Below, piece after piece: positions 1 to 64,000 of a DNA stretch of 64,000 bases. The position numbers were made by a program, and so were the translations under genes. Position 1 is the first letter of the stretch; each line of letters starts with the position of its first letter. Source of the stretch: Verrucomicrobiia bacterium (lineage in GTDB: Bacteria; Verrucomicrobiota; Verrucomicrobiia; Limisphaerales; JADLHS01); contig WYBW01000080.1 in NCBI GenBank assembly GCA_011525685.1, positions 1 through 64,000 on the forward strand. Reading direction: 5' to 3'. Below the pieces are notes generated by a model, which was not told where the DNA came from, did not search any database, and was given only the letters and a program-made list of their open reading frames with translations.

Positions 1-126
1 CTCCGGTCGGCCTCCGCTCCGCTCCGGCCTCCCTGCGTCCCCCACCTCCAGACGCAGAGAAAATCAACAACCCAGGGGACATTTTCTCCTGAGTTCTTAA
101 GGGGACATTTCTAAAGAGTTTTGACA
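1..126. mobile_element. Probable terminal end of an insertion sequence
   Basis: Two spaced copies of a GGGGACATTT core (near 75-85 and 101-110) are followed by a TTTTGACA end at 119-126. This arrangement of repeated GGGGACATTT boxes just inside a TGTCAA terminus is what I remember from the ends of some IS481/IS21-like elements. The transposase would lie left of the window. The C/T-rich first 50 bases resemble the tail of such an element. Family assignment is from memory and unsure; the other end is not visible. Confidence 0.42.
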
Positions 127-205
127 GTCTTGTTTGCGGAGTGTTTGCGGGGCACGCCTTGCGGCAGCGCAGCTCATTTCCTCGCAAGGTCAACCAGCAT
201 GACCG

Positions 206-325
206 GGTGGCACTCGTCGCGCTGCGGCGAGTAGCGGCGCTTCCACAGAGGCCATGGCCCACGCAGAGGAACCATTTCGGTCCACTGAACGCGGACGAGG
301 TCGTTGCAGCGTGAAAACCCCCACC
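206..325 (+). repeat. Dispersed palindromic repeat, family A (copy 1)
   Basis: A CTCGTCGCGCTGCGGCGAG hairpin is followed by a body ending near TCCACTGAACGCGGACGAGG and a GTCGTTGCAGCG tail. The same order (hairpin, GTCCGC-type block, CGCAGCG tail) recurs at 1469-1592 in reverse and at 30557-30678. A 73-codon reading frame on the minus strand is an artefact of this element. Bases 326-380 show nothing. Confidence 0.7.
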
Positions 326-380
326 CGCGGGAAATTGAAATAAACCCGCCACAGTCGGCACGGATTCAGGTGGGAACGCT

Positions 381-1346
381 TCATCGTGTCCAGCCACCCG
401 CGCGCAACCACTCGGCTGCCCGTTCCGGCCAGGTCGTCACCAAATCCTTTGTTCGGCGCAGCCCATATCCGTGACCGCCGGTGGGATAGAAGTGCAACGT
501 CACCGGCACGCCCGCGCGCTTGAGCACCGCCGCGTAGGCCAGCGCCTCCTCGCCTCGATCCGCGTCGTCCTGCGTAATGACAATGATGGTTGGCGGCGAT
601 TGCTTGTCCGGCGCGACTTCGGGCGCGGCGCCCGTGGCGGGCGGTCTGGCCATGAGGGCCGCCGGATAAATCAACACCAGGAAATTGGGCCGGCCCGGTT
701 CGTCATCGGCGGCGTCCACCGTGGAATACTTTCTGTCCGCGCCGCTGGCGCTCAACGTTGCCACCAGGTGCGCTCCCGCTGAGAAACCCAACGCCCCGAT
801 CTTGTTTCGGTCCAGATCCAATTCGCCGGCCCGCGCGCGCAACAACCGAAGGCCGCGTTGCGCGTCCTCCAGCGCGTCGCTGTGATTCGGCTGACCGCGT
901 GGTCGGGGCACGCGATACTTGAGCAGGCCCGCCGTGATGCCCAGCGAGTTGAGCCACTCGCAAATCTCCGTGCCCTCCAGATCCCACGCCAGCACATGGT
1001 AGCCGCCGCCCGGACACACCATCACGGCAGCGGCGGTTGCGGGGACGGAGGTCGGGCGATAGATCGTCAGCGTGGGCGTGGAAACGTGACTCAGCCTGAT
1101 CACGGGCCGGCCGGCGATCAACTGGTCCGTGGGTTTGGTCACGTCGCGCTCGCGTTCCGCGGAAGGTTCCTTGGGTTCAACCGGCGTTGGCCACAGCGGC
1201 ACCACCAGTGGCTTGGGGTCGAGCGTCGAGAGGGCGGATGCGTCGGCGGCCTGCGGCTGCGACGGTTTTGTCGGGGAGTTTTCAACTGCCGCCGCAGCGA
1301 GCGGCAGCGTGGAAGCCGTAAGCGTGATGAATTGGCGGCGGTTCAT
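381..1346 (-). CDS. Secreted alpha/beta hydrolase (acetyl-xylan-esterase/BD-FAE-like)
   Basis: This 321-aa protein is a predicted carboxylesterase of the alpha/beta-hydrolase fold, probably exported to remove acyl groups from polysaccharides or small esters. It begins with an RRQF-type n-region and an alanine-rich core (residues 1-20), a Tat/Sec-like signal. An oxyanion-type CPGGGYH block sits at 111-117, the nucleophile elbow GFSAG at 187-191 (Ser189), an acid candidate in TQDDAD near 260, and the catalytic His in GGHGYG near 292. The spacing fits the BD-FAE/PnbA-like group. It stands alone, with repeats on both sides. The exact substrate cannot be read from the sequence. Confidence 0.85.
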   Translation of the reverse strand: MNRRQFITLTASTLPLAAAAVENSPTKPSQPQAADASALSTLDPKPLVVPLWPTPVEPKEPSAERERDVTKPTDQLIAGRPVIRLSHVSTPTLTIYRPTSVPATAAAVMVCPGGGYHVLAWDLEGTEICEWLNSLGITAGLLKYRVPRPRGQPNHSDALEDAQRGLRLLRARAGELDLDRNKIGALGFSAGAHLVATLSASGADRKYSTVDAADDEPGRPNFLVLIYPAALMARPPATGAAPEVAPDKQSPPTIIVITQDDADRGEEALAYAAVLKRAGVPVTLHFYPTGGHGYGLRRTKDLVTTWPERAAEWLRAGGWTR

Positions 1347-1468
1347 AGAAGTGAGAATCTTGCCTGCGTGTGTTTCATCCGATGCGATTCATTTAGCCGC
1401 CGCACCAGGTCAAAGTCGAGGATGGGTTTTCCTGGCGCACATCGGTGTCCGCATCTCAGTTTCTTGAA

Positions 1469-1592
1469 GGTGGTGGTTGTCGCGCTGCGACAGCCCCATC
1501 CGCGTTCAGCGGACGGAATTGGCTTGCCGGCGTGGACCGTTGCGCGGCGCTGACCGCTGCGCTACTCGTCGCAGCGCGACGAGTTCCACCAC
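1469..1592 (-). repeat. Dispersed palindromic repeat, family A (copy 2)
   Basis: Read on the minus strand it starts TGGAACTCGTCGCGCTGCGA and ends in the GTCGCAGCGCGACAACC tail, matching the copies at 206 and 30557. It fills most of the 364-base gap between the hydrolase start (1346) and the next gene (1711). It also lies within an open frame that runs into that gene, so a longest-frame start there would be wrong. Confidence 0.72.
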
Positions 1593-1710
1593 GTCATTTC
1601 CATTGACCATGCCAGCAGGTGAGAGGAGCCGCACATTCATCTCCGCTTCAGTTTGCGCGAGGCGCGGAACAGTTTGCCACGACGCCGGAGCTGGTTTAAG
1701 CAAAGGAGGC

Positions 1711-3153
1711 ATGAAAGGGATGTTGCTGCCGCTGCTTTTGGGAATCTGGCTCGGCTTGGAAGACATTGGGTCGGTCGCTGCGATTGCCGGCCCGCCCGCG
1801 CAAGGATCACCGCTGGTCACACTACAACCCAAGCCTCTCTCTGGATTGCTGCTCAATCCCGGCAAAGGCTGGTCGGGGATGGGTTTGCCGGAGCGGCATC
1901 CGCCAGAGGTGTTGGAACTGCTCGGCATGGGCGTCATGCGGCTTGACTGGGCCAGTGTCGAACCACGCGAGGGCGAATTCAACTGGACCGCGCTGGATCG
2001 TTTCCTCGAAAGCTGGGGCCGGCTGGGCAAGGTCTGCAACGTGGGGGTGATGTGCGCCAACACGCATGGCCGCGACCCGGAAGGTTACATCACGCCCAGA
2101 TGGGTTTTCGACGCCGGCGCGAAGAAGATTGAAATCACGTTGAACCCGGATCAATCCACCACTGGCACGCCGGGCAAAAAGATTGCGCCGGTGTTTGACG
2201 ATCCGATCTTCCTGGCGAAGTTCGCCAACTTTCTGCGCGCCTTTGCGCGGCGATACGATGGCGATCCGCGCATCGCCGTGCTCGACATTCGCTCCTACGG
2301 CAACTGGGGCGAGGCGCACATGCACCCGTTTGGCGTGCCGGACATCGCGCCGGAGAAATTCCGCGAGCACGTGCAGATGCACCTCGACGCGTTCAAGCGC
2401 ACCCAGCTTTGCCTCTCCCGCAACGCGCACCTCGGCCGCTACGGTCCGTTGAAGCCGGTCTTCGATTGGGCTGTGTTGGAGCAGCGCATCGCGCCGCGCC
2501 GTGACGGCATTTGCGGGAACAGTGACGGTCGCGAGACGGCCATCGGCTTCGGGATTGCGCCGGGCGTGTTCGAGTTGTTCGACAATTACGACGGCGTAAA
2601 GCGGCGCGGCTGGTGGGATGGCCGGAAAGATAAGAGCGGCATGGGCTTCACGCTGGAGGAGTGCATCGAGAACGGCAAACCCACCTGGGTGGACCTTGGA
2701 CGCGGCGGCCAGTCGGGTTTGCGCATGGTTCAGGAAAACCGCGCTCTGATCGAGAGGCTGTCGAACCGCATCGGTTACCATTTTCATCTGCAACGCGCCA
2801 ACCATCCGGACCGCACCACGCGGGAGGGTTTCAATTTGGAACTCGCTTGGACCAACCAGGGAGTCGCGCCCATCTATCTCCCCTGCTCCGTCGCCGCGGC
2901 CTTGTTCGATGAGAACGATCAACGCGTCGCGACCGCATGGCTGGAAGGTTCTCAGCCCAGACTATGGATGCCAGGGCAGCTTGCCGTCGAGAAGACCCGC
3001 GTGAAACTCTCGCCAACCGCGCCCGGTGAATATCGGCTGGCCATCGCCATCACGCGCGCAAACTCTGATGCTGCACCCTACATCCGCATTGGCACCGACC
3101 TGCCGACCGTGGACGGCTGGCTTGTCCTGGGAAAGCTTCTGATCGAACGCTGA
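1711..3153 (+). CDS. Secreted DUF4832-family glycosidase-like protein
   Basis: This is a 480-aa secreted protein with a TIM-barrel glycoside-hydrolase look. After a signal peptide (residues 1-27) it reads LNPGKGW, then GVMRLDWASVEPREGEFNWT, the 'line up with a single-residence path' signature of GH42/GH5-like barrels and DUF4832 proteins. YGNWGEAH near residue 210 is the probable acid/base region, and the last ~110 residues form a beta domain (FNLELAWTNQGVAPIYLP) typical of DUF4832. AAAGGAGG at 1701-1708 is a perfect Shine-Dalgarno; ATG 1711 is very close to it, so ATG 1720, in the same frame, may be the true start. Substrate unknown. Confidence 0.78.
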   Translation: MKGMLLPLLLGIWLGLEDIGSVAAIAGPPAQGSPLVTLQPKPLSGLLLNPGKGWSGMGLPERHPPEVLELLGMGVMRLDWASVEPREGEFNWTALDRFLESWGRLGKVCNVGVMCANTHGRDPEGYITPRWVFDAGAKKIEITLNPDQSTTGTPGKKIAPVFDDPIFLAKFANFLRAFARRYDGDPRIAVLDIRSYGNWGEAHMHPFGVPDIAPEKFREHVQMHLDAFKRTQLCLSRNAHLGRYGPLKPVFDWAVLEQRIAPRRDGICGNSDGRETAIGFGIAPGVFELFDNYDGVKRRGWWDGRKDKSGMGFTLEECIENGKPTWVDLGRGGQSGLRMVQENRALIERLSNRIGYHFHLQRANHPDRTTREGFNLELAWTNQGVAPIYLPCSVAAALFDENDQRVATAWLEGSQPRLWMPGQLAVEKTRVKLSPTAPGEYRLAIAITRANSDAAPYIRIGTDLPTVDGWLVLGKLLIER

Positions 3154-3204
3154 ACCGGAGTCCATTCGCAGCCCGTGGAATTCAAGGCTCGGGCGCGGGT
3201 TGGC

Positions 3205-3630
3205 TCAACCCGAGGAGGACGGATTGAACGTGGCGAAACGGGCGCGCACCTCGGCACTTACGTCCGTGGGTTTGCCGGTGTGGCGGTCAATCGGACACCA
3301 GATCGTTCGCGCCCGGGCCAGAAGTTTCCGATCCGTGGCGCGCAGCAATTCGGTGTGTCGCTCGAACCGATGCCGCGCGGCCGTACCCACCCAGGTGCGC
3401 GCGAGGACTTGGTCGTGCAGGAAAGCCTGTCGCTTGTAGTCAATCTCATGGCGCACGACCACCCAGGCCAGTGCGGCCTGATCGGCGGCGGGCGCTGCGG
3501 CCCGCCAATGCGCCACGGCGATCTCTTGCACCCAGCGCAAGTAGGTCACGTTGTTCACGTGCCCCAGTTCGTCAATGTCGCCGGGCTGCACGGTGATCGG
3601 CATTTCAAAAACTTCAACGGTTTCAATCAT
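3205..3630 (-). CDS. Acyl-CoA thioesterase, 4HBT/YbgC type
   Basis: A 141-aa single hot-dog domain that should hydrolyse acyl-CoA thioesters in the cytoplasm. The active-site segment GDIDELGHVNN (residues 17-27) carries the DxDxxGHxNN signature, with Asp18 as the catalytic residue. RHEIDYKRQAFLHD is the usual central strand-helix of the family. The start at 3630 is preceded by AAGGAA with a 6-nt spacer, a better choice than upstream ATGs. The chain-length preference cannot be judged. It is followed in the opposite reading direction by no close gene; the ICMT-like gene upstream (ends 3737) is on the same strand and may be co-transcribed. Confidence 0.85.
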   Translation of the reverse strand: MIETVEVFEMPITVQPGDIDELGHVNNVTYLRWVQEIAVAHWRAAAPAADQAALAWVVVRHEIDYKRQAFLHDQVLARTWVGTAARHRFERHTELLRATDRKLLARARTIWCPIDRHTGKPTDVSAEVRARFATFNPSSSG

Positions 3631-3736
3631 TGGACGTTCCTTGGACATCGCTGCGCCGCTTCGCAAGTTCACGGCGCGTCTCTCATCTCCACCATAGAGG
3701 ATTTTGCCGACCCCGCGTCAAGTTGAGTCGGAAGCT

Positions 3737-4375
3737 TCAACTCTGTTCCTTTCCCCTCGCCTTCCCCTTCGCGGCTTGAACTTCGCCGCTCCGCCGAGGA
3801 AAGAATCGTCCCGTCCGCCGCATGTAGCTTCGATAGTCGTCGCCGAATCTGGCAATCAAATTGGCCTCCTCCCGGTCGGTTCGCACCGCCAGCAATCCGA
3901 ACACCGCGCTGCCAAAGGCCAGGAACAGCCAGTTGGCTGTCAGCAACGTCGTGGCGGGGATCATCAGTGCTGCCGAAGTGTAAAACGGGTGGCGAATCCA
4001 ACGATATGGCCCCGTCGTCACCAGGGTGTGCTGTTGCCGGGTGACCACGGTGTCGGTGAGGTTCTGACCAAGGCTGCGAAAGGTCCAGACCAGCAGCGCA
4101 CCCGTCGGCAGCAGCAGCCCCGCGCCGACCCACCGCAGCCACACCGGTATCGGCAACGCGGCCCAGGCGATCCAGGTCGGCTTGATCAGCCAGACCAAAA
4201 GGACCAGCCATCCGGCAAAGCCAGTCAGGCGCAGGGTCACGAGCATGAACCAACCCTCCTGACGGCGATCCAGCTTTTCGCGCGTGCGCGACTTCAGCCG
4301 GTGATAAACGCCCACCGGCAGCAAGACCACGAGCACAGCCAGAAGGGCGATTTGGAATGGCCGGTCAGCAGACAT
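3737..4375 (-). CDS. Isoprenylcysteine carboxyl methyltransferase-like membrane protein
   Basis: A 212-aa integral membrane protein of the ICMT/phospholipid-methyltransferase fold. Four to five hydrophobic segments are visible (about 5-22, 45-65, 72-95, 140-165). The C-terminal half has the SAM-site signature TTGPYRWIRHPFYTS (near 126-140) and the ending RFGDDYRSYMRRTGRFFP, the usual EE/Y motif block; the preceding EEANLIARFG is typical. In bacteria such proteins methylate unknown lipids or small molecules, so no substrate is named. The start MSADRP at 4375 avoids a frame extension made of intergenic DNA. Confidence 0.8.
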   Translation of the reverse strand: MSADRPFQIALLAVLVVLLPVGVYHRLKSRTREKLDRRQEGWFMLVTLRLTGFAGWLVLLVWLIKPTWIAWAALPIPVWLRWVGAGLLLPTGALLVWTFRSLGQNLTDTVVTRQQHTLVTTGPYRWIRHPFYTSAALMIPATTLLTANWLFLAFGSAVFGLLAVRTDREEANLIARFGDDYRSYMRRTGRFFPRRSGEVQAAKGKARGKEQS

Positions 4376-4474
4376 CGGAATGGGGTGCTGGCATCGTTTC
4401 CATTCCCATGCCAGAAACCCACCCGGGGCGGCAAGCAAACAGCGATTCTCATTTTGGACCCGAGAGCGGCTCTT

Positions 4475-4531
4475 CAGAGTCCAAAGTTCTGGGTTCGAGG
4501 TTCAGAGTTCGGTGTTCGGTGTTCGATGTTT
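4475..4531 (+). repeat. Low-complexity TTC-GG tract, family F (copy 1)
   Basis: Quasi-tandem 7-8 base units such as GGGTTCGAGGTTCAGAG and TTCGGTGTTCGG. An equivalent tract occurs at 34483-34545 on the opposite strand, also beside palindromic elements, so this is a recurrent intergenic sequence type, not chance. Confidence 0.5.
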
Positions 4532-4577
4532 GACAACAGCACGGCTGCTCCTGGTGGCCGTGACGCCTTCGTCGCGC

Positions 4578-4650
4578 GAAAGTGGTAGCAGTTCTCGCGC
4601 TGCGAGAACTCCGCCTACGTTCCAGCAGGCGGTCCGTTGTCCGCAGCATG
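4578..4650 (+). repeat. Family-A/E hairpin (AGTTCTCGCGCTGCGAGAACT)
   Basis: GTGGTAGCAGTTCTCGCGC followed by TGCGAGAACTCCGCC parallels GTGGCAGTGCTCGCGCAGCG at 14455 and 22088. The stem bases differ but pair, suggesting compensated hairpin evolution. Confidence 0.55.
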
Positions 4651-4662
4651 CCCCCCCTCATG

Positions 4663-4820
4663 CAGTCGAAATGGGGAGCATACGCTTCCGGCGTGTGCTT
4701 TGCGGCGTCGCGCCGCAATGTTCGTTACACCAACTCATCCCAAGTGACTTTGCTCAAGATGGTGTCACGCTGCCGTCCGCGTGACGCGGACGGCGGCACG
4801 CGGGACGCGCGCGCTCCCGG
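4663..4820 (+). repeat. Dispersed repeat, family D (copy 1, ~160 bp)
   Basis: Contains GGGAGCATACGCTTCCGGCG, then TTGCGGCGTCGCGCCGCAA, and further on CAAGATGGTGTCACGCTGCC and GACGCGGACGGCGGCACGCG. The same blocks in the same order appear on the minus strand at 37581-37740. Hairpins differ in sequence between copies but remain paired. Confidence 0.72.
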
Positions 4821-5053
4821 TTCAGCCGCATGGTTACGAGTTGGCAGTTCAGCCGCTCAATCGGGCAGACTCAAGCCGCCGATCCGAAAGCGCCCAGATT
4901 CTGGCCAACTCCGCCACAAGCTCGGAAAGCCAGGCTTGTCGGCAACTCAGACCCGGCCTATCATCCAGAGCATGTTGGACCAGGAACAATGTTGTCCTCT
5001 GCACTTGGCTTCGTCCCATGAACAGTGTTGGCCATTGATCCCAGCCGCCTGAC

Positions 5054-5413
5054 ATGACAGCAAAACATCGAATCTTTACGACGAGCTTTGCCAGCGTCTA
5101 TCCCTACTATGTCGCCAAGGCAGAGAAGAAGGGGCGTAAGAAGTCGGAGGTTGATTCCATAGTCCGCTGGTTGACCGGCTACAGTCAGCAAGAGTTGGGG
5201 AGGCAATTGAAGCAGCAGACAGACTTTGAAACCTTTTTCAAGGAAGCCCCCAAGCCGAACCCCTCGCGCTTCCTGATCAAAGGTGTGGTTTGCGGCATCC
5301 GAGTGGAAGACATACAAGACCCAACGATGCGGGAAATACGCTATCTGGACAAGTTGGTGGATGAGTTGGCAAAGGGGAAGGCGCTGGAAAAGATTTTGCG
5401 GGCCTCAGTGTGA
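5054..5413 (+). CDS. DUF2200 family protein
   Basis: A 119-aa cytoplasmic protein of unknown function. The whole length matches what I know of DUF2200: start [20 protein letters not shown], then [45 protein letters not shown] and the ending [15 protein letters not shown]. It is highly basic and usually stands alone in genomes, as here. No catalytic residues are known for the family, so I give no activity. Confidence 0.88.
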
Positions 5414-5669
5414 GCACGGTCCGGCGCCGTCCGTCCACCTGCCCTCAACTGCTACGGCGGGACAGGCTGGGCAGTCTGCCTTCGCTGCGCAATGGCGTGA
5501 CGAGTCGGGTGGTTCAGATGATTGGCGTTCCCAGCGCGGCTACGACATGGTTGCCCCAAGTGATGATTTGTGTAATCTGCCATCTAGATGTCAGCGATTG
5601 TTACAGCCGACCGGGCAGTTCCCGCGGCAGTCGCTGAATTCGTTCGTCTCCTTCATCGCTAGACCGGTT

Positions 5670-6128
5670 ATGAAACACACGCTCGTTGGGCTTGGAATTC
5701 TATTGGCTGCCATCCTGTTAACTGCCTGTAGCCGGGGTGGGTATCCCAGTTCGGGGCTGCCGGACACCTTGCTGGCTGAGTCACTGCTGGAACGAGTCGG
5801 CGCCTCGCAGGGAGTCAAGGTCTTGGTTCTCGACGGTGGCGGCGGTAAGGACCTGCGCAGCCACGAGGTCCATTCGCAATACTCAGTTGCGATTACTTCC
5901 GGAACGGCCGGACAGTTGTTGACGAGTCTTCGAGCAGAAATGGAGCGGCTTATCCTTGCGTCCGGTGAAACACTCATCGGTGGTGAGACGGTGGTTCCCG
6001 CCGGACTCAGGGACTTTGCGTTTCGTTATGCCAACGACCACCACAAGGGATTCATCCGTATCTACACAGCGGAGACTTCAACCAATACATTCAGATTGAT
6101 CATGTTTTGCTACGAACACCAAAAATGA
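5670..6128 (+). CDS. Small predicted lipoprotein, function unknown
   Basis: A 152-aa protein with a clear lipoprotein signal: basic start MKHT, hydrophobic core to residue 17 and lipobox LTAC with Cys20. The mature part is alpha/beta-looking, with a GGGGK stretch near 60 and a GGETVVPAG segment near 110. I do not recognise the family. The frame is open further upstream (from 5283) but that part overlaps the DUF2200 gene in another frame and lacks protein character, so ATG 5670 is chosen. The 256 bases before it show nothing. After the stop, 6129-6249 reads through as a protein-like but startless segment in another frame; possible gene remnant, not called. Confidence 0.7.
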   Translation: MKHTLVGLGILLAAILLTACSRGGYPSSGLPDTLLAESLLERVGASQGVKVLVLDGGGGKDLRSHEVHSQYSVAITSGTAGQLLTSLRAEMERLILASGETLIGGETVVPAGLRDFAFRYANDHHKGFIRIYTAETSTNTFRLIMFCYEHQK

Positions 6129-6359
6129 TGGCCCGCCTTACAAGCGCCAGGCCGAGCGAAGTTCGCTTCCTGATCTGCTCACACTGGAGCACAACGGCAA
6201 AACACTACAGATCATCAAGAATGCGCGAGGACGCCCAACCCGTGCGTTGCGGCGGCTGCAGGATTGTCGCGCGTGAGGTATGAATTTTCCGCCAGGCTTT
6301 TTTCTTCGTGCGAACTTTCCCGTCCGGATGCAGCAGCGCCAGACGTCTGTTACCAGCTC

Positions 6360-6956
6360 CTATTTCAACACCAGATCATCCGCGGTCCACATCTTCCGGT
6401 CAGGACCGGCGGAGTGGATCTCGATCTCGGTGCGCGAGAGTTGGTGAAAGAAGAAGGGTGTGCCCCAGTTGTCCACCAGTTCCCCACGGTCGTTGACCCG
6501 AAGTCCGTCTTCAGGTTGGAGTAAGGTCGCGTTGCCCGGGTTGTTGCCGTTGAGCATCCGGGTGATTTCCTGATTGGTGCCGACCGGGTTTCCACCGAAA
6601 CGGGAGCTGTAATTGCGAAAAGCCGAACGCACGTTCTCCAGCAGCGTGACGGGCGTAATGCCGGGGACCGGCTCGGGCCCTTCGGGCGGTTCAGCCAGCG
6701 CCGCCAGCGCGACGCGCGGCGGCGCGACGGGAACGGCTCCAACGGAGGAAACCGATTCAGCCGTCTCCACTTCGTTCTCCATTGGAGTTTCGATTTCCGC
6801 CGAAGATGAAGGAACACCCGCCCTCCAAGGCGAGGCTTTGGTCGAGGGCGGTTCGGGCAGTGGTTCAACCGCCGTCACCGGTTTGCGCGGTGTGACGAGC
6901 CACAGGACGCCGCCGGCCAGCGCCCCGAGCAAAAGCACCGCCAGCCAACGCTTCAT
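6360..6956 (-). CDS. Membrane-anchored protein with type II secretion pseudopilin-like C-terminus
   Basis: A 198-aa protein with an N-terminal membrane segment (MKRWLAVLL...LVT, residues 4-22), a Pro/Glu-rich linker (30-100), and a C-terminal domain with NWGTPFFFHQLS, EIHSAGPDRKMWTADD. The 'DxWGxPF...SxGPDxxxxTxDD' pattern is that of the calcium-binding end of GspG-type major pseudopilins. The N-terminus is not a prepilin peptidase site. Its start overlaps the DUF1501 stop in an ATGA, so the two are translationally coupled. It probably works with the exported DUF1501/DUF1800 proteins; the role is unknown. Confidence 0.75.
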   Translation of the reverse strand: MKRWLAVLLLGALAGGVLWLVTPRKPVTAVEPLPEPPSTKASPWRAGVPSSSAEIETPMENEVETAESVSSVGAVPVAPPRVALAALAEPPEGPEPVPGITPVTLLENVRSAFRNYSSRFGGNPVGTNQEITRMLNGNNPGNATLLQPEDGLRVNDRGELVDNWGTPFFFHQLSRTEIEIHSAGPDRKMWTADDLVLK

Positions 6957-8416
6957 AGGAATCCCAGATTGGGTGTCGAGAACCGGCCCAGGTTGGGGAA
7001 CACGGTGGAAAGGTTGTTGTTGTCCACGCCGAACCACGTGGCCAGGGTCGCGAAGTACTGATCAATCGCCGTCGTGGGAATCCAGCGTCCCGTGCTGGTG
7101 TCATCGGGGCCGTTGATGGCCAGCGTGGGAAAGCGGCCATAGGTGCGCCGGCCGCGGACCGCGCCGCCCATGATGAGATGATGCGCGCCCCAGCCGTGGT
7201 CGCTGCCCACGCCGTTGCAGGGGAACGTGCGGCCAAAATCGCTCGAGGTGAACGTGGTCACGTTGTTGGAGAGTCCGAGTTGTTCCATGGCACGCTGGAA
7301 GGCGAACATGCCCTGGCTGACTTCCGCCAGCAGGTTGGCGTGCGCGCCGATCGTGGCCTGACCCGGCCCGGGCGTCTGGCCAGAGTGGGTGTCGTAGCCG
7401 CCCACCTGGCAGAAGAAGATCTGGCGCTTCATGCCGAAACCGCCGCTGGCCGCGCTGCGCTGGCCGGCTTCGATGAGCCGGGCGATCATGCGCAACTGGC
7501 TGGCGAGGTTCGAGCCGAAGGTGGCCCCGCTGGTCGGCGTGACCACGGTGGTCGGGAAGGGCGTCGTCCAGAAGGTCGGCGCGGCCGTGCTGGCGATGGC
7601 GGCATTGAGCAGGCCGCCGGTTTGGATGGCGTGTTCACCCACGTCGGCGTAGGCCCGGACCTGGAGATTGGGTGATGGCAATGCAAGGATGTTGGTCAGC
7701 GCCTGCAAGCGCGCCCCGGTTACGCTCGACAGGTTGATGGCGCCGGAAGTGGTGACGGAGTACTGCGAAACGATGTTGCCCACCTCAAAGGTGTTGGCGC
7801 CGGCCAGGGTCACACAAAGCGAAATGGGCGCGCCCGGCTGAACCGCGGCCAGCAGGTCGGCGCAGCGTCCGCCCCAGCCCGTCAGCGGCGGGCGGTCGGG
7901 AATCGAGGTCTGCCATTGGGTGACCTGATCCGAGTGCGAAAACAATTGCGGGGGTCGCTGCAAGCGCCCGCTCTGATACTGCGCGCGGGTCATGGGATAA
8001 ACCAGCGTGCCGGTGTTGAACAGCACGGCCAGTTTGTTTTCGTGAAAGAGGGTCGCCAGTTCCGGGCAGGCCGGATGGAAGCCGTACTCATGACCATCGC
8101 TGTTCAAGGGCGAGAGCGGGATGGCCACGTTCGGCGCGCCGGAGATGGGTATGGAGAGAACATCGGTGCGGATCGCGGCGTAATCGGCGTGCTCCGAAGG
8201 GATTGTGGGAATGATCAGGTTGTTGGAGTCGTTGCCGCCCGCCAGAAAGATGCAGACCAGCGCTTTGTAATCGCTGACGGCGCTTTGGGCCATGGCCGCG
8301 TTCACGAAACGCAGGTCCTTGATGACAGAACTGAGCGCGCCGGCGCCGAGGGCGGCGCAGGCGGCCTGCCGGATGAAACGGCGGCGGCTCAACACATTGA
8401 CGGATTTGTCTTTCAT
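6953..8416 (-). CDS. DUF1501 family exported protein
   Basis: A 487-aa protein of the DUF1501 family, related to the alkaline-phosphatase/sulfatase superfamily. It starts with a Tat-type signal (SRRRFIRQAACAALGAGAL, residues 10-28). Then LVCIFLAGGNDSNN is the conserved GGxDxxN family block near 50-64, and the C-terminal TTFTSSDFGRTFPCNG and DHGWGAHH (metal-binding Asp/His candidates) are typical. In Planctomycetes and Verrucomicrobia DUF1501 genes sit next to DUF1800 or DUF1549 genes; here the DUF1800 gene ends four bases upstream. Function is not established experimentally as far as I know; the pairing implies a joint exported complex. Confidence 0.92.
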   Translation of the reverse strand: MKDKSVNVLSRRRFIRQAACAALGAGALSSVIKDLRFVNAAMAQSAVSDYKALVCIFLAGGNDSNNLIIPTIPSEHADYAAIRTDVLSIPISGAPNVAIPLSPLNSDGHEYGFHPACPELATLFHENKLAVLFNTGTLVYPMTRAQYQSGRLQRPPQLFSHSDQVTQWQTSIPDRPPLTGWGGRCADLLAAVQPGAPISLCVTLAGANTFEVGNIVSQYSVTTSGAINLSSVTGARLQALTNILALPSPNLQVRAYADVGEHAIQTGGLLNAAIASTAAPTFWTTPFPTTVVTPTSGATFGSNLASQLRMIARLIEAGQRSAASGGFGMKRQIFFCQVGGYDTHSGQTPGPGQATIGAHANLLAEVSQGMFAFQRAMEQLGLSNNVTTFTSSDFGRTFPCNGVGSDHGWGAHHLIMGGAVRGRRTYGRFPTLAINGPDDTSTGRWIPTTAIDQYFATLATWFGVDNNNLSTVFPNLGRFSTPNLGFL

Positions 8417-8420
8417 AAGC

Positions 8421-11400
8421 TCAACGCTGAATGGTGAAGTCCGGCGAGGTGACGATCAAATGCACCACCGCCCGGACGCGATCCCGCATCTGGGCATGGG
8501 TCGGCGTGGGACTGGCGTACGGGAAGCGCGGATTGGCGACGTAGTTGACGATGATGGTTTTGGCGGCCGGCGAAAGCTGCCCGGCGCAGAGCAACGAGTT
8601 CAGCGCGTCCACCAGCGTGGGAATGCCCGCGTCCGCGGTCAGGGCGGGCGTCATCCACGGACCGAAGTCCAGCATGATGGCGCCGTTGCCGCTGGCGAAA
8701 CTGCTCAAGCCATTGGTGTTGCTGCCGTTGTTGAAGATGCCGTTGGCCAGGTAGTTCATCTGGAGCACGGCGCTGGTGTCCGAGGTCAATTGGAACTCAG
8801 GGGTCGTTAGTCCGGCAGCCGCCAAGAGACCCGGGAACTTGTAGTCCGGGAAAAAGAAGTTGAAGACCGTGGGCGAGTTGAGCGGCGTTTGCAGCAGGGA
8901 CGAACTTGTGCCCGTATCCGTGTAGTTCATGCTCCAGGTGCTGTAACGCACGGTCACACCGCCCGAGCGCACCACCGGTGCGCCCACCAGAGGCAGGACG
9001 GTGGCGCTGTTCTCGGTGTTGGCTGAAACCGCGCTGCCCACCTGAAAGCGGTTGACCGACGGCACCTTGAGGATGCGATAGACGCCGTTGGTGGCCGCGC
9101 TGCCCGAGGGAAACACCAGATACGCCGTGCCGCCAACGGGTATCCCGTGCGGCGAGCTGGTGGTGAAGGTAATGTTCGTGCCGGAGTGCGAGTAACTGCT
9201 GCCGCTCCATTTCGGAAACACGCAAGTGCCCGTTCGCGTGGCTGACAGGGTGCTGTTGACCGTGAACACGGAGGCGCTCACCACCGATTCCACGGTGTAG
9301 ATGCCGCGGGTGGCGCCGCCCGAGGTGAACGTCAGATAAATGCGGTGCCCGACCGACAAGCCGTGCCCGGAGTTGGTCACGGTGATGAGGTTGCCGGATT
9401 GGCCGTAGGTCCCCACCGCGATTCCCTGCGCGTTCACCGTGAAGGTGGTGGGACTCGTCACCGCCACGTTGTTGTAAATCTGGGAACGCGGCGCCGGATT
9501 GCCGGTGAACGTCAGATGCACATCGTCACTGGAACTGAGCCGGTGCGGCCGGCTGGTGGTGATGGTGATGGTTTGATTGCCATTCTGGCGATAAGACCCG
9601 GTCACATTCGCGGGCGCGGGGAAAGCCCGGGCGATGGCGGTGGCGCGCAACACCGGCTCGCGTTGTTTCCCGTAGGTGGGGGACAAGAGCATCGCCGGAC
9701 TGCGCGCTTCATAATCGAGCAGAATGGCCTTGATCACCGCCTTCATGTCGCCCCGCACTCCGCGGCCGTTGTCGTTGAACTTCTGGACCACGCGATAGAC
9801 GTAATCGCGGCTGGGATGGCTGGTCACCAGGCGTTGAATGAGCTGGCGGCAGATGAACGGCCCGACGTTCTCGTTGTAGAAGATCGAGTCCAGCGCCAGT
9901 TCGAGGTCCTGCTGGCAATACAGATCGAAGGCGTTGCTGTTGACGTTGACCTGCGCGCCGTGCGCGGCGGGCAGCACCACGTTGTCGAGCACGCGTTTGG
10001 TGCCGAGTTCGTGCCGCGTGGGCACGAGCACCATGGCGTTGGTGTAGTTCGCGGGTGGATTCCAGTTCGTTGGCAGGCGCTTGTCGGCCTGGAGCGGCTG
10101 CCAGTAGTTCCAACCGGTGAACACTCGGGAGAATCCGATGATCTCATCCTGATCGTAGGTGGGGACGAGGTCGCCGCGCGAATTCAGGACCAGCGTTCCG
10201 TCCGGCCACATGCGGTTCACCCCGACCGAGAACAACTGCAGGATCTCGCGGGCGTAGTTCTCGTTGGGATGCGTGCCCAATATGGGGTTGCCCTTTTCGT
10301 TGCGCCGCATGTCCAGGTATATGCCCATCGCCGGGTGCAGCGTCACGGCCTTGAGCAAACCGCGGAAGTTGCCGAAGGAATTGGTCAACAGGGTGTCGTA
10401 GTAGGAGGAAAGCGCGCGCGCGTTCCCGCCCAGCACACCGTCCTCGGAAACCACCAGAATCTCGCTCAACGCAAACGCGACCCGCTGCCGCAATTGATCC
10501 GGCGCCGTGACCGACCGTTGCCACCAGGTGTTGAACGTCAGTGTGCCGGGATACTCGGAAACCGGCGGCGTCCCGGCCGTGGCATAGACGTTGGGCAGAT
10601 GACTGTGAACCGGCAGGGTGAACTGCCGGTTGATCCAGCCTTCGTAGCCGAGCGAGCGGACAAGTTTCACGTCCGCCGGGCTGGGCCCGAAGGTGGCCTG
10701 CAGGAGAAAACGCGCCGCGGCGTTTGAACTGGAATGATCCTTGGTCCACGCCGGCGGCGGGGGCGGCGGGCGGAAGGTGGGCGAACCATCCGCCACCGAA
10801 AAGTGGCCGTTGATTTCGCCGGCGGGATACTCCGCCGTGTGGACGTTGATGTAGGACTTGCCTTGCTTGATGATTTCCACGATGTCCGCCGCGGACAACG
10901 GCCCGGACTCCGTGATCTCCCAGATGTAACTTCCGTCGGGCTCGGGTGTGGCGGTGTCTATGTCAAAGATGATCTGTCCCTGGGCGTTCTTGCCGAGATA
11001 AGTGTCGGCGTGGATGTGCTTGGCGGTGACGGGGCTGGAGAGGGCGCTGTGGCTGTAACGCAGCACCGCGCGCGTTCCGTCGGCGCTCAACCGCAGCGTG
11101 GCCGTGCCCACACCGGAACTCAGCGCGCCAGCCTGGGCCACCATGTTCGCCGAGTACAACGTCCCCGGAATTTCCGTGGGCGGCGTCTGCACATACGGCG
11201 AAAGGACGTAACCCGGGACCACGCTTTCAGGGACGGTGTTCGTGCCAGTCGGATCAAACCGCCAGGCGACCGACCAATGATCGTTGAGGCCGCGACCGGC
11301 TTTGTGAAGGATTTCAATGTAGTAGCGTTTGCCCGCCTCAAGCGCCAGCCAGCCGGAACGTTGGTTCGGTTGCAGCGTCCATTGGCGCGGCGTGGTGATG

Positions 11401-13079
11401 CGCGGATTGATGACGTAAGCGCGCTTCACCTTGTTGGCCGGCTCGTCGTCGTTGGAAATCCACAGCTCGGCGGCGTTGTTGCCGGCGATCCAGAAACGGT
11501 AGTTGCCCGTGGTGGGCGCGGTGAGATAGCCCCGGATGCGTTCGCCGTAGTTGTCGCCGTGATTCGTGATGCCTTCCAGCGCGCCAAGCGTGCCGGTGTG
11601 AGTGGCGGCGAGGTGCAACGGGATGTTGGTTACGCTGAGACCCGGCGCGTTGGTCCAAATTTCCCGGGAGACGGAACTGCCGGTGTCAATCACGTCCAAC
11701 TCCAGGAGGGACTCGGCGTTGCCGATGGCGTTGCTGACGGTCAATGAAACCGCGAACCGTCCCGCCAGCGTGGGAATGCCGCTCAACACGCCGCTTGCCG
11801 GGTCAAACGCCAGGCCGGGCGGCACGTTGGTCGCAATGTAGCCGAGGGGTGTGTTGGCGCCCGTGACGGTGTAGGTGAACGGCTGGCCCAGGAAGGCAAT
11901 CGCCGACAGCGGACTGGTCACGCCTCCGGGATGCAACCCGCCCGAAGCTGGATAGAGCCGGACCGCCGGAATGACCTGTCGCGGCTGGCTCGGGCTGAAC
12001 CACGAGAGTTGCGCACGGGCGCTGCCCCCGCGGTTGAAGTATTCCATTCGCAGGTTGTAGCGTACTCCCGCGGCCAACGTGATGGAGTTGGTCCAGGTGG
12101 TGTTCTGCGCCTGCCAGCGATCTATCAGCAACTGATCGTTCACCCACAGCTTTACGCCGTCATCAGTGCGTGTCTGGAACGTGTAAGTTTCGGAGTACTG
12201 CGGCTCGACCTGACCCGTCCAACGCACGGTGTAAAATCCGTTGCTAAGATTCGGCGTGCTGGCCGGCCCCCAGACAAAGTCTATGACCGAGTCGTTGGTG
12301 GTGAGGAACAGGTTGGTGGGATTGAAATTCAACGCGCTCGTGTAGGTGGTGCTGGCATTGGTGTAGTATTCGGCCGTCAGCCCGCTGCCGCCCGGTGTCC
12401 CGGAAAGGTAGATGGCGAAACTGGCGGCGGTGTTCGTGGCCATCGGACGGAGAAGTTGGTGGGGTGACGCTTCCAGCCACTTCACCGCATAAGCGTAGTC
12501 GCCCAGCGGTTTGCCTTCGGCGTCCAGGTTGGCGGTGCTGGCGGCAGAGAACGGGTCCAACCCCAGTTGGTATTCCTCCCAGTCGTTCAGTCCGTCGCCG
12601 TCCGTGTCCACGTCCGACACCACCATGCGGAAGAAACGGGAGGGCTGGTCGCCGGCCGCGCCGAGCGTGACCATGGTGTTGGTGCGGGCGACCATGCTGG
12701 CCACGGTGTACCAGTTGGTCGCGGCGCTGCCGCACAATTGCTCCGTGGCCTGCAAATCGTATCGCTTGCCCAACGCGCCCGCCATGCTCGCCAACACCCC
12801 GTTCGTCGTGAGCAGGAACTGTGTGATGCGGGGAACCGACCGCGAATCGAATGGATTCGTGCCCGCGACCGCCTCGATTCGGCTTGCCAGTCCGTCCTCA
12901 TCCACGTCGGCATCCGGATTGAGGTTCGCGGTGGCGTAGTTCAACTCCCAGATGTCGCTGATGCCGTTGCCATTCAGATCGAGGCGTTGCGCTCCGGCAT
13001 GATGAACGGCAAAAGCCAGCAGGCAGGAAAGGAGGACTTGAGCGCGCGACGGGGGGCGTTTGAGCGGGCGGTACGACAT
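8421..13079 (-). CDS. Very large DUF1800 protein with PA14, CHRD and Ig-like modules
   Basis: A 1552-aa secreted protein. Order: signal peptide (1-31); calcium-loop-like repeats DLNGNGISD (33-41), DADVDEDGL (56-64) and DVDTDGDGL (156-164); a Verrucomicrobia beta module ending FFRMVV (about 107-154); PA14 (232-375); putative Ig (385-465); second PA14-like domain (470-625); CHRD domain (640-762); poly-Pro linker (771-777); DUF1800 (785-1552) with RFLLQATFGPS, HPNENYAREILQLFSVG and GFSRVFTGW. The DUF1800 domain is split by about 210 residues of repeats (1160-1370). ATG 13079 gives the best signal peptide; ATG 13100 is possible. First gene of the operon with DUF1501. Confidence 0.9.
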   Translation of the reverse strand: MSYRPLKRPPSRAQVLLSCLLAFAVHHAGAQRLDLNGNGISDIWELNYATANLNPDADVDEDGLASRIEAVAGTNPFDSRSVPRITQFLLTTNGVLASMAGALGKRYDLQATEQLCGSAATNWYTVASMVARTNTMVTLGAAGDQPSRFFRMVVSDVDTDGDGLNDWEEYQLGLDPFSAASTANLDAEGKPLGDYAYAVKWLEASPHQLLRPMATNTAASFAIYLSGTPGGSGLTAEYYTNASTTYTSALNFNPTNLFLTTNDSVIDFVWGPASTPNLSNGFYTVRWTGQVEPQYSETYTFQTRTDDGVKLWVNDQLLIDRWQAQNTTWTNSITLAAGVRYNLRMEYFNRGGSARAQLSWFSPSQPRQVIPAVRLYPASGGLHPGGVTSPLSAIAFLGQPFTYTVTGANTPLGYIATNVPPGLAFDPASGVLSGIPTLAGRFAVSLTVSNAIGNAESLLELDVIDTGSSVSREIWTNAPGLSVTNIPLHLAATHTGTLGALEGITNHGDNYGERIRGYLTAPTTGNYRFWIAGNNAAELWISNDDEPANKVKRAYVINPRITTPRQWTLQPNQRSGWLALEAGKRYYIEILHKAGRGLNDHWSVAWRFDPTGTNTVPESVVPGYVLSPYVQTPPTEIPGTLYSANMVAQAGALSSGVGTATLRLSADGTRAVLRYSHSALSSPVTAKHIHADTYLGKNAQGQIIFDIDTATPEPDGSYIWEITESGPLSAADIVEIIKQGKSYINVHTAEYPAGEINGHFSVADGSPTFRPPPPPPAWTKDHSSSNAAARFLLQATFGPSPADVKLVRSLGYEGWINRQFTLPVHSHLPNVYATAGTPPVSEYPGTLTFNTWWQRSVTAPDQLRQRVAFALSEILVVSEDGVLGGNARALSSYYDTLLTNSFGNFRGLLKAVTLHPAMGIYLDMRRNEKGNPILGTHPNENYAREILQLFSVGVNRMWPDGTLVLNSRGDLVPTYDQDEIIGFSRVFTGWNYWQPLQADKRLPTNWNPPANYTNAMVLVPTRHELGTKRVLDNVVLPAAHGAQVNVNSNAFDLYCQQDLELALDSIFYNENVGPFICRQLIQRLVTSHPSRDYVYRVVQKFNDNGRGVRGDMKAVIKAILLDYEARSPAMLLSPTYGKQREPVLRATAIARAFPAPANVTGSYRQNGNQTITITTSRPHRLSSSDDVHLTFTGNPAPRSQIYNNVAVTSPTTFTVNAQGIAVGTYGQSGNLITVTNSGHGLSVGHRIYLTFTSGGATRGIYTVESVVSASVFTVNSTLSATRTGTCVFPKWSGSSYSHSGTNITFTTSSPHGIPVGGTAYLVFPSGSAATNGVYRILKVPSVNRFQVGSAVSANTENSATVLPLVGAPVVRSGGVTVRYSTWSMNYTDTGTSSSLLQTPLNSPTVFNFFFPDYKFPGLLAAAGLTTPEFQLTSDTSAVLQMNYLANGIFNNGSNTNGLSSFASGNGAIMLDFGPWMTPALTADAGIPTLVDALNSLLCAGQLSPAAKTIIVNYVANPRFPYASPTPTHAQMRDRVRAVVHLIVTSPDFTIQR
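8970..9602 (-). repeat. Three ~65-residue beta repeats inserted in the DUF1800 domain
   Basis: Within the DUF1800 protein, residues 1160-1370 hold three related units. Each has a pattern of 'Y/Q-x-G-N-x-I-T-[IV]-T...H-G/R-L...V-x-L-x-F-x-[ST]-G...Y-x-V...F-x-V'; see NQTITITTS, NLITVTNSGHGLSVG and TNITFTTSSPHGIPVG. They interrupt the usual domain between RATAIARAF and the ending QTPLNSPTVFNFF. Confidence 0.65.
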
Positions 13080-13408
13080 AATTTTTTTGGGCGCTGCCAT
13101 GAGACCGGACGTTCCGAATGTTTCGGCCTTTGTCGTGATGCGCCGCCCGTTTGCGTGCAGCCTCGCCGCACCTCCCATGCGCATCCAACTCCGAACACTC
13201 CCTGGCTTATGGCATTTTATGCCCGACCCGACCCAGCACGCCGCTTGCCAAGCACGCCCCGCGGTGGACGGCGCAGCGTTTCACTTCGATTGGTCCATTC
13301 TCCTTATGAATATGATTCTCGCGCCTGTCCTGACTCGGCACATTTCCTGTCCCGGCGTTGTCAAAGGATGTTCAAACCCCGGGCGCATCCCGGGTTCAAG
13401 CCTTCACG
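13080..13408. other. Intergenic, 329 bases, no feature seen
   Basis: Carries the upstream region of the DUF1800 operon. A run of T (13082-13088) lies just upstream of the chosen start. No clear promoter or repeat is recognised. Confidence 0.5.
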
Positions 13409-14224
13409 TCATCCCGCCAACACCCGCTGCAACCGCCCGAGGAATTCGAGTTCCTTTTCCTTCGCGCTGATACGATCGAGGTCCTGCCGCCGTTGATCGC
13501 GTCCGCCCCCGTGCAGTTCCTCGACGCGTTCGTTGAAGAACGGCCTCGGGCCGGCGGCATCGTGGAGGGCCTGACGCAGCACTTGTTGCCAGTGGGGAAT
13601 CCGACCCAGCAAATCCTGCCGGTCCATCGGTTCGTAGGTCTCGACCAACTTCAGCAGTTGCAGCGCGTCATCGAACCGGAAGTCCTCCCGCCCGGCCGTG
13701 GCAGAGAGGTAATGAAGCAGGAGTTTGCAGCGGGCCTCGCTCTGCCACACCGCGCGGCGGGCGACGGCCTTGAGCATTGGCCGGTCCGAAGCCGGCGGGA
13801 GGTGTTGGATCAGTTCAAAGAGCGGTTCTGGAATGGTGGCGTCGAGCCGCAACCGATGCACGTAGCGTTCGAGGGTGACTTCACGCAACGGCACGCTGTA
13901 CGTCTGGCCATCAGCGCCCGTGAGCCGGGCGCGCGTGGGACGTTCGGCCAGTTGCTGGATCAAAGCCGGCCATTGCCCGGCGGGAAAGGACTCCCGGCCC
14001 AGCAACTCCGCGAACACAGCCTGGTCGCGAAGGGTGGGCGTGAACAGAGGTGAGAGGATCAAATCAATCTCGTAATCCTCCAGCCCGGGCAGCTCCGTGA
14101 TCAGGAACGGGCCGAGCTGGTCGCGCGTGAGACCGTAAATGCCGGCGAGATGATTGATCACCTGCGCGGTCAGTTCACGCGGGCGTTCCAGTTCGGTGGC
14201 GAGGGCTTCCAGCAGCGGTGGCAC
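13409..14224 (-). CDS. Hypothetical protein, mostly helical
   Basis: A 271-aa protein that I do not recognise. It is rich in Leu, Glu and Arg with no signal peptide or membrane segment, and reads as helical with repeated 'LxxLxERP' phrases (e.g. LIQQLAERPTRARL, LIQHLPPASDRPML). A charged C-terminal tail ends AKEKELEFLGRLQRVL, a possible coiled coil. I chose GTG 14224 because GAGGAA lies 10 bases upstream and because the frame further upstream (to 14380) has a Cys/Pro/Arg-rich composition that does not look like protein. Cytoplasmic; role unknown. Confidence 0.65.
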   Translation of the reverse strand: MPPLLEALATELERPRELTAQVINHLAGIYGLTRDQLGPFLITELPGLEDYEIDLILSPLFTPTLRDQAVFAELLGRESFPAGQWPALIQQLAERPTRARLTGADGQTYSVPLREVTLERYVHRLRLDATIPEPLFELIQHLPPASDRPMLKAVARRAVWQSEARCKLLLHYLSATAGREDFRFDDALQLLKLVETYEPMDRQDLLGRIPHWQQVLRQALHDAAGPRPFFNERVEELHGGGRDQRRQDLDRISAKEKELEFLGRLQRVLAG

Positions 14225-14661
14225 GCCGGGAGTATTCCTCGGGCAAGCAGACGGGCCAAGCGAATTGCGCGGCGGCGCGATGGAGGGTTGGCTTACCAGC
14301 CGCCCACTGGGCCGGTTGGCTCGTAGGCCGCACCTCCGGCAGAAGGGCCGACCCGCAAAGGACCAGGAGGCGCCAGACACGGAAACGACCAGTTACCCCT
14401 CGCCAAAATTCAGTTCATCCTTTCGGGCGCGATTGAAAGTGGCGCTCAATTTGAGTGGTGGCAGTGCTCGCGCAGCGAGCACTCCGCCCGCTCAGAGCGG
14501 CCGGAACGTTGCGGTGATGATTTGCGCCGCTGCGCGCCGCGCTACGGCTCGCAACGCGAGCCGTTCCACCCCACAGACCGCCACTCTCAATCGCAACCCA
14601 ATAGTTCCAATGGTTTGCATTGGCATCGGGACTCTGTCTTAATCGGCGCAATCGAAGCCTG
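14225..14661. other. Intergenic, 437 bases, with one family-E repeat
   Basis: The repeat at 14429-14597 fills the middle. The rest, 14225-14428 and 14598-14661, shows no recognisable feature; the ceramidase gene has no clear Shine-Dalgarno. Confidence 0.5.
14429..14597. repeat. Dispersed palindromic element, family E (copy 1, ~170 bp)
   Basis: Outer arms GCGATTGAAAGTGGCG and CGCCACTCTCAATCGC pair across the element. Inside are GTGCTCGCGCAGCGAGCAC and GCTACGGCTCGCAACGCGAG hairpins. The element at 22061-22229 has the same arms, the same inner order and a CCCACAGACCGCC block, so it is a second copy 7.6 kb away. Confidence 0.78.
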
Positions 14662-15927
14662 ATGAATTTTATGAAATTACTCGCACTCACAATTTTCCTG
14701 GCGGTGACCGTCCTGGAAGCCTGCGCCCAGTTCCGCGCCGGCATCGCCGTCCGCCTCGTGAACCCGGACCCGTTACTGCCGGTGTCCGGCGGCGTAGGAC
14801 CTTCCAAGCCGGTCACTCGCCAGGAGGGTGACTTGACCGTGCGCGCGTTGGTTTTCGAGGAGGGAACAAACCGCGTCGCGATTGTCAGCGCCGACTTCCT
14901 CGGCTTCCCGGCGGCGTTGGGCGACCAGGTGCGCGCCGGGGTGAAGGGAATTCCCGCGCCGAACATCCTCATCGGGGCCACGCACACGCACAGCGCGCCG
15001 GATTGCTACGGCTTCCCCGACGGCAAGGGCGGCACCGCCAGCGACCCCAAATATCTGGCCACCGTGATTTCTCGAATGACCGAGGCCATCAACGAAGCGG
15101 TGACGAAGTTGCAACCGGCGCAACTCAGAATCGCCACCGGCGAGGCCCGGGGGAAAATTGCTTACAACTACTACGCCGAACAACTGTTCGATCCGCGCTG
15201 CAACATCATCCAGGCTCTGGATGCTTCCGGTCGTCCGTTTGCCACACTCGTCAATTACGCGGTGCATCCCGAGGTGCTGGGCAATGACGCCGGCATCAGC
15301 AGCCCGGACCTGGTCGGCCCGCTTTGCGACCGCCTGGCGGAGCTGGGTGGCGGCACGGGCATCTTCATGAACGGCGCCCTGGGCGGCATGGTGACGGCAG
15401 ACAACCGGCTGCCCGGCGGGCGCGAGGCCCGCACCTGGGAGGAATGTCAGCGCATCGGCCGGTTGCTGGCCGAGGAAGCCCTGCGCATCGTCCAGGACGC
15501 GGCGGTGCAGACCGCGCCAAAACTCTTCTGCGCCGCGCGCCAGGTGTCGTTGCCGGTGGACGCGCCGCTGATGCGTGCGCTGATGAAGGAACTGCCCGGT
15601 ACCGCCGGGCGTGACGCCGCCAGCGTGACCACCCAACTGAACGTGGTCAACGTCGGCAACGCGCAGATCCTGACCATCCCCGGCGAAGCGCTGCCGAACA
15701 TCGGCTACTACCTCAAGCGCAAGATGCACGGCCAGCACAACCTGCTTTTCGGCCTCACCAACGACGCCTTCGGTTACATCCTGACCAAGGAAGACTTCGA
15801 CAGCTTCAAACGCTACGCCTACATCTCGCGCACCAGTCTGGGCGAACGCACGGGCGAGATTTTTGTGAACGAGGCCCTCAGGCTGGTCAACGATTCCCCT
15901 CGCCCCACCGCCCTGCCGCTGCGCTGA
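14662..15927 (+). CDS. Neutral/alkaline ceramidase-like exported hydrolase
   Basis: A 421-aa protein with a signal peptide (MKLLALTIFLAVTVLEACAQ, from the second Met at residue 4). It belongs to the neutral/alkaline non-lysosomal ceramidase-like group common in Planctomycetes and Verrucomicrobia. Hallmarks are FRAGIA..VNP near the mature start, VSADFLG (76-82) and the zinc ligand block GATHTHSAPD (105-114), then NYAVHPEVLG and NGALGGM. It is shorter than true ceramidases and lacks their C-terminal Ig domain, so the substrate may be another amide or ester. ATG 14671 is an equally possible start. Confidence 0.8.
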   Translation: MNFMKLLALTIFLAVTVLEACAQFRAGIAVRLVNPDPLLPVSGGVGPSKPVTRQEGDLTVRALVFEEGTNRVAIVSADFLGFPAALGDQVRAGVKGIPAPNILIGATHTHSAPDCYGFPDGKGGTASDPKYLATVISRMTEAINEAVTKLQPAQLRIATGEARGKIAYNYYAEQLFDPRCNIIQALDASGRPFATLVNYAVHPEVLGNDAGISSPDLVGPLCDRLAELGGGTGIFMNGALGGMVTADNRLPGGREARTWEECQRIGRLLAEEALRIVQDAAVQTAPKLFCAARQVSLPVDAPLMRALMKELPGTAGRDAASVTTQLNVVNVGNAQILTIPGEALPNIGYYLKRKMHGQHNLLFGLTNDAFGYILTKEDFDSFKRYAYISRTSLGERTGEIFVNEALRLVNDSPRPTALPLR

Positions 15928-15947
15928 AGGGGACCAAGCAGCGAGGG

Positions 15948-17477
15948 TCAACGCAGCTTGATCCGCCCGTAGCTGATCGTTTGCGAAGCGCCCTCTCGGT
16001 GACCGAGCAGGTCCAGCGTGTTCGACGGCGGCGAGCCGGCCCGGACTGTGGCGGTGAAGTAGCTGGTGAACGGCTTCGTGAAGTTTACTTTTACCGACGG
16101 GCTGGTCGCGCCACCCGGAAGAATTTCCAACAGCCGGTTCTCTGACACCCGCTTTCCCGCCACGTCCGAGCCTTGCACGTAGAAGATCAGAAAGAGCCGG
16201 TTGTCCGGCGTCACTTGAAACCGCGGCGACGAGGGCAACTCCCTTGACCTGCCTTCCTCGGCGAGGAGCAAGGTCCATCGCTCCGTCACCTTGCCCTCGC
16301 GCACGATGGCGTAGTTCATGGAATGGCTCTGTCTGGCTTCCGGGAAAAACTTCTCGCGCAAGCGTTCATCAATCGCCCGCTCGGTCCACACGATATGCAC
16401 CATGCCGTCCGGGCCGACCCAAAGATCACCGGGTGAAATCCCGCCGGCAGTCTTGTCCCGGCTCGCGATCTCGATCCATTCCTGAAACTTCCCGCTCGTG
16501 ATGTCAGGACACCACGTGAAGAACAGCCGGCGGAAATCGTAATCCCACTCGCGGCCGGTCAGTTCCCTCTTGAAAGCGCGCCATTCCGGATACGGTTCGA
16601 CAATGTCGCTCACGCCGCAGAAATACACCGCTCGATCCTTGAGCATCACGTTCGGATAACAAACCCGGATGGGCTGCGGCTTGGGATAATCCCTGCCATC
16701 GGGCCAGCGCAACTTGCCGTTGAACCAGTGCCCCGCGCGGTCGCGAAACGTCCATTCGGCATGCGTGTAGTCAATGTTCTGAAACAGGATGAACTCGCGC
16801 GTCGGTCCGTCCGCGGCAAAGCTGCGGTAGGAATGTTCGGTGAAACGCGGCTCGCCATCCCACTGCGGCAGGAGGAGTTCAGGCGCGCGCCCCAAATCTT
16901 CCGCGCGAAACTGGAAAATCTCCGGTCGCGCCGGCCCGCTGTAGGCATCGCGATTCGCCACCAGCGTCGGGTTCGCGGAAAGCAGGAGCCGTCCATCGGG
17001 AAACGCCGCGAGCGGAGAGGGTTCGCGCGTCCGACCGGCCTCATCGGCCTTCACCAGTTTCCAGCCTTCGCTCTCGCGCTTGAAGAGCGTCCAGCGACAG
17101 TTGTTCAGCGGCTTGCAATCTTTGAGCGTTTCGAGGCCGCTGGCGAACACGTCGTCGCCGAGGCGCACGAGGCAGGTTGAACCGTGACACCACATCGGTC
17201 CCGCGCCGTTGTTGGCCGGCTCAAAGGTGTAAACGTCCTCCTCGATCTCGACTGCCGGACGCAGAGCAGCGGAAGCACCTTGTCCGCCGGCTACCTGACC
17301 GACTGCTGCCAATCCAGTGCCAAGCAGCACCAGCGCGGACAGCCCCGTCCGCAGGTGAAGTGTGCTGCCGAGCAACCCACTGAGCCTGTGGGACGCCGAA
17401 ACACGCGGACTCAGCGGTCCGCGCTCCGGGTTTGTGCGTGGCTCGCCAACAATGTGCGTGAACGTTCTCGCTCTCAT
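15948..17477 (-). CDS. Secreted BNR/propeller-like protein, function unknown
   Basis: A 509-aa protein with repeated short beta motifs typical of a sialidase/BNR-type propeller: FPDGRLLLSANP, VGPDGMVHIVWTE, FQVTPDNRLFLIFYV. Cysteines cluster near the mature N-terminus (WCHGSTC, KDCKPLNNC), suggesting disulfides outside the cytoplasm. Residues 40-65 form a hydrophobic segment that acts as a signal or anchor. The first ~35 residues (HIVGEPRTNPERGPLSPRV) look like translated dispersed-repeat DNA, so either the protein has gained an N-terminal extension or the start is further in. Enzyme activity cannot be assigned. Confidence 0.7.
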   Translation of the reverse strand: MRARTFTHIVGEPRTNPERGPLSPRVSASHRLSGLLGSTLHLRTGLSALVLLGTGLAAVGQVAGGQGASAALRPAVEIEEDVYTFEPANNGAGPMWCHGSTCLVRLGDDVFASGLETLKDCKPLNNCRWTLFKRESEGWKLVKADEAGRTREPSPLAAFPDGRLLLSANPTLVANRDAYSGPARPEIFQFRAEDLGRAPELLLPQWDGEPRFTEHSYRSFAADGPTREFILFQNIDYTHAEWTFRDRAGHWFNGKLRWPDGRDYPKPQPIRVCYPNVMLKDRAVYFCGVSDIVEPYPEWRAFKRELTGREWDYDFRRLFFTWCPDITSGKFQEWIEIASRDKTAGGISPGDLWVGPDGMVHIVWTERAIDERLREKFFPEARQSHSMNYAIVREGKVTERWTLLLAEEGRSRELPSSPRFQVTPDNRLFLIFYVQGSDVAGKRVSENRLLEILPGGATSPSVKVNFTKPFTSYFTATVRAGSPPSNTLDLLGHREGASQTISYGRIKLR

Positions 17478-17553
17478 GATTCTGGTTCGAGCGATTCAAA
17501 CGCTTGCCTCCCGAGAAGGCAAGCCCGCGCGATGCGCGGAATAGCGTGCTGGA

Positions 17554-18582
17554 TTATGGCCTGTGCGTCCGCGCGTACTCACACAAGGCGCGCAGGTTTT
17601 CCGGCGGCGTGTCGCGCGGCACTTCGCAACCCGCGCCCACGATGTAGCGCGCGCCGGCCTGGCGATGACATTCCGCGATGGCGGCGGTGATGGCTTCTGG
17701 AGAGCCATTGCGCAGCACGGTCACGGGATTGATGTTGCCGAGCAACACCTGGTCCGCGCCCATCTGCTGACGCGCCTCGTTCAACGGGGCGAGCGAGTCG
17801 AGGTCAACGATGTCGCAACCGAGCCGTCCCATCCCAGCGAGAATCTTTCGCGTGTTGCCGCAGATATGCAGGCGAACTTTGCCGCCGGCCGCCTGGATGC
17901 CGTCCACGAGTCTCTTCTCGTACGGAAGCACAAACTCCTCGTAAAGTTGCGGCCCCACCAGCGAAGCGGCCGCGTCGCCCACCCCGATGATGTCCGCGCC
18001 GGCCTTGATTTGCTCGCGGGCAAATCGCAGCTCCATTTCAATGACGAACTCGAACAGGTCGCGCACGAAAGCCGGGTCGTCGAAGAAGTCCGTCATCACC
18101 GTGTTGATGCCGCGCAGGTCGGCCGCCTCGGCGATCGGTCCCTCCACCCAGCCTTCGATGATTTTCTCTTTGCCGATCTTTTCGCGATACAGATCGAGGG
18201 CTTTGATGCCGTTGGTCATGCGGCCACCGCCGAGCGGGTCAGGGACTTTCAGCGAAGCGAGCTTGGTTTTGTCCGCGAGCAGCGCCTCCTCCTCGACGAT
18301 GGCCACGGGTTGTTGATCGAAATACTCGACCTTCGCGCCGCAATCCGCCGCTTCGCGCGCGGGATCGGACATCGTGTTGACGTAATCGAACCCGAACTTC
18401 TCCGCCGTGCGAATCTGTCCCTCGACCAGCACGCGGTAGTCGGTGCAGTAGTCACGATACGTCGCGCCGATCTGGTCGCACGCGAACATCATGGTGATGG
18501 GCATGAGCGGCAGGCGATCCACCGGCTGGCCGGCGAGATGGGCAAGCACACGTTCACGGCTGGTCATGGAGGGGATGGTCAT
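17554..18582 (-). CDS. Uroporphyrinogen decarboxylase-like methyltransferase (MtaA/CmuA family)
   Basis: A 342-aa cytoplasmic TIM-barrel protein of the UroD superfamily. Start block SRERVLAHLAGQPVDRLP is typical. The likely zinc ligands for thiol methylation are HICGN (His239, Cys241) and GAGCEVP (Cys319), a H-x-C...C set found in MtaA/CmuA-type methyltransferases but not in true HemE. These enzymes move a methyl group between a corrinoid protein and a thiol or other substrate. A corrinoid protein and a homocysteine methyltransferase lie just upstream on the same strand (18922-20474), supporting this reading over haem synthesis. The methyl donor is not evident. Confidence 0.85.
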   Translation of the reverse strand: MTIPSMTSRERVLAHLAGQPVDRLPLMPITMMFACDQIGATYRDYCTDYRVLVEGQIRTAEKFGFDYVNTMSDPAREAADCGAKVEYFDQQPVAIVEEEALLADKTKLASLKVPDPLGGGRMTNGIKALDLYREKIGKEKIIEGWVEGPIAEAADLRGINTVMTDFFDDPAFVRDLFEFVIEMELRFAREQIKAGADIIGVGDAAASLVGPQLYEEFVLPYEKRLVDGIQAAGGKVRLHICGNTRKILAGMGRLGCDIVDLDSLAPLNEARQQMGADQVLLGNINPVTVLRNGSPEAITAAIAECHRQAGARYIVGAGCEVPRDTPPENLRALCEYARTHRP

Positions 18583-18921
18583 GGTTGTGGCAAGGTTGAT
18601 GGGTGGAAGGCTGGCAAGGAGGGAGCAAGGGTGCGATGTGGGTAGTCATTTGTTGCCCTTGCCCTCTCCCCAAGGGAGAGGGAACAACGAGTGGCTGTGC
18701 CAAAGTTTGCCGAAGGTCTGCCTGCCGCGACCGACTCACAACCCTCCAAAAGTCGGCGGAGGATTCCCCGTCTCCCGGCGGGAGAGGGCCGGGGTGAGGG
18801 GGTATCGTACAAAGGCACTTCGCCCGTAACCCACGAAGCTCGCGATTCGCATCTATCCTTCATCGCCATCATCACTTCACTCTTCAAGCATTGCGGGGCA
18901 TGGCTGGCAGAATCAAGCCCC
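18583..18921. other. Intergenic, 339 bases, mostly family-B repeat
   Basis: Separates the UroD-like gene from the homocysteine methyltransferase gene. The repeat spans 18650-18807; the rest shows nothing. The gap is long enough that the UroD-like gene may have its own promoter. Confidence 0.5.
18650..18807 (+). repeat. Dispersed palindromic repeat, family B (copy 1)
   Basis: Left hairpin CCCTCTCCCCAAGGGAGAGGG and right block GGCGGGAGAGGGCCGGGGTGAGGG flank a variable spacer. The same pair with different inner bases occurs at 47033-47190 and 49884-50115, and in degraded form inside pabB (61467-61649). Confidence 0.78.
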
Positions 18922-19797
18922 CTACCCACCACGCACCACACGCGCCACTGCGCGGATGAACTCCGGGTTCGTCCCGCAACAACCACCAAGGAAGCTCGCG
19001 CCCAGTTGGACAAGCTCGGGCACACGACTGGCAAATTCATCCGGCTGGGTCTCATAGACGGCGCGGCCGTCCACCAGTTTGGGCAAACCCGCGTTGGCCT
19101 TGATCCAAATGGCTCGGTCAGTGGCGGCACGAAGCCGCTTGCAGATCGCTGCAAAGCCCGCGATGCCCTGCCCGCAGTTCGCGCCGATGACATCCGCGCC
19201 GGCGGCGGTAAAGGCGGCGGCGACCTGTTCCGGCGTGTTGCCCATCATCGTGCGGTCCTTTTCCCGGCCGGAATCGAACACCGCGCTGGCCACAACCGGC
19301 AGGCCGGTCCGGCAGGCAGCGGCGATCGCAAGGCGTCCCTCTTCCAAATCCGAAATGGTCTCCACCACAATGGCATCCGCACCGGCTTCGGCCAGGGCGT
19401 GCGCTTGTTCCGCAAACGCTGCCCCCAATTCCTCGGTGGTGACTTCACCGCTCATCAGGAGCTTCCCGCTCGGCCCCATGGAGGCAAAAACCAAAGACTG
19501 GGGGCCGGCGGCTTCGCGGGAAATCTCCACACCGCGCCGATTGATCTCAGTCACGCGGTCGGCAAGTCCGTTCTCGGCGAGGCGAATCCGGTTCGCACCG
19601 AAGGTGTTGGTCAGGATCACCTGGCTGCCGGCCGCGACGTAAGCGCGCGCGACCTCGGCAACCTTTACTGGGTTGGTCAGATTCCAGGCATCCGGGAATT
19701 CGCCGATGGGCAGTCCGCGCGCCTGCAATTCGGTTCCCCAGGCGCCGTCGGTTACCACCGGTCCGCCCGCCAGGAGCTGCTGAATGGCCGGACTCAT
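18922..19797 (-). CDS. Homocysteine S-methyltransferase family protein
   Basis: A 291-aa cytoplasmic TIM barrel homologous to the N-terminal module of cobalamin-dependent methionine synthase (MetH) and BHMT. DGAWGTELQARGL and ILTNTFGANRIRL are family blocks; the three zinc cysteines are in GANCG (Cys208) and GGCCGT (Cys273, Cys274). It should methylate homocysteine (or another thiol) using a methyl group carried by a corrinoid protein, which is encoded immediately upstream. A GTG at 19833 overlaps the corrinoid gene stop in TAGTG and would add 12 residues; ATG 19797 starts the conserved sequence. Free-standing modules together resemble a split MetH. Confidence 0.88.
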   Translation of the reverse strand: MSPAIQQLLAGGPVVTDGAWGTELQARGLPIGEFPDAWNLTNPVKVAEVARAYVAAGSQVILTNTFGANRIRLAENGLADRVTEINRRGVEISREAAGPQSLVFASMGPSGKLLMSGEVTTEELGAAFAEQAHALAEAGADAIVVETISDLEEGRLAIAAACRTGLPVVASAVFDSGREKDRTMMGNTPEQVAAAFTAAGADVIGANCGQGIAGFAAICKRLRAATDRAIWIKANAGLPKLVDGRAVYETQPDEFASRVPELVQLGASFLGGCCGTNPEFIRAVARVVRGG

Positions 19798-19832
19798 GGG
19801 TGACAATTCGACAGCCGGCCGGAACTCCGGCA

Positions 19833-20474
19833 CTACTTGGTCACGCCGAGCGATTGTTTCGCCGCGGACACCGCGCCGACGGCGTTCTCGCTGTAGCCGT
19901 CCGCGCCGATTTCGTCCGCGTATTTCTGCGTGATGGGCGCGCCACCGATGAGGACCTTGACCTTTTGCCGCACCCCGGCCTGCTTGAGCGCGTCAATGGT
20001 GGTCTTCATGGCCGGCATGGTGGTGGTAAGCAGCGCGGACATGGCGACAATCTGCGCGCCCTTCTCGTTGACAGCGGCGATGAACTTCTCGGGCGGCACG
20101 TTCACACCGAGGTCAATCACCTCGAACCCGCCGCCTTCCAGCATCGCGGCGACGAGATTCTTGCCGATGTCATGCAGGTCGCCCTTGACCGTGCCGACGG
20201 CCACCGTGCCCAGCGGTTTGGCGCCGCGCGCGACGAGCAGGGGTCGGACGAGATCGAGCGCCGATTTCATGGCCCGCGCCGAGATGAGCAGTTCAGGCAC
20301 GAAGTACTCGTTGGTTTCGAACCGCCGCCCAACCTCGTTCATGGCGGGGATCATGAATTCATCCACCAGCTTGATCGGATCGGCGCCGTCTTTGATGGCC
20401 TGTTCAGTGAGGTCGTGGGCGACTTTGGCATCGCCGTTGAGGATCGCGTCGTAGAGAAGTTTCAAGTCAGCCAT
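19833..20474 (-). CDS. Corrinoid (B12-binding) methyl carrier protein
   Basis: A 213-aa cytoplasmic protein with the B12-binding cap (about 1-88: LVDEFMIPAMNEVGRRFE, YFVPELLISARAM) followed by the Rossmann-type cobalamin domain (90-213). GDLHDIGKN holds the DxHxxG motif, with His101 as the lower axial cobalt ligand. MSALLTTTM and IGGAPITQ are the other conserved cobalamin contacts. It resembles MtaC/MtbC/DhaF-type corrinoid proteins. ATG 20474 is chosen because the frame upstream is proline-rich noise. As first gene of the 20474-17554 cluster it should carry methyl groups for the two methyltransferases. Confidence 0.92.
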   Translation of the reverse strand: MADLKLLYDAILNGDAKVAHDLTEQAIKDGADPIKLVDEFMIPAMNEVGRRFETNEYFVPELLISARAMKSALDLVRPLLVARGAKPLGTVAVGTVKGDLHDIGKNLVAAMLEGGGFEVIDLGVNVPPEKFIAAVNEKGAQIVAMSALLTTTMPAMKTTIDALKQAGVRQKVKVLIGGAPITQKYADEIGADGYSENAVGAVSAAKQSLGVTK

Positions 20475-20575
20475 AAGTTTTCCCAAGCCCAGTTTAACCA
20501 CAGGTTGGGGCGGGCTGGCAATACAGGCGTTGACCTGGGTCAAAGCGCACCGTCAGGCGGCGGTTGAGAACCGGC

Positions 20576-21982
20576 TCAGGTGTGTGGCTCTACGCGGCTG
20601 GAAATCTCGCCGGCCTTCAACTTGGTGCGAAGGAGCTGGCCGGGTCTGGTTGTTTCGGCGTCGCGCAACACTTTGCCCGACTTCGCATCCAGCGTGATGG
20701 AATAGCCGCGGGCCAGGACTTGTTCCGGCCCGAGGAGGCGCAACCGGGACATCACCGCGTCCAGCGCCTGCCACCGTTCGTGCCATTGCTGTCGTCCCTG
20801 CTCCAGCAACCGCTTGTGGATCATCGTCAGCGTCTCGCGTCGCTCCTTGAGACGCTGGACGGGGCGCGCCCGCCAGAGCCGGCCGGCCAGATGTTGCCAG
20901 CGCACGCTGCCCTCGCGCACACCCTGCCGGACGCAGCGCAACGCGTCGGCCTGAAGGTCATCCAACCGCTGCGCCCATTCGTTCAACTGCCGCCGCGGGT
21001 GCGCTCGCTCGAGCCGTTGAGCCAGAGCGTCGAAGGACTCAAGGCCGCGATCAAGCTGCCGGCGCGCGCGCTGCCGCATCAGGCCGGGCGCCTCCGCCAC
21101 GAATTCGCGGCTGGCGTAAACCGACTCGGTGAGAATCTCCGCCGCGGCGCTGGGGGTGGCAGCGCGCACGTCGGCCACGAAGTCGCTGATCGTGAAATCA
21201 ATCTCGTGCCCGACCGCCGATACCACGGGCACGACCGACTCGAAAATCGCCCGGGCCACGACTTCCTCGTTGAACGCCCACAAGTCCTCGAGGCTGCCCC
21301 CGCCGCGGGTGACCAAGATTACATCCAGACCACCGCGCGACGTTGGGGAATCGGCCCAGGTATTCAGCAGGCGAATGGCCTCGGCCACCTCTGCCGCCGC
21401 GCCCTCTCCTTGGACGCGACAAGGCGCGAGGAGGATTTCCAGACCCGGATTGCGCCGCCGCACGACGTGGAGCACGTCCCGAATGGCCGCGCCCGTCGGG
21501 GAAGTCACCAAGCCGATGCGCCGCGGAAATTCCGGCAGCGGGCGTTTCCTTTCGGTTGCGAACAATCCTTCCGCGGCGAGTTTTTGTTTGAGCTTCTCGA
21601 ACGCGACCTGCAACGCGCCGACGCCCTGCAGCTCCACGGCCCGCACGATGAGTTGATACTGCCCGCGCGCCTCATAGACCGTGATCTCGCCCTGCAACAG
21701 GACCTTCTGCCCGTCGGCCAGCAGTTCGCGATGGGACACCGCCGCGCCGCGGAACAGCACGCAGCTCAACTGCGCCCCGGCGTCCTTGAGGGTGAAATAG
21801 ATGTGCCCGGAACTCTGGGCGCGCAGGTTGGTGACCTCGCCGGTCACCCAGAGCTGCCCCACCTGCTTTTCCAGCACCCGCCGGACCTGCTCGGTCAGTT
21901 CGCTGACCGACCAGACCCGCCGCGTCTGCTCCGGCGGGAACAGTTCACCAAAGTCCCATTGCGATTTGGATTCGCGAGGCAT
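20576..21982 (-). CDS. xseA: Exodeoxyribonuclease VII large subunit
   Basis: A 468-aa protein with the N-terminal OB fold (VWSVSELTEQVRRVLEKQ, GEVTNLRAQSSGHIYFTLKD) and the catalytic core LVTSPTGAAIRDVLHVVRRRNP (NB slightly over 100-140), GGGSLEDLWAFNEE and VSAVGHEIDFTISDFVADVRA. The helical C-terminus ends with VLARGYSIT. Together with XseB it degrades single-stranded DNA from either end. No XseB-like small gene is next to it in this window. ATG 21982 begins the family; upstream frame is family-E repeat DNA. Confidence 0.95.
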   Translation of the reverse strand: MPRESKSQWDFGELFPPEQTRRVWSVSELTEQVRRVLEKQVGQLWVTGEVTNLRAQSSGHIYFTLKDAGAQLSCVLFRGAAVSHRELLADGQKVLLQGEITVYEARGQYQLIVRAVELQGVGALQVAFEKLKQKLAAEGLFATERKRPLPEFPRRIGLVTSPTGAAIRDVLHVVRRRNPGLEILLAPCRVQGEGAAAEVAEAIRLLNTWADSPTSRGGLDVILVTRGGGSLEDLWAFNEEVVARAIFESVVPVVSAVGHEIDFTISDFVADVRAATPSAAAEILTESVYASREFVAEAPGLMRQRARRQLDRGLESFDALAQRLERAHPRRQLNEWAQRLDDLQADALRCVRQGVREGSVRWQHLAGRLWRARPVQRLKERRETLTMIHKRLLEQGRQQWHERWQALDAVMSRLRLLGPEQVLARGYSITLDAKSGKVLRDAETTRPGQLLRTKLKAGEISSRVEPHT

Positions 21983-22060
21983 GAAGCACCAATATGTTCT
22001 GATGTCCGGACAGCCTGCCAACAGGGGTTGCGGGTCGCAAACACCAAACCACTCAGGGGT

Positions 22061-22229
22061 GCGATTGAAAACGGTGGTCAATCTGGGTGGTGGCAGTGCT
22101 CGCGCCGTGAGCACCCCGCCCGCGCGGTGCGCCCGGACGCGCGGTGAAGGGTTGCGCCGCTCCACGCGGCGCTACGGCGCGCAGCGCGAGCCATTCCATC
22201 CCACAGACCGCCTCTTTCAATCGCAACCA
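22061..22229. repeat. Dispersed palindromic element, family E (copy 2)
   Basis: GCGATTGAAAACGGTGG at the left and CGCCTCTTTCAATCGC at the right are the outer arms. GTGCTCGCGCCGTGAGCAC and the TCCACGCGGCGCTACGGCGC block are inner stems. Same order as 14429-14597. It lies tightly between the xseA start and the stop of the 2621-aa gene (22234). Confidence 0.78.
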
Positions 22230-22233
22230 CCCA

Positions 22234-25200
22234 TCAGGGCGCCAAGCGCACGCGATAGAAACTTCCCGTGGTGGTGAGGGTGGCAGGACCGGTCCAGAGG
22301 AATGGCAGCGTGGGCGAGAGGTTGGTAACCAGCGGCACCCAACTTGTCGTGCCCGCGCCGTCCGAGCGCTCAATCACGTAGTCCGGGCCTTCGTCACCGT
22401 GGACCACGATGCGGAAATTGCCATTGCTGACCGCGGGAAAGACCAACACCGGCGCCGCGGGCGTCAACACAGCCACACTAAACGATTGCGTATCGGCCAG
22501 GCTGGGCGTGCCATTGTCAGCGACGCGAAGCACCACCAGGTTCGTTGTCCCGGCCTGGGCAATGGGCGGACGCCAGGTGAGCAGGCCGGTGGCGGGCTGA
22601 AGCGTCATTCCCGTCGGGGCGCTTAGGAGTTGGAAGGTCAGTGTCTGGGGCGGCACGTCGGGATCGGTGGCGGTGTTTGTCACACTCAACGTGCGGCCGG
22701 CCAGCAACGCCACATTCGAAACCGGCGCGAGTTGCGGCGGCTGGTTGGGCTGGCTGACTTCGTTCACGGTGATGGAAATGGTTTCCGCCGCGTTGAGGGG
22801 CGGCACGCCGTTGTCCGTAACCACGATGGTCACGGAATAAACGCCCGGACCTTGTTGCTCGGTGGGTGTCCAGGTAAACACGCCGCTCGACGGATGAATC
22901 GCCGCTCCGGGAGGCGCGCCTTCATCGAGGCTGAAGGTCAGCGCGTTGGGGGGCACATCGGCGTCGGAGGCCAGCGCCGTAAAGGTCAGCAACGTCTCCT
23001 CGTCCACGGTGCGATGGCCGATGGGATACAACACCGGCGCGGTGTTCACCTCGTTGACCGTCACGGAGATGGTTTCCGAGTCGCTCAAGTTGGGGAGGCC
23101 GTTGTCGGTCACCCGGATCGTGATGCCATACACGCCGGGGCCTTGCCCCTCGGTGGGCGTCCAGGTGAAGAGGCCGCTTTCCGAATTGATGGCCGCGCCT
23201 TCCGGGGCGCCTTCCTCGAGACTGAAGGTGAGCGTCTGGCCGGCGTTGGGGTCGCTGGCGGTGACCAGAAAACTCAGCAGCGATAGTTCGTTGATGGATT
23301 TGTTGCCCACCGCGTTGAGGGTCGGCGGCTGGTTGGTCTGACCGGGAATCTGGTTCGGAGCGCCAGGCGTGGGCGTGGGCATGAAATGGCGGTCGCCGAA
23401 GCCGTCGGGCCAGCGGCCCTCGCTGATGTTGTTGGTTTGGGGGCCGAAAGTGACCGTGTTGACGGCCGAGCCGTTGGGCGCGAACAGACCGATGGCCTCG
23501 CCGTTCACGCTCAGGCTGAAGTCGGCATGGAGGTGTTCGCCTTGTCCGTTCTGGTAAGGATGACCGTCGGCCCAAACCAGCAGGAACCCGCCCGGCTGAA
23601 TCGAGAAGCCCACGGGGATGGTCCACTTGGTCGGATTGGTCAAATTATCGGTGAGGGTAAATCCTGACAGGTCCACCGGCACGTCACCAGGGTTGTAAAG
23701 TTCGAACCAGTCGTCGTATTGACCGTCGAGCGGATCGAGGATGGTGCTGGTGTTGCCGGCCATCCATTCGTTGATGACGACCGTCACCTCGGGGTAGCCT
23801 GTGGTGTTGGCCGTGCCCGGCGTGGCGATGTAAAAACGGGTGCGTTTGGCGGGAGTGCCGTCCGGGAAGGCACCGTAGGAACGGTCCGCCACCGGCAGGT
23901 TGTAGTTGAGATAATCCACGATCGAAGTGCGGTTGGCGGCCACGCGCACCAGCGCCACGGAGCCGGTGGGGGATTGGAGGCGGAAACTGCCGTGCAACTC
24001 GCCCGCGCCGGTCTGCGCCGGTTGACCGTCCAGCCAGACCAGTTTGAACTCACCGGGATTGACGGTCGTGCCGGCCGGGAACGCCCAGCGAGTGAGGTTT
24101 GTGTAACTGTCGGTGAGATAGAAGCCATTCAGAGTGACCGGCGAGGCGCCGGAGTTGTGAATCTCCACCCAAGGATCGCGCTCACCAAAACGGTCCTGCG
24201 GCCCGGTGACATTCTGAACCTGGACTTCGTTGAGCCAGAGCGGTGGCAGCGGATCGAGAACCTGGGCCGTGCGATTGGACGCGCCCGGCGTGAACGGCAA
24301 TCCGGCGTCCGAAACCGCCTCAAGCGTCATTCCGAAGACGACGTCGCTGCTGGAAGTATTGACTTGATGAACCTCGACCGCCAGCACGTTGACGCCCTGG
24401 ACCAGCGCGGTGGTCGGGATGGCGAACGGCCCCTCATACACGGCGTTGTCCACCGTTCGGTTGGCTGGGGTGGCGTAGGTGATCGGTCCTTCCGGCATCC
24501 CCAGGCGCAGGACTTCGACGCCGTTGAGATAAACCACCGCGCCATCGTCAATCACCATTTGAGCGGAGAGCGAGGTCGTGGCAGGGTTGCCGCTGAAGTT
24601 GAAGGCCTTGCGGAAATAGAACGTGGCCTGCTGCGGGGAGGTGTAAGTCAAGGGCGTGTTCTTGGGCGCCGGGAGATCAGAGGTTTCCACATACAACAAA
24701 GCCGCGCCGGACGGCCAGGCGGCGTCGTTGTAGCCCGATTGCCGCCAGTTGGTGCCAAGGTCCGTGCCGGACTGTTCATACTTCCAGACGTCGGTGATGC
24801 CAGCCAGCGTGCCGCTCGAACCGCCGCTGCCGTTCACCGCCGCCCAGTTCGCGACGCGATTGTTGTCCTGCGCGCTTTCAATGAGTTGAAGCGACGGGCC
24901 GAAGCCATCGGCCACCGCCGGCCAGGGCGCGTCGTCGTCGTAAGTCACCTCATCAATGACCAGGTCCAGTTCAGGCGAACTGCCGGGCCGGATGAGCTTA
25001 AGGGTCTCGCCACCTTTGTCCAGCGACCCGGAATAAACCCCGCCGACGGGCAGTCCGGCTCCGTAAGTGGAGAGGAAGGTGGCGTAATTCTCCACGGCCA
25101 ACACATAGCCGTTGGGCGCGATGATGGTGCCCTCGGGAAAACTGAAGCTCGCGCCGTTGAGGCGGTAATTCGAGAGGTCGAAGGCGTTGTTCGTGGACCG

Positions 25201-28200
25201 GTTGTGAATCTCGATGAACTCCGCGCCGGGCACGGCGGGGTTGTACATGATTTCGTTGATGACCAGGTGATCCTGCGGCAGTTGGGCCACACCAGTGTAG
25301 GTGATGGCGAGGCTGTCGGACAGACCGGCGATCAGGTTGCCGTAGGAATCGTAAGCCTGAAGGTTGAGGGTGTTGACCCCGGGGCCGAGTGCGTATTGCA
25401 GCGTCCACTGGGTGAGGCCGATCCACTTCACCGGATAGGCCACCCCGTTGATCTTGATGGTCTTGACCTGCACCGGCGCCGTGCCGCTGAGGGTGAGAAA
25501 GTTCTGGTTGGTGCTGAAGTTGTTGCCGCCGTTGATCGTGAACTCGAAGTTGGCGGCGACCGCGGCCAGTTGCGTGTTGATGTAGCTCCGGCGCGCGGCA
25601 ATCCACGTCTTGATCTCCGCGGGCGACGAGGCGCCGATGCCGTTGGCCTGGAGCGCGGCATACGTGGCATCCATGACCGGGTCAGAGCGGCTGCTCAACA
25701 GCGGCCCATTAACGGCGTCGTAGAACGCGCGCAGATACACCCGGCGGAAGGGCGGGTGCTGATACATCCGGTCAATCGTCGGGTCGCTGACGTTGAACAA
25801 ACTGGAGGTCTCGCTGTCGCTTCCGCCGCCCAACGAAAAATCCAGATCCCACAGCAACATCTTCCAGCGGTCGGCTTCGGGCTTGTAGGTGAACTGGTTC
25901 TTGCCGCGGTTGTAACCGTAACCGTCCCAGTCGGCGACGATGCGGCGCGTCGCGAACACGCGCAACCATTGCTCGACGTCCACGAGCGCCTCCACCGCCT
26001 CGGTGTAGGGATCGGTGCCGGGTGTGTTCATGGCGTCCACCAGCGCAAACAAGCGCGCGTAGTCGTCGTCCAGACCGCGATTGGATTTCTTCTCCCAGTT
26101 CCAGCGGTAACGCGCCTGCTTCTTGAGGCCGCCGGTGGTGGTGTAGTTTTCCAGTCGGGCGTCTATGTTGAATTCCATGGTGACGCTGTCGTTGAACTCG
26201 AACCAGTCATCAATCTTGAACAACTCGCCCCGGTCGTCATTGGAGAACCAACTGCGGATGTAATCGGAGTTGGGTTGCTGGGAATCGGTGTAAACATCGC
26301 CACGTTTGACGCCGTTGACGTAGATGTGGACATAGCGTTGGTAGCTGAACGGCACGCCCAATTGTTCGCCGATCCAGAAGGATATTTTCTCGCGCTGGCG
26401 CGTGCCGTCCTTCCAGGGTTCCAAGGTGTCGAGGTTGAACTCGTCCGACCCGAGCAGTTGGTCGTCCTTGGGCGTCGTCCAGACATAGGCGCACAGGTTG
26501 CCCGTCGGTCCACTGTAACCGGGCCGGATGAATGGACTGCCGCGGTAGCGTCCGCCGGCATTGTACACGACGCGGAAGTTGCCATAAACGAAGGTGCCGT
26601 CCAGGGCCTCATTGCTCAGTTTTTCCCTTGCCGTCCATTCGGCCACGTTGGCCTGCGTCATCCACAGGCGATACGCGCCGAACGTGCCGCTCGGAGTGGC
26701 GTCGCCGAAACGGATCAGCGCTTCGCGGGCAGGGGCGTCCTCGGGAAACTGGCTGCTCGCGGGAATGGTCGGGTGGGCATCCGTGGCCCGTATGCGGAAG
26801 GCGACCAATGTTCCGGAGGATTGGGCGGGAATCGTGGCACTGTAGAAGCCCGCGCCGTTGTACACCATGCTGACGGTGTTGAGGTTGGTGGAGGGATCGA
26901 GCCGGTAGAGCACTTGGAGGTTCGCCAAACCATCCGGATCGTGAACCTGGGCGACGACAGTGACCACCTGACCGGCGGCAGGTAGAACCGGCGAATGGGT
27001 TACACTATGAATCGCCGGGCCGGCATTGGCGACGTTGCGACTGTTCACAGCCCCGGGCGTGCCGCCGTTGGGTGGCGGAGAGATCACACCCACGGCTTCG
27101 AGATAGTTGCCCTTCAGGCGGAGGAGCAGATTCGTGTGGCCGGCCAGCCAGCGGGCACGGGCGCGCAGCGTCACGGTCTGGCCGCTGGAGAAGCCGCTGG
27201 TGAGCTTGATCTTGACGCGGTTGGCGCCGTTGTCGCCGCCGGCACTGGCGCGCAGGTGCAGACTGCGGCTGCTCGCAAAGCCCTCGTTGGTGTTCCAGCC
27301 GGAAGCCACGTGATTTCCCTGAATCACCCAGCCGGCGAGGCCGGATTCGAACGTGCCGTTGGAGACGCGATTCGGTCCGCCGGCCTGGAATACCTCCACG
27401 TTGTCAATCAAACATTCTCCCCCGCCGAGCAGCATGATGTGCAATTCGTCACTCGCGCCGTTGCCATGATCCAGCACGCCGGTGTGTTCCACCAAGGTCC
27501 AGCCCGCCTTGCTGGTTTCGTCGCTGTCCGCCCAATTGGGCGCGAGCCGGTTGTCGCTCCGGGGATCGCGCAATTCGAGACTGCTGCCGCCGCGGTCCGC
27601 CCAGCGGCCCCAACGGCCGCCGTCCCGGTAGCGCACCTCGTCCACGTCCACGTAAATGGCATTGGTGATGACCACGTTGTTGTTGGTGGTGAGTGTGAAA
27701 TCCAGTTTGGAGAGCGCAATGCGTTCGCCGCTGTTGGCCAGGTTGCCGCTGAAGTTGCCGACGCAGTTGGCGGAATTCAGAGTGGGATAGTTGGTCAGCA
27801 ACCGGTTCGCGTTCCGCGCCACCACGAGATAACCGCCCGCCGCGATGGTGGTGTTGGTCGGAAAGGTGAAGTTGATGCCATCAGTGAGTCGCCAGCCGCT
27901 GACATTCACCGGGGCGCCGCTGAGGTTGCGCAACTCGACATACTCATCGAGATCGTTGTCGGACATCGGGCTGAACATGATTTCATTGATCACCACACTG
28001 CGATTGGCGGTCAGGTGTTTGGCGTTGGCCGCGGCGGGCGTCGGTGTGGCCAGTTCCTGGAAGCCGGGCGCGCCGTCGGGATAACGCCCCACCGCCACGC
28101 CGTTTTCTTGCGCTCCGAATCGCAGCGCGTCAATCACCCGCGTGCCGGCCGGAGTCCGGAGATAAATCTCCTCGCCCAGCGTGCTCAGGGCAAAGCCCAG

Positions 28201-30099
28201 TTGCGTCTCGGTGAACGAGACAAACCCGCCCGCCGGAATCACCGTTGGCGTCGGGATCGTGAACTTGTTCGTGTCCGGCCGGTCGCTCAAGGTGCAACCG
28301 GAGACATCCACCGCCACGCTGCTGTAATTGTACAGCTCGATGAAATCCAACTGGGGCAGATCGGTGTGCGCGAGGAACTCGTTGATGACAACGCTGCGGT
28401 GCGGGTCCGCGGTGGCCGTCTCGGCCCGGCCCGGTGAACCGCCCACCAGATCGCTCGCGGCCCAGGCGCGCACGTCGCCCTCGCCGTAGGAGGGCCGGGC
28501 CAGCACCAGCGAATGTCCCGCGCCGTCCGCCGCCAACGGCCAGGGCGGCGCATCCGAGTACTCGACCTCCAACAGCACGGCGTTGAGCGAATTGCGCAGC
28601 CGGACGACCCCGGAGCTGTTGGGCAGGTTGTTGGTGAACGGCCCGGTCACGTTGCTGATGCCATACACGGTTTGCACGTCCGCCGGGACCGCCGCCACCA
28701 CCAGATAACTTCGCGCGGCCAGCGTCGTGCCGGGCGGGAAGGTGTAATCCACCGAACCGGACAACCGATACCCGGCCAGGTTCTGCGGCTCGGCCTCGGA
28801 GTTGAAGATTTCGACGAACTCGAGATTGCGACCGTCGGTCCGGTTCGTGGGATGATACATGATCTCGGTGATCGCCAGGCCTGTGCGACGGCTCGAAGGC
28901 CCGACGGGTTCCGTCGTACCCTTCACGAAGTTCATGTTCACCGGCGTAAACACCAGCGAAAACGTGCGCTGGCTGTTGGGCAGAATGGTGTTCGGGGTGG
29001 TGGCGCGGTCGCGGACGTTGTTCACGGTCAGCGTGTAAGTCGGCCCCACCGCCAGGGCCGAGGTGGTGAGCACGATGGTCCGGTCGTCGCCGCCAAAGCG
29101 GGCGGCGCTGACGCTCGCGCCCTGATTGAGCGCGTAATTGGCCGCGTTGGTCGCGGTCGCCGCCTCCACCGGTTCGGAATACAGCACCGTCACCCGGGTG
29201 TTGTCGCCGAGGTTGACCACCGAAACGATTGTGGGCCGATTGGTGTCCGACAGCACCGTCAGCGTGGCGGCAGCGCTGTTCGTCCAGCCAAACGCGTTGG
29301 TGATGCCGCAGGAAAACGTGCTGCCGTGGTCACTCAACGCCACCGGCGAGAGCGCATAGGCGCTGCCGGTCGCGCCCGCGATGTTCACTCCGTTGCGCTT
29401 CCACTGAAAGGTGGCTCCCACCATGCGGGAGAGCGACACACTGAACGTTGCCGTGCCGCCCTCGACCACCGCGGTATTGGTCGGCTGACTGATGATCTGC
29501 GGCGGCCCCAAGCCGTAAGGCACACAGCGGGACGCGGGGATCGGCTCTTCAATCGTGCCGCTGGGCAACCGCCAGCGCACGGCCAGATTGTCGCCGCCTC
29601 CGCCTTCTTTCATCAAGGCTTCGATGTAATAGCGCTGCCCGCCCGTGAGAGGTATGAGCGCCGATTGCTGGTTGGCCTCCCATCCCCACTGCCGCGGCGG
29701 GGTCCAACCGGTAACCCACGCGATCAGTTGCCGCTGGGCGGGGCTGTCGGTGGTGCTGAGAAAGAGTTGCCCGCCGTCGTCGGTGGCGATCCAGAACTGG
29801 TAATTCCCGGTCGTCGGCGCGGTGATCAACGCCCGCATCCGCTGGCCATAGCCTTCATAGACGTCCGTCGGCGACTCGAAGACATCCGTCACCACATTCT
29901 CGAAGGACGGTGAATTGGGAAAAGCGGGATTGTTGGTCAGATCCGCCACGGCAACGCCACCGCCGATGTTCAACCAGACTTCGCGCAAGATGCCGTTGGT
30001 GGATTGGGCGGTCGCGTTCCACGCGAGCAACCAGCAGGAAGTTGCCAATGTCAGCGTGAGAACCACGCTCCGAAGGTTAGTCTTAGATAATTCAATCAT
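22234..30099 (-). CDS. Giant secreted lamin-tail / CotH-kinase protein with PA14 and Ig modules
   Basis: A 2621-aa exported protein. Order: signal peptide (1-32); PA14-like (35-195); Ig-like (200-285); Big5-like (290-385); lamin-tail domains at about 405-520, 570-690 and 700-850; carbohydrate-binding-like beta domain (910-1000); CotH kinase-like domain (about 1140-1510) with GRYRGSPF, NRGKNQF and LLWDLDFSLGG; further lamin-tail domains near 1610-1720, 1955-2060 and 2090-2210; three tandem cadherin/Ig-like repeats (about 2270-2540); and a C-terminal module ending SFYRVRLAP. CotH is a protein kinase family in spores; here the substrate is unknown. It is divergent from the PA14 protein at 30961. 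Confidence 0.92.
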   Translation of the reverse strand: MIELSKTNLRSVVLTLTLATSCWLLAWNATAQSTNGILREVWLNIGGGVAVADLTNNPAFPNSPSFENVVTDVFESPTDVYEGYGQRMRALITAPTTGNYQFWIATDDGGQLFLSTTDSPAQRQLIAWVTGWTPPRQWGWEANQQSALIPLTGGQRYYIEALMKEGGGGDNLAVRWRLPSGTIEEPIPASRCVPYGLGPPQIISQPTNTAVVEGGTATFSVSLSRMVGATFQWKRNGVNIAGATGSAYALSPVALSDHGSTFSCGITNAFGWTNSAAATLTVLSDTNRPTIVSVVNLGDNTRVTVLYSEPVEAATATNAANYALNQGASVSAARFGGDDRTIVLTTSALAVGPTYTLTVNNVRDRATTPNTILPNSQRTFSLVFTPVNMNFVKGTTEPVGPSSRRTGLAITEIMYHPTNRTDGRNLEFVEIFNSEAEPQNLAGYRLSGSVDYTFPPGTTLAARSYLVVAAVPADVQTVYGISNVTGPFTNNLPNSSGVVRLRNSLNAVLLEVEYSDAPPWPLAADGAGHSLVLARPSYGEGDVRAWAASDLVGGSPGRAETATADPHRSVVINEFLAHTDLPQLDFIELYNYSSVAVDVSGCTLSDRPDTNKFTIPTPTVIPAGGFVSFTETQLGFALSTLGEEIYLRTPAGTRVIDALRFGAQENGVAVGRYPDGAPGFQELATPTPAAANAKHLTANRSVVINEIMFSPMSDNDLDEYVELRNLSGAPVNVSGWRLTDGINFTFPTNTTIAAGGYLVVARNANRLLTNYPTLNSANCVGNFSGNLANSGERIALSKLDFTLTTNNNVVITNAIYVDVDEVRYRDGGRWGRWADRGGSSLELRDPRSDNRLAPNWADSDETSKAGWTLVEHTGVLDHGNGASDELHIMLLGGGECLIDNVEVFQAGGPNRVSNGTFESGLAGWVIQGNHVASGWNTNEGFASSRSLHLRASAGGDNGANRVKIKLTSGFSSGQTVTLRARARWLAGHTNLLLRLKGNYLEAVGVISPPPNGGTPGAVNSRNVANAGPAIHSVTHSPVLPAAGQVVTVVAQVHDPDGLANLQVLYRLDPSTNLNTVSMVYNGAGFYSATIPAQSSGTLVAFRIRATDAHPTIPASSQFPEDAPAREALIRFGDATPSGTFGAYRLWMTQANVAEWTAREKLSNEALDGTFVYGNFRVVYNAGGRYRGSPFIRPGYSGPTGNLCAYVWTTPKDDQLLGSDEFNLDTLEPWKDGTRQREKISFWIGEQLGVPFSYQRYVHIYVNGVKRGDVYTDSQQPNSDYIRSWFSNDDRGELFKIDDWFEFNDSVTMEFNIDARLENYTTTGGLKKQARYRWNWEKKSNRGLDDDYARLFALVDAMNTPGTDPYTEAVEALVDVEQWLRVFATRRIVADWDGYGYNRGKNQFTYKPEADRWKMLLWDLDFSLGGGSDSETSSLFNVSDPTIDRMYQHPPFRRVYLRAFYDAVNGPLLSSRSDPVMDATYAALQANGIGASSPAEIKTWIAARRSYINTQLAAVAANFEFTINGGNNFSTNQNFLTLSGTAPVQVKTIKINGVAYPVKWIGLTQWTLQYALGPGVNTLNLQAYDSYGNLIAGLSDSLAITYTGVAQLPQDHLVINEIMYNPAVPGAEFIEIHNRSTNNAFDLSNYRLNGASFSFPEGTIIAPNGYVLAVENYATFLSTYGAGLPVGGVYSGSLDKGGETLKLIRPGSSPELDLVIDEVTYDDDAPWPAVADGFGPSLQLIESAQDNNRVANWAAVNGSGGSSGTLAGITDVWKYEQSGTDLGTNWRQSGYNDAAWPSGAALLYVETSDLPAPKNTPLTYTSPQQATFYFRKAFNFSGNPATTSLSAQMVIDDGAVVYLNGVEVLRLGMPEGPITYATPANRTVDNAVYEGPFAIPTTALVQGVNVLAVEVHQVNTSSSDVVFGMTLEAVSDAGLPFTPGASNRTAQVLDPLPPLWLNEVQVQNVTGPQDRFGERDPWVEIHNSGASPVTLNGFYLTDSYTNLTRWAFPAGTTVNPGEFKLVWLDGQPAQTGAGELHGSFRLQSPTGSVALVRVAANRTSIVDYLNYNLPVADRSYGAFPDGTPAKRTRFYIATPGTANTTGYPEVTVVINEWMAGNTSTILDPLDGQYDDWFELYNPGDVPVDLSGFTLTDNLTNPTKWTIPVGFSIQPGGFLLVWADGHPYQNGQGEHLHADFSLSVNGEAIGLFAPNGSAVNTVTFGPQTNNISEGRWPDGFGDRHFMPTPTPGAPNQIPGQTNQPPTLNAVGNKSINELSLLSFLVTASDPNAGQTLTFSLEEGAPEGAAINSESGLFTWTPTEGQGPGVYGITIRVTDNGLPNLSDSETISVTVNEVNTAPVLYPIGHRTVDEETLLTFTALASDADVPPNALTFSLDEGAPPGAAIHPSSGVFTWTPTEQQGPGVYSVTIVVTDNGVPPLNAAETISITVNEVSQPNQPPQLAPVSNVALLAGRTLSVTNTATDPDVPPQTLTFQLLSAPTGMTLQPATGLLTWRPPIAQAGTTNLVVLRVADNGTPSLADTQSFSVAVLTPAAPVLVFPAVSNGNFRIVVHGDEGPDYVIERSDGAGTTSWVPLVTNLSPTLPFLWTGPATLTTTGSFYRVRLAP

Positions 30100-30229
30100 G
30101 TTGCTTGAGAATATGAACTGGCGCGCTCACAGTGACCATCCCGGTGTAGGCCGACCAGCCGGCCAACCGCTCGCGGCTTTCGCGGAGAGCTGCTTGTTCC
30201 TCTCGGACCAACTCACGGCCAAGAAACCG

Positions 30230-30362
30230 CCGGCGCGTAACGCCGGTTTTCCAACCGGCAAAACTGCCCTGTGGGGTAAAACCCGCGCCTCGCGTTCCGA
30301 GCACTCGCTGGAATACTCCACAAGGCGAGCCGACTGGATAGTCGGCGTTACGGTCAGGCGGT
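30230..30362 (-). repeat. Dispersed palindromic repeat, family C (copy 1)
   Basis: GTAACGCCGGTTTTCCAACC at the left and GACTGGATAGTCGGCGTTAC at the right are inverted ends. The copy inside the CotH gene (56213-56344) has the same plan: a GGTTGGAAA-type stem, a variable middle and a GACTGGAAGTC-type stem. Confidence 0.65.
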
Positions 30363-30556
30363 TTCTGAATGCATAACCCGACCTCCAACACTGTCCGGCA
30401 AAGTCCTTTGTTCACATCGTCCCGTTCACATTTTGTAACACCCGCGTGACAACCTACACGATTCCTGCCGCGTTGGCTCGCAAAAAGTTAGCCAAAACCG
30501 TGCCCGAAAAAAATCGAATGGCGGACCTCACTTCCATCCGTGGCGCAGGGCATGGC

Positions 30557-30678
30557 ATGGTGGAACTCGTCGCACCGCGACGAGTAGCGCCGCGTTCAGC
30601 GGAGCAAGGGCGCACATCCGTGAGCCAGTTCCGTCCGCCGGACGCGGACGGGGTGGTCGCAGCGCGATCCCCACTACC
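30557..30678 (+). repeat. Dispersed palindromic repeat, family A (copy 3)
   Basis: TGGTGGAACTCGTCGCACCG, CCGCGTTCAGCGGAGCAAGG and TCCGCCGGACGCGGACGGGG follow one another and the end is GTGGTCGCAGCGCGATCC, the same order as the copy at 206 and in reverse at 1469. Confidence 0.75.
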
Positions 30679-30680
30679 TG

Positions 30681-30722
30681 CCAGCAACTGAGATGCGATC
30701 TGGTTGCTGGGTTGCTTTTTTC
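30681..30722 (+). terminator. Terminator-like hairpin with T-run
   Basis: CCAGCAAC (30681-30688) pairs perfectly with GTTGCTGG (30703-30710); an overlapping AGCAAC/GTTGCT pairing is directly followed by seven T. It may insulate the promoter of the downstream PA14 gene from leftward or incoming transcription. Confidence 0.45.
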
Positions 30723-30735
30723 ACAAACTAATCCC

Positions 30736-30765
30736 TTGACAGCGAGGCCCTGATTTTGTTACGAA
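30736..30765 (+). promoter_or_regulatory. Candidate sigma-70-type promoter for the PA14 gene
   Basis: A perfect TTGACA at 30736-30741 is followed after 18 bases by TACGAA (30760-30765), a weak -10 box. Transcription would start about 190 bases before the chosen start ATG at 30961. Confidence 0.4.
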
Positions 30766-30960
30766 ATCCTAACATTGCGGTAACGGTGTTGTTGTCATGG
30801 GACAAAAAAGGCTGAACCTGAATTACTCGCTTGCGTGGCTCGTGGCGCAAGTTCCATGTCCAGGCCCAGCGGTCCTCCTTTGCACCCCTTTCACACACCA
30901 ACTCCTCCCGTTCAAACCAAAGCACCATGCCGGCGCGCTCGTTTCGCTGGCCACACAGCC

Positions 30961-33900
30961 ATGAAAAGAACCAAACCCATACTCCTTAGTCTCTCCTCAC
31001 TCTTCCTGGCGGTCTCCGTCGGGGCGCAGACGTTCGTCGGCGCAGATGTTGGCGCTCCTGCCTTGGCCGGTTCAGTAACCGGCACCGCTCCCGGCATCCA
31101 AACCATCGTCGGCGGCGGTGACGACATCTGGAATCAAGCCGATAACTTCTATTACGTTTACACCTCGGTCACCGGCCAGGTCTGGGACGCCAGAGTCCGG
31201 GTCCATGACCTCCAAGGACCGGATCACTGGTCCAAATGCGAACTCATGGTTCGCGTGCCGGATGCCACCGGCATCCCGAAAGGTCCCGATCCTTTCTTTG
31301 CGGCCATGACCACCCGTGCGGCTGGCCAAAACCAGGTCGCCCCGCAGTGGCGACCCACCCGAGGCGGAGATGCCAACTGGGATGCCATGGGTCTGGCGAT
31401 CGCACCCACGTACCCTAACACTTGGATGCGCATCACCCGCATGGGCAGCATGCTCACCATGTATTACGGTACGGATGGAGTGAACTGGACCAAGTACGGC
31501 GACCTCAATACCGCGAGCACGACCTATGGCTTCGGCAATCCTTTCCCCGACCCGGTCCTCGTCGGCGTCGCCGTCACCGCGCACAACAATGGTGATCTCA
31601 CCGGTGGGGTGGCCACGATTTCCGACCTCAGCGTCACAGTGACCCCCACTGCTCCGATTTTGACGCCCGTGACGCAGGTGCAAAACGCCACCACCTACGT
31701 GGGCAGCGATGCCTTCTTCAGTTTTGTGGTGACCAACAGCGCTATCGCCAATGGCTCGGCTGCCAATTACCAGTGGTACAAGAATGGCCAGGCGATCGCC
31801 AATGCAACCGGTCGAAACTACGCGCTGTTCGCCGCACCGGAGGACAACGGGGCATTGATTCATTGCGTGGCTTCGTTGCCTGGCGCATCGGTCAACAGCG
31901 CCACCGGCACGGTCACGGTGCTGACCCCCATCGAAGTGTCCGGCTCTGTGAAGTATCAGGTTTATTCCGGTCGTTCGCGCGCCGACTTGAACACGGGTAA
32001 TTACGGTCCGGCCAGCCGCGTTTCCGCGATGTCTGCCTTTGAAGCCCCGGTGAACTGGTCCGACAACTTTGGCAGCCGTCTGAGCGGCTACTTCATCCCG
32101 CCGACCACCGGCGACTATACTTTCTTCATTTCCGCCGATGACGACGCGGACCTCTGGCTCGGCACGAATAGTAGTCCCGCCAGCGTGCGCCTGATCGCTC
32201 AACAAGAAGGCTGGGCCGGCAACCGTCAGTGGGTCACCCACGGCGGCGGCGGCAGCGCCCTCGCTTCATTCCAACGGCGTTCCGACAACTGGACGCCCGA
32301 CGGCGGTCTGAGCTATCCTTATGTCATGGGCATTCCCCTCGTCCAAGGGCAGAAGTATTTCATCATGGCCACCCATCGTGAAGGTGGCGGCGGCGACAAC
32401 CTCGGGGTTTACGCCAAACTCCATACGGCTCCCGATCCTTTGGATGGCGACCCATCCAACCTGACGGGCCCGGCGGTCAGCATGTTGACTTGGACATCCA
32501 CAACTCTCACGGTCACCGACCCCGTTGATCTTGAAGTCTTTGAAGGTTTGAACGCCGTGATGTCCGTCACCGCGACCACGGACTCCGAGTTGACCCCGCA
32601 GTACCAATGGCAGCGCAACGGCGTGGACATGGCCGGTCGCACCGCTCGAACCTTGAACCTGTCTCCGGCCAATCTGGCGGATAACGGCGCACAATTTCGC
32701 TGCATCGTTTCGATCCCGGGCACCGGTCTGAGCGTCACCAGCGCCCCGGCGACGCTGACCGTGCAGGCCTCGGTGTTCATCACCGGTATCGTCCGACAAG
32801 AAATCTGGGGTCCCAACAACAACAGCGTCACGCGCGACCAGGTCAACAACGGCACGGCCGGTGAACCCAACAGCACCGGCTTCCTGACGATGTTCGACAC
32901 TCCGGACTTCGCGGATAACTACGTCCAGAAACTCAGCACCTGGTTCGTTCCGGCGGTGAGCGGGAACTATGTCTTCCTGCTCTCCTCGGATGATGACAGC
33001 GACCTGTTCCTGAGCACCAATGACGACCCCGCCAACAAACGGCTGATTGCCCAGCAGGGCAGTTGGAACGGCAACCGGAACTGGTCCGGCGCGTCCGGCC
33101 AGCGCCGATCCGACTCCTTCTCTCCTGACGGCGGCCTCACTTATCCATTCCAGGCCGGCATCCCCCTCACGGCTGGACAACAGTATTACATCGAAGCGGT
33201 CCATCACGAAGGCGGTGGTGGTGACAACCTGGCTGTTTATGCCCTGCTCACGACCGATGCCGTTCCTTTGGACGGCACGCCGTCCAACCTGACCGGTCCG
33301 CGCGTGGGCGTGAAATTGCCGCGCCCCAGCTCCCTGAGCATCAGCACGCAACCGCAGCCCGCCACCACCCATGGCTATGATCCGGCGGTCTTCACCATCG
33401 GTGTGACCACGGATGCTCTGTATCCGCCCACTTATCAATGGCGTCGTAACGGTGCGAACATTGCCAATGCCACCGGTCAGACGTATTCATTCGTCACCGG
33501 GACGAACGACCATGGCGTCGTTATTGACTGCGTGGTCAGTCTCTCGCAGTATGGTTCGGTCACAAGTTCACCCGCCGCGGTTACTGTTCTCGGGGATGCC
33601 GTTTTCCAGGCAGGCACCCTGAAAGAGGAGTACTTCGCGGGCGTGAACTTCCAGAACCTCCTCGATGGCAATGTGGGTTTCCCCACCCAGGTAGATACCT
33701 GGACGATCCTCCAGTCGCGCACGAACATCGCGGATAATTTTGCCCGCCGCGTGAGCGGGTTCTTCATACCGGCGGTGTCGGGCGATTACGTGATCTTCAC
33801 GAGCTCGGATGACCAGAGCAACTTCTACATCAGCACCGACCATCAGCCCCACACCAAACGATTGGTGGCACAACAACCCAATTGGAATGCCGCCAATTTG

Positions 33901-34347
33901 TGGGTGACCGGGGATTTCGCCAACCAGCGCCGGTCTGACCAATGGTCACCGGATGGCGGTACGACCGTTCCGTATGGAACTGGAATCCCGCTGGTCGCGG
34001 GCAACCGGTACTACATCGAGGTGTTGTTCCGTGAAGGCAGCGGTGGCGATAATCTGGCCTGCACGTTCAAGCTGTTCACCGATCTCGATCCGGTGGATGG
34101 CGACGCCTCGCTGTTCACGGGCGGCGTGATTGGTCACATGGCAGCCCCGGCGCCGTCCGTACGGCCTGAGTTGTCCATCCGGGTGGTCGGAGGTAACGTC
34201 GAGGTCTCCTGGTCGCCCGCAGGCGGTCAGTTGCAATCGAAACCGGCGTTGGATGCGGCCAGTTGGTCGCCGGCAGGCTCGGCCAATCCGACCATCCTGC
34301 CCATCTCCGCCGCCGCTCAGATGTATTTCCGGGTGGTCGTGCCATAA
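30961..34347 (+). CDS. Secreted protein with three tandem Ig-PA14 modules
   Basis: A 1128-aa exported protein. Order: signal peptide (1-22); a concanavalin/DUF1349-like domain (about 23-228) with GAPALAGSVTG and WMRITRMGSMLTMYY; then three repeats of Ig-like plus PA14-like domain, Ig at about 235-322, 515-602 and 795-877, PA14 at 325-490, 605-770 and 882-1045; and a C-terminal module (1060-1128) ending MYFRVVVP. Each Ig unit has YQWxxNGxxI and each PA14 unit a GGDNL near its end. Such proteins likely bind glycans at the cell surface; no catalytic site is seen. ATG 30961 starts the signal peptide. Confidence 0.9.
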   Translation: MKRTKPILLSLSSLFLAVSVGAQTFVGADVGAPALAGSVTGTAPGIQTIVGGGDDIWNQADNFYYVYTSVTGQVWDARVRVHDLQGPDHWSKCELMVRVPDATGIPKGPDPFFAAMTTRAAGQNQVAPQWRPTRGGDANWDAMGLAIAPTYPNTWMRITRMGSMLTMYYGTDGVNWTKYGDLNTASTTYGFGNPFPDPVLVGVAVTAHNNGDLTGGVATISDLSVTVTPTAPILTPVTQVQNATTYVGSDAFFSFVVTNSAIANGSAANYQWYKNGQAIANATGRNYALFAAPEDNGALIHCVASLPGASVNSATGTVTVLTPIEVSGSVKYQVYSGRSRADLNTGNYGPASRVSAMSAFEAPVNWSDNFGSRLSGYFIPPTTGDYTFFISADDDADLWLGTNSSPASVRLIAQQEGWAGNRQWVTHGGGGSALASFQRRSDNWTPDGGLSYPYVMGIPLVQGQKYFIMATHREGGGGDNLGVYAKLHTAPDPLDGDPSNLTGPAVSMLTWTSTTLTVTDPVDLEVFEGLNAVMSVTATTDSELTPQYQWQRNGVDMAGRTARTLNLSPANLADNGAQFRCIVSIPGTGLSVTSAPATLTVQASVFITGIVRQEIWGPNNNSVTRDQVNNGTAGEPNSTGFLTMFDTPDFADNYVQKLSTWFVPAVSGNYVFLLSSDDDSDLFLSTNDDPANKRLIAQQGSWNGNRNWSGASGQRRSDSFSPDGGLTYPFQAGIPLTAGQQYYIEAVHHEGGGGDNLAVYALLTTDAVPLDGTPSNLTGPRVGVKLPRPSSLSISTQPQPATTHGYDPAVFTIGVTTDALYPPTYQWRRNGANIANATGQTYSFVTGTNDHGVVIDCVVSLSQYGSVTSSPAAVTVLGDAVFQAGTLKEEYFAGVNFQNLLDGNVGFPTQVDTWTILQSRTNIADNFARRVSGFFIPAVSGDYVIFTSSDDQSNFYISTDHQPHTKRLVAQQPNWNAANLWVTGDFANQRRSDQWSPDGGTTVPYGTGIPLVAGNRYYIEVLFREGSGGDNLACTFKLFTDLDPVDGDASLFTGGVIGHMAAPAPSVRPELSIRVVGGNVEVSWSPAGGQLQSKPALDAASWSPAGSANPTILPISAAAQMYFRVVVP

Positions 34348-34381
34348 CCGGAAGGCGGCTTGAGCCGCCGTCAGATCCAAA

Positions 34382-34425
34382 GCGCGGGGCCGCGCCCGTC
34401 ACGGGCCGGCCCCGCGCCGCTTTTT
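34382..34425 (+). terminator. Rho-independent terminator of the PA14 gene
   Basis: GCGCGGGGCCG (34382-34392) pairs exactly with CGGCCCCGCGC (34407-34417); five T (34421-34425) follow after CGC. It lies 35 bases after the stop of the PA14 gene. Confidence 0.85.
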
Positions 34426-34482
34426 CGACGCTTGCGTCCGAGACCAGAATTCGGTTCTTCTTTGTTTACGAAGGGAGCGAAA

Positions 34483-34545
34483 AGCCAAATCCGAAGTCAG
34501 AGACCTGAAACCCGAAAGAAGTCCGAACTCCGAATCCCGAAGCAG
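34483..34545 (-). repeat. Low-complexity tract, family F (copy 2)
   Basis: Runs such as CCGAAGTCAGAGACC and GAACTCCGAATCCCGAAG are, on the minus strand, the same TTCGG-type quasi-tandem sequence as at 4475-4531. Confidence 0.5.
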
Positions 34546-34618
34546 CGCGGGGCTGACCGCAGGCGACAGGTCGAATAAATGGAGGTTGAACAGACCAGGG
34601 TTCATGCCGGGATACTTT

Positions 34619-34690
34619 GGTCTGCGGCAACCCTCTGCCGCTTTGGAGGGTGGGCCGGCGGGCGAGAGCGGCAGAGGGCTGCCGCAGACC
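34619..34690. repeat. Inverted repeat with 24-bp arms
   Basis: GGTCTGCGGCAACCCTCTGC begins the left arm (34619-34642) and the right arm (34667-34690) is its reverse complement with one mismatch. The 24-base loop is G-rich. No other copy was seen in the window. Confidence 0.8.
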
Positions 34691-34790
34691 AAAACCTGGC
34701 GGATTCCCGAGCGGTTCGTGGAGAAAGCAATTCGCCGCGTTCATCTGGATTGATCCGCAGGTTGCCGGTTCAAACAACGAGCCGTCGCGG

Positions 34791-37484
34791 CTACCGGTTC
34801 TGTTCCACTGTCTGCCGCAGCAACTGCTGGGCGCGGACATTCCCGGGTTCGAGCCGGAGGACCTCCCGCAGATGCGGGACGGCTTCCGTTGGGCGGTCTT
34901 CCGCCAGGAGGGCGAGCGCGAGGTTCAAGTGCAATGCCGGAACCCCGGGTCTGAGTCGCAAAGCCTGCTCGAACTGGCGGCGCGCCTCCGCCGTCTTTCC
35001 CTGTCCCGCCAGCAGCGACCCGTAGTTGGCGCGCGCCTCGAACGAAGCCGGATCGAGCTGGACGGCAAGGGCAAACTGTTCCGCCGCCTCCGCCAGGCGC
35101 TGCGCCCGGATCAAGGCGTTGCCCAGCGCGGCGCGCGCCTCGAAATCATCCGGCTGCAACCGCACCGCCTCGAGGTACTGGCCGAGAGCCTCTTCGTGGC
35201 GACCCTGTTGCGCGAAGGTCTTGCCCAGTTTGATGCGCGCCGCGGTGTTGGAAGGATCGAGGCGGAGCAAATCCTCGTAGCCCGCAATGGCTTCGTCCGC
35301 CCGGCCCAGCGCCACGAGCGCGCTGCCGAGGTTCATGCGAGCCGCTAAAAAGTCCGGCTCGACCTGCAATGCGCGGCGAAAGGCGGCTTCCGCCTCGGCG
35401 GCACGATTCAGTTGCAGCAGCGCCACGCCCAAATGGTTGTGCGTCCGTCCGGAACGCGGCTGCAATTCCACTGCGCGCCGGAAATACTCAATCGCCTCCT
35501 CTCCCCGGTTTTGTGCAAGGCGGACACGACCCAAGCCAATCCAGCTTTCCAGGTAATCCCGCTGAACACGCCGCGCCTGCTGGTAACAGGCCTCAGCCTC
35601 GCTCCAACGCGCCTGGTCCAAAAGGACGCTCCCCAGCAGATTGTAAGTCTGAAGGTGGTGCGGCAGAAGCCGGGACACCTCGCGCAGGTGGAGGACGGCG
35701 TTCGAGTAATCGCCGTGTAACACCAGGGCGCCGGCGAAATTGTCGTGCAACTGCCAGTCCTCTCCGGTTCGTGCCAGGGCCTCCCGATACAATGCGGCGG
35801 AGGCCAGAAAGTTCGTCCGGTCCCGCTCCCGTGCCTCGGCCAGCCGCGCGGTTCGGCGGGCGGCATCGGCCGCGTGATCCAGTTGATGCGTGAACGGAGG
35901 CGCTCCGGTCCGCCGCCACATCTCCTCCTCCATTCGCAATCGCTCGCAGTCCGTCAATCCCAGCCGCCGCTCACATTCCTCAATTGCCAGCCAACCGCGG
36001 CCCGATTCTCCCGCCCCGGCAGACAGGTTCCCCGACAAGGCGAAAGCAACTTGCGCCGCCATCTCCCGCGCCACCTGGTAATTCCCCTTGAAGGTCAGAT
36101 GGACGTGTTCAAAAAAAGACTCCGCGCCGATGATGCCGTCCGAGGCGGCTGCCGCCAGCGCAGCCTCGGCATCCGCCAGTCGAACACCGCGCGACTCCCA
36201 ACCTTTGGCCACCTGGCGGATGATGTCGTTGATGCGGCTGTCGGCGCGAAAGCGGAGGGTGTCCAGATCACGGGCCTTGGTGAAATGTTGACGGGCCGCG
36301 TCGGCCCGCCCCAGCGCCGCCTCGCACCGTCCCATCCGATACTGGAGATCGGCAAACCCGTCGTCCACCTCAGCCGCCCGTTGATACTGCGCTTGGGCGG
36401 CGGCGTATTCGCCCTGTTGTTCCAAAGCGACGCCGGCCTCGTAGGCTTCCTTCCACTCGGCGAGTTTCTCCGTCGGAAGATTCGCCCGATGCAACGACGC
36501 GAAGGGCGGACAATCGCGCAGGTTGCTCCCCACGGTGCTGACCACAACCTTGGCTCCGCCACCCACTCCAGAGCGAACCATGTCGTTGAGGTTGCGCTCG
36601 AAGTGGGCATAAACGCGGGTCATCCGGGGATCATCGTGACGCACCTGTTGTTTGAGGAACATTTCCATGCCGCCCCATTCCTCCGGACCGGCGCGGCGTC
36701 CAACCCGCAGCAGCACATCATCCAGCAGTTGCCCCGTCCGGGTGGCTTTGACCGAAACGCTGGCGCGAATCAGCGGTAGCGGGAGGACCTGGGCGCCGAA
36801 GACCGTGCCCGCGCCAAAGGGACCGACCACCTCGTTGTTGCCCATGTAAATCACCCATACGTCGCCGTCCCGCCTCGCGGCCTCGCGGGCGATGGGCCGG
36901 AGGACGTGCGAATTGATGGCGGTCACGGCGGTGTTGATGACCTCAATGCGCCGCTCGGGATAGCGGTCGCTCAACAGCACTTGAAGAATCCGGGCGAATC
37001 CAAACGGGGACGCCGGATCACCTTCCGCCGCCGACTCGCCGAAAACAAACACTCGCAAAGTTCCCTTCGGCTTGACCGTTGAGAAGGCAACCGGCTTGGG
37101 AATGCGCATCAACTCCGGCGCGAAATAGCGCCGGCTGAACTGCCGGTTCTCCACCAGCGTCGTTTCCTCCGGCAGGGGATTTCTGACGAAGAAGGACGTG
37201 GGATAGCCGTAGCCCAGCACGCGCAACGCGAGCTCCAATCCACCGAACAGCAACAGCGGCACGCCCACCAGGGCGGTGAAGCGAAACAGCCAGAGTCGCC
37301 CGGGCGTGAGTGGGTTGGCTTTGGTATCATCCTTGGCATTTCGTTTTGGCGGAACGAGACTTCCTTCAATCTTGGCCGAAAGAGTGGAGGCATTGCCAAC
37401 CTCCGGGGATGGCTTGGCGGCAGAGGGCGCCAGCCCTTCGCCACCTCGTTTCTTTTTCCGCTTCACAACACCGAGCGTAGTCAA
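34791..37484 (-). CDS. Membrane-anchored SGNH-hydrolase/TPR protein
   Basis: An 897-aa protein with a cytoplasmic Lys/Arg-rich N-terminus (1-60), a membrane span (about 65-90) and then an SGNH/GDSL hydrolase domain: FGESAAEG (Ser151 nucleophile), GNNE (215-218) and EHVHLTFKGN (His462 candidate). TPR units sit inside it (345-410) and fill the C-terminus (about 560-897; e.g. YNLLGSVLLDQARWSEAEACY). The layout is seen in Planctomycetes/Verrucomicrobia proteins of unknown role. It probably acts at the membrane or periplasm on an ester-bearing glycan or lipid. Downstream genes on the same strand are unrelated in function. Confidence 0.82.
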   Translation of the reverse strand: MTTLGVVKRKKKRGGEGLAPSAAKPSPEVGNASTLSAKIEGSLVPPKRNAKDDTKANPLTPGRLWLFRFTALVGVPLLLFGGLELALRVLGYGYPTSFFVRNPLPEETTLVENRQFSRRYFAPELMRIPKPVAFSTVKPKGTLRVFVFGESAAEGDPASPFGFARILQVLLSDRYPERRIEVINTAVTAINSHVLRPIAREAARRDGDVWVIYMGNNEVVGPFGAGTVFGAQVLPLPLIRASVSVKATRTGQLLDDVLLRVGRRAGPEEWGGMEMFLKQQVRHDDPRMTRVYAHFERNLNDMVRSGVGGGAKVVVSTVGSNLRDCPPFASLHRANLPTEKLAEWKEAYEAGVALEQQGEYAAAQAQYQRAAEVDDGFADLQYRMGRCEAALGRADAARQHFTKARDLDTLRFRADSRINDIIRQVAKGWESRGVRLADAEAALAAAASDGIIGAESFFEHVHLTFKGNYQVAREMAAQVAFALSGNLSAGAGESGRGWLAIEECERRLGLTDCERLRMEEEMWRRTGAPPFTHQLDHAADAARRTARLAEARERDRTNFLASAALYREALARTGEDWQLHDNFAGALVLHGDYSNAVLHLREVSRLLPHHLQTYNLLGSVLLDQARWSEAEACYQQARRVQRDYLESWIGLGRVRLAQNRGEEAIEYFRRAVELQPRSGRTHNHLGVALLQLNRAAEAEAAFRRALQVEPDFLAARMNLGSALVALGRADEAIAGYEDLLRLDPSNTAARIKLGKTFAQQGRHEEALGQYLEAVRLQPDDFEARAALGNALIRAQRLAEAAEQFALAVQLDPASFEARANYGSLLAGQGKTAEARRQFEQALRLRPGVPALHLNLALALLAEDRPTEAVPHLREVLRLEPGNVRAQQLLRQTVEQNR

Positions 37485-37751
37485 GCTTCTGCCGGAAAGG
37501 CGAGTTTGCAGTTGATTTTGAGCGCGGTCCCCGCATTCGCTTTGCCAGCCGGATTCATGGCCGGAAAGACAGGGTTCGCATGGGAGGCGCGCATGTCTCG
37601 CGTTGTGCCGTCAGCGTCGCGCTGACAGCATCCTGACACCAGCTTGAACACGCCTGATGGGGCGTGGGCTTGTTCGACGAACTTTGCGGCGTGACGCCGC
37701 AACACACACACCGGAGGCGTATGCTCTCCAACTCGACCACGCCGTTCCGGC
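37485..37751. other. Intergenic, 267 bases, with family-D repeat
   Basis: The repeat occupies 37581-37740. The flanking bases show nothing. Confidence 0.5.
37581..37740 (-). repeat. Dispersed repeat, family D (copy 2)
   Basis: On the minus strand: GAGAGCATACGCCTCCGG, TTGCGGCGTCACGCCGCAA, CAAGCTGGTGTCAGGATGC and GACGCTGACGGCACAACGCG in the same order as 4663-4820. The inner stems differ (GCGTC/GACGC types) but pair. Confidence 0.72.
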
Positions 37752-38135
37752 TCAGAGCCGCTCGCGGCCGCTGTAACCGCTGTCGAGGTCGTGCCAGAAT
37801 TCGATGTCCTCCTCGTGCTGCTCCCAGCACAGGAAAACCTCCCGGCCGCCGATGATGGCGGGAAAATCAATCAGGCCGCGTTCGAGGTCCTTGATCTGGA
37901 TCTCGCGGCGCTGAAACTCGCCGAGCACCGCGTGCATCTCGGCCAGCGTGCGAATCCATTGGTTTACGATGTCCCCTCCAACGTCGTGTCCCGGGTTCAT
38001 GAGGCTGCGCAAACGCTTGTCGCAACGCTCCAGGTCGTGGCGCAAGGTGTTGAGGCGTTTCAACCAGACCCGCACCTGCGGCAGCAACGCACGCGCTTCC
38101 TCCAGCGTGTAATGCTTCTCAAACCGGTTTACCAT
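37752..38135 (-). CDS. DUF2203 family protein
   Basis: A 127-aa cytoplasmic protein of unknown function. It has the family's start KHYTLEEARALLPQVR, a helical middle with RSLMNPGHDVGG, and the acidic end LCWEQHEEDIEFWHDLDSGYSGR, including the GREVFLCW block. DUF2203 proteins are thought to be soluble and small; none has a known activity that I can state. It sits next to the TPR lipoprotein gene, start to end 12 bases apart, so both may share a transcript. Confidence 0.88.
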   Translation of the reverse strand: MVNRFEKHYTLEEARALLPQVRVWLKRLNTLRHDLERCDKRLRSLMNPGHDVGGDIVNQWIRTLAEMHAVLGEFQRREIQIKDLERGLIDFPAIIGGREVFLCWEQHEEDIEFWHDLDSGYSGRERL

Positions 38136-38147
38136 GGTGTTCGCGGA

Positions 38148-39854
38148 TCAGTCGGTCCTGCCCGCCTCGAGCTTCTTGCGCACCTCGTCGTTGGCCTCGA
38201 CCTCCAATGACTTGCGCCAGGCCTCCCGCGCCTTGTCCGGTTCGCCGAGCTCGGCGTGAACATCCCCAAGATGGTCGTAGATCGTTGCGTCCGGCTCTTC
38301 CGACTTGGCCACGGCTTTGAGCAGGTATTCCAAGGCCTCGCGCGGCTGGCTCAACTTGAACAACACCCAGCCCATGCTGTCGAGATAGGCGGCGTTGTCC
38401 GGCTCGGCCTTGAGCGCCCGCGCGATCAGCTCGCGCGCCTCCTCGAGGTTCTCGCCGTGCTCGGCCCACATGTAGCCGAGATAATTGAGCGCCTCGGCGA
38501 AGTCGGGCGACAACGCCAGGCACTTCCGGAAATACGTGGCCGCCGCCGCGCGGTCGCCCTTGCGTTCGAGCGCCGCGCCGAGCTGGAAGTAGAAGATGTG
38601 GTTGAGCCGGTTGGTGTCGGTGGCCTGCGCGATGATCTCCGCCGCCGTGAACCGGTTGACGGCCTCGGCGTAGTTCTTTTCCCGCATGTACGCCGTGGCA
38701 AGCAGGTACTCGTTCACGAAGTTGGAGGGGAACTTGGCGCGCGCGCGGTTCAACGTGGCCAGCGCGTCGCCGGTGTTGCCCAGCGCAATCTGGGCCGCCG
38801 CCAGGTCGTAGTGGGCCTGTTCGAAATCGGGGTTGAACAGCAACACTTTTTGCAGGTTTTCGATGGCCTCGGCCCAGCGGTCCTCCTCGTAGGCCAGCCG
38901 ACCCAGTTGATAGTAGGCCTGAACATTGGCGGGGTCCTCCCGCACGATATCCTCGAGTTGAGCGATGGCGCGCGGACGATCATTGGTCCGCAGGTAGATG
39001 TCCGCCAGCTTGACACGCACGGCATGCCGCAGAACGGGCTGGTCGGCGGCCATCCGGATCACATCGAGGTAAACCTCCGCCGCTCGCTCGAAATCTCCGA
39101 ACAAGTTGAAGCCGTCGCCCAGCTTGAGGCGTTCCGGGGCGGTGCGCAGTTGAAAGTCCTTGATCTGTTTGAGCACCTTCAGCGCCTTCGCGTGAAGCGC
39201 CTCCCGCTGGCTGGGAAACTGGAGCGCGAAACTCGCGTAGAGTTCCGTGACTCCCATGAGAAACTCGGGGCTGGCGCGGGTTTGCCGCGCGGCCTCGTCC
39301 AGGACTTTCAGCGCTTCCTCGGGCTTGTTGGCCTGGATGTGGTTGAGAAAGAGGTGCTGGTAACCGCTGAGTTCGAGGGGTGACTTCTTGATCGCCATGC
39401 GATTGGCTTCGATGGCCTTGTCCACCTGCCCCAGTTGCGCGTAAACCAGACCCAACCGGGCGAAAACCAGACCGGAAGCCTCGGGCCGGGCGGTGGATGC
39501 CAGCAACAACTCCAGCGCGAGATCGGACTTCTTGTTCGGCAAGAGGCGGCGCGTCACCTCCAGCGTGAGCGCTTCATCGTCAGGATTTGCGCGGGCGGCG
39601 CGGGCGAACTCCTCGAGCGCCAGTTCCCGTTGCTCGTTCAGCTCGTAAATGACCGCCGTCGCGTAATGCGCCTGGGCTTTGGCACGACGTTCCAATTCCC
39701 GCTCCCCGGCGCGGGCGCTTGCATTGGACTGGCTCGACCCGGCCCCGGATTGGGCATCCGACGGATTGCGCCCCGAGGGCGCGGTACGGCAACTGGCCAG
39801 CAGCAAGGTCATCGCTCCCGCCAACAGCGCCGGGACCAAAGTGCGTTGGTTCAT
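38148..39854 (-). CDS. TPR lipoprotein
   Basis: A 568-aa lipoprotein: signal MNQRTLVPALLAGAMTLLLA with lipobox LASC (Cys22), then a Ser/Ala-rich linker and about a dozen TPR units (from about 60 to 550; e.g. YYQLGRLAYEEDRWAEAIE and LNYLGYMWAEHGENLEEAR). TPR arrays act as protein-binding scaffolds, so it likely assembles an outer-membrane or periplasmic complex. Known outer-membrane assembly and polysaccharide export systems use such proteins, but none is next door. Start ATG 39854 is chosen over an upstream TTG. Confidence 0.85.
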   Translation of the reverse strand: MNQRTLVPALLAGAMTLLLASCRTAPSGRNPSDAQSGAGSSQSNASARAGERELERRAKAQAHYATAVIYELNEQRELALEEFARAARANPDDEALTLEVTRRLLPNKKSDLALELLLASTARPEASGLVFARLGLVYAQLGQVDKAIEANRMAIKKSPLELSGYQHLFLNHIQANKPEEALKVLDEAARQTRASPEFLMGVTELYASFALQFPSQREALHAKALKVLKQIKDFQLRTAPERLKLGDGFNLFGDFERAAEVYLDVIRMAADQPVLRHAVRVKLADIYLRTNDRPRAIAQLEDIVREDPANVQAYYQLGRLAYEEDRWAEAIENLQKVLLFNPDFEQAHYDLAAAQIALGNTGDALATLNRARAKFPSNFVNEYLLATAYMREKNYAEAVNRFTAAEIIAQATDTNRLNHIFYFQLGAALERKGDRAAAATYFRKCLALSPDFAEALNYLGYMWAEHGENLEEARELIARALKAEPDNAAYLDSMGWVLFKLSQPREALEYLLKAVAKSEEPDATIYDHLGDVHAELGEPDKAREAWRKSLEVEANDEVRKKLEAGRTD

Positions 39855-39928
39855 GCGGTACAATAAGCCACGCGCGGCGGCGCTCCCGAATCGCCGCCGG
39901 CGTGGCCGGGAATGGAACGGGCTGGCGA

Positions 39929-40030
39929 TTACTTCTGCCAGGTGCGCTTCTTGTGACGATGCAGACGCAGCTTCTTGCGCCGTTTGTGTTTGTTGATTTT
40001 CGCTTTGCGGCGTTTTTTCAGTGAACCCAT
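39929..40030 (-). CDS. Very small basic mS38/COX24 (AURKAIP1)-type protein
   Basis: A 33-aa, very basic protein starting MGSLKKRRKAKINKHKRRKK and ending HRHKKRTWQK. It has the K-K-R-R-x-K...K-H-K-x-R-K...R-x-x-x-x-K pattern of the AURKAIP1/COX24 domain, known from mitochondrial ribosomal protein mS38 and small proteins in some bacteria, where a place near the small ribosomal subunit is likely. It is easily missed because of its length. It lies 12 bases after hisG on the same strand. Confidence 0.85.
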   Translation of the reverse strand: MGSLKKRRKAKINKHKRRKKLRLHRHKKRTWQK

Positions 40031-40041
40031 AGGCTTCGCGG

Positions 40042-40923
40042 TCAATATACGACTTTGTTCAACGGATATTCAATGATTCCCTCGGCCCCGGCGGCCTTCA
40101 GCTTCGGAATGAACTCCCGGACGACGTGCTCGTCAATGATGGTTTCGACGGCCACCCAGCCCTGCTGGCTCAGGCTGGAGATCGTCGGGTTGCGCAGCGC
40201 TGGCAGGGCCGCCAGCAATTTCGGCAGATGCTTCTCGGCGATGTTCATTTTCAGCCCGACCTTGGCCTCCGCTTCCAGCGCGCCTTTGAGCAGCAACGCC
40301 AGTGTTTCGATCTTCCGGCGCTTCCAGCGGTCCTTCCACGCATTCTGATTGGCGATCAACCGCGGCGTCGAAGCCAGCAACGTGTCCACGATGCGCAGCT
40401 TGTTGGCGCGCAGCGACGAGCCGGTTTCAGTCAGTTCCACGATCGCATCCACCAGCTCGTGCGCTTTCATTTCCGTGGCGCCCCAGGAAAACTCCACCTC
40501 CGCCTTCACCCCATGCCGCCGAAGATACTTTTTCGTCAGGTTCACGACCTCGGTGGCGATGCGTTTGCCCTGGAGGTCCTTGACCGATTTAATGCGTGAA
40601 TTCTCCGGCACGGCCAGCACCCATCGCGCCGGCTGACGGGTCGCCTTGCTGAACAGAAACTCCCCCACCTCGTGAACCTTCGAGCCGTTCTCCACGATCC
40701 AGTCGTGACCGGTGATCCCGCAATCGAGATAGCCATGCTCGACGTAACGGCTGATCTCCTGCGCGCGAATCAAGCGGATGACCAGTTCGTCATCGTCCAC
40801 ATAGGGCACGTAGGAACGGCTGCTGACCTGGATGTTGAATCCGGCCTTGGCCATCTTTTGAATGGTCGCCTCCTGCAAGCTGCCCTTGGGCAACCCAAAC
40901 TTCAGCACTTTCTTGCTCGTCAT
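40042..40923 (-). CDS. hisG: ATP phosphoribosyltransferase (long form)
   Basis: A 293-aa enzyme catalysing the first step of histidine synthesis (ATP + PRPP to phosphoribosyl-ATP). Start [20 protein letters not shown] is typical; [16 protein letters not shown] and [19 protein letters not shown] are the catalytic-domain blocks, and the C-terminal ACT-like regulatory domain (about 205-293, [21 protein letters not shown]) marks the long HisG type, which acts without HisZ and is feedback-inhibited by histidine. No other his gene is in the window. ATG 40923 starts the conserved part. Confidence 0.95.
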
Positions 40924-41077
40924 GTTGTCTGCACTCTGCCAGTCCGGCGCGGGGACGGGACACTCCCTGGTCCGCTGGTTGCTCCCGCGCGGACGCAATG
41001 GTGTGCCAAGACTGGCCCTCCAAAGACAGCTTTTTCTTTTGCGTTCTCAGGCCGTGGGGGCGTCCCAGTTCCATGCC

Positions 41078-41195
41078 GGTGGGGGTGGTCGCGCTGCGAC
41101 CACCGCGTGCGCGTTCAGCGGACGGCCGTGCGGAGGGCCACTCGTTGCGCCGCTTTACTCGGCGCTACGGCTCGCAGCGCGAGCCGTTCCACCAA
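41078..41195 (-). repeat. Dispersed palindromic repeat, family A/E (copy 4)
   Basis: GGTGGTCGCGCTGCGACCACC and GCTACGGCTCGCAGCGCGAG hairpins bracket an inner block GCGTTCAGCGGAC. It combines blocks seen at 1469 and 14429. It lies between hisG and the GDPD gene. Confidence 0.65.
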
Positions 41196-41212
41196 ATTCG
41201 GCCTTTGCCGCT

Positions 41213-42124
41213 TCACTTCATCGCGCGCAACGCCAGCGTCCGCCACAACAACCCGGTGTTGTTCGTGATGATGCCGTCCACGCCCATGTCGAGAAGCTTG
41301 TTGGCCGCCGCGGGATCGTTGATGGTGTAAATCCAGACCTTGAGCTTGCGCTTGTGCGCCTGTCTGACCGCGTCTTTGTTGACCTGATCGTTCCAAACCA
41401 CCACCTTCGCGCCGCTCTTCTCCAGATCATCCAACCAAGCCGCATCCAACAGTTTGGGCCGTTCGCCGGGCTTGCTGCCATCCGCGAGCCTGCCCGGCGG
41501 ACCAAGCGCCCCGAGCACCTGGGTTGGCTCCAGTTCATGGAACTTTTTCAAGTACTCCCAGTCGAAGGACTGCAGCACCAATCGGTTGATCAGGTTCTTG
41601 TCGCGCAGCAGTTGCGCGCAGGTTGCGGCGTCGCCTTCCTTGCGTTCAATGAGCGTGACCCCGCCGTTGCCCTGGATGAAGTCCAGCGCCTCGCCGAGCA
41701 GGAGCACTTTGGTGCCGGCGAATCCCGGGCTGAACCACGCGCCGGCATCAAGCGTCTGCAATTCGGCGGCGGTTTTCTGGTCCACGCGGATTTTCGCGCC
41801 GCCCCAACGCTTCACCGCGTCGGTGGTCCGGTCCAGGGTGTAATCGTGCATGAGCACCGGCACGCCGTCCCGGCTATGGTGGTAATCCAGCTCCACGAGG
41901 TCGGCGCCAGCTTCGATGGCGAGCTTGAACGCGGGCTGTGTGTTTTCCGGCGCAAATTGCATGTAGCCGCGATGCGCGATGATGAGCGGGCGTTTGGCCT
42001 GAATCAACTTGAGCACAGGAGCGTCGGGTTCGGCAGCTTTCATCATCGTGGGGGTTGGGCCGGCCAGACAGAAGGCCAACAAGGCCGGCCCGGAACAAAC
42101 AGGGTGCAACCAGAATCGTTTCAC
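41213..42124 (-). CDS. Glycerophosphodiester phosphodiesterase, exported
   Basis: A 303-aa protein of the GDPD (UgpQ/GlpQ) family, which hydrolyses glycerophosphodiesters to glycerol-3-phosphate and an alcohol. After a signal-like start (KRFWLHPVCSGPALLAF) it has IIAHRGYMQFAPENT (catalytic His and Glu), ADLVELDYHHSRDGVPVLMHD (metal ligands, second His), and the C-terminal VWIYTINDPAAANKLLDMGVDGI. GTG 42124 is chosen because the signal begins there; ATG codons further in would lose it. It is divergent from a DUF1080 gene 100 bases away. Confidence 0.85.
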   Translation of the reverse strand: MKRFWLHPVCSGPALLAFCLAGPTPTMMKAAEPDAPVLKLIQAKRPLIIAHRGYMQFAPENTQPAFKLAIEAGADLVELDYHHSRDGVPVLMHDYTLDRTTDAVKRWGGAKIRVDQKTAAELQTLDAGAWFSPGFAGTKVLLLGEALDFIQGNGGVTLIERKEGDAATCAQLLRDKNLINRLVLQSFDWEYLKKFHELEPTQVLGALGPPGRLADGSKPGERPKLLDAAWLDDLEKSGAKVVVWNDQVNKDAVRQAHKRKLKVWIYTINDPAAANKLLDMGVDGIITNNTGLLWRTLALRAMK

Positions 42125-42226
42125 GCACAAAACGTTGTGCCATGCCAGTGTCGCGGGCAAGGGCAAAACCCGTCCGCCCGTCTTTTTCGCTTGGCGAGGC
42201 ACCGCGGTGGTCCTACCTTCCGGCGC

Positions 42227-42862
42227 ATGAGAAGCAAACTGCTTTGCGCCTTGATCACTACTGTCACAGTCACCGCCGCGACCGCGGTTCGGGCCGAAGT
42301 TGAGCCGGGATTCACCGCGCTCATGGACGGCAAAACGTTCAACGGCTGGAAGTCCGCCGAGGAAAACAAGAGCACCTGGAAAATCGAAGACGGCGCGTTC
42401 GTCGCCAAGGGCGAGCGTTGTCACCTTTTCTACGAGGGCGACGGCAAGCCGTTCAAGAATTTCCATCTCAAGGTCGAGGTGATGACGGAGCCGAAGTCCA
42501 ACGGCGGAATCTATTTTCACACCAAGTACCAGGCCAGCGACTGGCCACGCGCGGGCTTCGAGTCGCAGGTGAACAACACGCACGGCGACTGGAAGAAAAC
42601 CGGCAGCCTGTACGACGTCGTCAATGTCGGCATCCCGGCCGCCGAAGACCGCAAATGGTGGACGCAGGAAATCATCGTCGAGGGCAACAAGGTCACGGTC
42701 AAGGTGGATGGCAAAACGGTGCTCCAATACATCGAACCGCCCGGGGCGCAGGCGGCCAAGCCTTTCGAGCGCAAGCTGGGTGAGGGGACCTTCGCGCTCC
42801 AAGGGCACGATCCGGGCAGTACGATCCGCTACAAGAACATCCGGGTAAAGCGGCTGGATTGA
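42227..42862 (+). CDS. DUF1080 (3-keto-disaccharide hydrolase-like) secreted protein
   Basis: A 211-aa protein: signal peptide (1-23) and a single DUF1080 beta-jelly-roll domain. Blocks are FTALMDGKTFNGWK, WKIEDGAFVAKGE, FKNFHLKVEVMTEPKSNGGI, FESQVNNTHGDWKKTGSLYD, WWTQEIIVEGNKVTVKVDG and the ending IRYKNIRVKRL. DUF1080 domains are very abundant in Verrucomicrobia and some act as 3-keto-glycoside hydrolases; here activity is not shown. A clear terminator follows. Confidence 0.92.
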   Translation: MRSKLLCALITTVTVTAATAVRAEVEPGFTALMDGKTFNGWKSAEENKSTWKIEDGAFVAKGERCHLFYEGDGKPFKNFHLKVEVMTEPKSNGGIYFHTKYQASDWPRAGFESQVNNTHGDWKKTGSLYDVVNVGIPAAEDRKWWTQEIIVEGNKVTVKVDGKTVLQYIEPPGAQAAKPFERKLGEGTFALQGHDPGSTIRYKNIRVKRLD

Positions 42863-42887
42863 GCCCCTGGTCAACGCCTTTGCACAG

Positions 42888-42918
42888 ACGGCGCACGCGA
42901 ACAGGGTGCGCCGTTTTT
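42888..42918 (+). terminator. Rho-independent terminator of the DUF1080 gene
   Basis: ACGGCGCA (42888-42895) pairs with TGCGCCGT (42907-42914), loop of 11 bases, followed by four further T (five counting the last stem base). Confidence 0.82.
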
Positions 42919-42940
42919 CTTTGGAACTGGCAAAGGCTGC

Positions 42941-43513
42941 CTACTTCACCAGCGCCAGCACCTGTTTGAATTCCTCGGTCCCCGCGCGCTCCAGCAACTC
43001 GAACAGGATCATCTCGGTCGAGACCATGATCGCGCCCGCGTCCCGCATCCGGCTGACTCCCAGCTCATGATTCCCGGCCGCGCGCGATGAGATGGCGTCG
43101 GCCACGACAAAAGGTCGAAAGCCGCGCTCCAGAAGATCGAAGCAGGTTTGCAGCACGCAGACATGCGCTTCGATGCCGCAGAGCACGACATCGCTCACCT
43201 GCCTGGCGAGCAGGGCTTCCTCGAACCCGGTGGCCCCAAAGCAACTGAAGGCCATCTTCTCCATCGGCGCAAAGTCCGGGATTGCTGCCGCCACCGCCGG
43301 CACAGTCGCACCGACCCCTTTGCGATACTGTTCGGTGAGCAGGACCGGCAACCGGAGGATCACTGCGGCTTTGATCAGGCGGACCACATTTTGCAGCAGC
43401 GGTTCGCCGTCAAAAATCGCCGGCAGCAACCGCTCCTGAACGTCCACGACCACCAACCCGGTTTTGGCTCTGACGATGCGACCGGTTTTCCCAACCGACG
43501 AGGTGACTTGCAT
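42941..43513 (-). CDS. Isochorismatase-family cysteine hydrolase
   Basis: A 190-aa cytoplasmic hydrolase of the isochorismatase/nicotinamidase-like fold. VVVDVQERLLPAI (catalytic Asp24), MEKMAFSCF (Lys86) and GIEAHVCVLQT (Cys119) form the Asp-Lys-Cys triad. It resembles YcaC-type proteins of unknown substrate. It stands alone, between the DUF1080 gene and GH78 gene. Confidence 0.9.
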   Translation of the reverse strand: MQVTSSVGKTGRIVRAKTGLVVVDVQERLLPAIFDGEPLLQNVVRLIKAAVILRLPVLLTEQYRKGVGATVPAVAAAIPDFAPMEKMAFSCFGATGFEEALLARQVSDVVLCGIEAHVCVLQTCFDLLERGFRPFVVADAISSRAAGNHELGVSRMRDAGAIMVSTEMILFELLERAGTEEFKQVLALVK

Positions 43514-43602
43514 GAGCGGTGAAGTTGAGGGGATTCAAACCAACCGTCAAGACACGCGAGCGACACGCGAGCGAACGGTTTGCCCACTGGAATCAAGGGA
43601 CT

Positions 43603-46600
43603 TCACGGCGAACGGAGGTCGCTGGTGAAATGATACCGTCCAGAGCCCGCCGCCAGCACCACACCGTCAGACTCCACTCGCAGCAACTTCAGTCCGCGCA
43701 AGCCTGTTGCCGGAGCCAGACCGACCTCTCCACCGATCGGCGACACAGGGTTGGCACGATGGGCTTCGCGTTGCAACAGCAACGGCCGACCATTCTCGCG
43801 CACCGACGCGGGTGTAGTCGTCGGCATAAGAATGGTCGCCGTGGTATTCGGCGGAATTTCCACCTCAAGCGTGAACCGGCTCTCATCCCGCTTCCACGCA
43901 CTGGCGATGCGGCCATAGGGTGAATCATGATGCGCCTTCACCCACGTCAAATCGCCGACGACCGCCGGCCGGATGATGCTTCTTTTGAACCCAGGGGCGG
44001 ACGGATCAGGACGAATGCCGGCCAGGCCGCTGTAAAACCATTCCTCGGCATGGCCCAGCATGCAGTGGTTGTGGGACGAGTTCGGATTCGCGTCCCACGC
44101 CTCGGTGAGCGTCGTCGCTCCTTTGCGCAGTTGGTCGGCGTAGCCCGGCCCGTCCGTTTGGGTGACGAGGTCGTACAGCACATCACTGCGACCGGCATCG
44201 GTCAATGCACGGACGACATACATGAAGCCCACGTCGCCGGCTGTGACGCGGTTGCCGTTGGACTCAATCGAGCGAACCAGGGAAGCCAGAACGGTGTCAC
44301 GATGAGCATGTTCCACCAAACCCAAAACCAACGGCATGGCTTGCGCCGTCTGACTGCCCGTGTCGTATTGACCGGTGTCAGAATTGAAGAACCGCGCATT
44401 GAAGGCAGCGCGAGCTGCGGCGGCCAGTTTCTCATACCGAGTTGCTTCCTCCAGTTTGCCCAACCGGCGCGCCATTTCGGCCACGATGACCAGATCACCG
44501 TAATAGACCGCGGTGGCAGTCAGGCCGAAAGAGGTCAGTTGCGACGGGCCGGGATCACGCGGGCCGATGTCGTACCAATCGCCCAAGCCATGCGCAACAA
44601 TGTGATTGGTCGCCCGGCGGCCCAGATATTCCACATACCGAGCCATGACGTCGTAGTGACGTTCGAGCAGGCTCGCGTCGCCGTAAAACTGTTCGACCTG
44701 CCAGGGATTGAACGCTACGGCACTGCCCCACTCGGGTGAGTCCCGGAATCCGCCGCTGAACACGGTGTATTCGGGGGCAATGTCCGGCACCAAACCATTC
44801 TCCAACTGGGACTCGCGCATGTCCTGCGAGACTTTCGCGTAGAAAGTTGGCGTCCGGAAATTGAACATGATGCCGCGTCCGAGCAGATGCGACACCTCCA
44901 GCCAGCCGAGCTTCTCGCGATGCGGACAATCCGTGAGCACGCTCTGCAGATTGCAGCGGATGGCCGCGAGGATGAGCTTGTGAATCTGGTTGATCAGCGG
45001 ATTCGAGCACTCGAAATCGCCGACGACTTCGGCGGAACTGTGCAGCCACTGGCTTTTCAATTCGAGAGCCCGTGGGGTTTGCGTCGCCGGAGGCTTTGCC
45101 AGCGCATTGCGTGGACCTGGGCGTTGGACCTCGCCGGCAGGGAAGCTGACACCGACAGCTTGCGCCCCCTCTACCTGCACATAGCGAAAACCGTAGTAAG
45201 AAAACCGCGGCGACCAGGTCTCGACGCCGTTGCCGCGCAGCGTATAGGAAAACGACACTGGCCCGCCGGAACTGCGTTGCGAAACCAACCCCGTGTCGGC
45301 CAACAATTCGCCCGGGATCATTTTGACCGTCGCCCCTGCCAGTCCCCGTACGGCAAGCTCGGGCCAGCCGGAAACGTTTTGTCCCAGATCATAAACGAAC
45401 AAACCGGCCTTCGGCTCCGTGATCTTCACCGGTGTAAACTCCTCGATGACTTTGATCGGCGGCGCAGTTTGAGCGCGCAACGTTCCACCCGGCCCCGCGG
45501 CGATGTGTGCCGGTTTCCAGGCGCGATGGTTGAATCCCGGACGATCCCAACCCGGCATTTCCCGTCGCGCGTCGTAATCCTCACCGCCATAAACGCACGA
45601 AAACGTGATCGGCCCGGATGCGGTCTTCCATTGGTCATCAGTGCCGATTAACGTGGTCGTTCCATCGGTGTGTTCGACGTGGAGTTGCAGAATCAGCTTT
45701 GGCGGGCCGAATGAACCGCGGAATTTCACGTAGCGTCCACCCACGACGTTGTACATGCCGTTGCCGAGCATGACGCCGAAAGCGTTTGCGCCACGCTGCA
45801 ACTGCCGGGTCACGTCATAAGTGCTGTACAGGCAGGTATCGCGATAATCCGTCCAGCCCGGGTCAATCACATGGTCGCCCACGCGCTGGCTGTTCAACCG
45901 CAGTTCATAATGACCAAGGCCACAAACGTAAACTGTCGCGCGCCGGATGGGCTTCCCCAACTCGAACTCACGGCGGAACACCGGCGGTGGCAGCGATGCC
46001 TGACTGATTTCTCCCCACGGTTGCGCACCATATTGACCCAGCACGCGCACTGGCGGCCACGAAGCATCTTCAAACGCCGCGCTGTGCCAGCCTTCGGGTG
46101 CTTGGTCACTGGCCTTCCACGAACCGTCCACCGGCACAACCAGCGTTCGCCCATCGGCGAGCAGGATTTCCAGTTTCCCGATCAAACCCGCCTCGTTCGG
46201 TGTCGAACCGGCATTGCCCGCCTCCACGGCCAGCACGTTTTCGCCGGCCAAGAGCAGCGCTGTCACTTCGCCTTCGAACGCAGTCTCCCATCGGTCCCCC
46301 GTCAGTGCGGCTTTTCCGTTGATGAACAGAGTGAAGCTGTTGTCTGCCGTCATGACCACACGCGCCCGGGCGACTTTCGCGTCCGAGGGAACTGAGAAGC
46401 GCCTTCTGAAGAAACGCCTGCCGGGAGGGAATTTCCCGTTCGTGTCCGGTTCGCTGGTCCAGACCCAGACACAATCACCCAACCCTGACTGAGCTTCGCT
46501 TGCACCGCCAATCCAACGCGCGGGCAACCAATCCTCGGTAGTGAGCAATCCCATGGTCCACGTCGCTGTGGCGCTCCAGGCCGAAGTCCTGCCGTTCACG

Positions 46601-46959
46601 TCCCAGACGCGGACCTTCCAAAAACAGCGTTGCCGCCCAGCGAGTGGCTTCCCGGCGTAAGGGACAAGGATGCTTTGATCGGACTCAACCCTGCCACTGT
46701 CCCACAGGTCAGCTTTGCCCGGCTTCAAGAGCCGTTCGCTGGAAGCGACGAGTATATGATAAGCCGTCTGCCGCTGGCCGCGCTCGGCTTTGCGGTCGCT
46801 TTGAAGCACCCAACTGAGTCGCGGTGTCTGGGTGTCAATCCCCAGCGGATTCGCTTGGTATTCGCACTCCAGTTGCCTTGGCTGCAATGCGCCCCAAGCC
46901 GCGCAAGTCGTGAGTGTGATGATGGCAACCCATCCCGATACCCGATTCATCCCGTTCAT
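43603..46959 (-). CDS. Alpha-L-rhamnosidase (GH78), exported
   Basis: An 1118-aa secreted glycosidase that releases terminal L-rhamnose from glycans. Signal about 1-23; then LECEYQANPLGIDTQTPRLSW, the fibronectin-like family start; the jelly-roll part with ARVVMTADNSFTLFING; the (alpha/alpha)6 barrel with LTDCPHREKLGWLE (the family acid signature) and WGSAVAFNPW, HGLGDWYDIGP; and the C-terminal beta domain with GATTLTEAWD and HCMLGHAEEWFYSGLAGI. ATG 46959 is chosen (ATG 46950 is close). It lies tail-to-start near the FucI-like isomerase gene, which suggests rhamnose or fucose use. Confidence 0.94.
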   Translation of the reverse strand: MNGMNRVSGWVAIITLTTCAAWGALQPRQLECEYQANPLGIDTQTPRLSWVLQSDRKAERGQRQTAYHILVASSERLLKPGKADLWDSGRVESDQSILVPYAGKPLAGRQRCFWKVRVWDVNGRTSAWSATATWTMGLLTTEDWLPARWIGGASEAQSGLGDCVWVWTSEPDTNGKFPPGRRFFRRRFSVPSDAKVARARVVMTADNSFTLFINGKAALTGDRWETAFEGEVTALLLAGENVLAVEAGNAGSTPNEAGLIGKLEILLADGRTLVVPVDGSWKASDQAPEGWHSAAFEDASWPPVRVLGQYGAQPWGEISQASLPPPVFRREFELGKPIRRATVYVCGLGHYELRLNSQRVGDHVIDPGWTDYRDTCLYSTYDVTRQLQRGANAFGVMLGNGMYNVVGGRYVKFRGSFGPPKLILQLHVEHTDGTTTLIGTDDQWKTASGPITFSCVYGGEDYDARREMPGWDRPGFNHRAWKPAHIAAGPGGTLRAQTAPPIKVIEEFTPVKITEPKAGLFVYDLGQNVSGWPELAVRGLAGATVKMIPGELLADTGLVSQRSSGGPVSFSYTLRGNGVETWSPRFSYYGFRYVQVEGAQAVGVSFPAGEVQRPGPRNALAKPPATQTPRALELKSQWLHSSAEVVGDFECSNPLINQIHKLILAAIRCNLQSVLTDCPHREKLGWLEVSHLLGRGIMFNFRTPTFYAKVSQDMRESQLENGLVPDIAPEYTVFSGGFRDSPEWGSAVAFNPWQVEQFYGDASLLERHYDVMARYVEYLGRRATNHIVAHGLGDWYDIGPRDPGPSQLTSFGLTATAVYYGDLVIVAEMARRLGKLEEATRYEKLAAAARAAFNARFFNSDTGQYDTGSQTAQAMPLVLGLVEHAHRDTVLASLVRSIESNGNRVTAGDVGFMYVVRALTDAGRSDVLYDLVTQTDGPGYADQLRKGATTLTEAWDANPNSSHNHCMLGHAEEWFYSGLAGIRPDPSAPGFKRSIIRPAVVGDLTWVKAHHDSPYGRIASAWKRDESRFTLEVEIPPNTTATILMPTTTPASVRENGRPLLLQREAHRANPVSPIGGEVGLAPATGLRGLKLLRVESDGVVLAAGSGRYHFTSDLRSP

Positions 46960-47032
46960 AGTCCTCTTCGACCTTGCCTGATGGTTGTCCGAGGATGCAA
47001 GGCACAACTCGGGGCAAGGTTATTGGACCGAT

Positions 47033-47190
47033 CTCCCTCACCCTTACCCTCTCCCGCTGGGAGAGGGAACAGCACTCGCACGTTTCAACTCTGGCGGACG
47101 AGCGTTCAATGGATTCCGTGTTCCGATGGTCGAGAGGTCGGAGAACCATTCTCCCTCTCCCAGCGGGAGAGGGCCGGGGTGAGGGCGAAC
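47033..47190. repeat. Dispersed palindromic repeat, family B (copy 2)
   Basis: CCCTCTCCCGCTGGGAGAGGG on the left and CCCAGCGGGAGAGGGCCGGG on the right. It occupies most of the 283-base gap between the GH78 start and the FucI-like stop. Confidence 0.8.
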
Positions 47191-47242
47191 CGCACGAGTA
47201 CAAGCTGCCACGAACCCTCACGTCCTCCCCTGCACATCGCCA

Positions 47243-48748
47243 TCAGCACACCCGTTTCACTTCCAACTCCAGCAGCGCCCCCAGCTTCTCGATCTTGCTC
47301 GCGATATGCCCCACGCCGATGGCGCAATGATGCGCCGGTCCGGCCTGCGACCACTCGTTCATGAACCGCTTCGCGCCGATGCTGAAACGGTATCGGCTGT
47401 TTGTGTTCCCGATTTGCAGCACCGGCCCGGCCACGGATTCACCCTCCGCCACCAGCAACGACAGTTTTCCTCCCGCGCCTTGCACCACCGACAGCAAGGT
47501 TACCGGCCCGTGCTTCACGGTCATTTGAATCGAAAGACCTTTACCCGGCTTGCCGTGGTACACCGGCAACGGCACGAGACCCACGCGCCCCTCCGCGATC
47601 GCAAAATGCGCCGGACCATCGTGACCGAGCAACACCACGTCGTCATTGAAGTCGGCCAGATAAAACTCCGAGAACGATCCGCCCGCGCCGAACAAATCCA
47701 TGATCTTCATCGCCTGGACGTTCTTGATCTCGCACTCGCCCGCCACCGGCACGTTGTGGCCAGTGAGCAACGTGTTGCCCGCGATCACCGACGTGACGAT
47801 GTCGCGATACGCCAGGCCATCCTCGCTCTCGTAGTAGTAAGCCAGCGCGCCGAGATCGTGCTGCTTTACCAGCGCATCCAGCGCGCAGGAAGTTTTCGCC
47901 GCGCGGATGAGTTCGCCTTTCTCGCACTCGGGCGACACGTCGAACTCGCGGCGGAATTGTTTCAACTTTGTCGCGACCTGCCGGGCCGTCACCGCCTCGC
48001 GCAACTTGTGCAACGCGCACATCTCGATCAGCTCGAAATGATTTCCGAACGCGGCGGATTGCTGCGTCAGGTCGCTGTAAACGTCCAACATTCCGCAGTA
48101 ATAATGACCGAGCACGCCCACGCGATTCCGGCGCATCGCGCTCGCGACCTTCGCCGCGTCCACCCAATCCTGAATCTCCCGCCACGCCTCCTCGTCCGCG
48201 AGATGGCCCGTCACGAGATGATACGGAATGTTGGCGCGATTGAACACGCACGCGATCTCCGGCGCGGAACACGCCTGGCAATGCTCCAGCCAGAGGCCCG
48301 TCATCAAACCGCGGTCGCCGAGCGCGTTGAACTGCGCGTAATCCAGTTGCGGCACGGGCTGAAGATTCAGCACCACCACCGGCACGCGCGCGGCCTGCAC
48401 CACCGGCAGCACCGTGGACGACAACGCGTAAGTGGAGACGTAGAGGAAAATCAAATCCACCTCCTCACGCCGGAACAACGACGCGGCGACGCGGGCCTTG
48501 GCCGGACTGTCCACCAACCCGGCGTCAATCAGTTGAATAGTAGGGTCGTCGCGCTGCGACGACTGGACGGCGCGGCGCGCCGTCCCCACCACAGAACCGG
48601 CTCGCGAAGACGCTCGCCCCACCAATATCCTCTGCGCGATTTGCTTCTGATAACCAACGAGCCGGTTTTTCAAACCCTTGAACTGCGGCCAATACGTGTC
48701 GAGGCCGATACCGAAGAGGCCGAGGCGGGTGGGGGTTGAGGAATTCAT
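47243..48748 (-). CDS. L-fucose/L-arabinose isomerase-like protein, with repeat-encoded insert
   Basis: A 501-aa cytoplasmic protein of the FucI/AraA-like fold: start LGLFGIGLDTYWPQFKGLKNR, LIFLYVSTYALSSTVLPVVQ, LGHYYCGMLDVYSDLTQQSA, TLLTGHNVPVAGECEIKN and HDGPAHFAIAEG. Such proteins isomerise or bind aldose sugars; the exact sugar is not known. Residues 43-69 (about 48540-48622) are an extra segment made by a palindromic repeat in frame, with GRASSRAGS at its start. The frame is intact after it, so the protein probably tolerates it. Next to the GH78 rhamnosidase. Confidence 0.85.
   Translation of the reverse strand: MNSSTPTRLGLFGIGLDTYWPQFKGLKNRLVGYQKQIAQRILVGRASSRAGSVVGTARRAVQSSQRDDPTIQLIDAGLVDSPAKARVAASLFRREEVDLIFLYVSTYALSSTVLPVVQAARVPVVVLNLQPVPQLDYAQFNALGDRGLMTGLWLEHCQACSAPEIACVFNRANIPYHLVTGHLADEEAWREIQDWVDAAKVASAMRRNRVGVLGHYYCGMLDVYSDLTQQSAAFGNHFELIEMCALHKLREAVTARQVATKLKQFRREFDVSPECEKGELIRAAKTSCALDALVKQHDLGALAYYYESEDGLAYRDIVTSVIAGNTLLTGHNVPVAGECEIKNVQAMKIMDLFGAGGSFSEFYLADFNDDVVLLGHDGPAHFAIAEGRVGLVPLPVYHGKPGKGLSIQMTVKHGPVTLLSVVQGAGGKLSLLVAEGESVAGPVLQIGNTNSRYRFSIGAKRFMNEWSQAGPAHHCAIGVGHIASKIEKLGALLELEVKRVC
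48540..48622 (-). repeat. Palindromic repeat inside the FucI-like gene
   Basis: GGGTCGTCGCGCTGCGACGA and GGACGGCGCGGCGCGCCGTC hairpins are followed by GCTCGCGAAGACGCTCG. It is related to family A (GTCGCGCTGCGAC stem). It adds about 27 codons without a stop or frameshift. Confidence 0.8.
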
Positions 48749-48752
48749 CGGG

Positions 48753-49532
48753 TTAACGTGAACGTGCGCGAAGGGCGTTAGTCACCGACGACGTTCGATT
48801 TGTCTCTGCATGACCGTCTTGTTGAGTCATTGCTTTCTGTTGATCGGATGCTCTGATCAGTTTGTACACCGGCCGTATCTCCCACACGGCTCCCCTTCTG
48901 AGATCGAACCACTCGTAACTCGCCTCATACTTGTTCTTGAGTGTCAGTGTGTGTAACCATTGATCGCCTTCCTTGAACGTCAGGACGCGGAAGTCCGACG
49001 AAACGGAGACGGCATGCACCATGGAGCGAGGCTGTCCAGACTGTACGATGTCGTATGGTCGGCCAACGTCGTTGATCACGATCCAATAGCCGTTGCCATC
49101 CTCCCAATGCCCCACCCAAGTGTCTGACCGGAACGCCGAAGCATCCCAAGGTGATCCCGCTTCAATTGGGACATCCCCACGCATGCGCAGCGTCGCTTCC
49201 TCCACCAGCCCCTTGTAGTTGGCGTGGTTGTCGCAGGTCGGTTGATATTGTTGGTCGAGCCCACGCCAAACTCTAAGCACACGGTCAAGATGGCCATCTT
49301 CGATTTGAGCCAGAGATGTTCGAAGCAAGTCACCTGTCGCGCCGCCATGCCAAGCGTTGTAGTTGAACCGAGTGAGGACATTGCTTAACGCCCAAATGCA
49401 CGTGGCGGTTGCTCCGATTGCCAGAATACCCAAGGTGATTCGCAAGGTCCGGCTACCTCGAAACTCAGAAATCAACCATGCTATTGGCAGAGCGATTATG
49501 ATCGCGATCAAGAGTAAGGCCAGAGGTGACAT
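48753..49532 (-). CDS. Hypothetical membrane protein
   Basis: A 259-aa protein with two N-terminal membrane spans (about 3-20 and 32-52) and a soluble part of about 200 residues with LRVWRGLDQQYQPTC, EDGNGYWIVINDVGRP and a C-terminal Gln/Arg-rich tail. I do not recognise the family. It reads towards the FucI-like gene and ends four bases before its start, which is closer than expected for unrelated genes; co-transcription is possible but unproved. Confidence 0.6.
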   Translation of the reverse strand: MSPLALLLIAIIIALPIAWLISEFRGSRTLRITLGILAIGATATCIWALSNVLTRFNYNAWHGGATGDLLRTSLAQIEDGHLDRVLRVWRGLDQQYQPTCDNHANYKGLVEEATLRMRGDVPIEAGSPWDASAFRSDTWVGHWEDGNGYWIVINDVGRPYDIVQSGQPRSMVHAVSVSSDFRVLTFKEGDQWLHTLTLKNKYEASYEWFDLRRGAVWEIRPVYKLIRASDQQKAMTQQDGHAETNRTSSVTNALRARSR

Positions 49533-49660
49533 GATTTCCTAGTTGCGGTAGTTCTGATTGGCGCGTTCAACCTTCAAGCTCAGCCCAAGCGAGTCGAGCG
49601 GAGCTGGGAGACCTGACCCTCAGCCCGTGAGAGAACTTGAGCGACCTCGCACTTGTCTGC

Positions 49661-49727
49661 CTCGCCCCGTGGAGTAAGCGCAGAGGCATCGCCAACCTCC
49701 AGCCCTGGTCCTACTCCACGGGGCGAG
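49661..49727. repeat. Perfect 16-bp inverted repeat
   Basis: CTCGCCCCGTGGAGTA (49661-49676) and TACTCCACGGGGCGAG (49712-49727), with a 35-base loop. Not followed by T, so not a terminator. Confidence 0.8.
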
Positions 49728-49883
49728 CCGCCTCTCTCGTGGGCCGAGCCCCGGCCGCCGCGATTCGTAAAGGGCTTCTACACCCGCGCCCGCGTCCCCG
49801 TCAATCCCCGCGTTTCAACAATTTTTGAATTGCTCATCTGCGCTCAACCGCGCTGATTTGAAAGGGCATGGCTTGTCGCGCGA

Positions 49884-50115
49884 TTCTCCCTCACCCTTGA
49901 TCCCTCTCCCGCTGGGAGAGGTAGATAGCAGCCGTTCGCTCAATCTTATCCGACCACCTTCCGGCATTTTCGGTCGCACCATCTTTCGCGAAACCGGCGG
50001 AAGACTCTCCCTCTCCCAATGCCGGGTCTTCGCCTCAGGCTTCGACGCGGCTGACTGGGTCGCGCCATAGCGCAGCGAAGTTGGACGGACGTGGGCCAGA
50101 GTGAGGGAGAGTCGT
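49884..50115. repeat. Dispersed palindromic repeat, family B (copy 3, extended)
   Basis: CCCTCTCCCGCTGGGAGAGG on the left; on the right CTCCCTCTCCCAATGCCGGG and GTGGGCCAGAGTGAGGGAGA, with about 80 additional bases compared to the copies at 18650 and 47033. Confidence 0.65.
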
Positions 50116-50220
50116 CCGAGAATCGAAGGCGATAAATTGCTCTTCAAGCCTCCGGCTCTACTCGGGGTCGCTGACGCCAAACTGGACGGGGCTTAAGCCC
50201 TCGTAGGCCGATAGTCCGAT

Positions 50221-50838
50221 TCATCGCCAGCAACGATACACGTAGGCCGGGGGCAGGTTGCGCCAGATGATGGGCGAGGTTTCCACGCGAGCGAACTCCC
50301 GGAACATCAGTTTCCGGAAGCGCAAGGTCGTCGGATAGTACCGCGCGTGAGCATAGGCAAACGCGACGAACTGGCCGCCGGGCGAAAGGGCGCGCACGAT
50401 GGCGTTCATGATGCGGTCCTGGGTTGCGGGGAGCATGTTGCCCCAAGCCAGACCGCTGACGACACAGTCCGCCCGGCCGCGACCCACGTAACGGTCCAGG
50501 TTTTCCGCCGAATCATGGATGGCGGCGCAACGCGGCAACCGGAGGCGCAGCACCGCCAGATTGGTGGGGTTGATCTCCAAGGCCAGCAAACGTCCCCGGT
50601 CTTCCAGGCGTTCGAGCAGCAAGCTGGTGAAGGAGCCGGTTCCCGGCCCGAGCTCGACCACGATACCCCAAGGGGGAAACACGCAACTGTCAACGACGGC
50701 GCGAGAGAGTTCCTCGGAACTCGGCCAGAACGCCCCTACGGTGAGGGGTTCCTCCAGAAATGCCCCGACAAACCGAAGCGCCGAAGCCACACCACCCGCC
50801 CGGTTGATTCTTCCCGCACCGACACCTTCTGATTTCAT
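50221..50838 (-). CDS. SAM-dependent methyltransferase (phospholipid N-methyltransferase-like)
   Basis: A 205-aa class I methyltransferase. GAFWPSSEELSRAVVD and IVVELGPGTGSFT (motif I) are the start of the fold; LLALEINPTN is motif II and DCVVSGLAWGNM motif IV. The pattern matches bacterial PmtA-like/rRNA-dimethylase-like enzymes that act on lipids. The single-domain length fits PmtA. No lipid genes are nearby, so the substrate is inference. Confidence 0.8.
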   Translation of the reverse strand: MKSEGVGAGRINRAGGVASALRFVGAFLEEPLTVGAFWPSSEELSRAVVDSCVFPPWGIVVELGPGTGSFTSLLLERLEDRGRLLALEINPTNLAVLRLRLPRCAAIHDSAENLDRYVGRGRADCVVSGLAWGNMLPATQDRIMNAIVRALSPGGQFVAFAYAHARYYPTTLRFRKLMFREFARVETSPIIWRNLPPAYVYRCWR

Positions 50839-50931
50839 AAGTGATCCGCACTCGCTTCCAATCTGACCGCCGTCGGGCGTTGCCGCGCGCCAGAAATGTT
50901 CCTCGCCACCAAACGTCCAGGCCAGTCTGCC

Positions 50932-52083
50932 TTACCGCCGGAATGAACTGGTAAAATCCGTCGCCTCCACCTGCACGACCTTCTTCTGCACCTTCGATTC
51001 GGCAATGAGCTGGTTTAACCGCTTCTCCCAGCCGGCGCCGTCCATCGGCAGCTCAACCGTTTCGTTCAACAATGAGGAATAAACCATCACGTTCGCCAGT
51101 TCGACCGAGTGGATGCCTTCCGCGCCCGGGGCGATCAGCGGCTCGCCGTCGAGGATGGCGTTCACAAAATTCTGGACCATGATGGCGTGCGGGATGACGG
51201 CGTTCTCGAAGGGAATTTCGATGTTCCACACGTCCGGCTTCACGAAACCTTGTTTGGCCGTCTGGCTGAACTGAATCATGTCGGCTTCATTCCGCGTGAA
51301 AGCGATGCGGTTGTTCTCCATGACCAACCGGCCCAGCGTGCCCACGATCTCGAAACGGTTTGTGCCCGGCGCTTCTCCGGTGGAACTGACAAACACGCCG
51401 GTCGCGCCGTTACCCCACTCCAGGTAGGCTGTGACGTTGTCCTCGACCTCGATCTGATGAAACCGGCCAAGCTGACAAAACCCGCGCACGCGTTTGGGCA
51501 TGCCGACCAGCCACTGCAGCGTGTCGAGATTGTGCAGGCACTGGTTGAGCAGCACGCCGCCACCCTCGCCCTTCCACGTCGCGCGCCAGCCGCCGCTCGC
51601 GTAATACGCCTCGGTCCGATACCAGTCGGTGTTGATCCAGTTGACACGGACAATCTGGCCGAGGTCGCCGTCCTGAATCAGCTTGAGGACCTTCTTGTAG
51701 CGCGGTTCGGTGCGCAGTTGAAACATGCCGCCGAAAACCACCTTGGGATGCTCCCGGCTGACGGCAATGAGCCGCTCCGCGTCCGCCTTGTGCGAGGAAA
51801 TCGGTTTCTCGACCATCGCGTGAACACCGGCCTTCAGTGCCGCTATCCCCAGGGTCGTGTGCTGAAAATGCGGCGTGGCAATGATGACCGCGTCCACCTC
51901 GCCAGATTGGATCAGCGCCTCGCCGTCCGTGAACGTCTTGAGCGGCTGGTAGCGGTCCAATGGCGCGACCGCATCGCACACCGCAACGAGTTCGCAACGG
52001 GTGACTTTCTGGTTCTGAAGATAATCGGCGTGGTATTTGCCGATGTTGCCCATCCCGATGATGCCAAGTCGCACTTTTTCCAT
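50932..52083 (-). CDS. Gfo/Idh/MocA family oxidoreductase
   Basis: A 383-aa NAD(P)-dependent oxidoreductase. RLGIIGMGNIGKYHADYLQN is the dinucleotide-binding start; VDAVIIATPHFQHTTL and MVEKPISSHKADAERLIAVS (EKP motif with catalytic Lys) follow; the C-terminal substrate domain includes GGGVLLNQCLHNLDTLQWLVG with the family's catalytic His. Members oxidise sugar alcohols or amino sugars; the substrate here is not evident. It is likely linked to the carbohydrate genes in the same region only by trend. Confidence 0.92.
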   Translation of the reverse strand: MEKVRLGIIGMGNIGKYHADYLQNQKVTRCELVAVCDAVAPLDRYQPLKTFTDGEALIQSGEVDAVIIATPHFQHTTLGIAALKAGVHAMVEKPISSHKADAERLIAVSREHPKVVFGGMFQLRTEPRYKKVLKLIQDGDLGQIVRVNWINTDWYRTEAYYASGGWRATWKGEGGGVLLNQCLHNLDTLQWLVGMPKRVRGFCQLGRFHQIEVEDNVTAYLEWGNGATGVFVSSTGEAPGTNRFEIVGTLGRLVMENNRIAFTRNEADMIQFSQTAKQGFVKPDVWNIEIPFENAVIPHAIMVQNFVNAILDGEPLIAPGAEGIHSVELANVMVYSSLLNETVELPMDGAGWEKRLNQLIAESKVQKKVVQVEATDFTSSFRR

Positions 52084-52162
52084 GCGCCGGAAGTGTAGCG
52101 ACAGGATTCCGCGTGCCCAGACGAATTTTAGCGGTGCGTGATCACCGTTCGGGGGAAAGCCT

Positions 52163-53677
52163 TTAACCGGTCGGCTGGGGCAGTCTCACGATGAAGTTCG
52201 ACCCTGCCTCCGGCGCGCTTTGCGCTTCAATGGTGCCGCCGTGGGCGTCCACGATGGCTTTGCAGATGGCCAGGCCCAAGCCGGTGCGACCGTGCGCGGT
52301 GGTGCGCGATTTGTCCGCGCGATAAAATCGTTCGAAGATGTGCGGCAGGTCTTCCGGCGCGATGCCGGGACCGGTGTCTGTCACCGTCAGTACGGCAGTG
52401 TTGGCGTCCAAGCGGGTTTGCACTCGCACCTCGCCGGCCGGTTTGTTGTAGCGGATCGCGTTCGTCACCAGATTGGTGATGATCTGGCCAAGGCGGACTT
52501 CGTCGCCCAAGACTTGGACTGGTGCCAGGTCGCAATGAATCTTGATGTCCTTCTCCGCCGCCAGCGGTTGCACCAGTTCGACCGATGTGCGGACAATCTC
52601 GGCCAGGTCCACCGGTTCGTGGCGCAGTTTCTCCTGGCCGGCGTCGAATCGCGCCAGTTCGAGCAGTGATTCGGTTAACCGGCGCATTTGCTGGGCGGTT
52701 TCCAGGCAGGCTTCGAGCGTCTCGCGATACTCCTCCGCCGTGCGGGGCCGGGCGAGGGTGGTTTGCGCCTCAGACAACAACACCGCGATGGGCGTGCGCA
52801 ATTCATGTGAGGCATCGGCGGTGAATTGTTTCTGCTGGGCAAAGGCGGCTTCGAGGCGGGCAAACGTGGAGTTCAGCACGCCGGCGAGCTGGCCCAATTC
52901 ATTTTCCGTGTCGGCCACGTTGATGCGTTCGGCCAGATGGCCGCCCGAGATGCGACTGGCGGTGGCACTGATGTCCTGCAACGGGCGCAAGGCGCGACTG
53001 GCGATGAACCAGCCTCCACCCAGCCCAAGAGCCAGCACGCTCAGACCGGCCCCGACGAGCATCAGCGCAAACCCGCGCCGGGCCTCCAAATCGGTTGCGA
53101 TGGAGGTGCCCACCAGCACCGCCCGGCCTTCGCGATTGAATTCATAAGCCTCCCGATGGCCGTCGCGCGTACGGAAGTGCGGGCCAGAGTCCGGAGGCAT
53201 CGCCGGAGGACGCGGCAAATCCGCCGGGGCGTTGGTGGAGGCGTCGAGCCGCGTCCCGTCGCCGTTCCAAATCAGAAAGTAAATTCCGGTTTCCAGATCC
53301 TCGCGCAGCGTCCGCTCCAAATCGGGCGGCAGAGGCAGACTTGGTCCGCCGACCGATTCGAGGAGGTCGCGCGGTGGGATCGCGGGCAGTCGCCGATCCT
53401 CGGAGCCGGGAGGCGGGAAACTGTCGAACTGTCCCGGCGGTCTGCCACCCCGGCGGTCGCGGCCCGGCTCGAAGGGTGGCCGGCCCCCTCGGAAGAACTG
53501 AGGGCCGCGCACAATCCGGCTCAACGCTTCCACCCGCGGACCGAGCCGCTCGTCCACCTGCTTGAGTTGCCGCGTGCGATACACCTCGAAGCTCGCGATG
53601 CCAAAGCCGCTCAACGTGCAGATCAGCAGAAACGCGAACCACAATTGCAACCGCCAGCGAATGGACTTGGTGAACAT
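52163..53677 (-). CDS. Sensor histidine kinase
   Basis: A 504-aa membrane kinase: TM1 (about 10-32), periplasmic sensor (33-200), TM2 (202-226), HAMP (224-278), HisKA with DASHELRTP (His291) and HATPase with NLVTNAIRYN, DTGPGIAPEDLPHIFERF and GRTGLGLAICKAIVDAHGG. The periplasmic region holds an unusual Arg/Gly/Pro-rich stretch (about 60-100: GGRPPFEPGRDRRGGRPPG). It forms a pair with the response regulator 91 bases upstream on the same strand. Confidence 0.93.
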   Translation of the reverse strand: MFTKSIRWRLQLWFAFLLICTLSGFGIASFEVYRTRQLKQVDERLGPRVEALSRIVRGPQFFRGGRPPFEPGRDRRGGRPPGQFDSFPPPGSEDRRLPAIPPRDLLESVGGPSLPLPPDLERTLREDLETGIYFLIWNGDGTRLDASTNAPADLPRPPAMPPDSGPHFRTRDGHREAYEFNREGRAVLVGTSIATDLEARRGFALMLVGAGLSVLALGLGGGWFIASRALRPLQDISATASRISGGHLAERINVADTENELGQLAGVLNSTFARLEAAFAQQKQFTADASHELRTPIAVLLSEAQTTLARPRTAEEYRETLEACLETAQQMRRLTESLLELARFDAGQEKLRHEPVDLAEIVRTSVELVQPLAAEKDIKIHCDLAPVQVLGDEVRLGQIITNLVTNAIRYNKPAGEVRVQTRLDANTAVLTVTDTGPGIAPEDLPHIFERFYRADKSRTTAHGRTGLGLAICKAIVDAHGGTIEAQSAPEAGSNFIVRLPQPTG

Positions 53678-53767
53678 GGCTCAAGACAACATCCAACTCC
53701 CAACGCGCCACCGTCCACGGCATCGGAGGTTGGGCTTTGAAGGTTGGTTGTTGGATGTTTTCATCTT

Positions 53768-54418
53768 CTACTCAATGCAATAACCCTGGCCGCGACGGGT
53801 CGTCACAAGATCGCGCCCGAGTTTCTTGCGAATGCCAAACACATGTACGTCGAGCAGGTTCGAGAGCGTGTCGTCGCTTTCGTCGAACAGGTGTTCGTAA
53901 AGTTCGGTGCGGCTGACCACTTTCCCGCGGTGTAACGCAAGGTATTCGAGGATGGCGTATTCGCGCGCGGTCAGCACGATCGGTTCGCCGGCGCGGGTGA
54001 CGGAGCGGGCGCGGGTGTCAATCAGCACGTCGCCCACTTTCAGCGAGGGTTGGACCTGCCCGGCCGAACGGCGGATCAACGCGCGCAAGCGGGCGAGCAG
54101 TTCCTCCAGATCGAACGGTTTGACGAGATAATCGTCCGCGCCGGTGTCCAGGCCGCGCACCCGATCCTTGGGCGCGTCGCGGGCGGTGAGCATGAGGACA
54201 GGCGTGCGCTTCCGCTTGCGCAGCCGGTCGAGTACCTGCCAGCCATCGAGGCCGGGCAGCATCACGTCCAAGACAACGGCGTCGTAGTCGTAAGTCTCGG
54301 CCTTGAACAGGCCGTCATCGCCGGCTTCCGCCGTGTCCACGGCGTAACCCTCCTCGCGCAGGGCCTTGGCCAGGTTGCGCAGGAGGCGCGGTTCGTCTTC
54401 GACCACCAGAATTCTCAT
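53768..54418 (-). CDS. OmpR-family response regulator
   Basis: A 216-aa regulator: receiver domain with ED doublet (8-9), phosphoacceptor Asp51 in AVVLDVMLPG, switch Thr in LMLTARD and Lys in LVKPF; winged-helix DNA-binding domain (about 125-216) with VLTAREYAILEYLALHRGKVV and the ending VHVFGIRKKLG..ITTRRGQGY-type block (here LVTTRRGQGYCIE). It is of the QseB/PmrA/CopR kind. Two paired CTTAA boxes of PmrA type lie just upstream (54453-54511), so it probably controls itself and the divergent VTC operon. Confidence 0.94.
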   Translation of the reverse strand: MRILVVEDEPRLLRNLAKALREEGYAVDTAEAGDDGLFKAETYDYDAVVLDVMLPGLDGWQVLDRLRKRKRTPVLMLTARDAPKDRVRGLDTGADDYLVKPFDLEELLARLRALIRRSAGQVQPSLKVGDVLIDTRARSVTRAGEPIVLTAREYAILEYLALHRGKVVSRTELYEHLFDESDDTLSNLLDVHVFGIRKKLGRDLVTTRRGQGYCIE

Positions 54419-54452
54419 GGCGCAGATGCGGTGTCAGTGTGCCACCGGTTGG

Positions 54453-54511
54453 ATTAAGGGGCGATTAAGATGTTTCCTCTGGAAAAAGTTGCGGCTTAAC
54501 GGTGGCTTAAT
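54453..54511. promoter_or_regulatory. Two PmrA/QseB-like direct-repeat boxes in inverted order
   Basis: On the plus strand CTTAAC (54495-54500) and CTTAAT (54506-54511) repeat with an 11-base period. On the minus strand CTTAAT and CTTAAT (the complement of ATTAAG at 54453-54458 and 54464-54469) do the same. Both pairs have the 'CTTAA N6 CTTAA' layout known for PmrA-type regulators. They lie between the response-regulator start (54418) and the VTC gene start (54685). Confidence 0.65.
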
Positions 54512-54684
54512 CGTGGCCGTGGCAACCTGTGGGCGTGAAACTGAGTGAACGATCCAACCGCCAGCCGCCGCCCGCGGCTCGCCAAGCCGAAGTGCCGATG
54601 ACGGATTCTGGGCTGCATTTGCAACACGAAATCCGTCATTGCATCAGCAAGGGGTTGCGTCCTGAAACTCGAACCACTTGAGCC

Positions 54685-55419
54685 ATGTCACCGTCCATTG
54701 ATAGTCGGGAGAATCGCGAGTTTGCCTCGGAGATGAAGTTTCTCGTCAGCCCGGCGCTGGCTGATCAGATTCGTGGTTGGGCGCGGGCGCAGCTTTGCCC
54801 CGATCCTTACGCGGGCGGCGCGGCCGGGGACGGCTACCGGATCACCAGCCTCTATTTTGACACGGAGCGGTTCGACGTGTTTCATCGGCACGGCTCGTAT
54901 GGACGCAGCAAGCTCCGCATCCGGCGCTACGGTCAGGGCGAGGTGGTCTTCTTGGAACGCAAACTCAAGACGCGGGGCCTGCTCACCAAGCGGCGCTCGA
55001 TGGTGAAACTGGAAGAACTGGAGCGCCTGGCCGAATCCGAGGTTGACCGCGATTGGGCGGGTTATTGGTTTCATCGGCGGCGGCTGGCGCGCGGGCTGAA
55101 TCCGGTCTGCCAGATTTCCTATTGCCGCACCGCGCGCGTGGCAATGACCACTTACGGGCCGATTCGCCTGACGTTGGATGAGAATCTGCGCGCGTTGCCG
55201 GCGGCGGGGATGTGGTTCAGCGAACGCGAGGCGGCGCCGGTGATGGATGACCAGGTCATCCTGGAACTGAAATTCCGCTACGGCATGCCGGCGCTGTTCA
55301 AGTACCTGGTCGAGGAATTTGCGCTGACGCCGCGACCGTTTTCCAAGTATCGGCAGGCGGCCGCAACCTTGGGGCTGGTCGCCGCGTCTCAAACCGTTGG
55401 CGAAACCGTTCGGAGTTGA
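54685..55419 (+). CDS. VTC-domain polyphosphate polymerase-like protein
   Basis: A 244-aa cytoplasmic protein of the VTC (vacuolar transporter chaperone) / CYTH-like fold. ENREFASEMKFLVSPALADQ is the start; ITSLYFDTERFDVF and KLRIRRYGQGEVVFLERKLK give the triphosphate-tunnel basic residues; RVAMTTYGPIRLTLDENLRA and VILELKFRYGMP the later strands. VTC4 makes polyphosphate from ATP; bacterial versions are expected to be similar but are less studied. DUF4956 and CotH genes follow with 4 and 45 bases between, a widely seen trio. Confidence 0.85.
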   Translation: MSPSIDSRENREFASEMKFLVSPALADQIRGWARAQLCPDPYAGGAAGDGYRITSLYFDTERFDVFHRHGSYGRSKLRIRRYGQGEVVFLERKLKTRGLLTKRRSMVKLEELERLAESEVDRDWAGYWFHRRRLARGLNPVCQISYCRTARVAMTTYGPIRLTLDENLRALPAAGMWFSEREAAPVMDDQVILELKFRYGMPALFKYLVEEFALTPRPFSKYRQAAATLGLVAASQTVGETVRS

Positions 55420-55423
55420 AGTC

Positions 55424-56110
55424 ATGCCAGATTTCTTACAAACCACGTTGCTAAATGGACCGGAGATTTCACCGGCAGTCGTGCTGACGCGCTTGTGCGT
55501 GGCGGCGATTCTGGGCGCGGTGGTGGCGTGGGTGTATCGGCGTACGCGGCGAGGCGCGGAGATCTCGTCGTCTTTTCCGGTCACGCTGGTGTTGCTGGCG
55601 ATTCTCATCGCGATGGTCACGCAGGTCATTGGCGATAACGTCGCCCGCGCGTTCAGCCTGGTGGGCGCGCTCTCGATTGTGCGCTTTCGCACGGTGGTGC
55701 GCGACACGCAGGACACAGCGTATGTGATCTTCGCGGTCGTGGTCGGCATGGCGGTGGGGGCGAACGATTTTTGGGTCGGCATCATCGGCATCGGCGTCGT
55801 AGGCTTCGCGGCCTATCTGATGATGGTCCGGGCGAAGGTGTTCAGTGCGGCGCAACCGGCCTATCGTCTGAGCCTCCGCGTGGGGTTGGGCTACGACCTC
55901 GACCAGTTGCTCGGAACGACGCTCGACAGCCAGTTGCAGGAGCGCGAATTGATGTCCGTGGCGACCGCCAAGCAGGGCGTGCTGCTGGATGTCACCTACG
56001 AGACCCGGCTGCGGCAGGGCGGGTCGGCCGATGAACTGGTCAAGGCCCTGAACCGGATTGAAGGCGTGCAGAGTGTGCGATTTGAACGCCGGGATTTTAA
56101 TGGGGATTGA
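55424..56110 (+). CDS. DUF4956 membrane protein
   Basis: A 228-aa protein with four to five membrane spans in its first 120 residues, including SLVGALSIVRFRTVVRDTQDTAYVIF, the DUF4956 signature (RFRT-x-[VI]-[RK]-D) that resembles MgtC-like channels. The C-terminal part (about 140-228) is soluble, alpha/beta, ending VRFERRDFNGD. It lies directly after the VTC gene (GGAG Shine-Dalgarno, stop and start 4 bases apart). It may transport or pass polyphosphate or a metal across the membrane, by analogy to its genome context only. Confidence 0.85.
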   Translation: MPDFLQTTLLNGPEISPAVVLTRLCVAAILGAVVAWVYRRTRRGAEISSSFPVTLVLLAILIAMVTQVIGDNVARAFSLVGALSIVRFRTVVRDTQDTAYVIFAVVVGMAVGANDFWVGIIGIGVVGFAAYLMMVRAKVFSAAQPAYRLSLRVGLGYDLDQLLGTTLDSQLQERELMSVATAKQGVLLDVTYETRLRQGGSADELVKALNRIEGVQSVRFERRDFNGD

Positions 56111-56155
56111 ACCGCACGAATCGTGTATGCAATCAAACTCACCTTCACACCAATT

Positions 56156-58567
56156 ATGAAAACGAAACACAGTCTGATCCGCCGGCATTGTCAAGGCTGG
56201 GCGTGTGCAACAGTGGCGCAGGTTTCCAACCTGCCGTATCGCCGAATTCCATTCGGCAGGATCCTCCAAACGTTCTCACCGCTTCGTCAATTCAGCGGGT
56301 TGGAAACCCGCGATGCAGCAGACTGGAAGTCTGCGCTACGCCGGTGGACCTGGTCTGCTTATCGGTTAGGCGGGCTCAGGTGCGGTGTGGCGCTGGCTGC
56401 AGCGTTGGCCTTCACCTTTACCACACTGGCGCAACCACAACCCAATCAGCGTCCGGGCGACGGCGGTTTTCCGCCGGGCCGCGGGCCTGGGTTCGATGGG
56501 CCGCCGCCGTTTGGTCCGGGCGGAGGCTTCGGCCCCGGCGGACCGGGTGGTCCGGGCGGCATGTTTCAGGAGATCAAACTGGTCAAGCAGTTCGACAAAG
56601 ATGGTGACAAGCGGCTGAACAACGAAGAGCGGAAGGCAGCGCGGGAATATCTGTCCAAGGAGCGCGCGAATCGCGGTCCGGGCGGTCCGGGCGGCCGGCG
56701 GGGTGGATTTGGTCCGCGCGGCGAGAACCAAGAACCGGCGCAGCCAGGACAGAAACTTTCGCCAGCGGACGTGCGGTCGTTTCCCGATGCGCCCGCGTAC
56801 GACATGAAGACGCTGCGGACGTTCTTCCTCGAGTTCGAGAACGAAGATTGGGAGAAGGAGCTGGCCGATTTCAACAACACGGACGTGGAGGTGCCCGCCA
56901 AACTCACCGTGGACGGAAAGGTTTATCAGGATGTGGGCGTGCATTTTCGCGGCGCTTCGTCGTTGATGATGGTGCCGGAGGGGCGCAAGCGTTCGCTGAA
57001 TCTGTCCCTGGATTGGGTTCACGAGAAACAGAACCTGGGCGGCTACCGCACATTCAACCTGCTGAATTCGCACGGCGACCCGACGATGCTGCGGGCGGTG
57101 TTGTCGCACCACATTTCCCGCGAATACATTCCCGCGCCCAAGGCGAACTTCGTGCGCGTGGTCATCAATGGCGAGGATTGGGGCGTGTATCCCAGCGTGC
57201 AGCAGTTCAACAAGGATTTCATCAACGACTGGTTCGGCACGACGAAGGGCGCGCGGTGGAAAGTGCCCGGCAGTCCGCAAGGCCGCGCCGGCCTCGAGTA
57301 TCTCGGCGATGATCCCGCGCCGTACAAGCGGCTTTACGAAATCAAAACCAAAGACGATCCCGAAGTCTGGGCGGACCTCATCAAGCTCTGCAAGGTGTTG
57401 AATCAAACGCCGCCGGACCAGTTGGAGAAGGCGCTCGAACCGTTGCTCAACATAGACGGCGCGTTGAAGTTTCTCGCGCTCGAAAATGTGCTGGTGAACA
57501 ACGATGGCTACTGGGTGCGGGCGAGCGACTACAGCCTTTACCAGGACACCAAGGGGCGCTTCCACCTTTTCCCGCATGACGCGAATGAGACGTTCAGTGT
57601 CGGCGGCGGTCCCGGCGGACCGGGCGGACCGGGTGGTCCGGGTGGATTTGGCGGTCCCGGCGGTGGCTTCGGCCCGGAGATGATCGTGACCCAGCAGATG
57701 CTGGAGCAGGGGGACCAGAACGATGATCGCAGGCTGACGAAATCCGAGTTCGGCGCGCTGGCGGAGACGTGGTTCGACAAACTGGACCCGGACAGGACCG
57801 GCAAGGTTTCGCAGGAGCAGTTTATCGCGAGGTTCGAGGAATTGCTGCCGCCACCCCAAGGTTTCGGCCCGCCCGGCGGTGGACCGCAAGGCGGCCAAAG
57901 ACCCGGCGGCGGTCGCGGTGGCTTCGGGCCGGCGATGGTTCTCGGACCGGCATTGTTTGGCGCGACGGACACGGACAAGGATGGTTCGCTCACGCGCACG
58001 GAATTTAAGGACACGTTCGCGAAGTGGTTCAGCGATTGGGACAGGGGCAAACGCGGTGCGTTGAACGAGGACAATCTGCGAGCGGGACTGGCTGGCGTGT
58101 TGCCTCAGCCGAACTTTGCCGGTCCGGGCGGTCCGGGTGGTCCAGGCGGTGGGCGCGGACGCGGCGGCCCGGGTGGTAGTGGGCCGGGCGGCGGTGGCGG
58201 GGTGCAACTCGATCCGTTGGTGGCGGCTAATGATTCGAGCAAGCCCTTGCTTTCAAAATTGCTGGCCGTGCCCGCGTTGCGCATGCGTTACCTCGGCTAC
58301 GTGCGCGAGATTGCCCAGACGTGGCTCGACTGGAACAAGCTCGGCCCGCTGGCGAAGGAGTATCAATCGGTAATTGCCGACGTGGTGAAAGTGGACACGC
58401 GGAAACTGGATTCCACAGAAGCCTTCTTTGCGGGATTGGACGGCGCGCCGCAGACTCAGGGCGGGTTCGGTCCGGGTCGGGGGCCGCGCGGCAGTTTGAA
58501 ATCCTTTGCCGAGCAACGACGGGAGTTTCTGCTCAATCACCCCGAGGTGAAGAAGGCAGGGAAATAA
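56156..58567 (+). CDS. Secreted CotH-like protein with EF-hands and repeat-encoded N-terminal insert
   Basis: An 803-aa exported protein. Residues 1-19 give a basic n-region (KTKHSLIRR), residues 20-63 are a family-C palindromic repeat in frame (peptide QVSNLPYRR... GLETRDAADWKSALR), and the hydrophobic signal core lies at 77-92. Then come Gly/Pro-rich linkers, an EF-hand loop DKDGDKRLNNEE (about 143), the CotH domain (about 220-480; VHFRGASS, SLNLSLDW, LNSHGDPTMLR, GVYPSVQQFNKDF, FHLFPHDANETF), and further EF-type loops DQNDDRRL, DPDRTGKV and DTDKDGSL (520-615). Third gene of the VTC/DUF4956 cassette; kinase activity is likely but not proven. Confidence 0.88.
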   Translation: MKTKHSLIRRHCQGWACATVAQVSNLPYRRIPFGRILQTFSPLRQFSGLETRDAADWKSALRRWTWSAYRLGGLRCGVALAAALAFTFTTLAQPQPNQRPGDGGFPPGRGPGFDGPPPFGPGGGFGPGGPGGPGGMFQEIKLVKQFDKDGDKRLNNEERKAAREYLSKERANRGPGGPGGRRGGFGPRGENQEPAQPGQKLSPADVRSFPDAPAYDMKTLRTFFLEFENEDWEKELADFNNTDVEVPAKLTVDGKVYQDVGVHFRGASSLMMVPEGRKRSLNLSLDWVHEKQNLGGYRTFNLLNSHGDPTMLRAVLSHHISREYIPAPKANFVRVVINGEDWGVYPSVQQFNKDFINDWFGTTKGARWKVPGSPQGRAGLEYLGDDPAPYKRLYEIKTKDDPEVWADLIKLCKVLNQTPPDQLEKALEPLLNIDGALKFLALENVLVNNDGYWVRASDYSLYQDTKGRFHLFPHDANETFSVGGGPGGPGGPGGPGGFGGPGGGFGPEMIVTQQMLEQGDQNDDRRLTKSEFGALAETWFDKLDPDRTGKVSQEQFIARFEELLPPPQGFGPPGGGPQGGQRPGGGRGGFGPAMVLGPALFGATDTDKDGSLTRTEFKDTFAKWFSDWDRGKRGALNEDNLRAGLAGVLPQPNFAGPGGPGGPGGGRGRGGPGGSGPGGGGGVQLDPLVAANDSSKPLLSKLLAVPALRMRYLGYVREIAQTWLDWNKLGPLAKEYQSVIADVVKVDTRKLDSTEAFFAGLDGAPQTQGGFGPGRGPRGSLKSFAEQRREFLLNHPEVKKAGK
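56213..56344 (+). repeat. Family-C palindromic repeat inside the CotH signal-peptide region
   Basis: CAGGTTTCCAACCTG and GCGGGTTGGAAACCCGC hairpins are followed by GCAGACTGGAAGTCTGC. It sits in frame between the basic start and the hydrophobic core of the signal peptide. The related copy at 30230-30362 is intergenic. Confidence 0.8.
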
Positions 58568-58641
58568 TTTCAGACCAGCAGGACACCGCAAAGCAACAAA
58601 GTTTGATGACGGTGGCGCGGGGCTTGGCAATACTCCGCGGC

Positions 58642-59328
58642 ATGGACATCCAATCCACCAGGCACGGCGTGCGTCTCAGCCAGCATGGTGTGGTCATCAG
58701 CGAATTGCGCACGTCGCCCGGGCCGACGCACAGCGTGTTCGATGTGCTGGCGGCGGTGATTGCGGTGCTCGCTCCACGCGGACGGATCGGCATTCTGGGA
58801 TTCGCCGGCGGCGGCATCATGGCGCCGTTGACGGCGCTGGGCGTGACGGAGCGTGTGACCACGGTGGATCTCGATCGGGCGAGCTACGACCTCTTCCGGC
58901 GGCATTGTCGAGCGTGGTCGCGCCGTGTGGCCTGGCAGCAAGCCGACGCGGCCAAGTGGTTGCGCCGGCAGCCACGCGCGTTTGACCTGTTGCTGGACGA
59001 CCTGTCGGTGCCTCGCGAAGGCGACGTGGTGAAGCCGGACATTTCCTGGAACGGCCTGGGTAAGTTGATGCGGCAAAAGTTGAAACCGCAAGGCATCGCC
59101 GTCTTCAATCTACTGCCGCTCGCCAACGGCACCTGGCAACCGGTCCTGCCGCGATTGGCTGGGCTGTTCGATGCCACTTTGGTGCTTCACTTGGACGATT
59201 TCGATAACCGCATCCTGATCGGGACCCGCTGCCTGCCCACCGCCCGTGCGCTGGGCCGGCAACTGCGGCAGGCACTCCGAGCGATTCGCTCGCGCCAGGC
59301 CGGCCGGATTCGCCTGCGACGAATCTGA
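58642..59328 (+). CDS. Spermidine-synthase-like SAM-dependent methyltransferase
   Basis: A 228-aa class I methyltransferase fold protein, related to spermidine synthases but with altered active site. VLAPRGRIGILGFAGGGIMAPLTAL is motif I, VTTVDLDRASYDLFRRH (acidic ribose ligand) follows, then AFDLLLDDLSVPREG where polyamine synthases have their catalytic Asp region. The usual substrate motif is not clear, so it may methylate or transfer to something else. ATG 58606 is a possible earlier start. It lies 75 bases after the CotH gene. Confidence 0.7.
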   Translation: MDIQSTRHGVRLSQHGVVISELRTSPGPTHSVFDVLAAVIAVLAPRGRIGILGFAGGGIMAPLTALGVTERVTTVDLDRASYDLFRRHCRAWSRRVAWQQADAAKWLRRQPRAFDLLLDDLSVPREGDVVKPDISWNGLGKLMRQKLKPQGIAVFNLLPLANGTWQPVLPRLAGLFDATLVLHLDDFDNRILIGTRCLPTARALGRQLRQALRAIRSRQAGRIRLRRI

Positions 59329-59417
59329 GGCGCTCACGGTGGGGATCTGACTCCTCTTGGCGGCCTCATCCGGTGGAGCACTTGTCTCGCGCGACCTTGA
59401 AGGCTATGCTGTGCCCC

Positions 59418-60101
59418 ATGAACAATCATGGAGCGAGTTTCATCAAGGAGGACCCGTGGCGCATTTTCCGCATCATGGCGGAGTTTGTGGATTCGTTCGA
59501 GACGCTCTCGCGGGTCAGCCCGGCCGTCACGGTGTTCGGCTCGGCCCGGATGCCGCGCCGCAGTCCCTACTACCACGCGGCGGTGACATTGGGCAAGGAA
59601 CTGGCCAAACAGAACCTCGCCGTCATCACCGGTGGCGGGCCAGGCATCATGGAGGCCGCGAACAAGGGAGCCGCGGCGGCGAACGGAAAATCCGTGGGCT
59701 TGAACATTGAACTGCCGCACGAACAGAAAGGCAATCCCTACGCCAACGTGCCGATCCACTTTCATTACTTCTTCGCCCGCAAGGTTTGCTTCGCCAAATA
59801 CAGCGTCGCCTTCATTTTCATGCCTGGCGGTTTCGGCACGCTGGATGAGTTCTTCGAGATTTCCACATTGGTGCAGACGGAGCGGATCCCCAAGTTTCCG
59901 CTGATCCTCTTTGGCAAAAAGTTCTGGACGGGCATTTTGCGCTGGATGCAGAGCCAGATGCAGGAGCAGAACCGCTTTATCAGTCCCGACGATCTCAAAC
60001 AGTACACGCTCACGGATGATCCGCAGGAGGCGCTGCGCGTCATCCTCGAATACTTGCGGCGCGTCGGGCCGCCCGAGCGCGTGGCCATGGCGTTCTCTTG
60101 A
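59418..60101 (+). CDS. LOG family protein (cytokinin riboside 5'-monophosphate phosphoribohydrolase-like)
   Basis: A 227-aa enzyme of the TIGR00730/LOG family. AVTVFGSARMP and VITGGGPGIMEAANKGA are the nucleotide-binding loops; the catalytic signature PGGFGTLDEFFE (usual PGGxGTxxE) is complete, preceded by FARKVCFAKYSVAFIFM. It removes the ribose phosphate of nucleotides or activates cytokinins in plants; in bacteria it works on nucleoside monophosphates. Start MNNHGASF at 59418 follows a frame extension without protein character. Confidence 0.92.
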   Translation: MNNHGASFIKEDPWRIFRIMAEFVDSFETLSRVSPAVTVFGSARMPRRSPYYHAAVTLGKELAKQNLAVITGGGPGIMEAANKGAAAANGKSVGLNIELPHEQKGNPYANVPIHFHYFFARKVCFAKYSVAFIFMPGGFGTLDEFFEISTLVQTERIPKFPLILFGKKFWTGILRWMQSQMQEQNRFISPDDLKQYTLTDDPQEALRVILEYLRRVGPPERVAMAFS

Positions 60102-60131
60102 AACGTGCCTGGCGTCACGACGCGCGTTAGC

Positions 60132-60914
60132 ATGTCCAACCCCCGACAATTTGCCGTGCTGCAGAAGGAGCTGCGCAGCCCCAGCGCCGACCAGTTGAAG
60201 CGCGCGTTCCGGTCGTTCAGCAATCTGACGGATGCCGACGCCGTCCGCCTGGCGGTGGGTGCGCACGGCATCCTGATGCGGCACGAAAGTCACGATGCCG
60301 CGCGGGCTTTCCAGCAGGCCTTGCAGGCCGAGGGCGTTCCCGCCGCGCTGGTCTCCGAGGACGACCTGCCGCAACTGCCCGAGCCCAAGATGCTCAACCG
60401 ACTGGAGCTTTCCTCGGCCGGTCTGGGGGTGTTCGACGTGCTCGGGCGACCCACGCTGATCCCCTGGCCGGAAGTCAGCCTGCTGGCCGCCGGCGCGGTC
60501 GGCGATATCGAAGTAAACCGGACCCGCACGGAGCGCACCGAGCTGCGCTTCAGCCCGGTGTTTGGTGTCTGGCCCAAGCAGGTCACCGAGAGCCGGCGCA
60601 AAGTGAGCTCCGATTCCCACCTGCTGTTGGAAATGCTCGTGGGTGACGGGGCGACGCGATATCAAATCGAGGCCGCGCGATTCCCCTTCAAACTCCTGCT
60701 GGACCGGCCGGAACTTTCGACCACGGAGAAATTCATCTGGCTGGTCCGTGAGCTTTGCGCAAACGCGACCAGCGCCACACTCAACGGCGGCGTGCGCTGG
60801 CTGCGCGCGGGACACAACCGGGTGCCGGGTTATTTCAACCGCCAGGCGCTGACCGACGAAATCGTCTGGTTGCTCTGGTTTGAACAAACCCGCCCACGAT
60901 CCGCCAAGGCCTGA
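60132..60914 (+). CDS. Hypothetical protein
   Basis: A 260-aa cytoplasmic protein that I do not recognise. It has an N-terminal helical part (QFAVLQKELRSPSADQLKRAF) and an alpha/beta middle (AALVSEDDLPQLPEPKMLNRLELS) with PWPEVSLLAAGAVGDIEV and, later, QIEAARFPFKLLLDRPELS. The layout recalls proteins with a PH-like strand set near the C-terminus, but nothing specific. It lies between the LOG and pabB genes, with stop and start three bases from pabB, so it likely belongs to that transcript. Confidence 0.6.
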   Translation: MSNPRQFAVLQKELRSPSADQLKRAFRSFSNLTDADAVRLAVGAHGILMRHESHDAARAFQQALQAEGVPAALVSEDDLPQLPEPKMLNRLELSSAGLGVFDVLGRPTLIPWPEVSLLAAGAVGDIEVNRTRTERTELRFSPVFGVWPKQVTESRRKVSSDSHLLLEMLVGDGATRYQIEAARFPFKLLLDRPELSTTEKFIWLVRELCANATSATLNGGVRWLRAGHNRVPGYFNRQALTDEIVWLLWFEQTRPRSAKA

Positions 60915-60917
60915 AGG

Positions 60918-62492
60918 ATGCGGCCGATCGTCCAGGAATGTTCGACGGCTCACACGCCGGAATCGCTGGTGGAGGAATTGCGCGCTCAACCCGGCGCGGC
61001 CCTGCTGCGCAGCGCATTGTTCGAATCGCCGCAGGCTCGTTACTCATTCGTGGCAACCAGCCCGTTCCTCACCTTCCGCTCGTGGGGATCGCGATGTGAA
61101 ATCGCAACGCACTCCTCACCCACCACGCCCTGCATTCAGTTCGGCAACCCCTGGCATCTGCTCGACAGCCTGATGTCCCGCTACGAATTGCTCGACGAGA
61201 TTGATTTTCCCTTCCCGCTCGGCGGCTGTTTCGGTTACTGGGGCTATGACTTGAAGAACTTCGTCGAGCCGAAGCTCCCGCGTCACGCCGCAAACGATCT
61301 TGAACTGCCGGATTGCCATGTCGGTCTCTACGACAGCCTCGTGGTGTTCGATCATCGCCTGGGAAGAACGTGTGTGGTTTCGACCGGGTTGAGCGCGGAT
61401 GGTTCGCGCAGCGAGAAGCGGGCTAAAGAAACAGCCGAGGTCTGGCAGCAGCGGCTGGCCGGTGCAGCAAAACCCTCCCTCGCCCCGGCCTGCTTACATC
61501 CGATGGTAGAAGGAGAATCGCCGGAAGCACGATTGGAAATGAGAAGCGCGTACGCTGCCGATGGATTGATGGACATCAGGAAAGGCGCCGACGGCAGTTC
61601 CTCTCTCCCATCCGATGCGAGACGGGTCAGGGGTGAGGGTCTGGTATTTTCCAACCGCACACGCACGGAATTCCTTACGGCCGTTGCTCGCGCGCAGCGT
61701 TACATCCACGCCGGCGACATTTACCAGGTGAACCTGTCGCACCGGCTCGCCGCAAGCTGCAGCCTCTCCGGCTGGGAGTTGTTCGAGCGACTCCTGACCG
61801 TCTCGCCCGCGCCGTTCGCGGCGTATTTCGATTGTGGCGATTTCCAACTCGCCTCTTCGTCGCCCGAACAGTTTCTCCGTTTGAGCGGGCCGCACATCGC
61901 CACGCGCCCCATCAAGGGCACCCGCCCACGGTCAACGGATGCGACGCGCGATGCCCAACTCGCCTATGAACTGCAAACCAGCCCCAAGGAACTGGCCGAA
62001 CTGGTGATGATCACGGACCTGCTGCGCAACGATCTTGGCAGGGTCTGCGAATACGGTTCGGTTCAAGTCCCGGAATTGGCGAAGCTCGAGCGGTTTCCGC
62101 AAGTGCAGCATCTCGTTTCAACGGTCGAGGGCCGGCTGCGTTCCGGGGTGACGCATTTCGCGGCGCTGGCAGCGTGCTTTCCCGGCGGCAGCATTACAGG
62201 TGCGCCCAAGTTCCGGGCGATGGAGATTATTGACGAACTGGAGCCGTTGGCGCGCGGGCCGTATTGCGGCTGCCACGGTTATCTCGGGTTCAATCGTGAA
62301 AGCCAGTTGAGCATCAGCATTCGCACCGCGATTCGCAAAGCGGACACGGCCTATTTCCACGTCGGCGCGGGCATCGTGGCCGATTCGGAGCCGGAGGCGG
62401 AATACGAGGAGACGCTTGCCAAGGCGGGCGGATTTCTGAGTGCACTCAAATTGTCATGGCGAGCGGAGCAGCGGATGGAGACAGCGGATTAG
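60918..62492 (+). CDS. pabB: Aminodeoxychorismate synthase component I, with repeat-encoded insert
   Basis: A 524-aa enzyme that converts chorismate to 4-amino-4-deoxychorismate for folate synthesis. The N-terminal domain has PFPLGGCFGYWGYDLKNF; the chorismate-binding domain (about 250-515) has IHAGDIYQVNLSHRL, RPIKGTRPR (Lys333 of the PIKGT motif, as in PabB and not PIAGT of TrpE), PGGSITGAPKFRAMEIIDELE and the ending YFHVGAGIVADSEPEAEYEET. Residues 184-244 (about 61467-61649) are an extra segment with degraded family-B repeat DNA, in frame. No pabA-like gene is visible. Confidence 0.92.
   Translation: MRPIVQECSTAHTPESLVEELRAQPGAALLRSALFESPQARYSFVATSPFLTFRSWGSRCEIATHSSPTTPCIQFGNPWHLLDSLMSRYELLDEIDFPFPLGGCFGYWGYDLKNFVEPKLPRHAANDLELPDCHVGLYDSLVVFDHRLGRTCVVSTGLSADGSRSEKRAKETAEVWQQRLAGAAKPSLAPACLHPMVEGESPEARLEMRSAYAADGLMDIRKGADGSSSLPSDARRVRGEGLVFSNRTRTEFLTAVARAQRYIHAGDIYQVNLSHRLAASCSLSGWELFERLLTVSPAPFAAYFDCGDFQLASSSPEQFLRLSGPHIATRPIKGTRPRSTDATRDAQLAYELQTSPKELAELVMITDLLRNDLGRVCEYGSVQVPELAKLERFPQVQHLVSTVEGRLRSGVTHFAALAACFPGGSITGAPKFRAMEIIDELEPLARGPYCGCHGYLGFNRESQLSISIRTAIRKADTAYFHVGAGIVADSEPEAEYEETLAKAGGFLSALKLSWRAEQRMETAD
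61467..61649. repeat. Degenerate family-B repeat inside pabB
   Basis: CCTCCCTCGCCCCGGCCTGC with ACATCCGATGG at the left and CTCTCTCCCATCCGATGCGA with GGGTCAGGGGTGAGGGTC at the right are weak copies of the arms seen intact at 18650 and 47033. It encodes about 61 residues without a stop. Confidence 0.65.
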
Positions 62493-62767
62493 TGGCGGGC
62501 GCGGCCACCGGCGATGGTTGCCACAGGCCGGACTCAACCCCCCACCGCCGGCCAGCGAACTCCAAGGGGCAAGCACACACTTTGCAAAGCGTGCCCTGGG
62601 CCGCCACCGCATGGCGTGCGCCGTTGTCCGGTAAACGAATCTGAAACCCGCCAACGCGAGGCGGCCCTTGATGACCAATTATGGGCTTGAAACCCGCGCG
62701 TGACTGCGTCGTAATAAACCCGTAGCCCTTTGCCATGCGCCGCTCGAATTGCACATCGCGTTCGTGG

Positions 62768-64000
62768 ATGAAACCTGGCCGGTTCGGTCGCCGGCTTGCA
62801 TTCGGGCTGCTCGCGGTTTGTTCCGGCGCACTCACCGCCACCGATTTTGACCGCGACATCAAGCCCATCCTCGCCGATCGCTGCTACTCGTGTCATGGCC
62901 CGGAAAAGCACCGCGGCGGTTTGCGGCTCGACCGAAAGGCCGATGCGCTGAAAGGCGGCGATTCGGGCGCGGTCATCGTCCCGCACCAAAGCGCGGAGAG
63001 TTTGCTGTTCCAAAATGTTTCGGGAGCGGATCCAGACAGCATCATGCCACCGAAGGGTGAACCATTGACGTCCGCGCAGGTGGCGTTGATCAAGAGCTGG
63101 ATTGACGAAGGCGCACCGTGGCCGGATGACGCTGCGGGCACCGCCACCGCGCGAAATTCTCACTGGGCCTTTCAACCTCCGCAGCGACCGGCTGTACCCG
63201 TCGTCAAAGACCAGCGCTGGCCGCGCAATCCGATTGACCATTTTGTTCTCGCCCGGCTCGAGCAGGAAAACATCAAACCCTCGCCCGAAGCGGATCGAAC
63301 CACTTTGATCCGCCGTCTGAGCCTCGACCTGCTGGGACTACCACCCTCACCGGAGGAAGTCGGAGAGTTTCGCAAGGACAAGTCGCCGGATGCTTACGAG
63401 CGGCTGGTGGCTCGCTTGCTGGCGTCGCCACATTTCGGCGAGCGCTGGGGACGACATTGGCTGGACCTTGCGCGTTATGCCGACAGTGACGGTTACGAGA
63501 AGGATTCGCCCCGGCCCTACGCGTATCTATATCGTGATTGGGTCATCGAGGCCATCAACCGCGACCTGCCGTTCGACCAGTTCACCATCGAGCAACTGGC
63601 CGGCGACCTTTTGCCCGACGCCACGATGGAACAGAAGATCGCCACCGGTTTTCACCGTCAGACGCTCATCAACAAGGAAGGCGGTGTGGACCAGGAGGAA
63701 TTCCGCAACAAGGCCGTGGTGGACCGCGTGGACACGACGGGCGCGGTCTGGCTGGGTCTGACGGTCGGTTGCGCGGAGTGTCATTCGCACAAATACGACC
63801 CGATCACCCAGCGGGAGTTTTACCAACTGTTCGCCTTCTTCAACAACGCCGAGGATGCGGACCTGCCAGCGCCCACGCCCGCGGAACTCGCCAGTTACCA
63901 GGCCGCGAAAGAGAAATGGGATGCCGAGCAGGAACGGTTGAAGAAACCCTACGATGATTACGTTCGCGATTCGCTGCCAGGGAAACAGGCAGAATGGGAA
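62768..64000 (+). CDS. DUF1549-type cytochrome c protein (partial, 3' end outside the window)
   Basis: The first 411 residues of a large exported protein typical of Planctomycetes and Verrucomicrobia. A signal-like start (residues 1-24) is followed by the cytochrome c (PSC1) domain with DFDRDIKPILADRCYSCHGPE (haem motif CYSCH at 39-43) and MPPKGEPLT (Met ligand region), then the DUF1549 domain with WPRNPIDHFVLARLEQE, LIRRLSLDLLGLPP, SPHFGERWGRHWLDLARYADSDG, GGVDQEEFRNKAVVDRVDT and CAECHSHKYDPI. An ATG at 62735 in the same frame is possible. The usual family also carries a C-terminal DUF1553 domain, beyond the window edge. The 275 bases before it show nothing. Confidence 0.9.
   Translation, partial: MKPGRFGRRLAFGLLAVCSGALTATDFDRDIKPILADRCYSCHGPEKHRGGLRLDRKADALKGGDSGAVIVPHQSAESLLFQNVSGADPDSIMPPKGEPLTSAQVALIKSWIDEGAPWPDDAAGTATARNSHWAFQPPQRPAVPVVKDQRWPRNPIDHFVLARLEQENIKPSPEADRTTLIRRLSLDLLGLPPSPEEVGEFRKDKSPDAYERLVARLLASPHFGERWGRHWLDLARYADSDGYEKDSPRPYAYLYRDWVIEAINRDLPFDQFTIEQLAGDLLPDATMEQKIATGFHRQTLINKEGGVDQEEFRNKAVVDRVDTTGAVWLGLTVGCAECHSHKYDPITQREFYQLFAFFNNAEDADLPAPTPAELASYQAAKEKWDAEQERLKKPYDDYVRDSLPGKQAEWE

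Follow-up and report, generated by a model that had tools for sequence, protein, structure and literature searches.

In-frame, translated palindromes are known classically from the Rickettsia palindromic elements (RPEs; Ogata et al. 2000, 2002), which, according to two later papers (PMC10969869, PMC3733652), are non-autonomous palindromic elements of ~150 bp that lie in frame in unrelated metabolic genes and are translated. Intragenic GTAG/CGTC REPs occur in many genomes, most numerously in the verrucomicrobium Opitutus terrae, and the recB genes of two Xanthomonas species were noted to carry different REPs at roughly the same point (Di Nocera et al. 2013; PMC3733652). REPINs are REP doublets moved by RAYT, with two inverted hairpin arms around a spacer and no target duplication seen (PMC8049555), and MITEs can create protein fusions (reviewed in PMC10969869).

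We analysed a 64,000-nucleotide stretch of verrucomicrobial DNA (the window) in which a dispersed palindromic repeat, family B, recurs inside the gene for PabB. In size, palindromic structure, non-autonomy and in-frame location in unrelated genes, family B resembles the RPEs as those papers describe them; the frame predicted to run open through the palindrome of a conserved gene is a likeness of behaviour, not of sequence. It differs in that it comes from another phylum, in that most copies examined lie outside recognisable genes, and in that, at PabB, several unrelated families occur in a single linker. With the GTAG/CGTC REPs it shares palindromes, often paired and inverted, within ORFs of known proteins, and with REPINs the two inverted arms around a spacer. 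Unlike either, it carries no tag at the hairpin foot, as neither GTAG nor CGTC appears there in the consensus, and its unit of ~157 bp further sets it apart from the GTAG/CGTC REPs. No RAYT gene was found beside it, with no copy in the 2.1-3.3 kb around any of eight Y1_Tnp loci. RAYT/Y1 linkage was therefore rejected as the mobiliser, although a distant or lost RAYT could still have acted. Unlike MITEs, family B shows no target-site duplication, since flanking k-mers of 26 copies were shared no more than scattered chance. Because the tag, the RAYT linkage and the duplication are all missing, we consider that family B works like these systems and do not assign it to any of them. No earlier description of the element was found in the literature searched. 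In-frame palindromes are thus already known as a kind of event, and what this locus adds is the recurrence, unusually clear at a single PabB site, of unrelated elements in one orthologous linker, together with a second gene that follows the same pattern.

Structure and reading phases of family B

The family-B profile spans 157 bp, with a variable spacer flanked by two ~45-nt arms that are inverted relative to each other. Each arm combines a hairpin, CCCTCTCCC-loop-GGGAGAGGG, with an outer segment, CCCTCACCC / GGGTGAGGG. Terminal inverted repeats, a MITE trait, are present, with 37 nt at 89% between the arms of the copy at 47 kb. Counted with a 3-base loop, the arm pattern has ~130 matches in the genome vs none for the reversed pattern, and a BLAST search with one copy returned 119 matches in the same genome. 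Rfam gave no match at the gathering score between 46900 and 64000 of the window. The open reading frame context was determined for 39 copies, from 20 genome stretches and the window; the long frames of four loci (L039, L044, L053 and L054) were not counted as in-gene, as the element lies at or before the N-terminus.

The phase that reads LTPALS...GEGRGEG is the one used by the PabB inserts and by the insert in a P-type ATPase described below. In this phase the left arm is never closed (45 of 45 oriented copies) and the whole element is open in 20 of 45. A second phase is open in 17 of the 45 and the third in only 7, because the outer arm contains TGA. Given a suitable net length, read-through is therefore possible for many copies.

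Table 1. Features of the window: pabB, the family-B element within it and further family-B copies
Feature	Position	Strand	Basis
pabB, aminodeoxychorismate synthase component I	60918..62492	+	ORF, 524 aa, intact
Decayed full-length family-B element, in frame as PabB residues ~186-241	61474..61640	-	HMM 35.1 bits, E=2.2e-10
Left arm, gene orientation: outer CCCTCGCCCC and decayed hairpin, loop CATCCGATG at 61497-61505	61474..61520	-	sequence, HMM alignment
Right arm, gene orientation: CTCTCTCCCATCCGATG...GGGGTGAGGG, loop CATCCGATG at 61609-61617	61592..61640	-	sequence, HMM alignment
Family-B copy	18653..18803	+	HMM 98.6 bits
Family-B copy, intact	47031..47190	+	repeat search; HMM 129 bits
Family-B copy without right end	49885..50026	+	HMM 54.1 bits, model 1-131

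The family-B copy within PabB

The original prediction placed a degraded family-B repeat between the two domains of an otherwise intact PabB. Both domains were recovered by domain search, Anth_synt_I_N (PF04715) at residues 12-148 and Chorismate_bind (PF00425) at residues 249-502, and the PIKGT motif is present and invariant across 50 aligned relatives, which bears out the intactness of the catalytic blocks. The closest solved structure is that of E. coli PabB (1k0e). The protein scores 325.7 bits against TIGR00553, slightly under the cut-off of 328.4; against the TrpE model TIGR00564 it reaches 395 vs a cut-off of 518, a larger shortfall. No second pabB was found in the genome, which is 97.8% complete, and the remaining match is a more distant TrpE-like paralogue.

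We probed the linker with a family-B HMM trained on 26 other long copies from the same genome, the PabB copy being excluded. The collection was seeded by the intact copy at 47 kb (Table 1) and so was defined independently of pabB. In the 64-kb window the model matched the minus strand of the pabB linker at 61639-61475 (envelope 61640-61474); the match scored 35.1 bits (E=2.2e-10) and covered model positions 4-156 of 157. The highest score among 1000 dinucleotide-shuffled pabB genes was 7.1 bits, and the reversed window gave 6.0 bits. Of the two arms, the left one persists as CCCTCGCCCCGGCC...CATCCGATGG...GGAGAATCG and the right one as CTCTCTCCCATCCGATG...GGGTCAGGGGTGAGGG, so that the degraded repeat and its still recognisable arms are both upheld. 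The predicted extent of 61467-61649 was right in location and needs correction in detail, as the element itself is slightly shorter, lies in minus orientation and accounts for ~55 residues (186-241). The predicted insert of 61 residues holds as a net length, since 93 residues stand here between aligned positions that are separated by 33 in E. coli PabB (1k0e), a net gain of 60.

Overall identity to the consensus is 0.76, inside the range of the other copies. The arms reach only 0.76 and 0.78 vs mostly 0.84-0.98 elsewhere, so the decay sits in the arms. The description of this copy as ancient rests on this arm divergence and on the relatives, not on a clock. Intact copies with the CATCCGATG loop occur elsewhere in the same genome (L268-L270), which makes this loop a subfamily marker and not by itself proof of common descent. 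At the level of the DNA and the predicted protein, these results show a full-length, in-frame family-B copy in a PabB whose catalytic part is intact. The element lies wholly between the two domains and, as neither is touched, the enzyme should still work.

The linker in relatives and a second gene

PabB is encoded in all 11 other genomes examined from the same GTDB family. Measured from a conserved W to a conserved S, the linker is 70 aa long here; across the group (144 PabB genes) its length ranges from 24 to 99 aa, with a median of 31.5. No column at residues 177-244 is invariant in an alignment of 50 PabBs, and both flanks are rich in invariant columns. AlphaFold2, run on the same alignment, gave a mean pLDDT of 72.9 with values below 50 at residues 189-198 and 208-241, and in this model the low-confidence stretches coincide with the limits of the element. 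The linker thus varies in presence, length and sequence and is predicted to be disordered, and relatives free of the repeat have a short, unrelated linker and not the conserved one that would have spoken against the prediction.

Family B was detected in the linker of 12 of the 144 PabBs at E<0.01, this one included, as full elements or single hairpins in the other 11; the only match outside the linker was a weak one (L193, E=0.0038). In seven cases (G000, which is this genome, G001, G004, G005, G006, G008 and L165) the distance from the conserved W to the start of the element is 11 residues, and in the rest (G010, L167, G013, G041 and G095) it is 7, 10, 22 or 25. Well-formed copies at the 11-residue offset are found in G001, G004, G005, G008 and L165. 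The left arm in G001, from the same family and another genus, shares the CATCCGATG loop and the GGAGAATCG edge with the decayed copy. The well-formed state of the G001 copy, at an identical linker offset and with that left-arm loop, fits the proposal that the insertion was tolerated long enough to decay; the time scale is reached only indirectly, because the PabB copy may already have been degenerate on insertion or the site may since have been occupied anew.

Other elements occupy the same linker. In G011, from the same genus, the repeat found there is a different dispersed one, which matches 15 further places in that genome at 77-89% identity. The 121-bp element in the G009 linker (L016) is a plain MITE, bounded by terminal inverted repeats (GAGACTGTCTCAAAA) and accompanied by the 5-bp target duplication ACTCC; element and duplication add up to 126 bp and hence stay in frame. 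Removal of the MITE and one duplication leaves flanks that form a palindrome with a 24-bp stem, which implies that the MITE is nested in an older element. G028 has yet another palindrome, with arms that recur in its genome. The view that the repeat had become ordinary protein sequence is therefore an understatement, as several repeat families, unrelated to each other, have repeatedly landed in this linker. At this one orthologous site, insertions of a single kind form a series from fresh to decayed, among them a transposition that is nested and has a target duplication, and this series allows one to measure how mobile palindromes turn into ordinary protein linker. By extension, debris of mobile elements may account for much of the variation among linkers in repeat-rich phyla, and repeat-derived linkers can mislead domain and gene annotation.

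A loop in the N-terminal domain of PabB carries palindromes of other families in G006, G010, G009, G110 and G081 (L017, L019, L016, L089 and L090). The stems of those in G006 and G010 start with GTAG, as in the REPs that Di Nocera et al. described.

The second gene encodes a heavy-metal P-type ATPase of 1026 aa (L038:2346-5423, minus strand, contig C140), in which one of the family-B copies examined, near-intact, lies in frame (106 bits), ~17 residues after DKTGTLT. Among relatives, family B occupies this site in G002, G006 and G010, and a different insert does so in G008; the site is empty in G004, G005 and the same-genus relative G011. G002 and G006, from different genera, have inserts with similar centres (L242 and L243, KRWTEDISEITS / KRWTDDISEITS after DKTGTLT), and this likeness may be either inherited or constrained.

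Origin of the insert and other repeats

The best explanation of the PabB segment, which we hold with high confidence, is that a copy of family B was inserted in frame into the interdomain linker and decayed there. A non-coding palindromic element of ~157 bp would have entered what is probably an unconstrained surface loop, where an insertion could survive whenever the net change in length left the frame unshifted and either of the two commonly readable phases was open. The extra residues would stay disordered and the hairpins, being free of selection, would let the copy drift like ordinary linker sequence. Insertion, survival in a tolerant loop and drift make up the likeliest course; the decayed in-frame copy at its end is observed, and we infer the initial insertion and the drift. 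Nothing suggests active targeting of the linker.

A chance resemblance, in which an ordinary linker happens to look like the repeat, might be entertained since this linker is GC-rich and weakly constrained, but it is extremely improbable. The end-to-end match at E=2e-10 and the gap between the real and the shuffled scores speak against it, as do the clear, full family-B elements at the same place in relatives, and on the shuffles and the relatives we regard it as ruled out. It is also very improbable, if somewhat less so, that the insert has been co-opted and serves a function, for example in contacting another protein or, as an mRNA hairpin, in setting the pace of translation between the two domains. 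Long palindromic inserts do persist in pabB of many species, and the similar centre of the ATPase insert in two genera could be read in this way. However, presence, length, family and sequence of the insert vary freely, a sister genome does not have it, the arms have decayed in this genome and the linker is without a conserved column.

How many insertions took place is a more balanced question. A single insertion in the ancestor of the GTDB family, inherited and then decayed here and shrunk to one hairpin, lost or overwritten elsewhere, is a serious contender that we place a little short of an even chance. The identical 5' offset in seven PabBs argues for it, as do the left-arm loop and edge shared by G000 and G001 and the CCCTCGCCCCGG that G011 retains at that offset, next to its own, different element. 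However, the loop is a subfamily trait, the spacers of G000 and G001 are not alignable by eye, and the element starts at other offsets in five PabBs. Furthermore, the hairpins of G001, G005 and G008 are near-perfect despite a 17-18% protein difference from G000 outside the linker, so that a single ancestral insertion would need refreshing by recombination. Repeated, independent insertions, in which the linker is among the few harmless places where elements of several families land and survive, have about an even chance of being correct. At least four unrelated elements are found in the linker (family B, the G011 repeat, the G009 MITE and the G028 palindrome), parsimony requires at least 10 changes of family-B state on the PabB tree, and the sister genomes G008 and G003 differ, the former with the element and the latter without. 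The count of changes is soft, however, because the resolution of the tree is poor, with 33 of its 68 inner branches open, and one exact offset in seven genomes is not expected unless insertion is site-specific or the element inherited. More tentatively, and with some doubt, a few loops (the PabB interdomain linker, the PabB N-domain loop and the P-type ATPase site after DKTGTLT) may be standing in-frame landing pads in Limisphaerales-type Verrucomicrobiota, into which unrelated palindromes repeatedly insert, replacing or nesting in older ones. If so, these protein segments would be continually rewritten by mobile DNA.

Several other repeats were noted. A composite repeat starting with GTTCTTCGCTGTTTTC, present as nearly identical, recent copies with family-B-type arms, lies at many contig ends (L256-L267; contigs C10, C18, C153, C161, C4, C82, C39, C175, C191 and C121, and also C47 and C84), a location from which we conclude that it probably breaks the assembly. 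At L266:1-1121, a fragment that by eye resembles an integron-type tyrosine recombinase adjoins a four-helix-bundle-like ORF. Within the window, another dispersed palindromic family, around GCGCTACGGCTCGCAGCGCGAGCC, has direct and inverted copies at 1450-1632, 14425-14598, 22057-22228, 30552-30697 and 41060-41193, and the ORF at 56123-58567 carries long glycine-proline-rich GGPGGP repeats between better-formed stretches.
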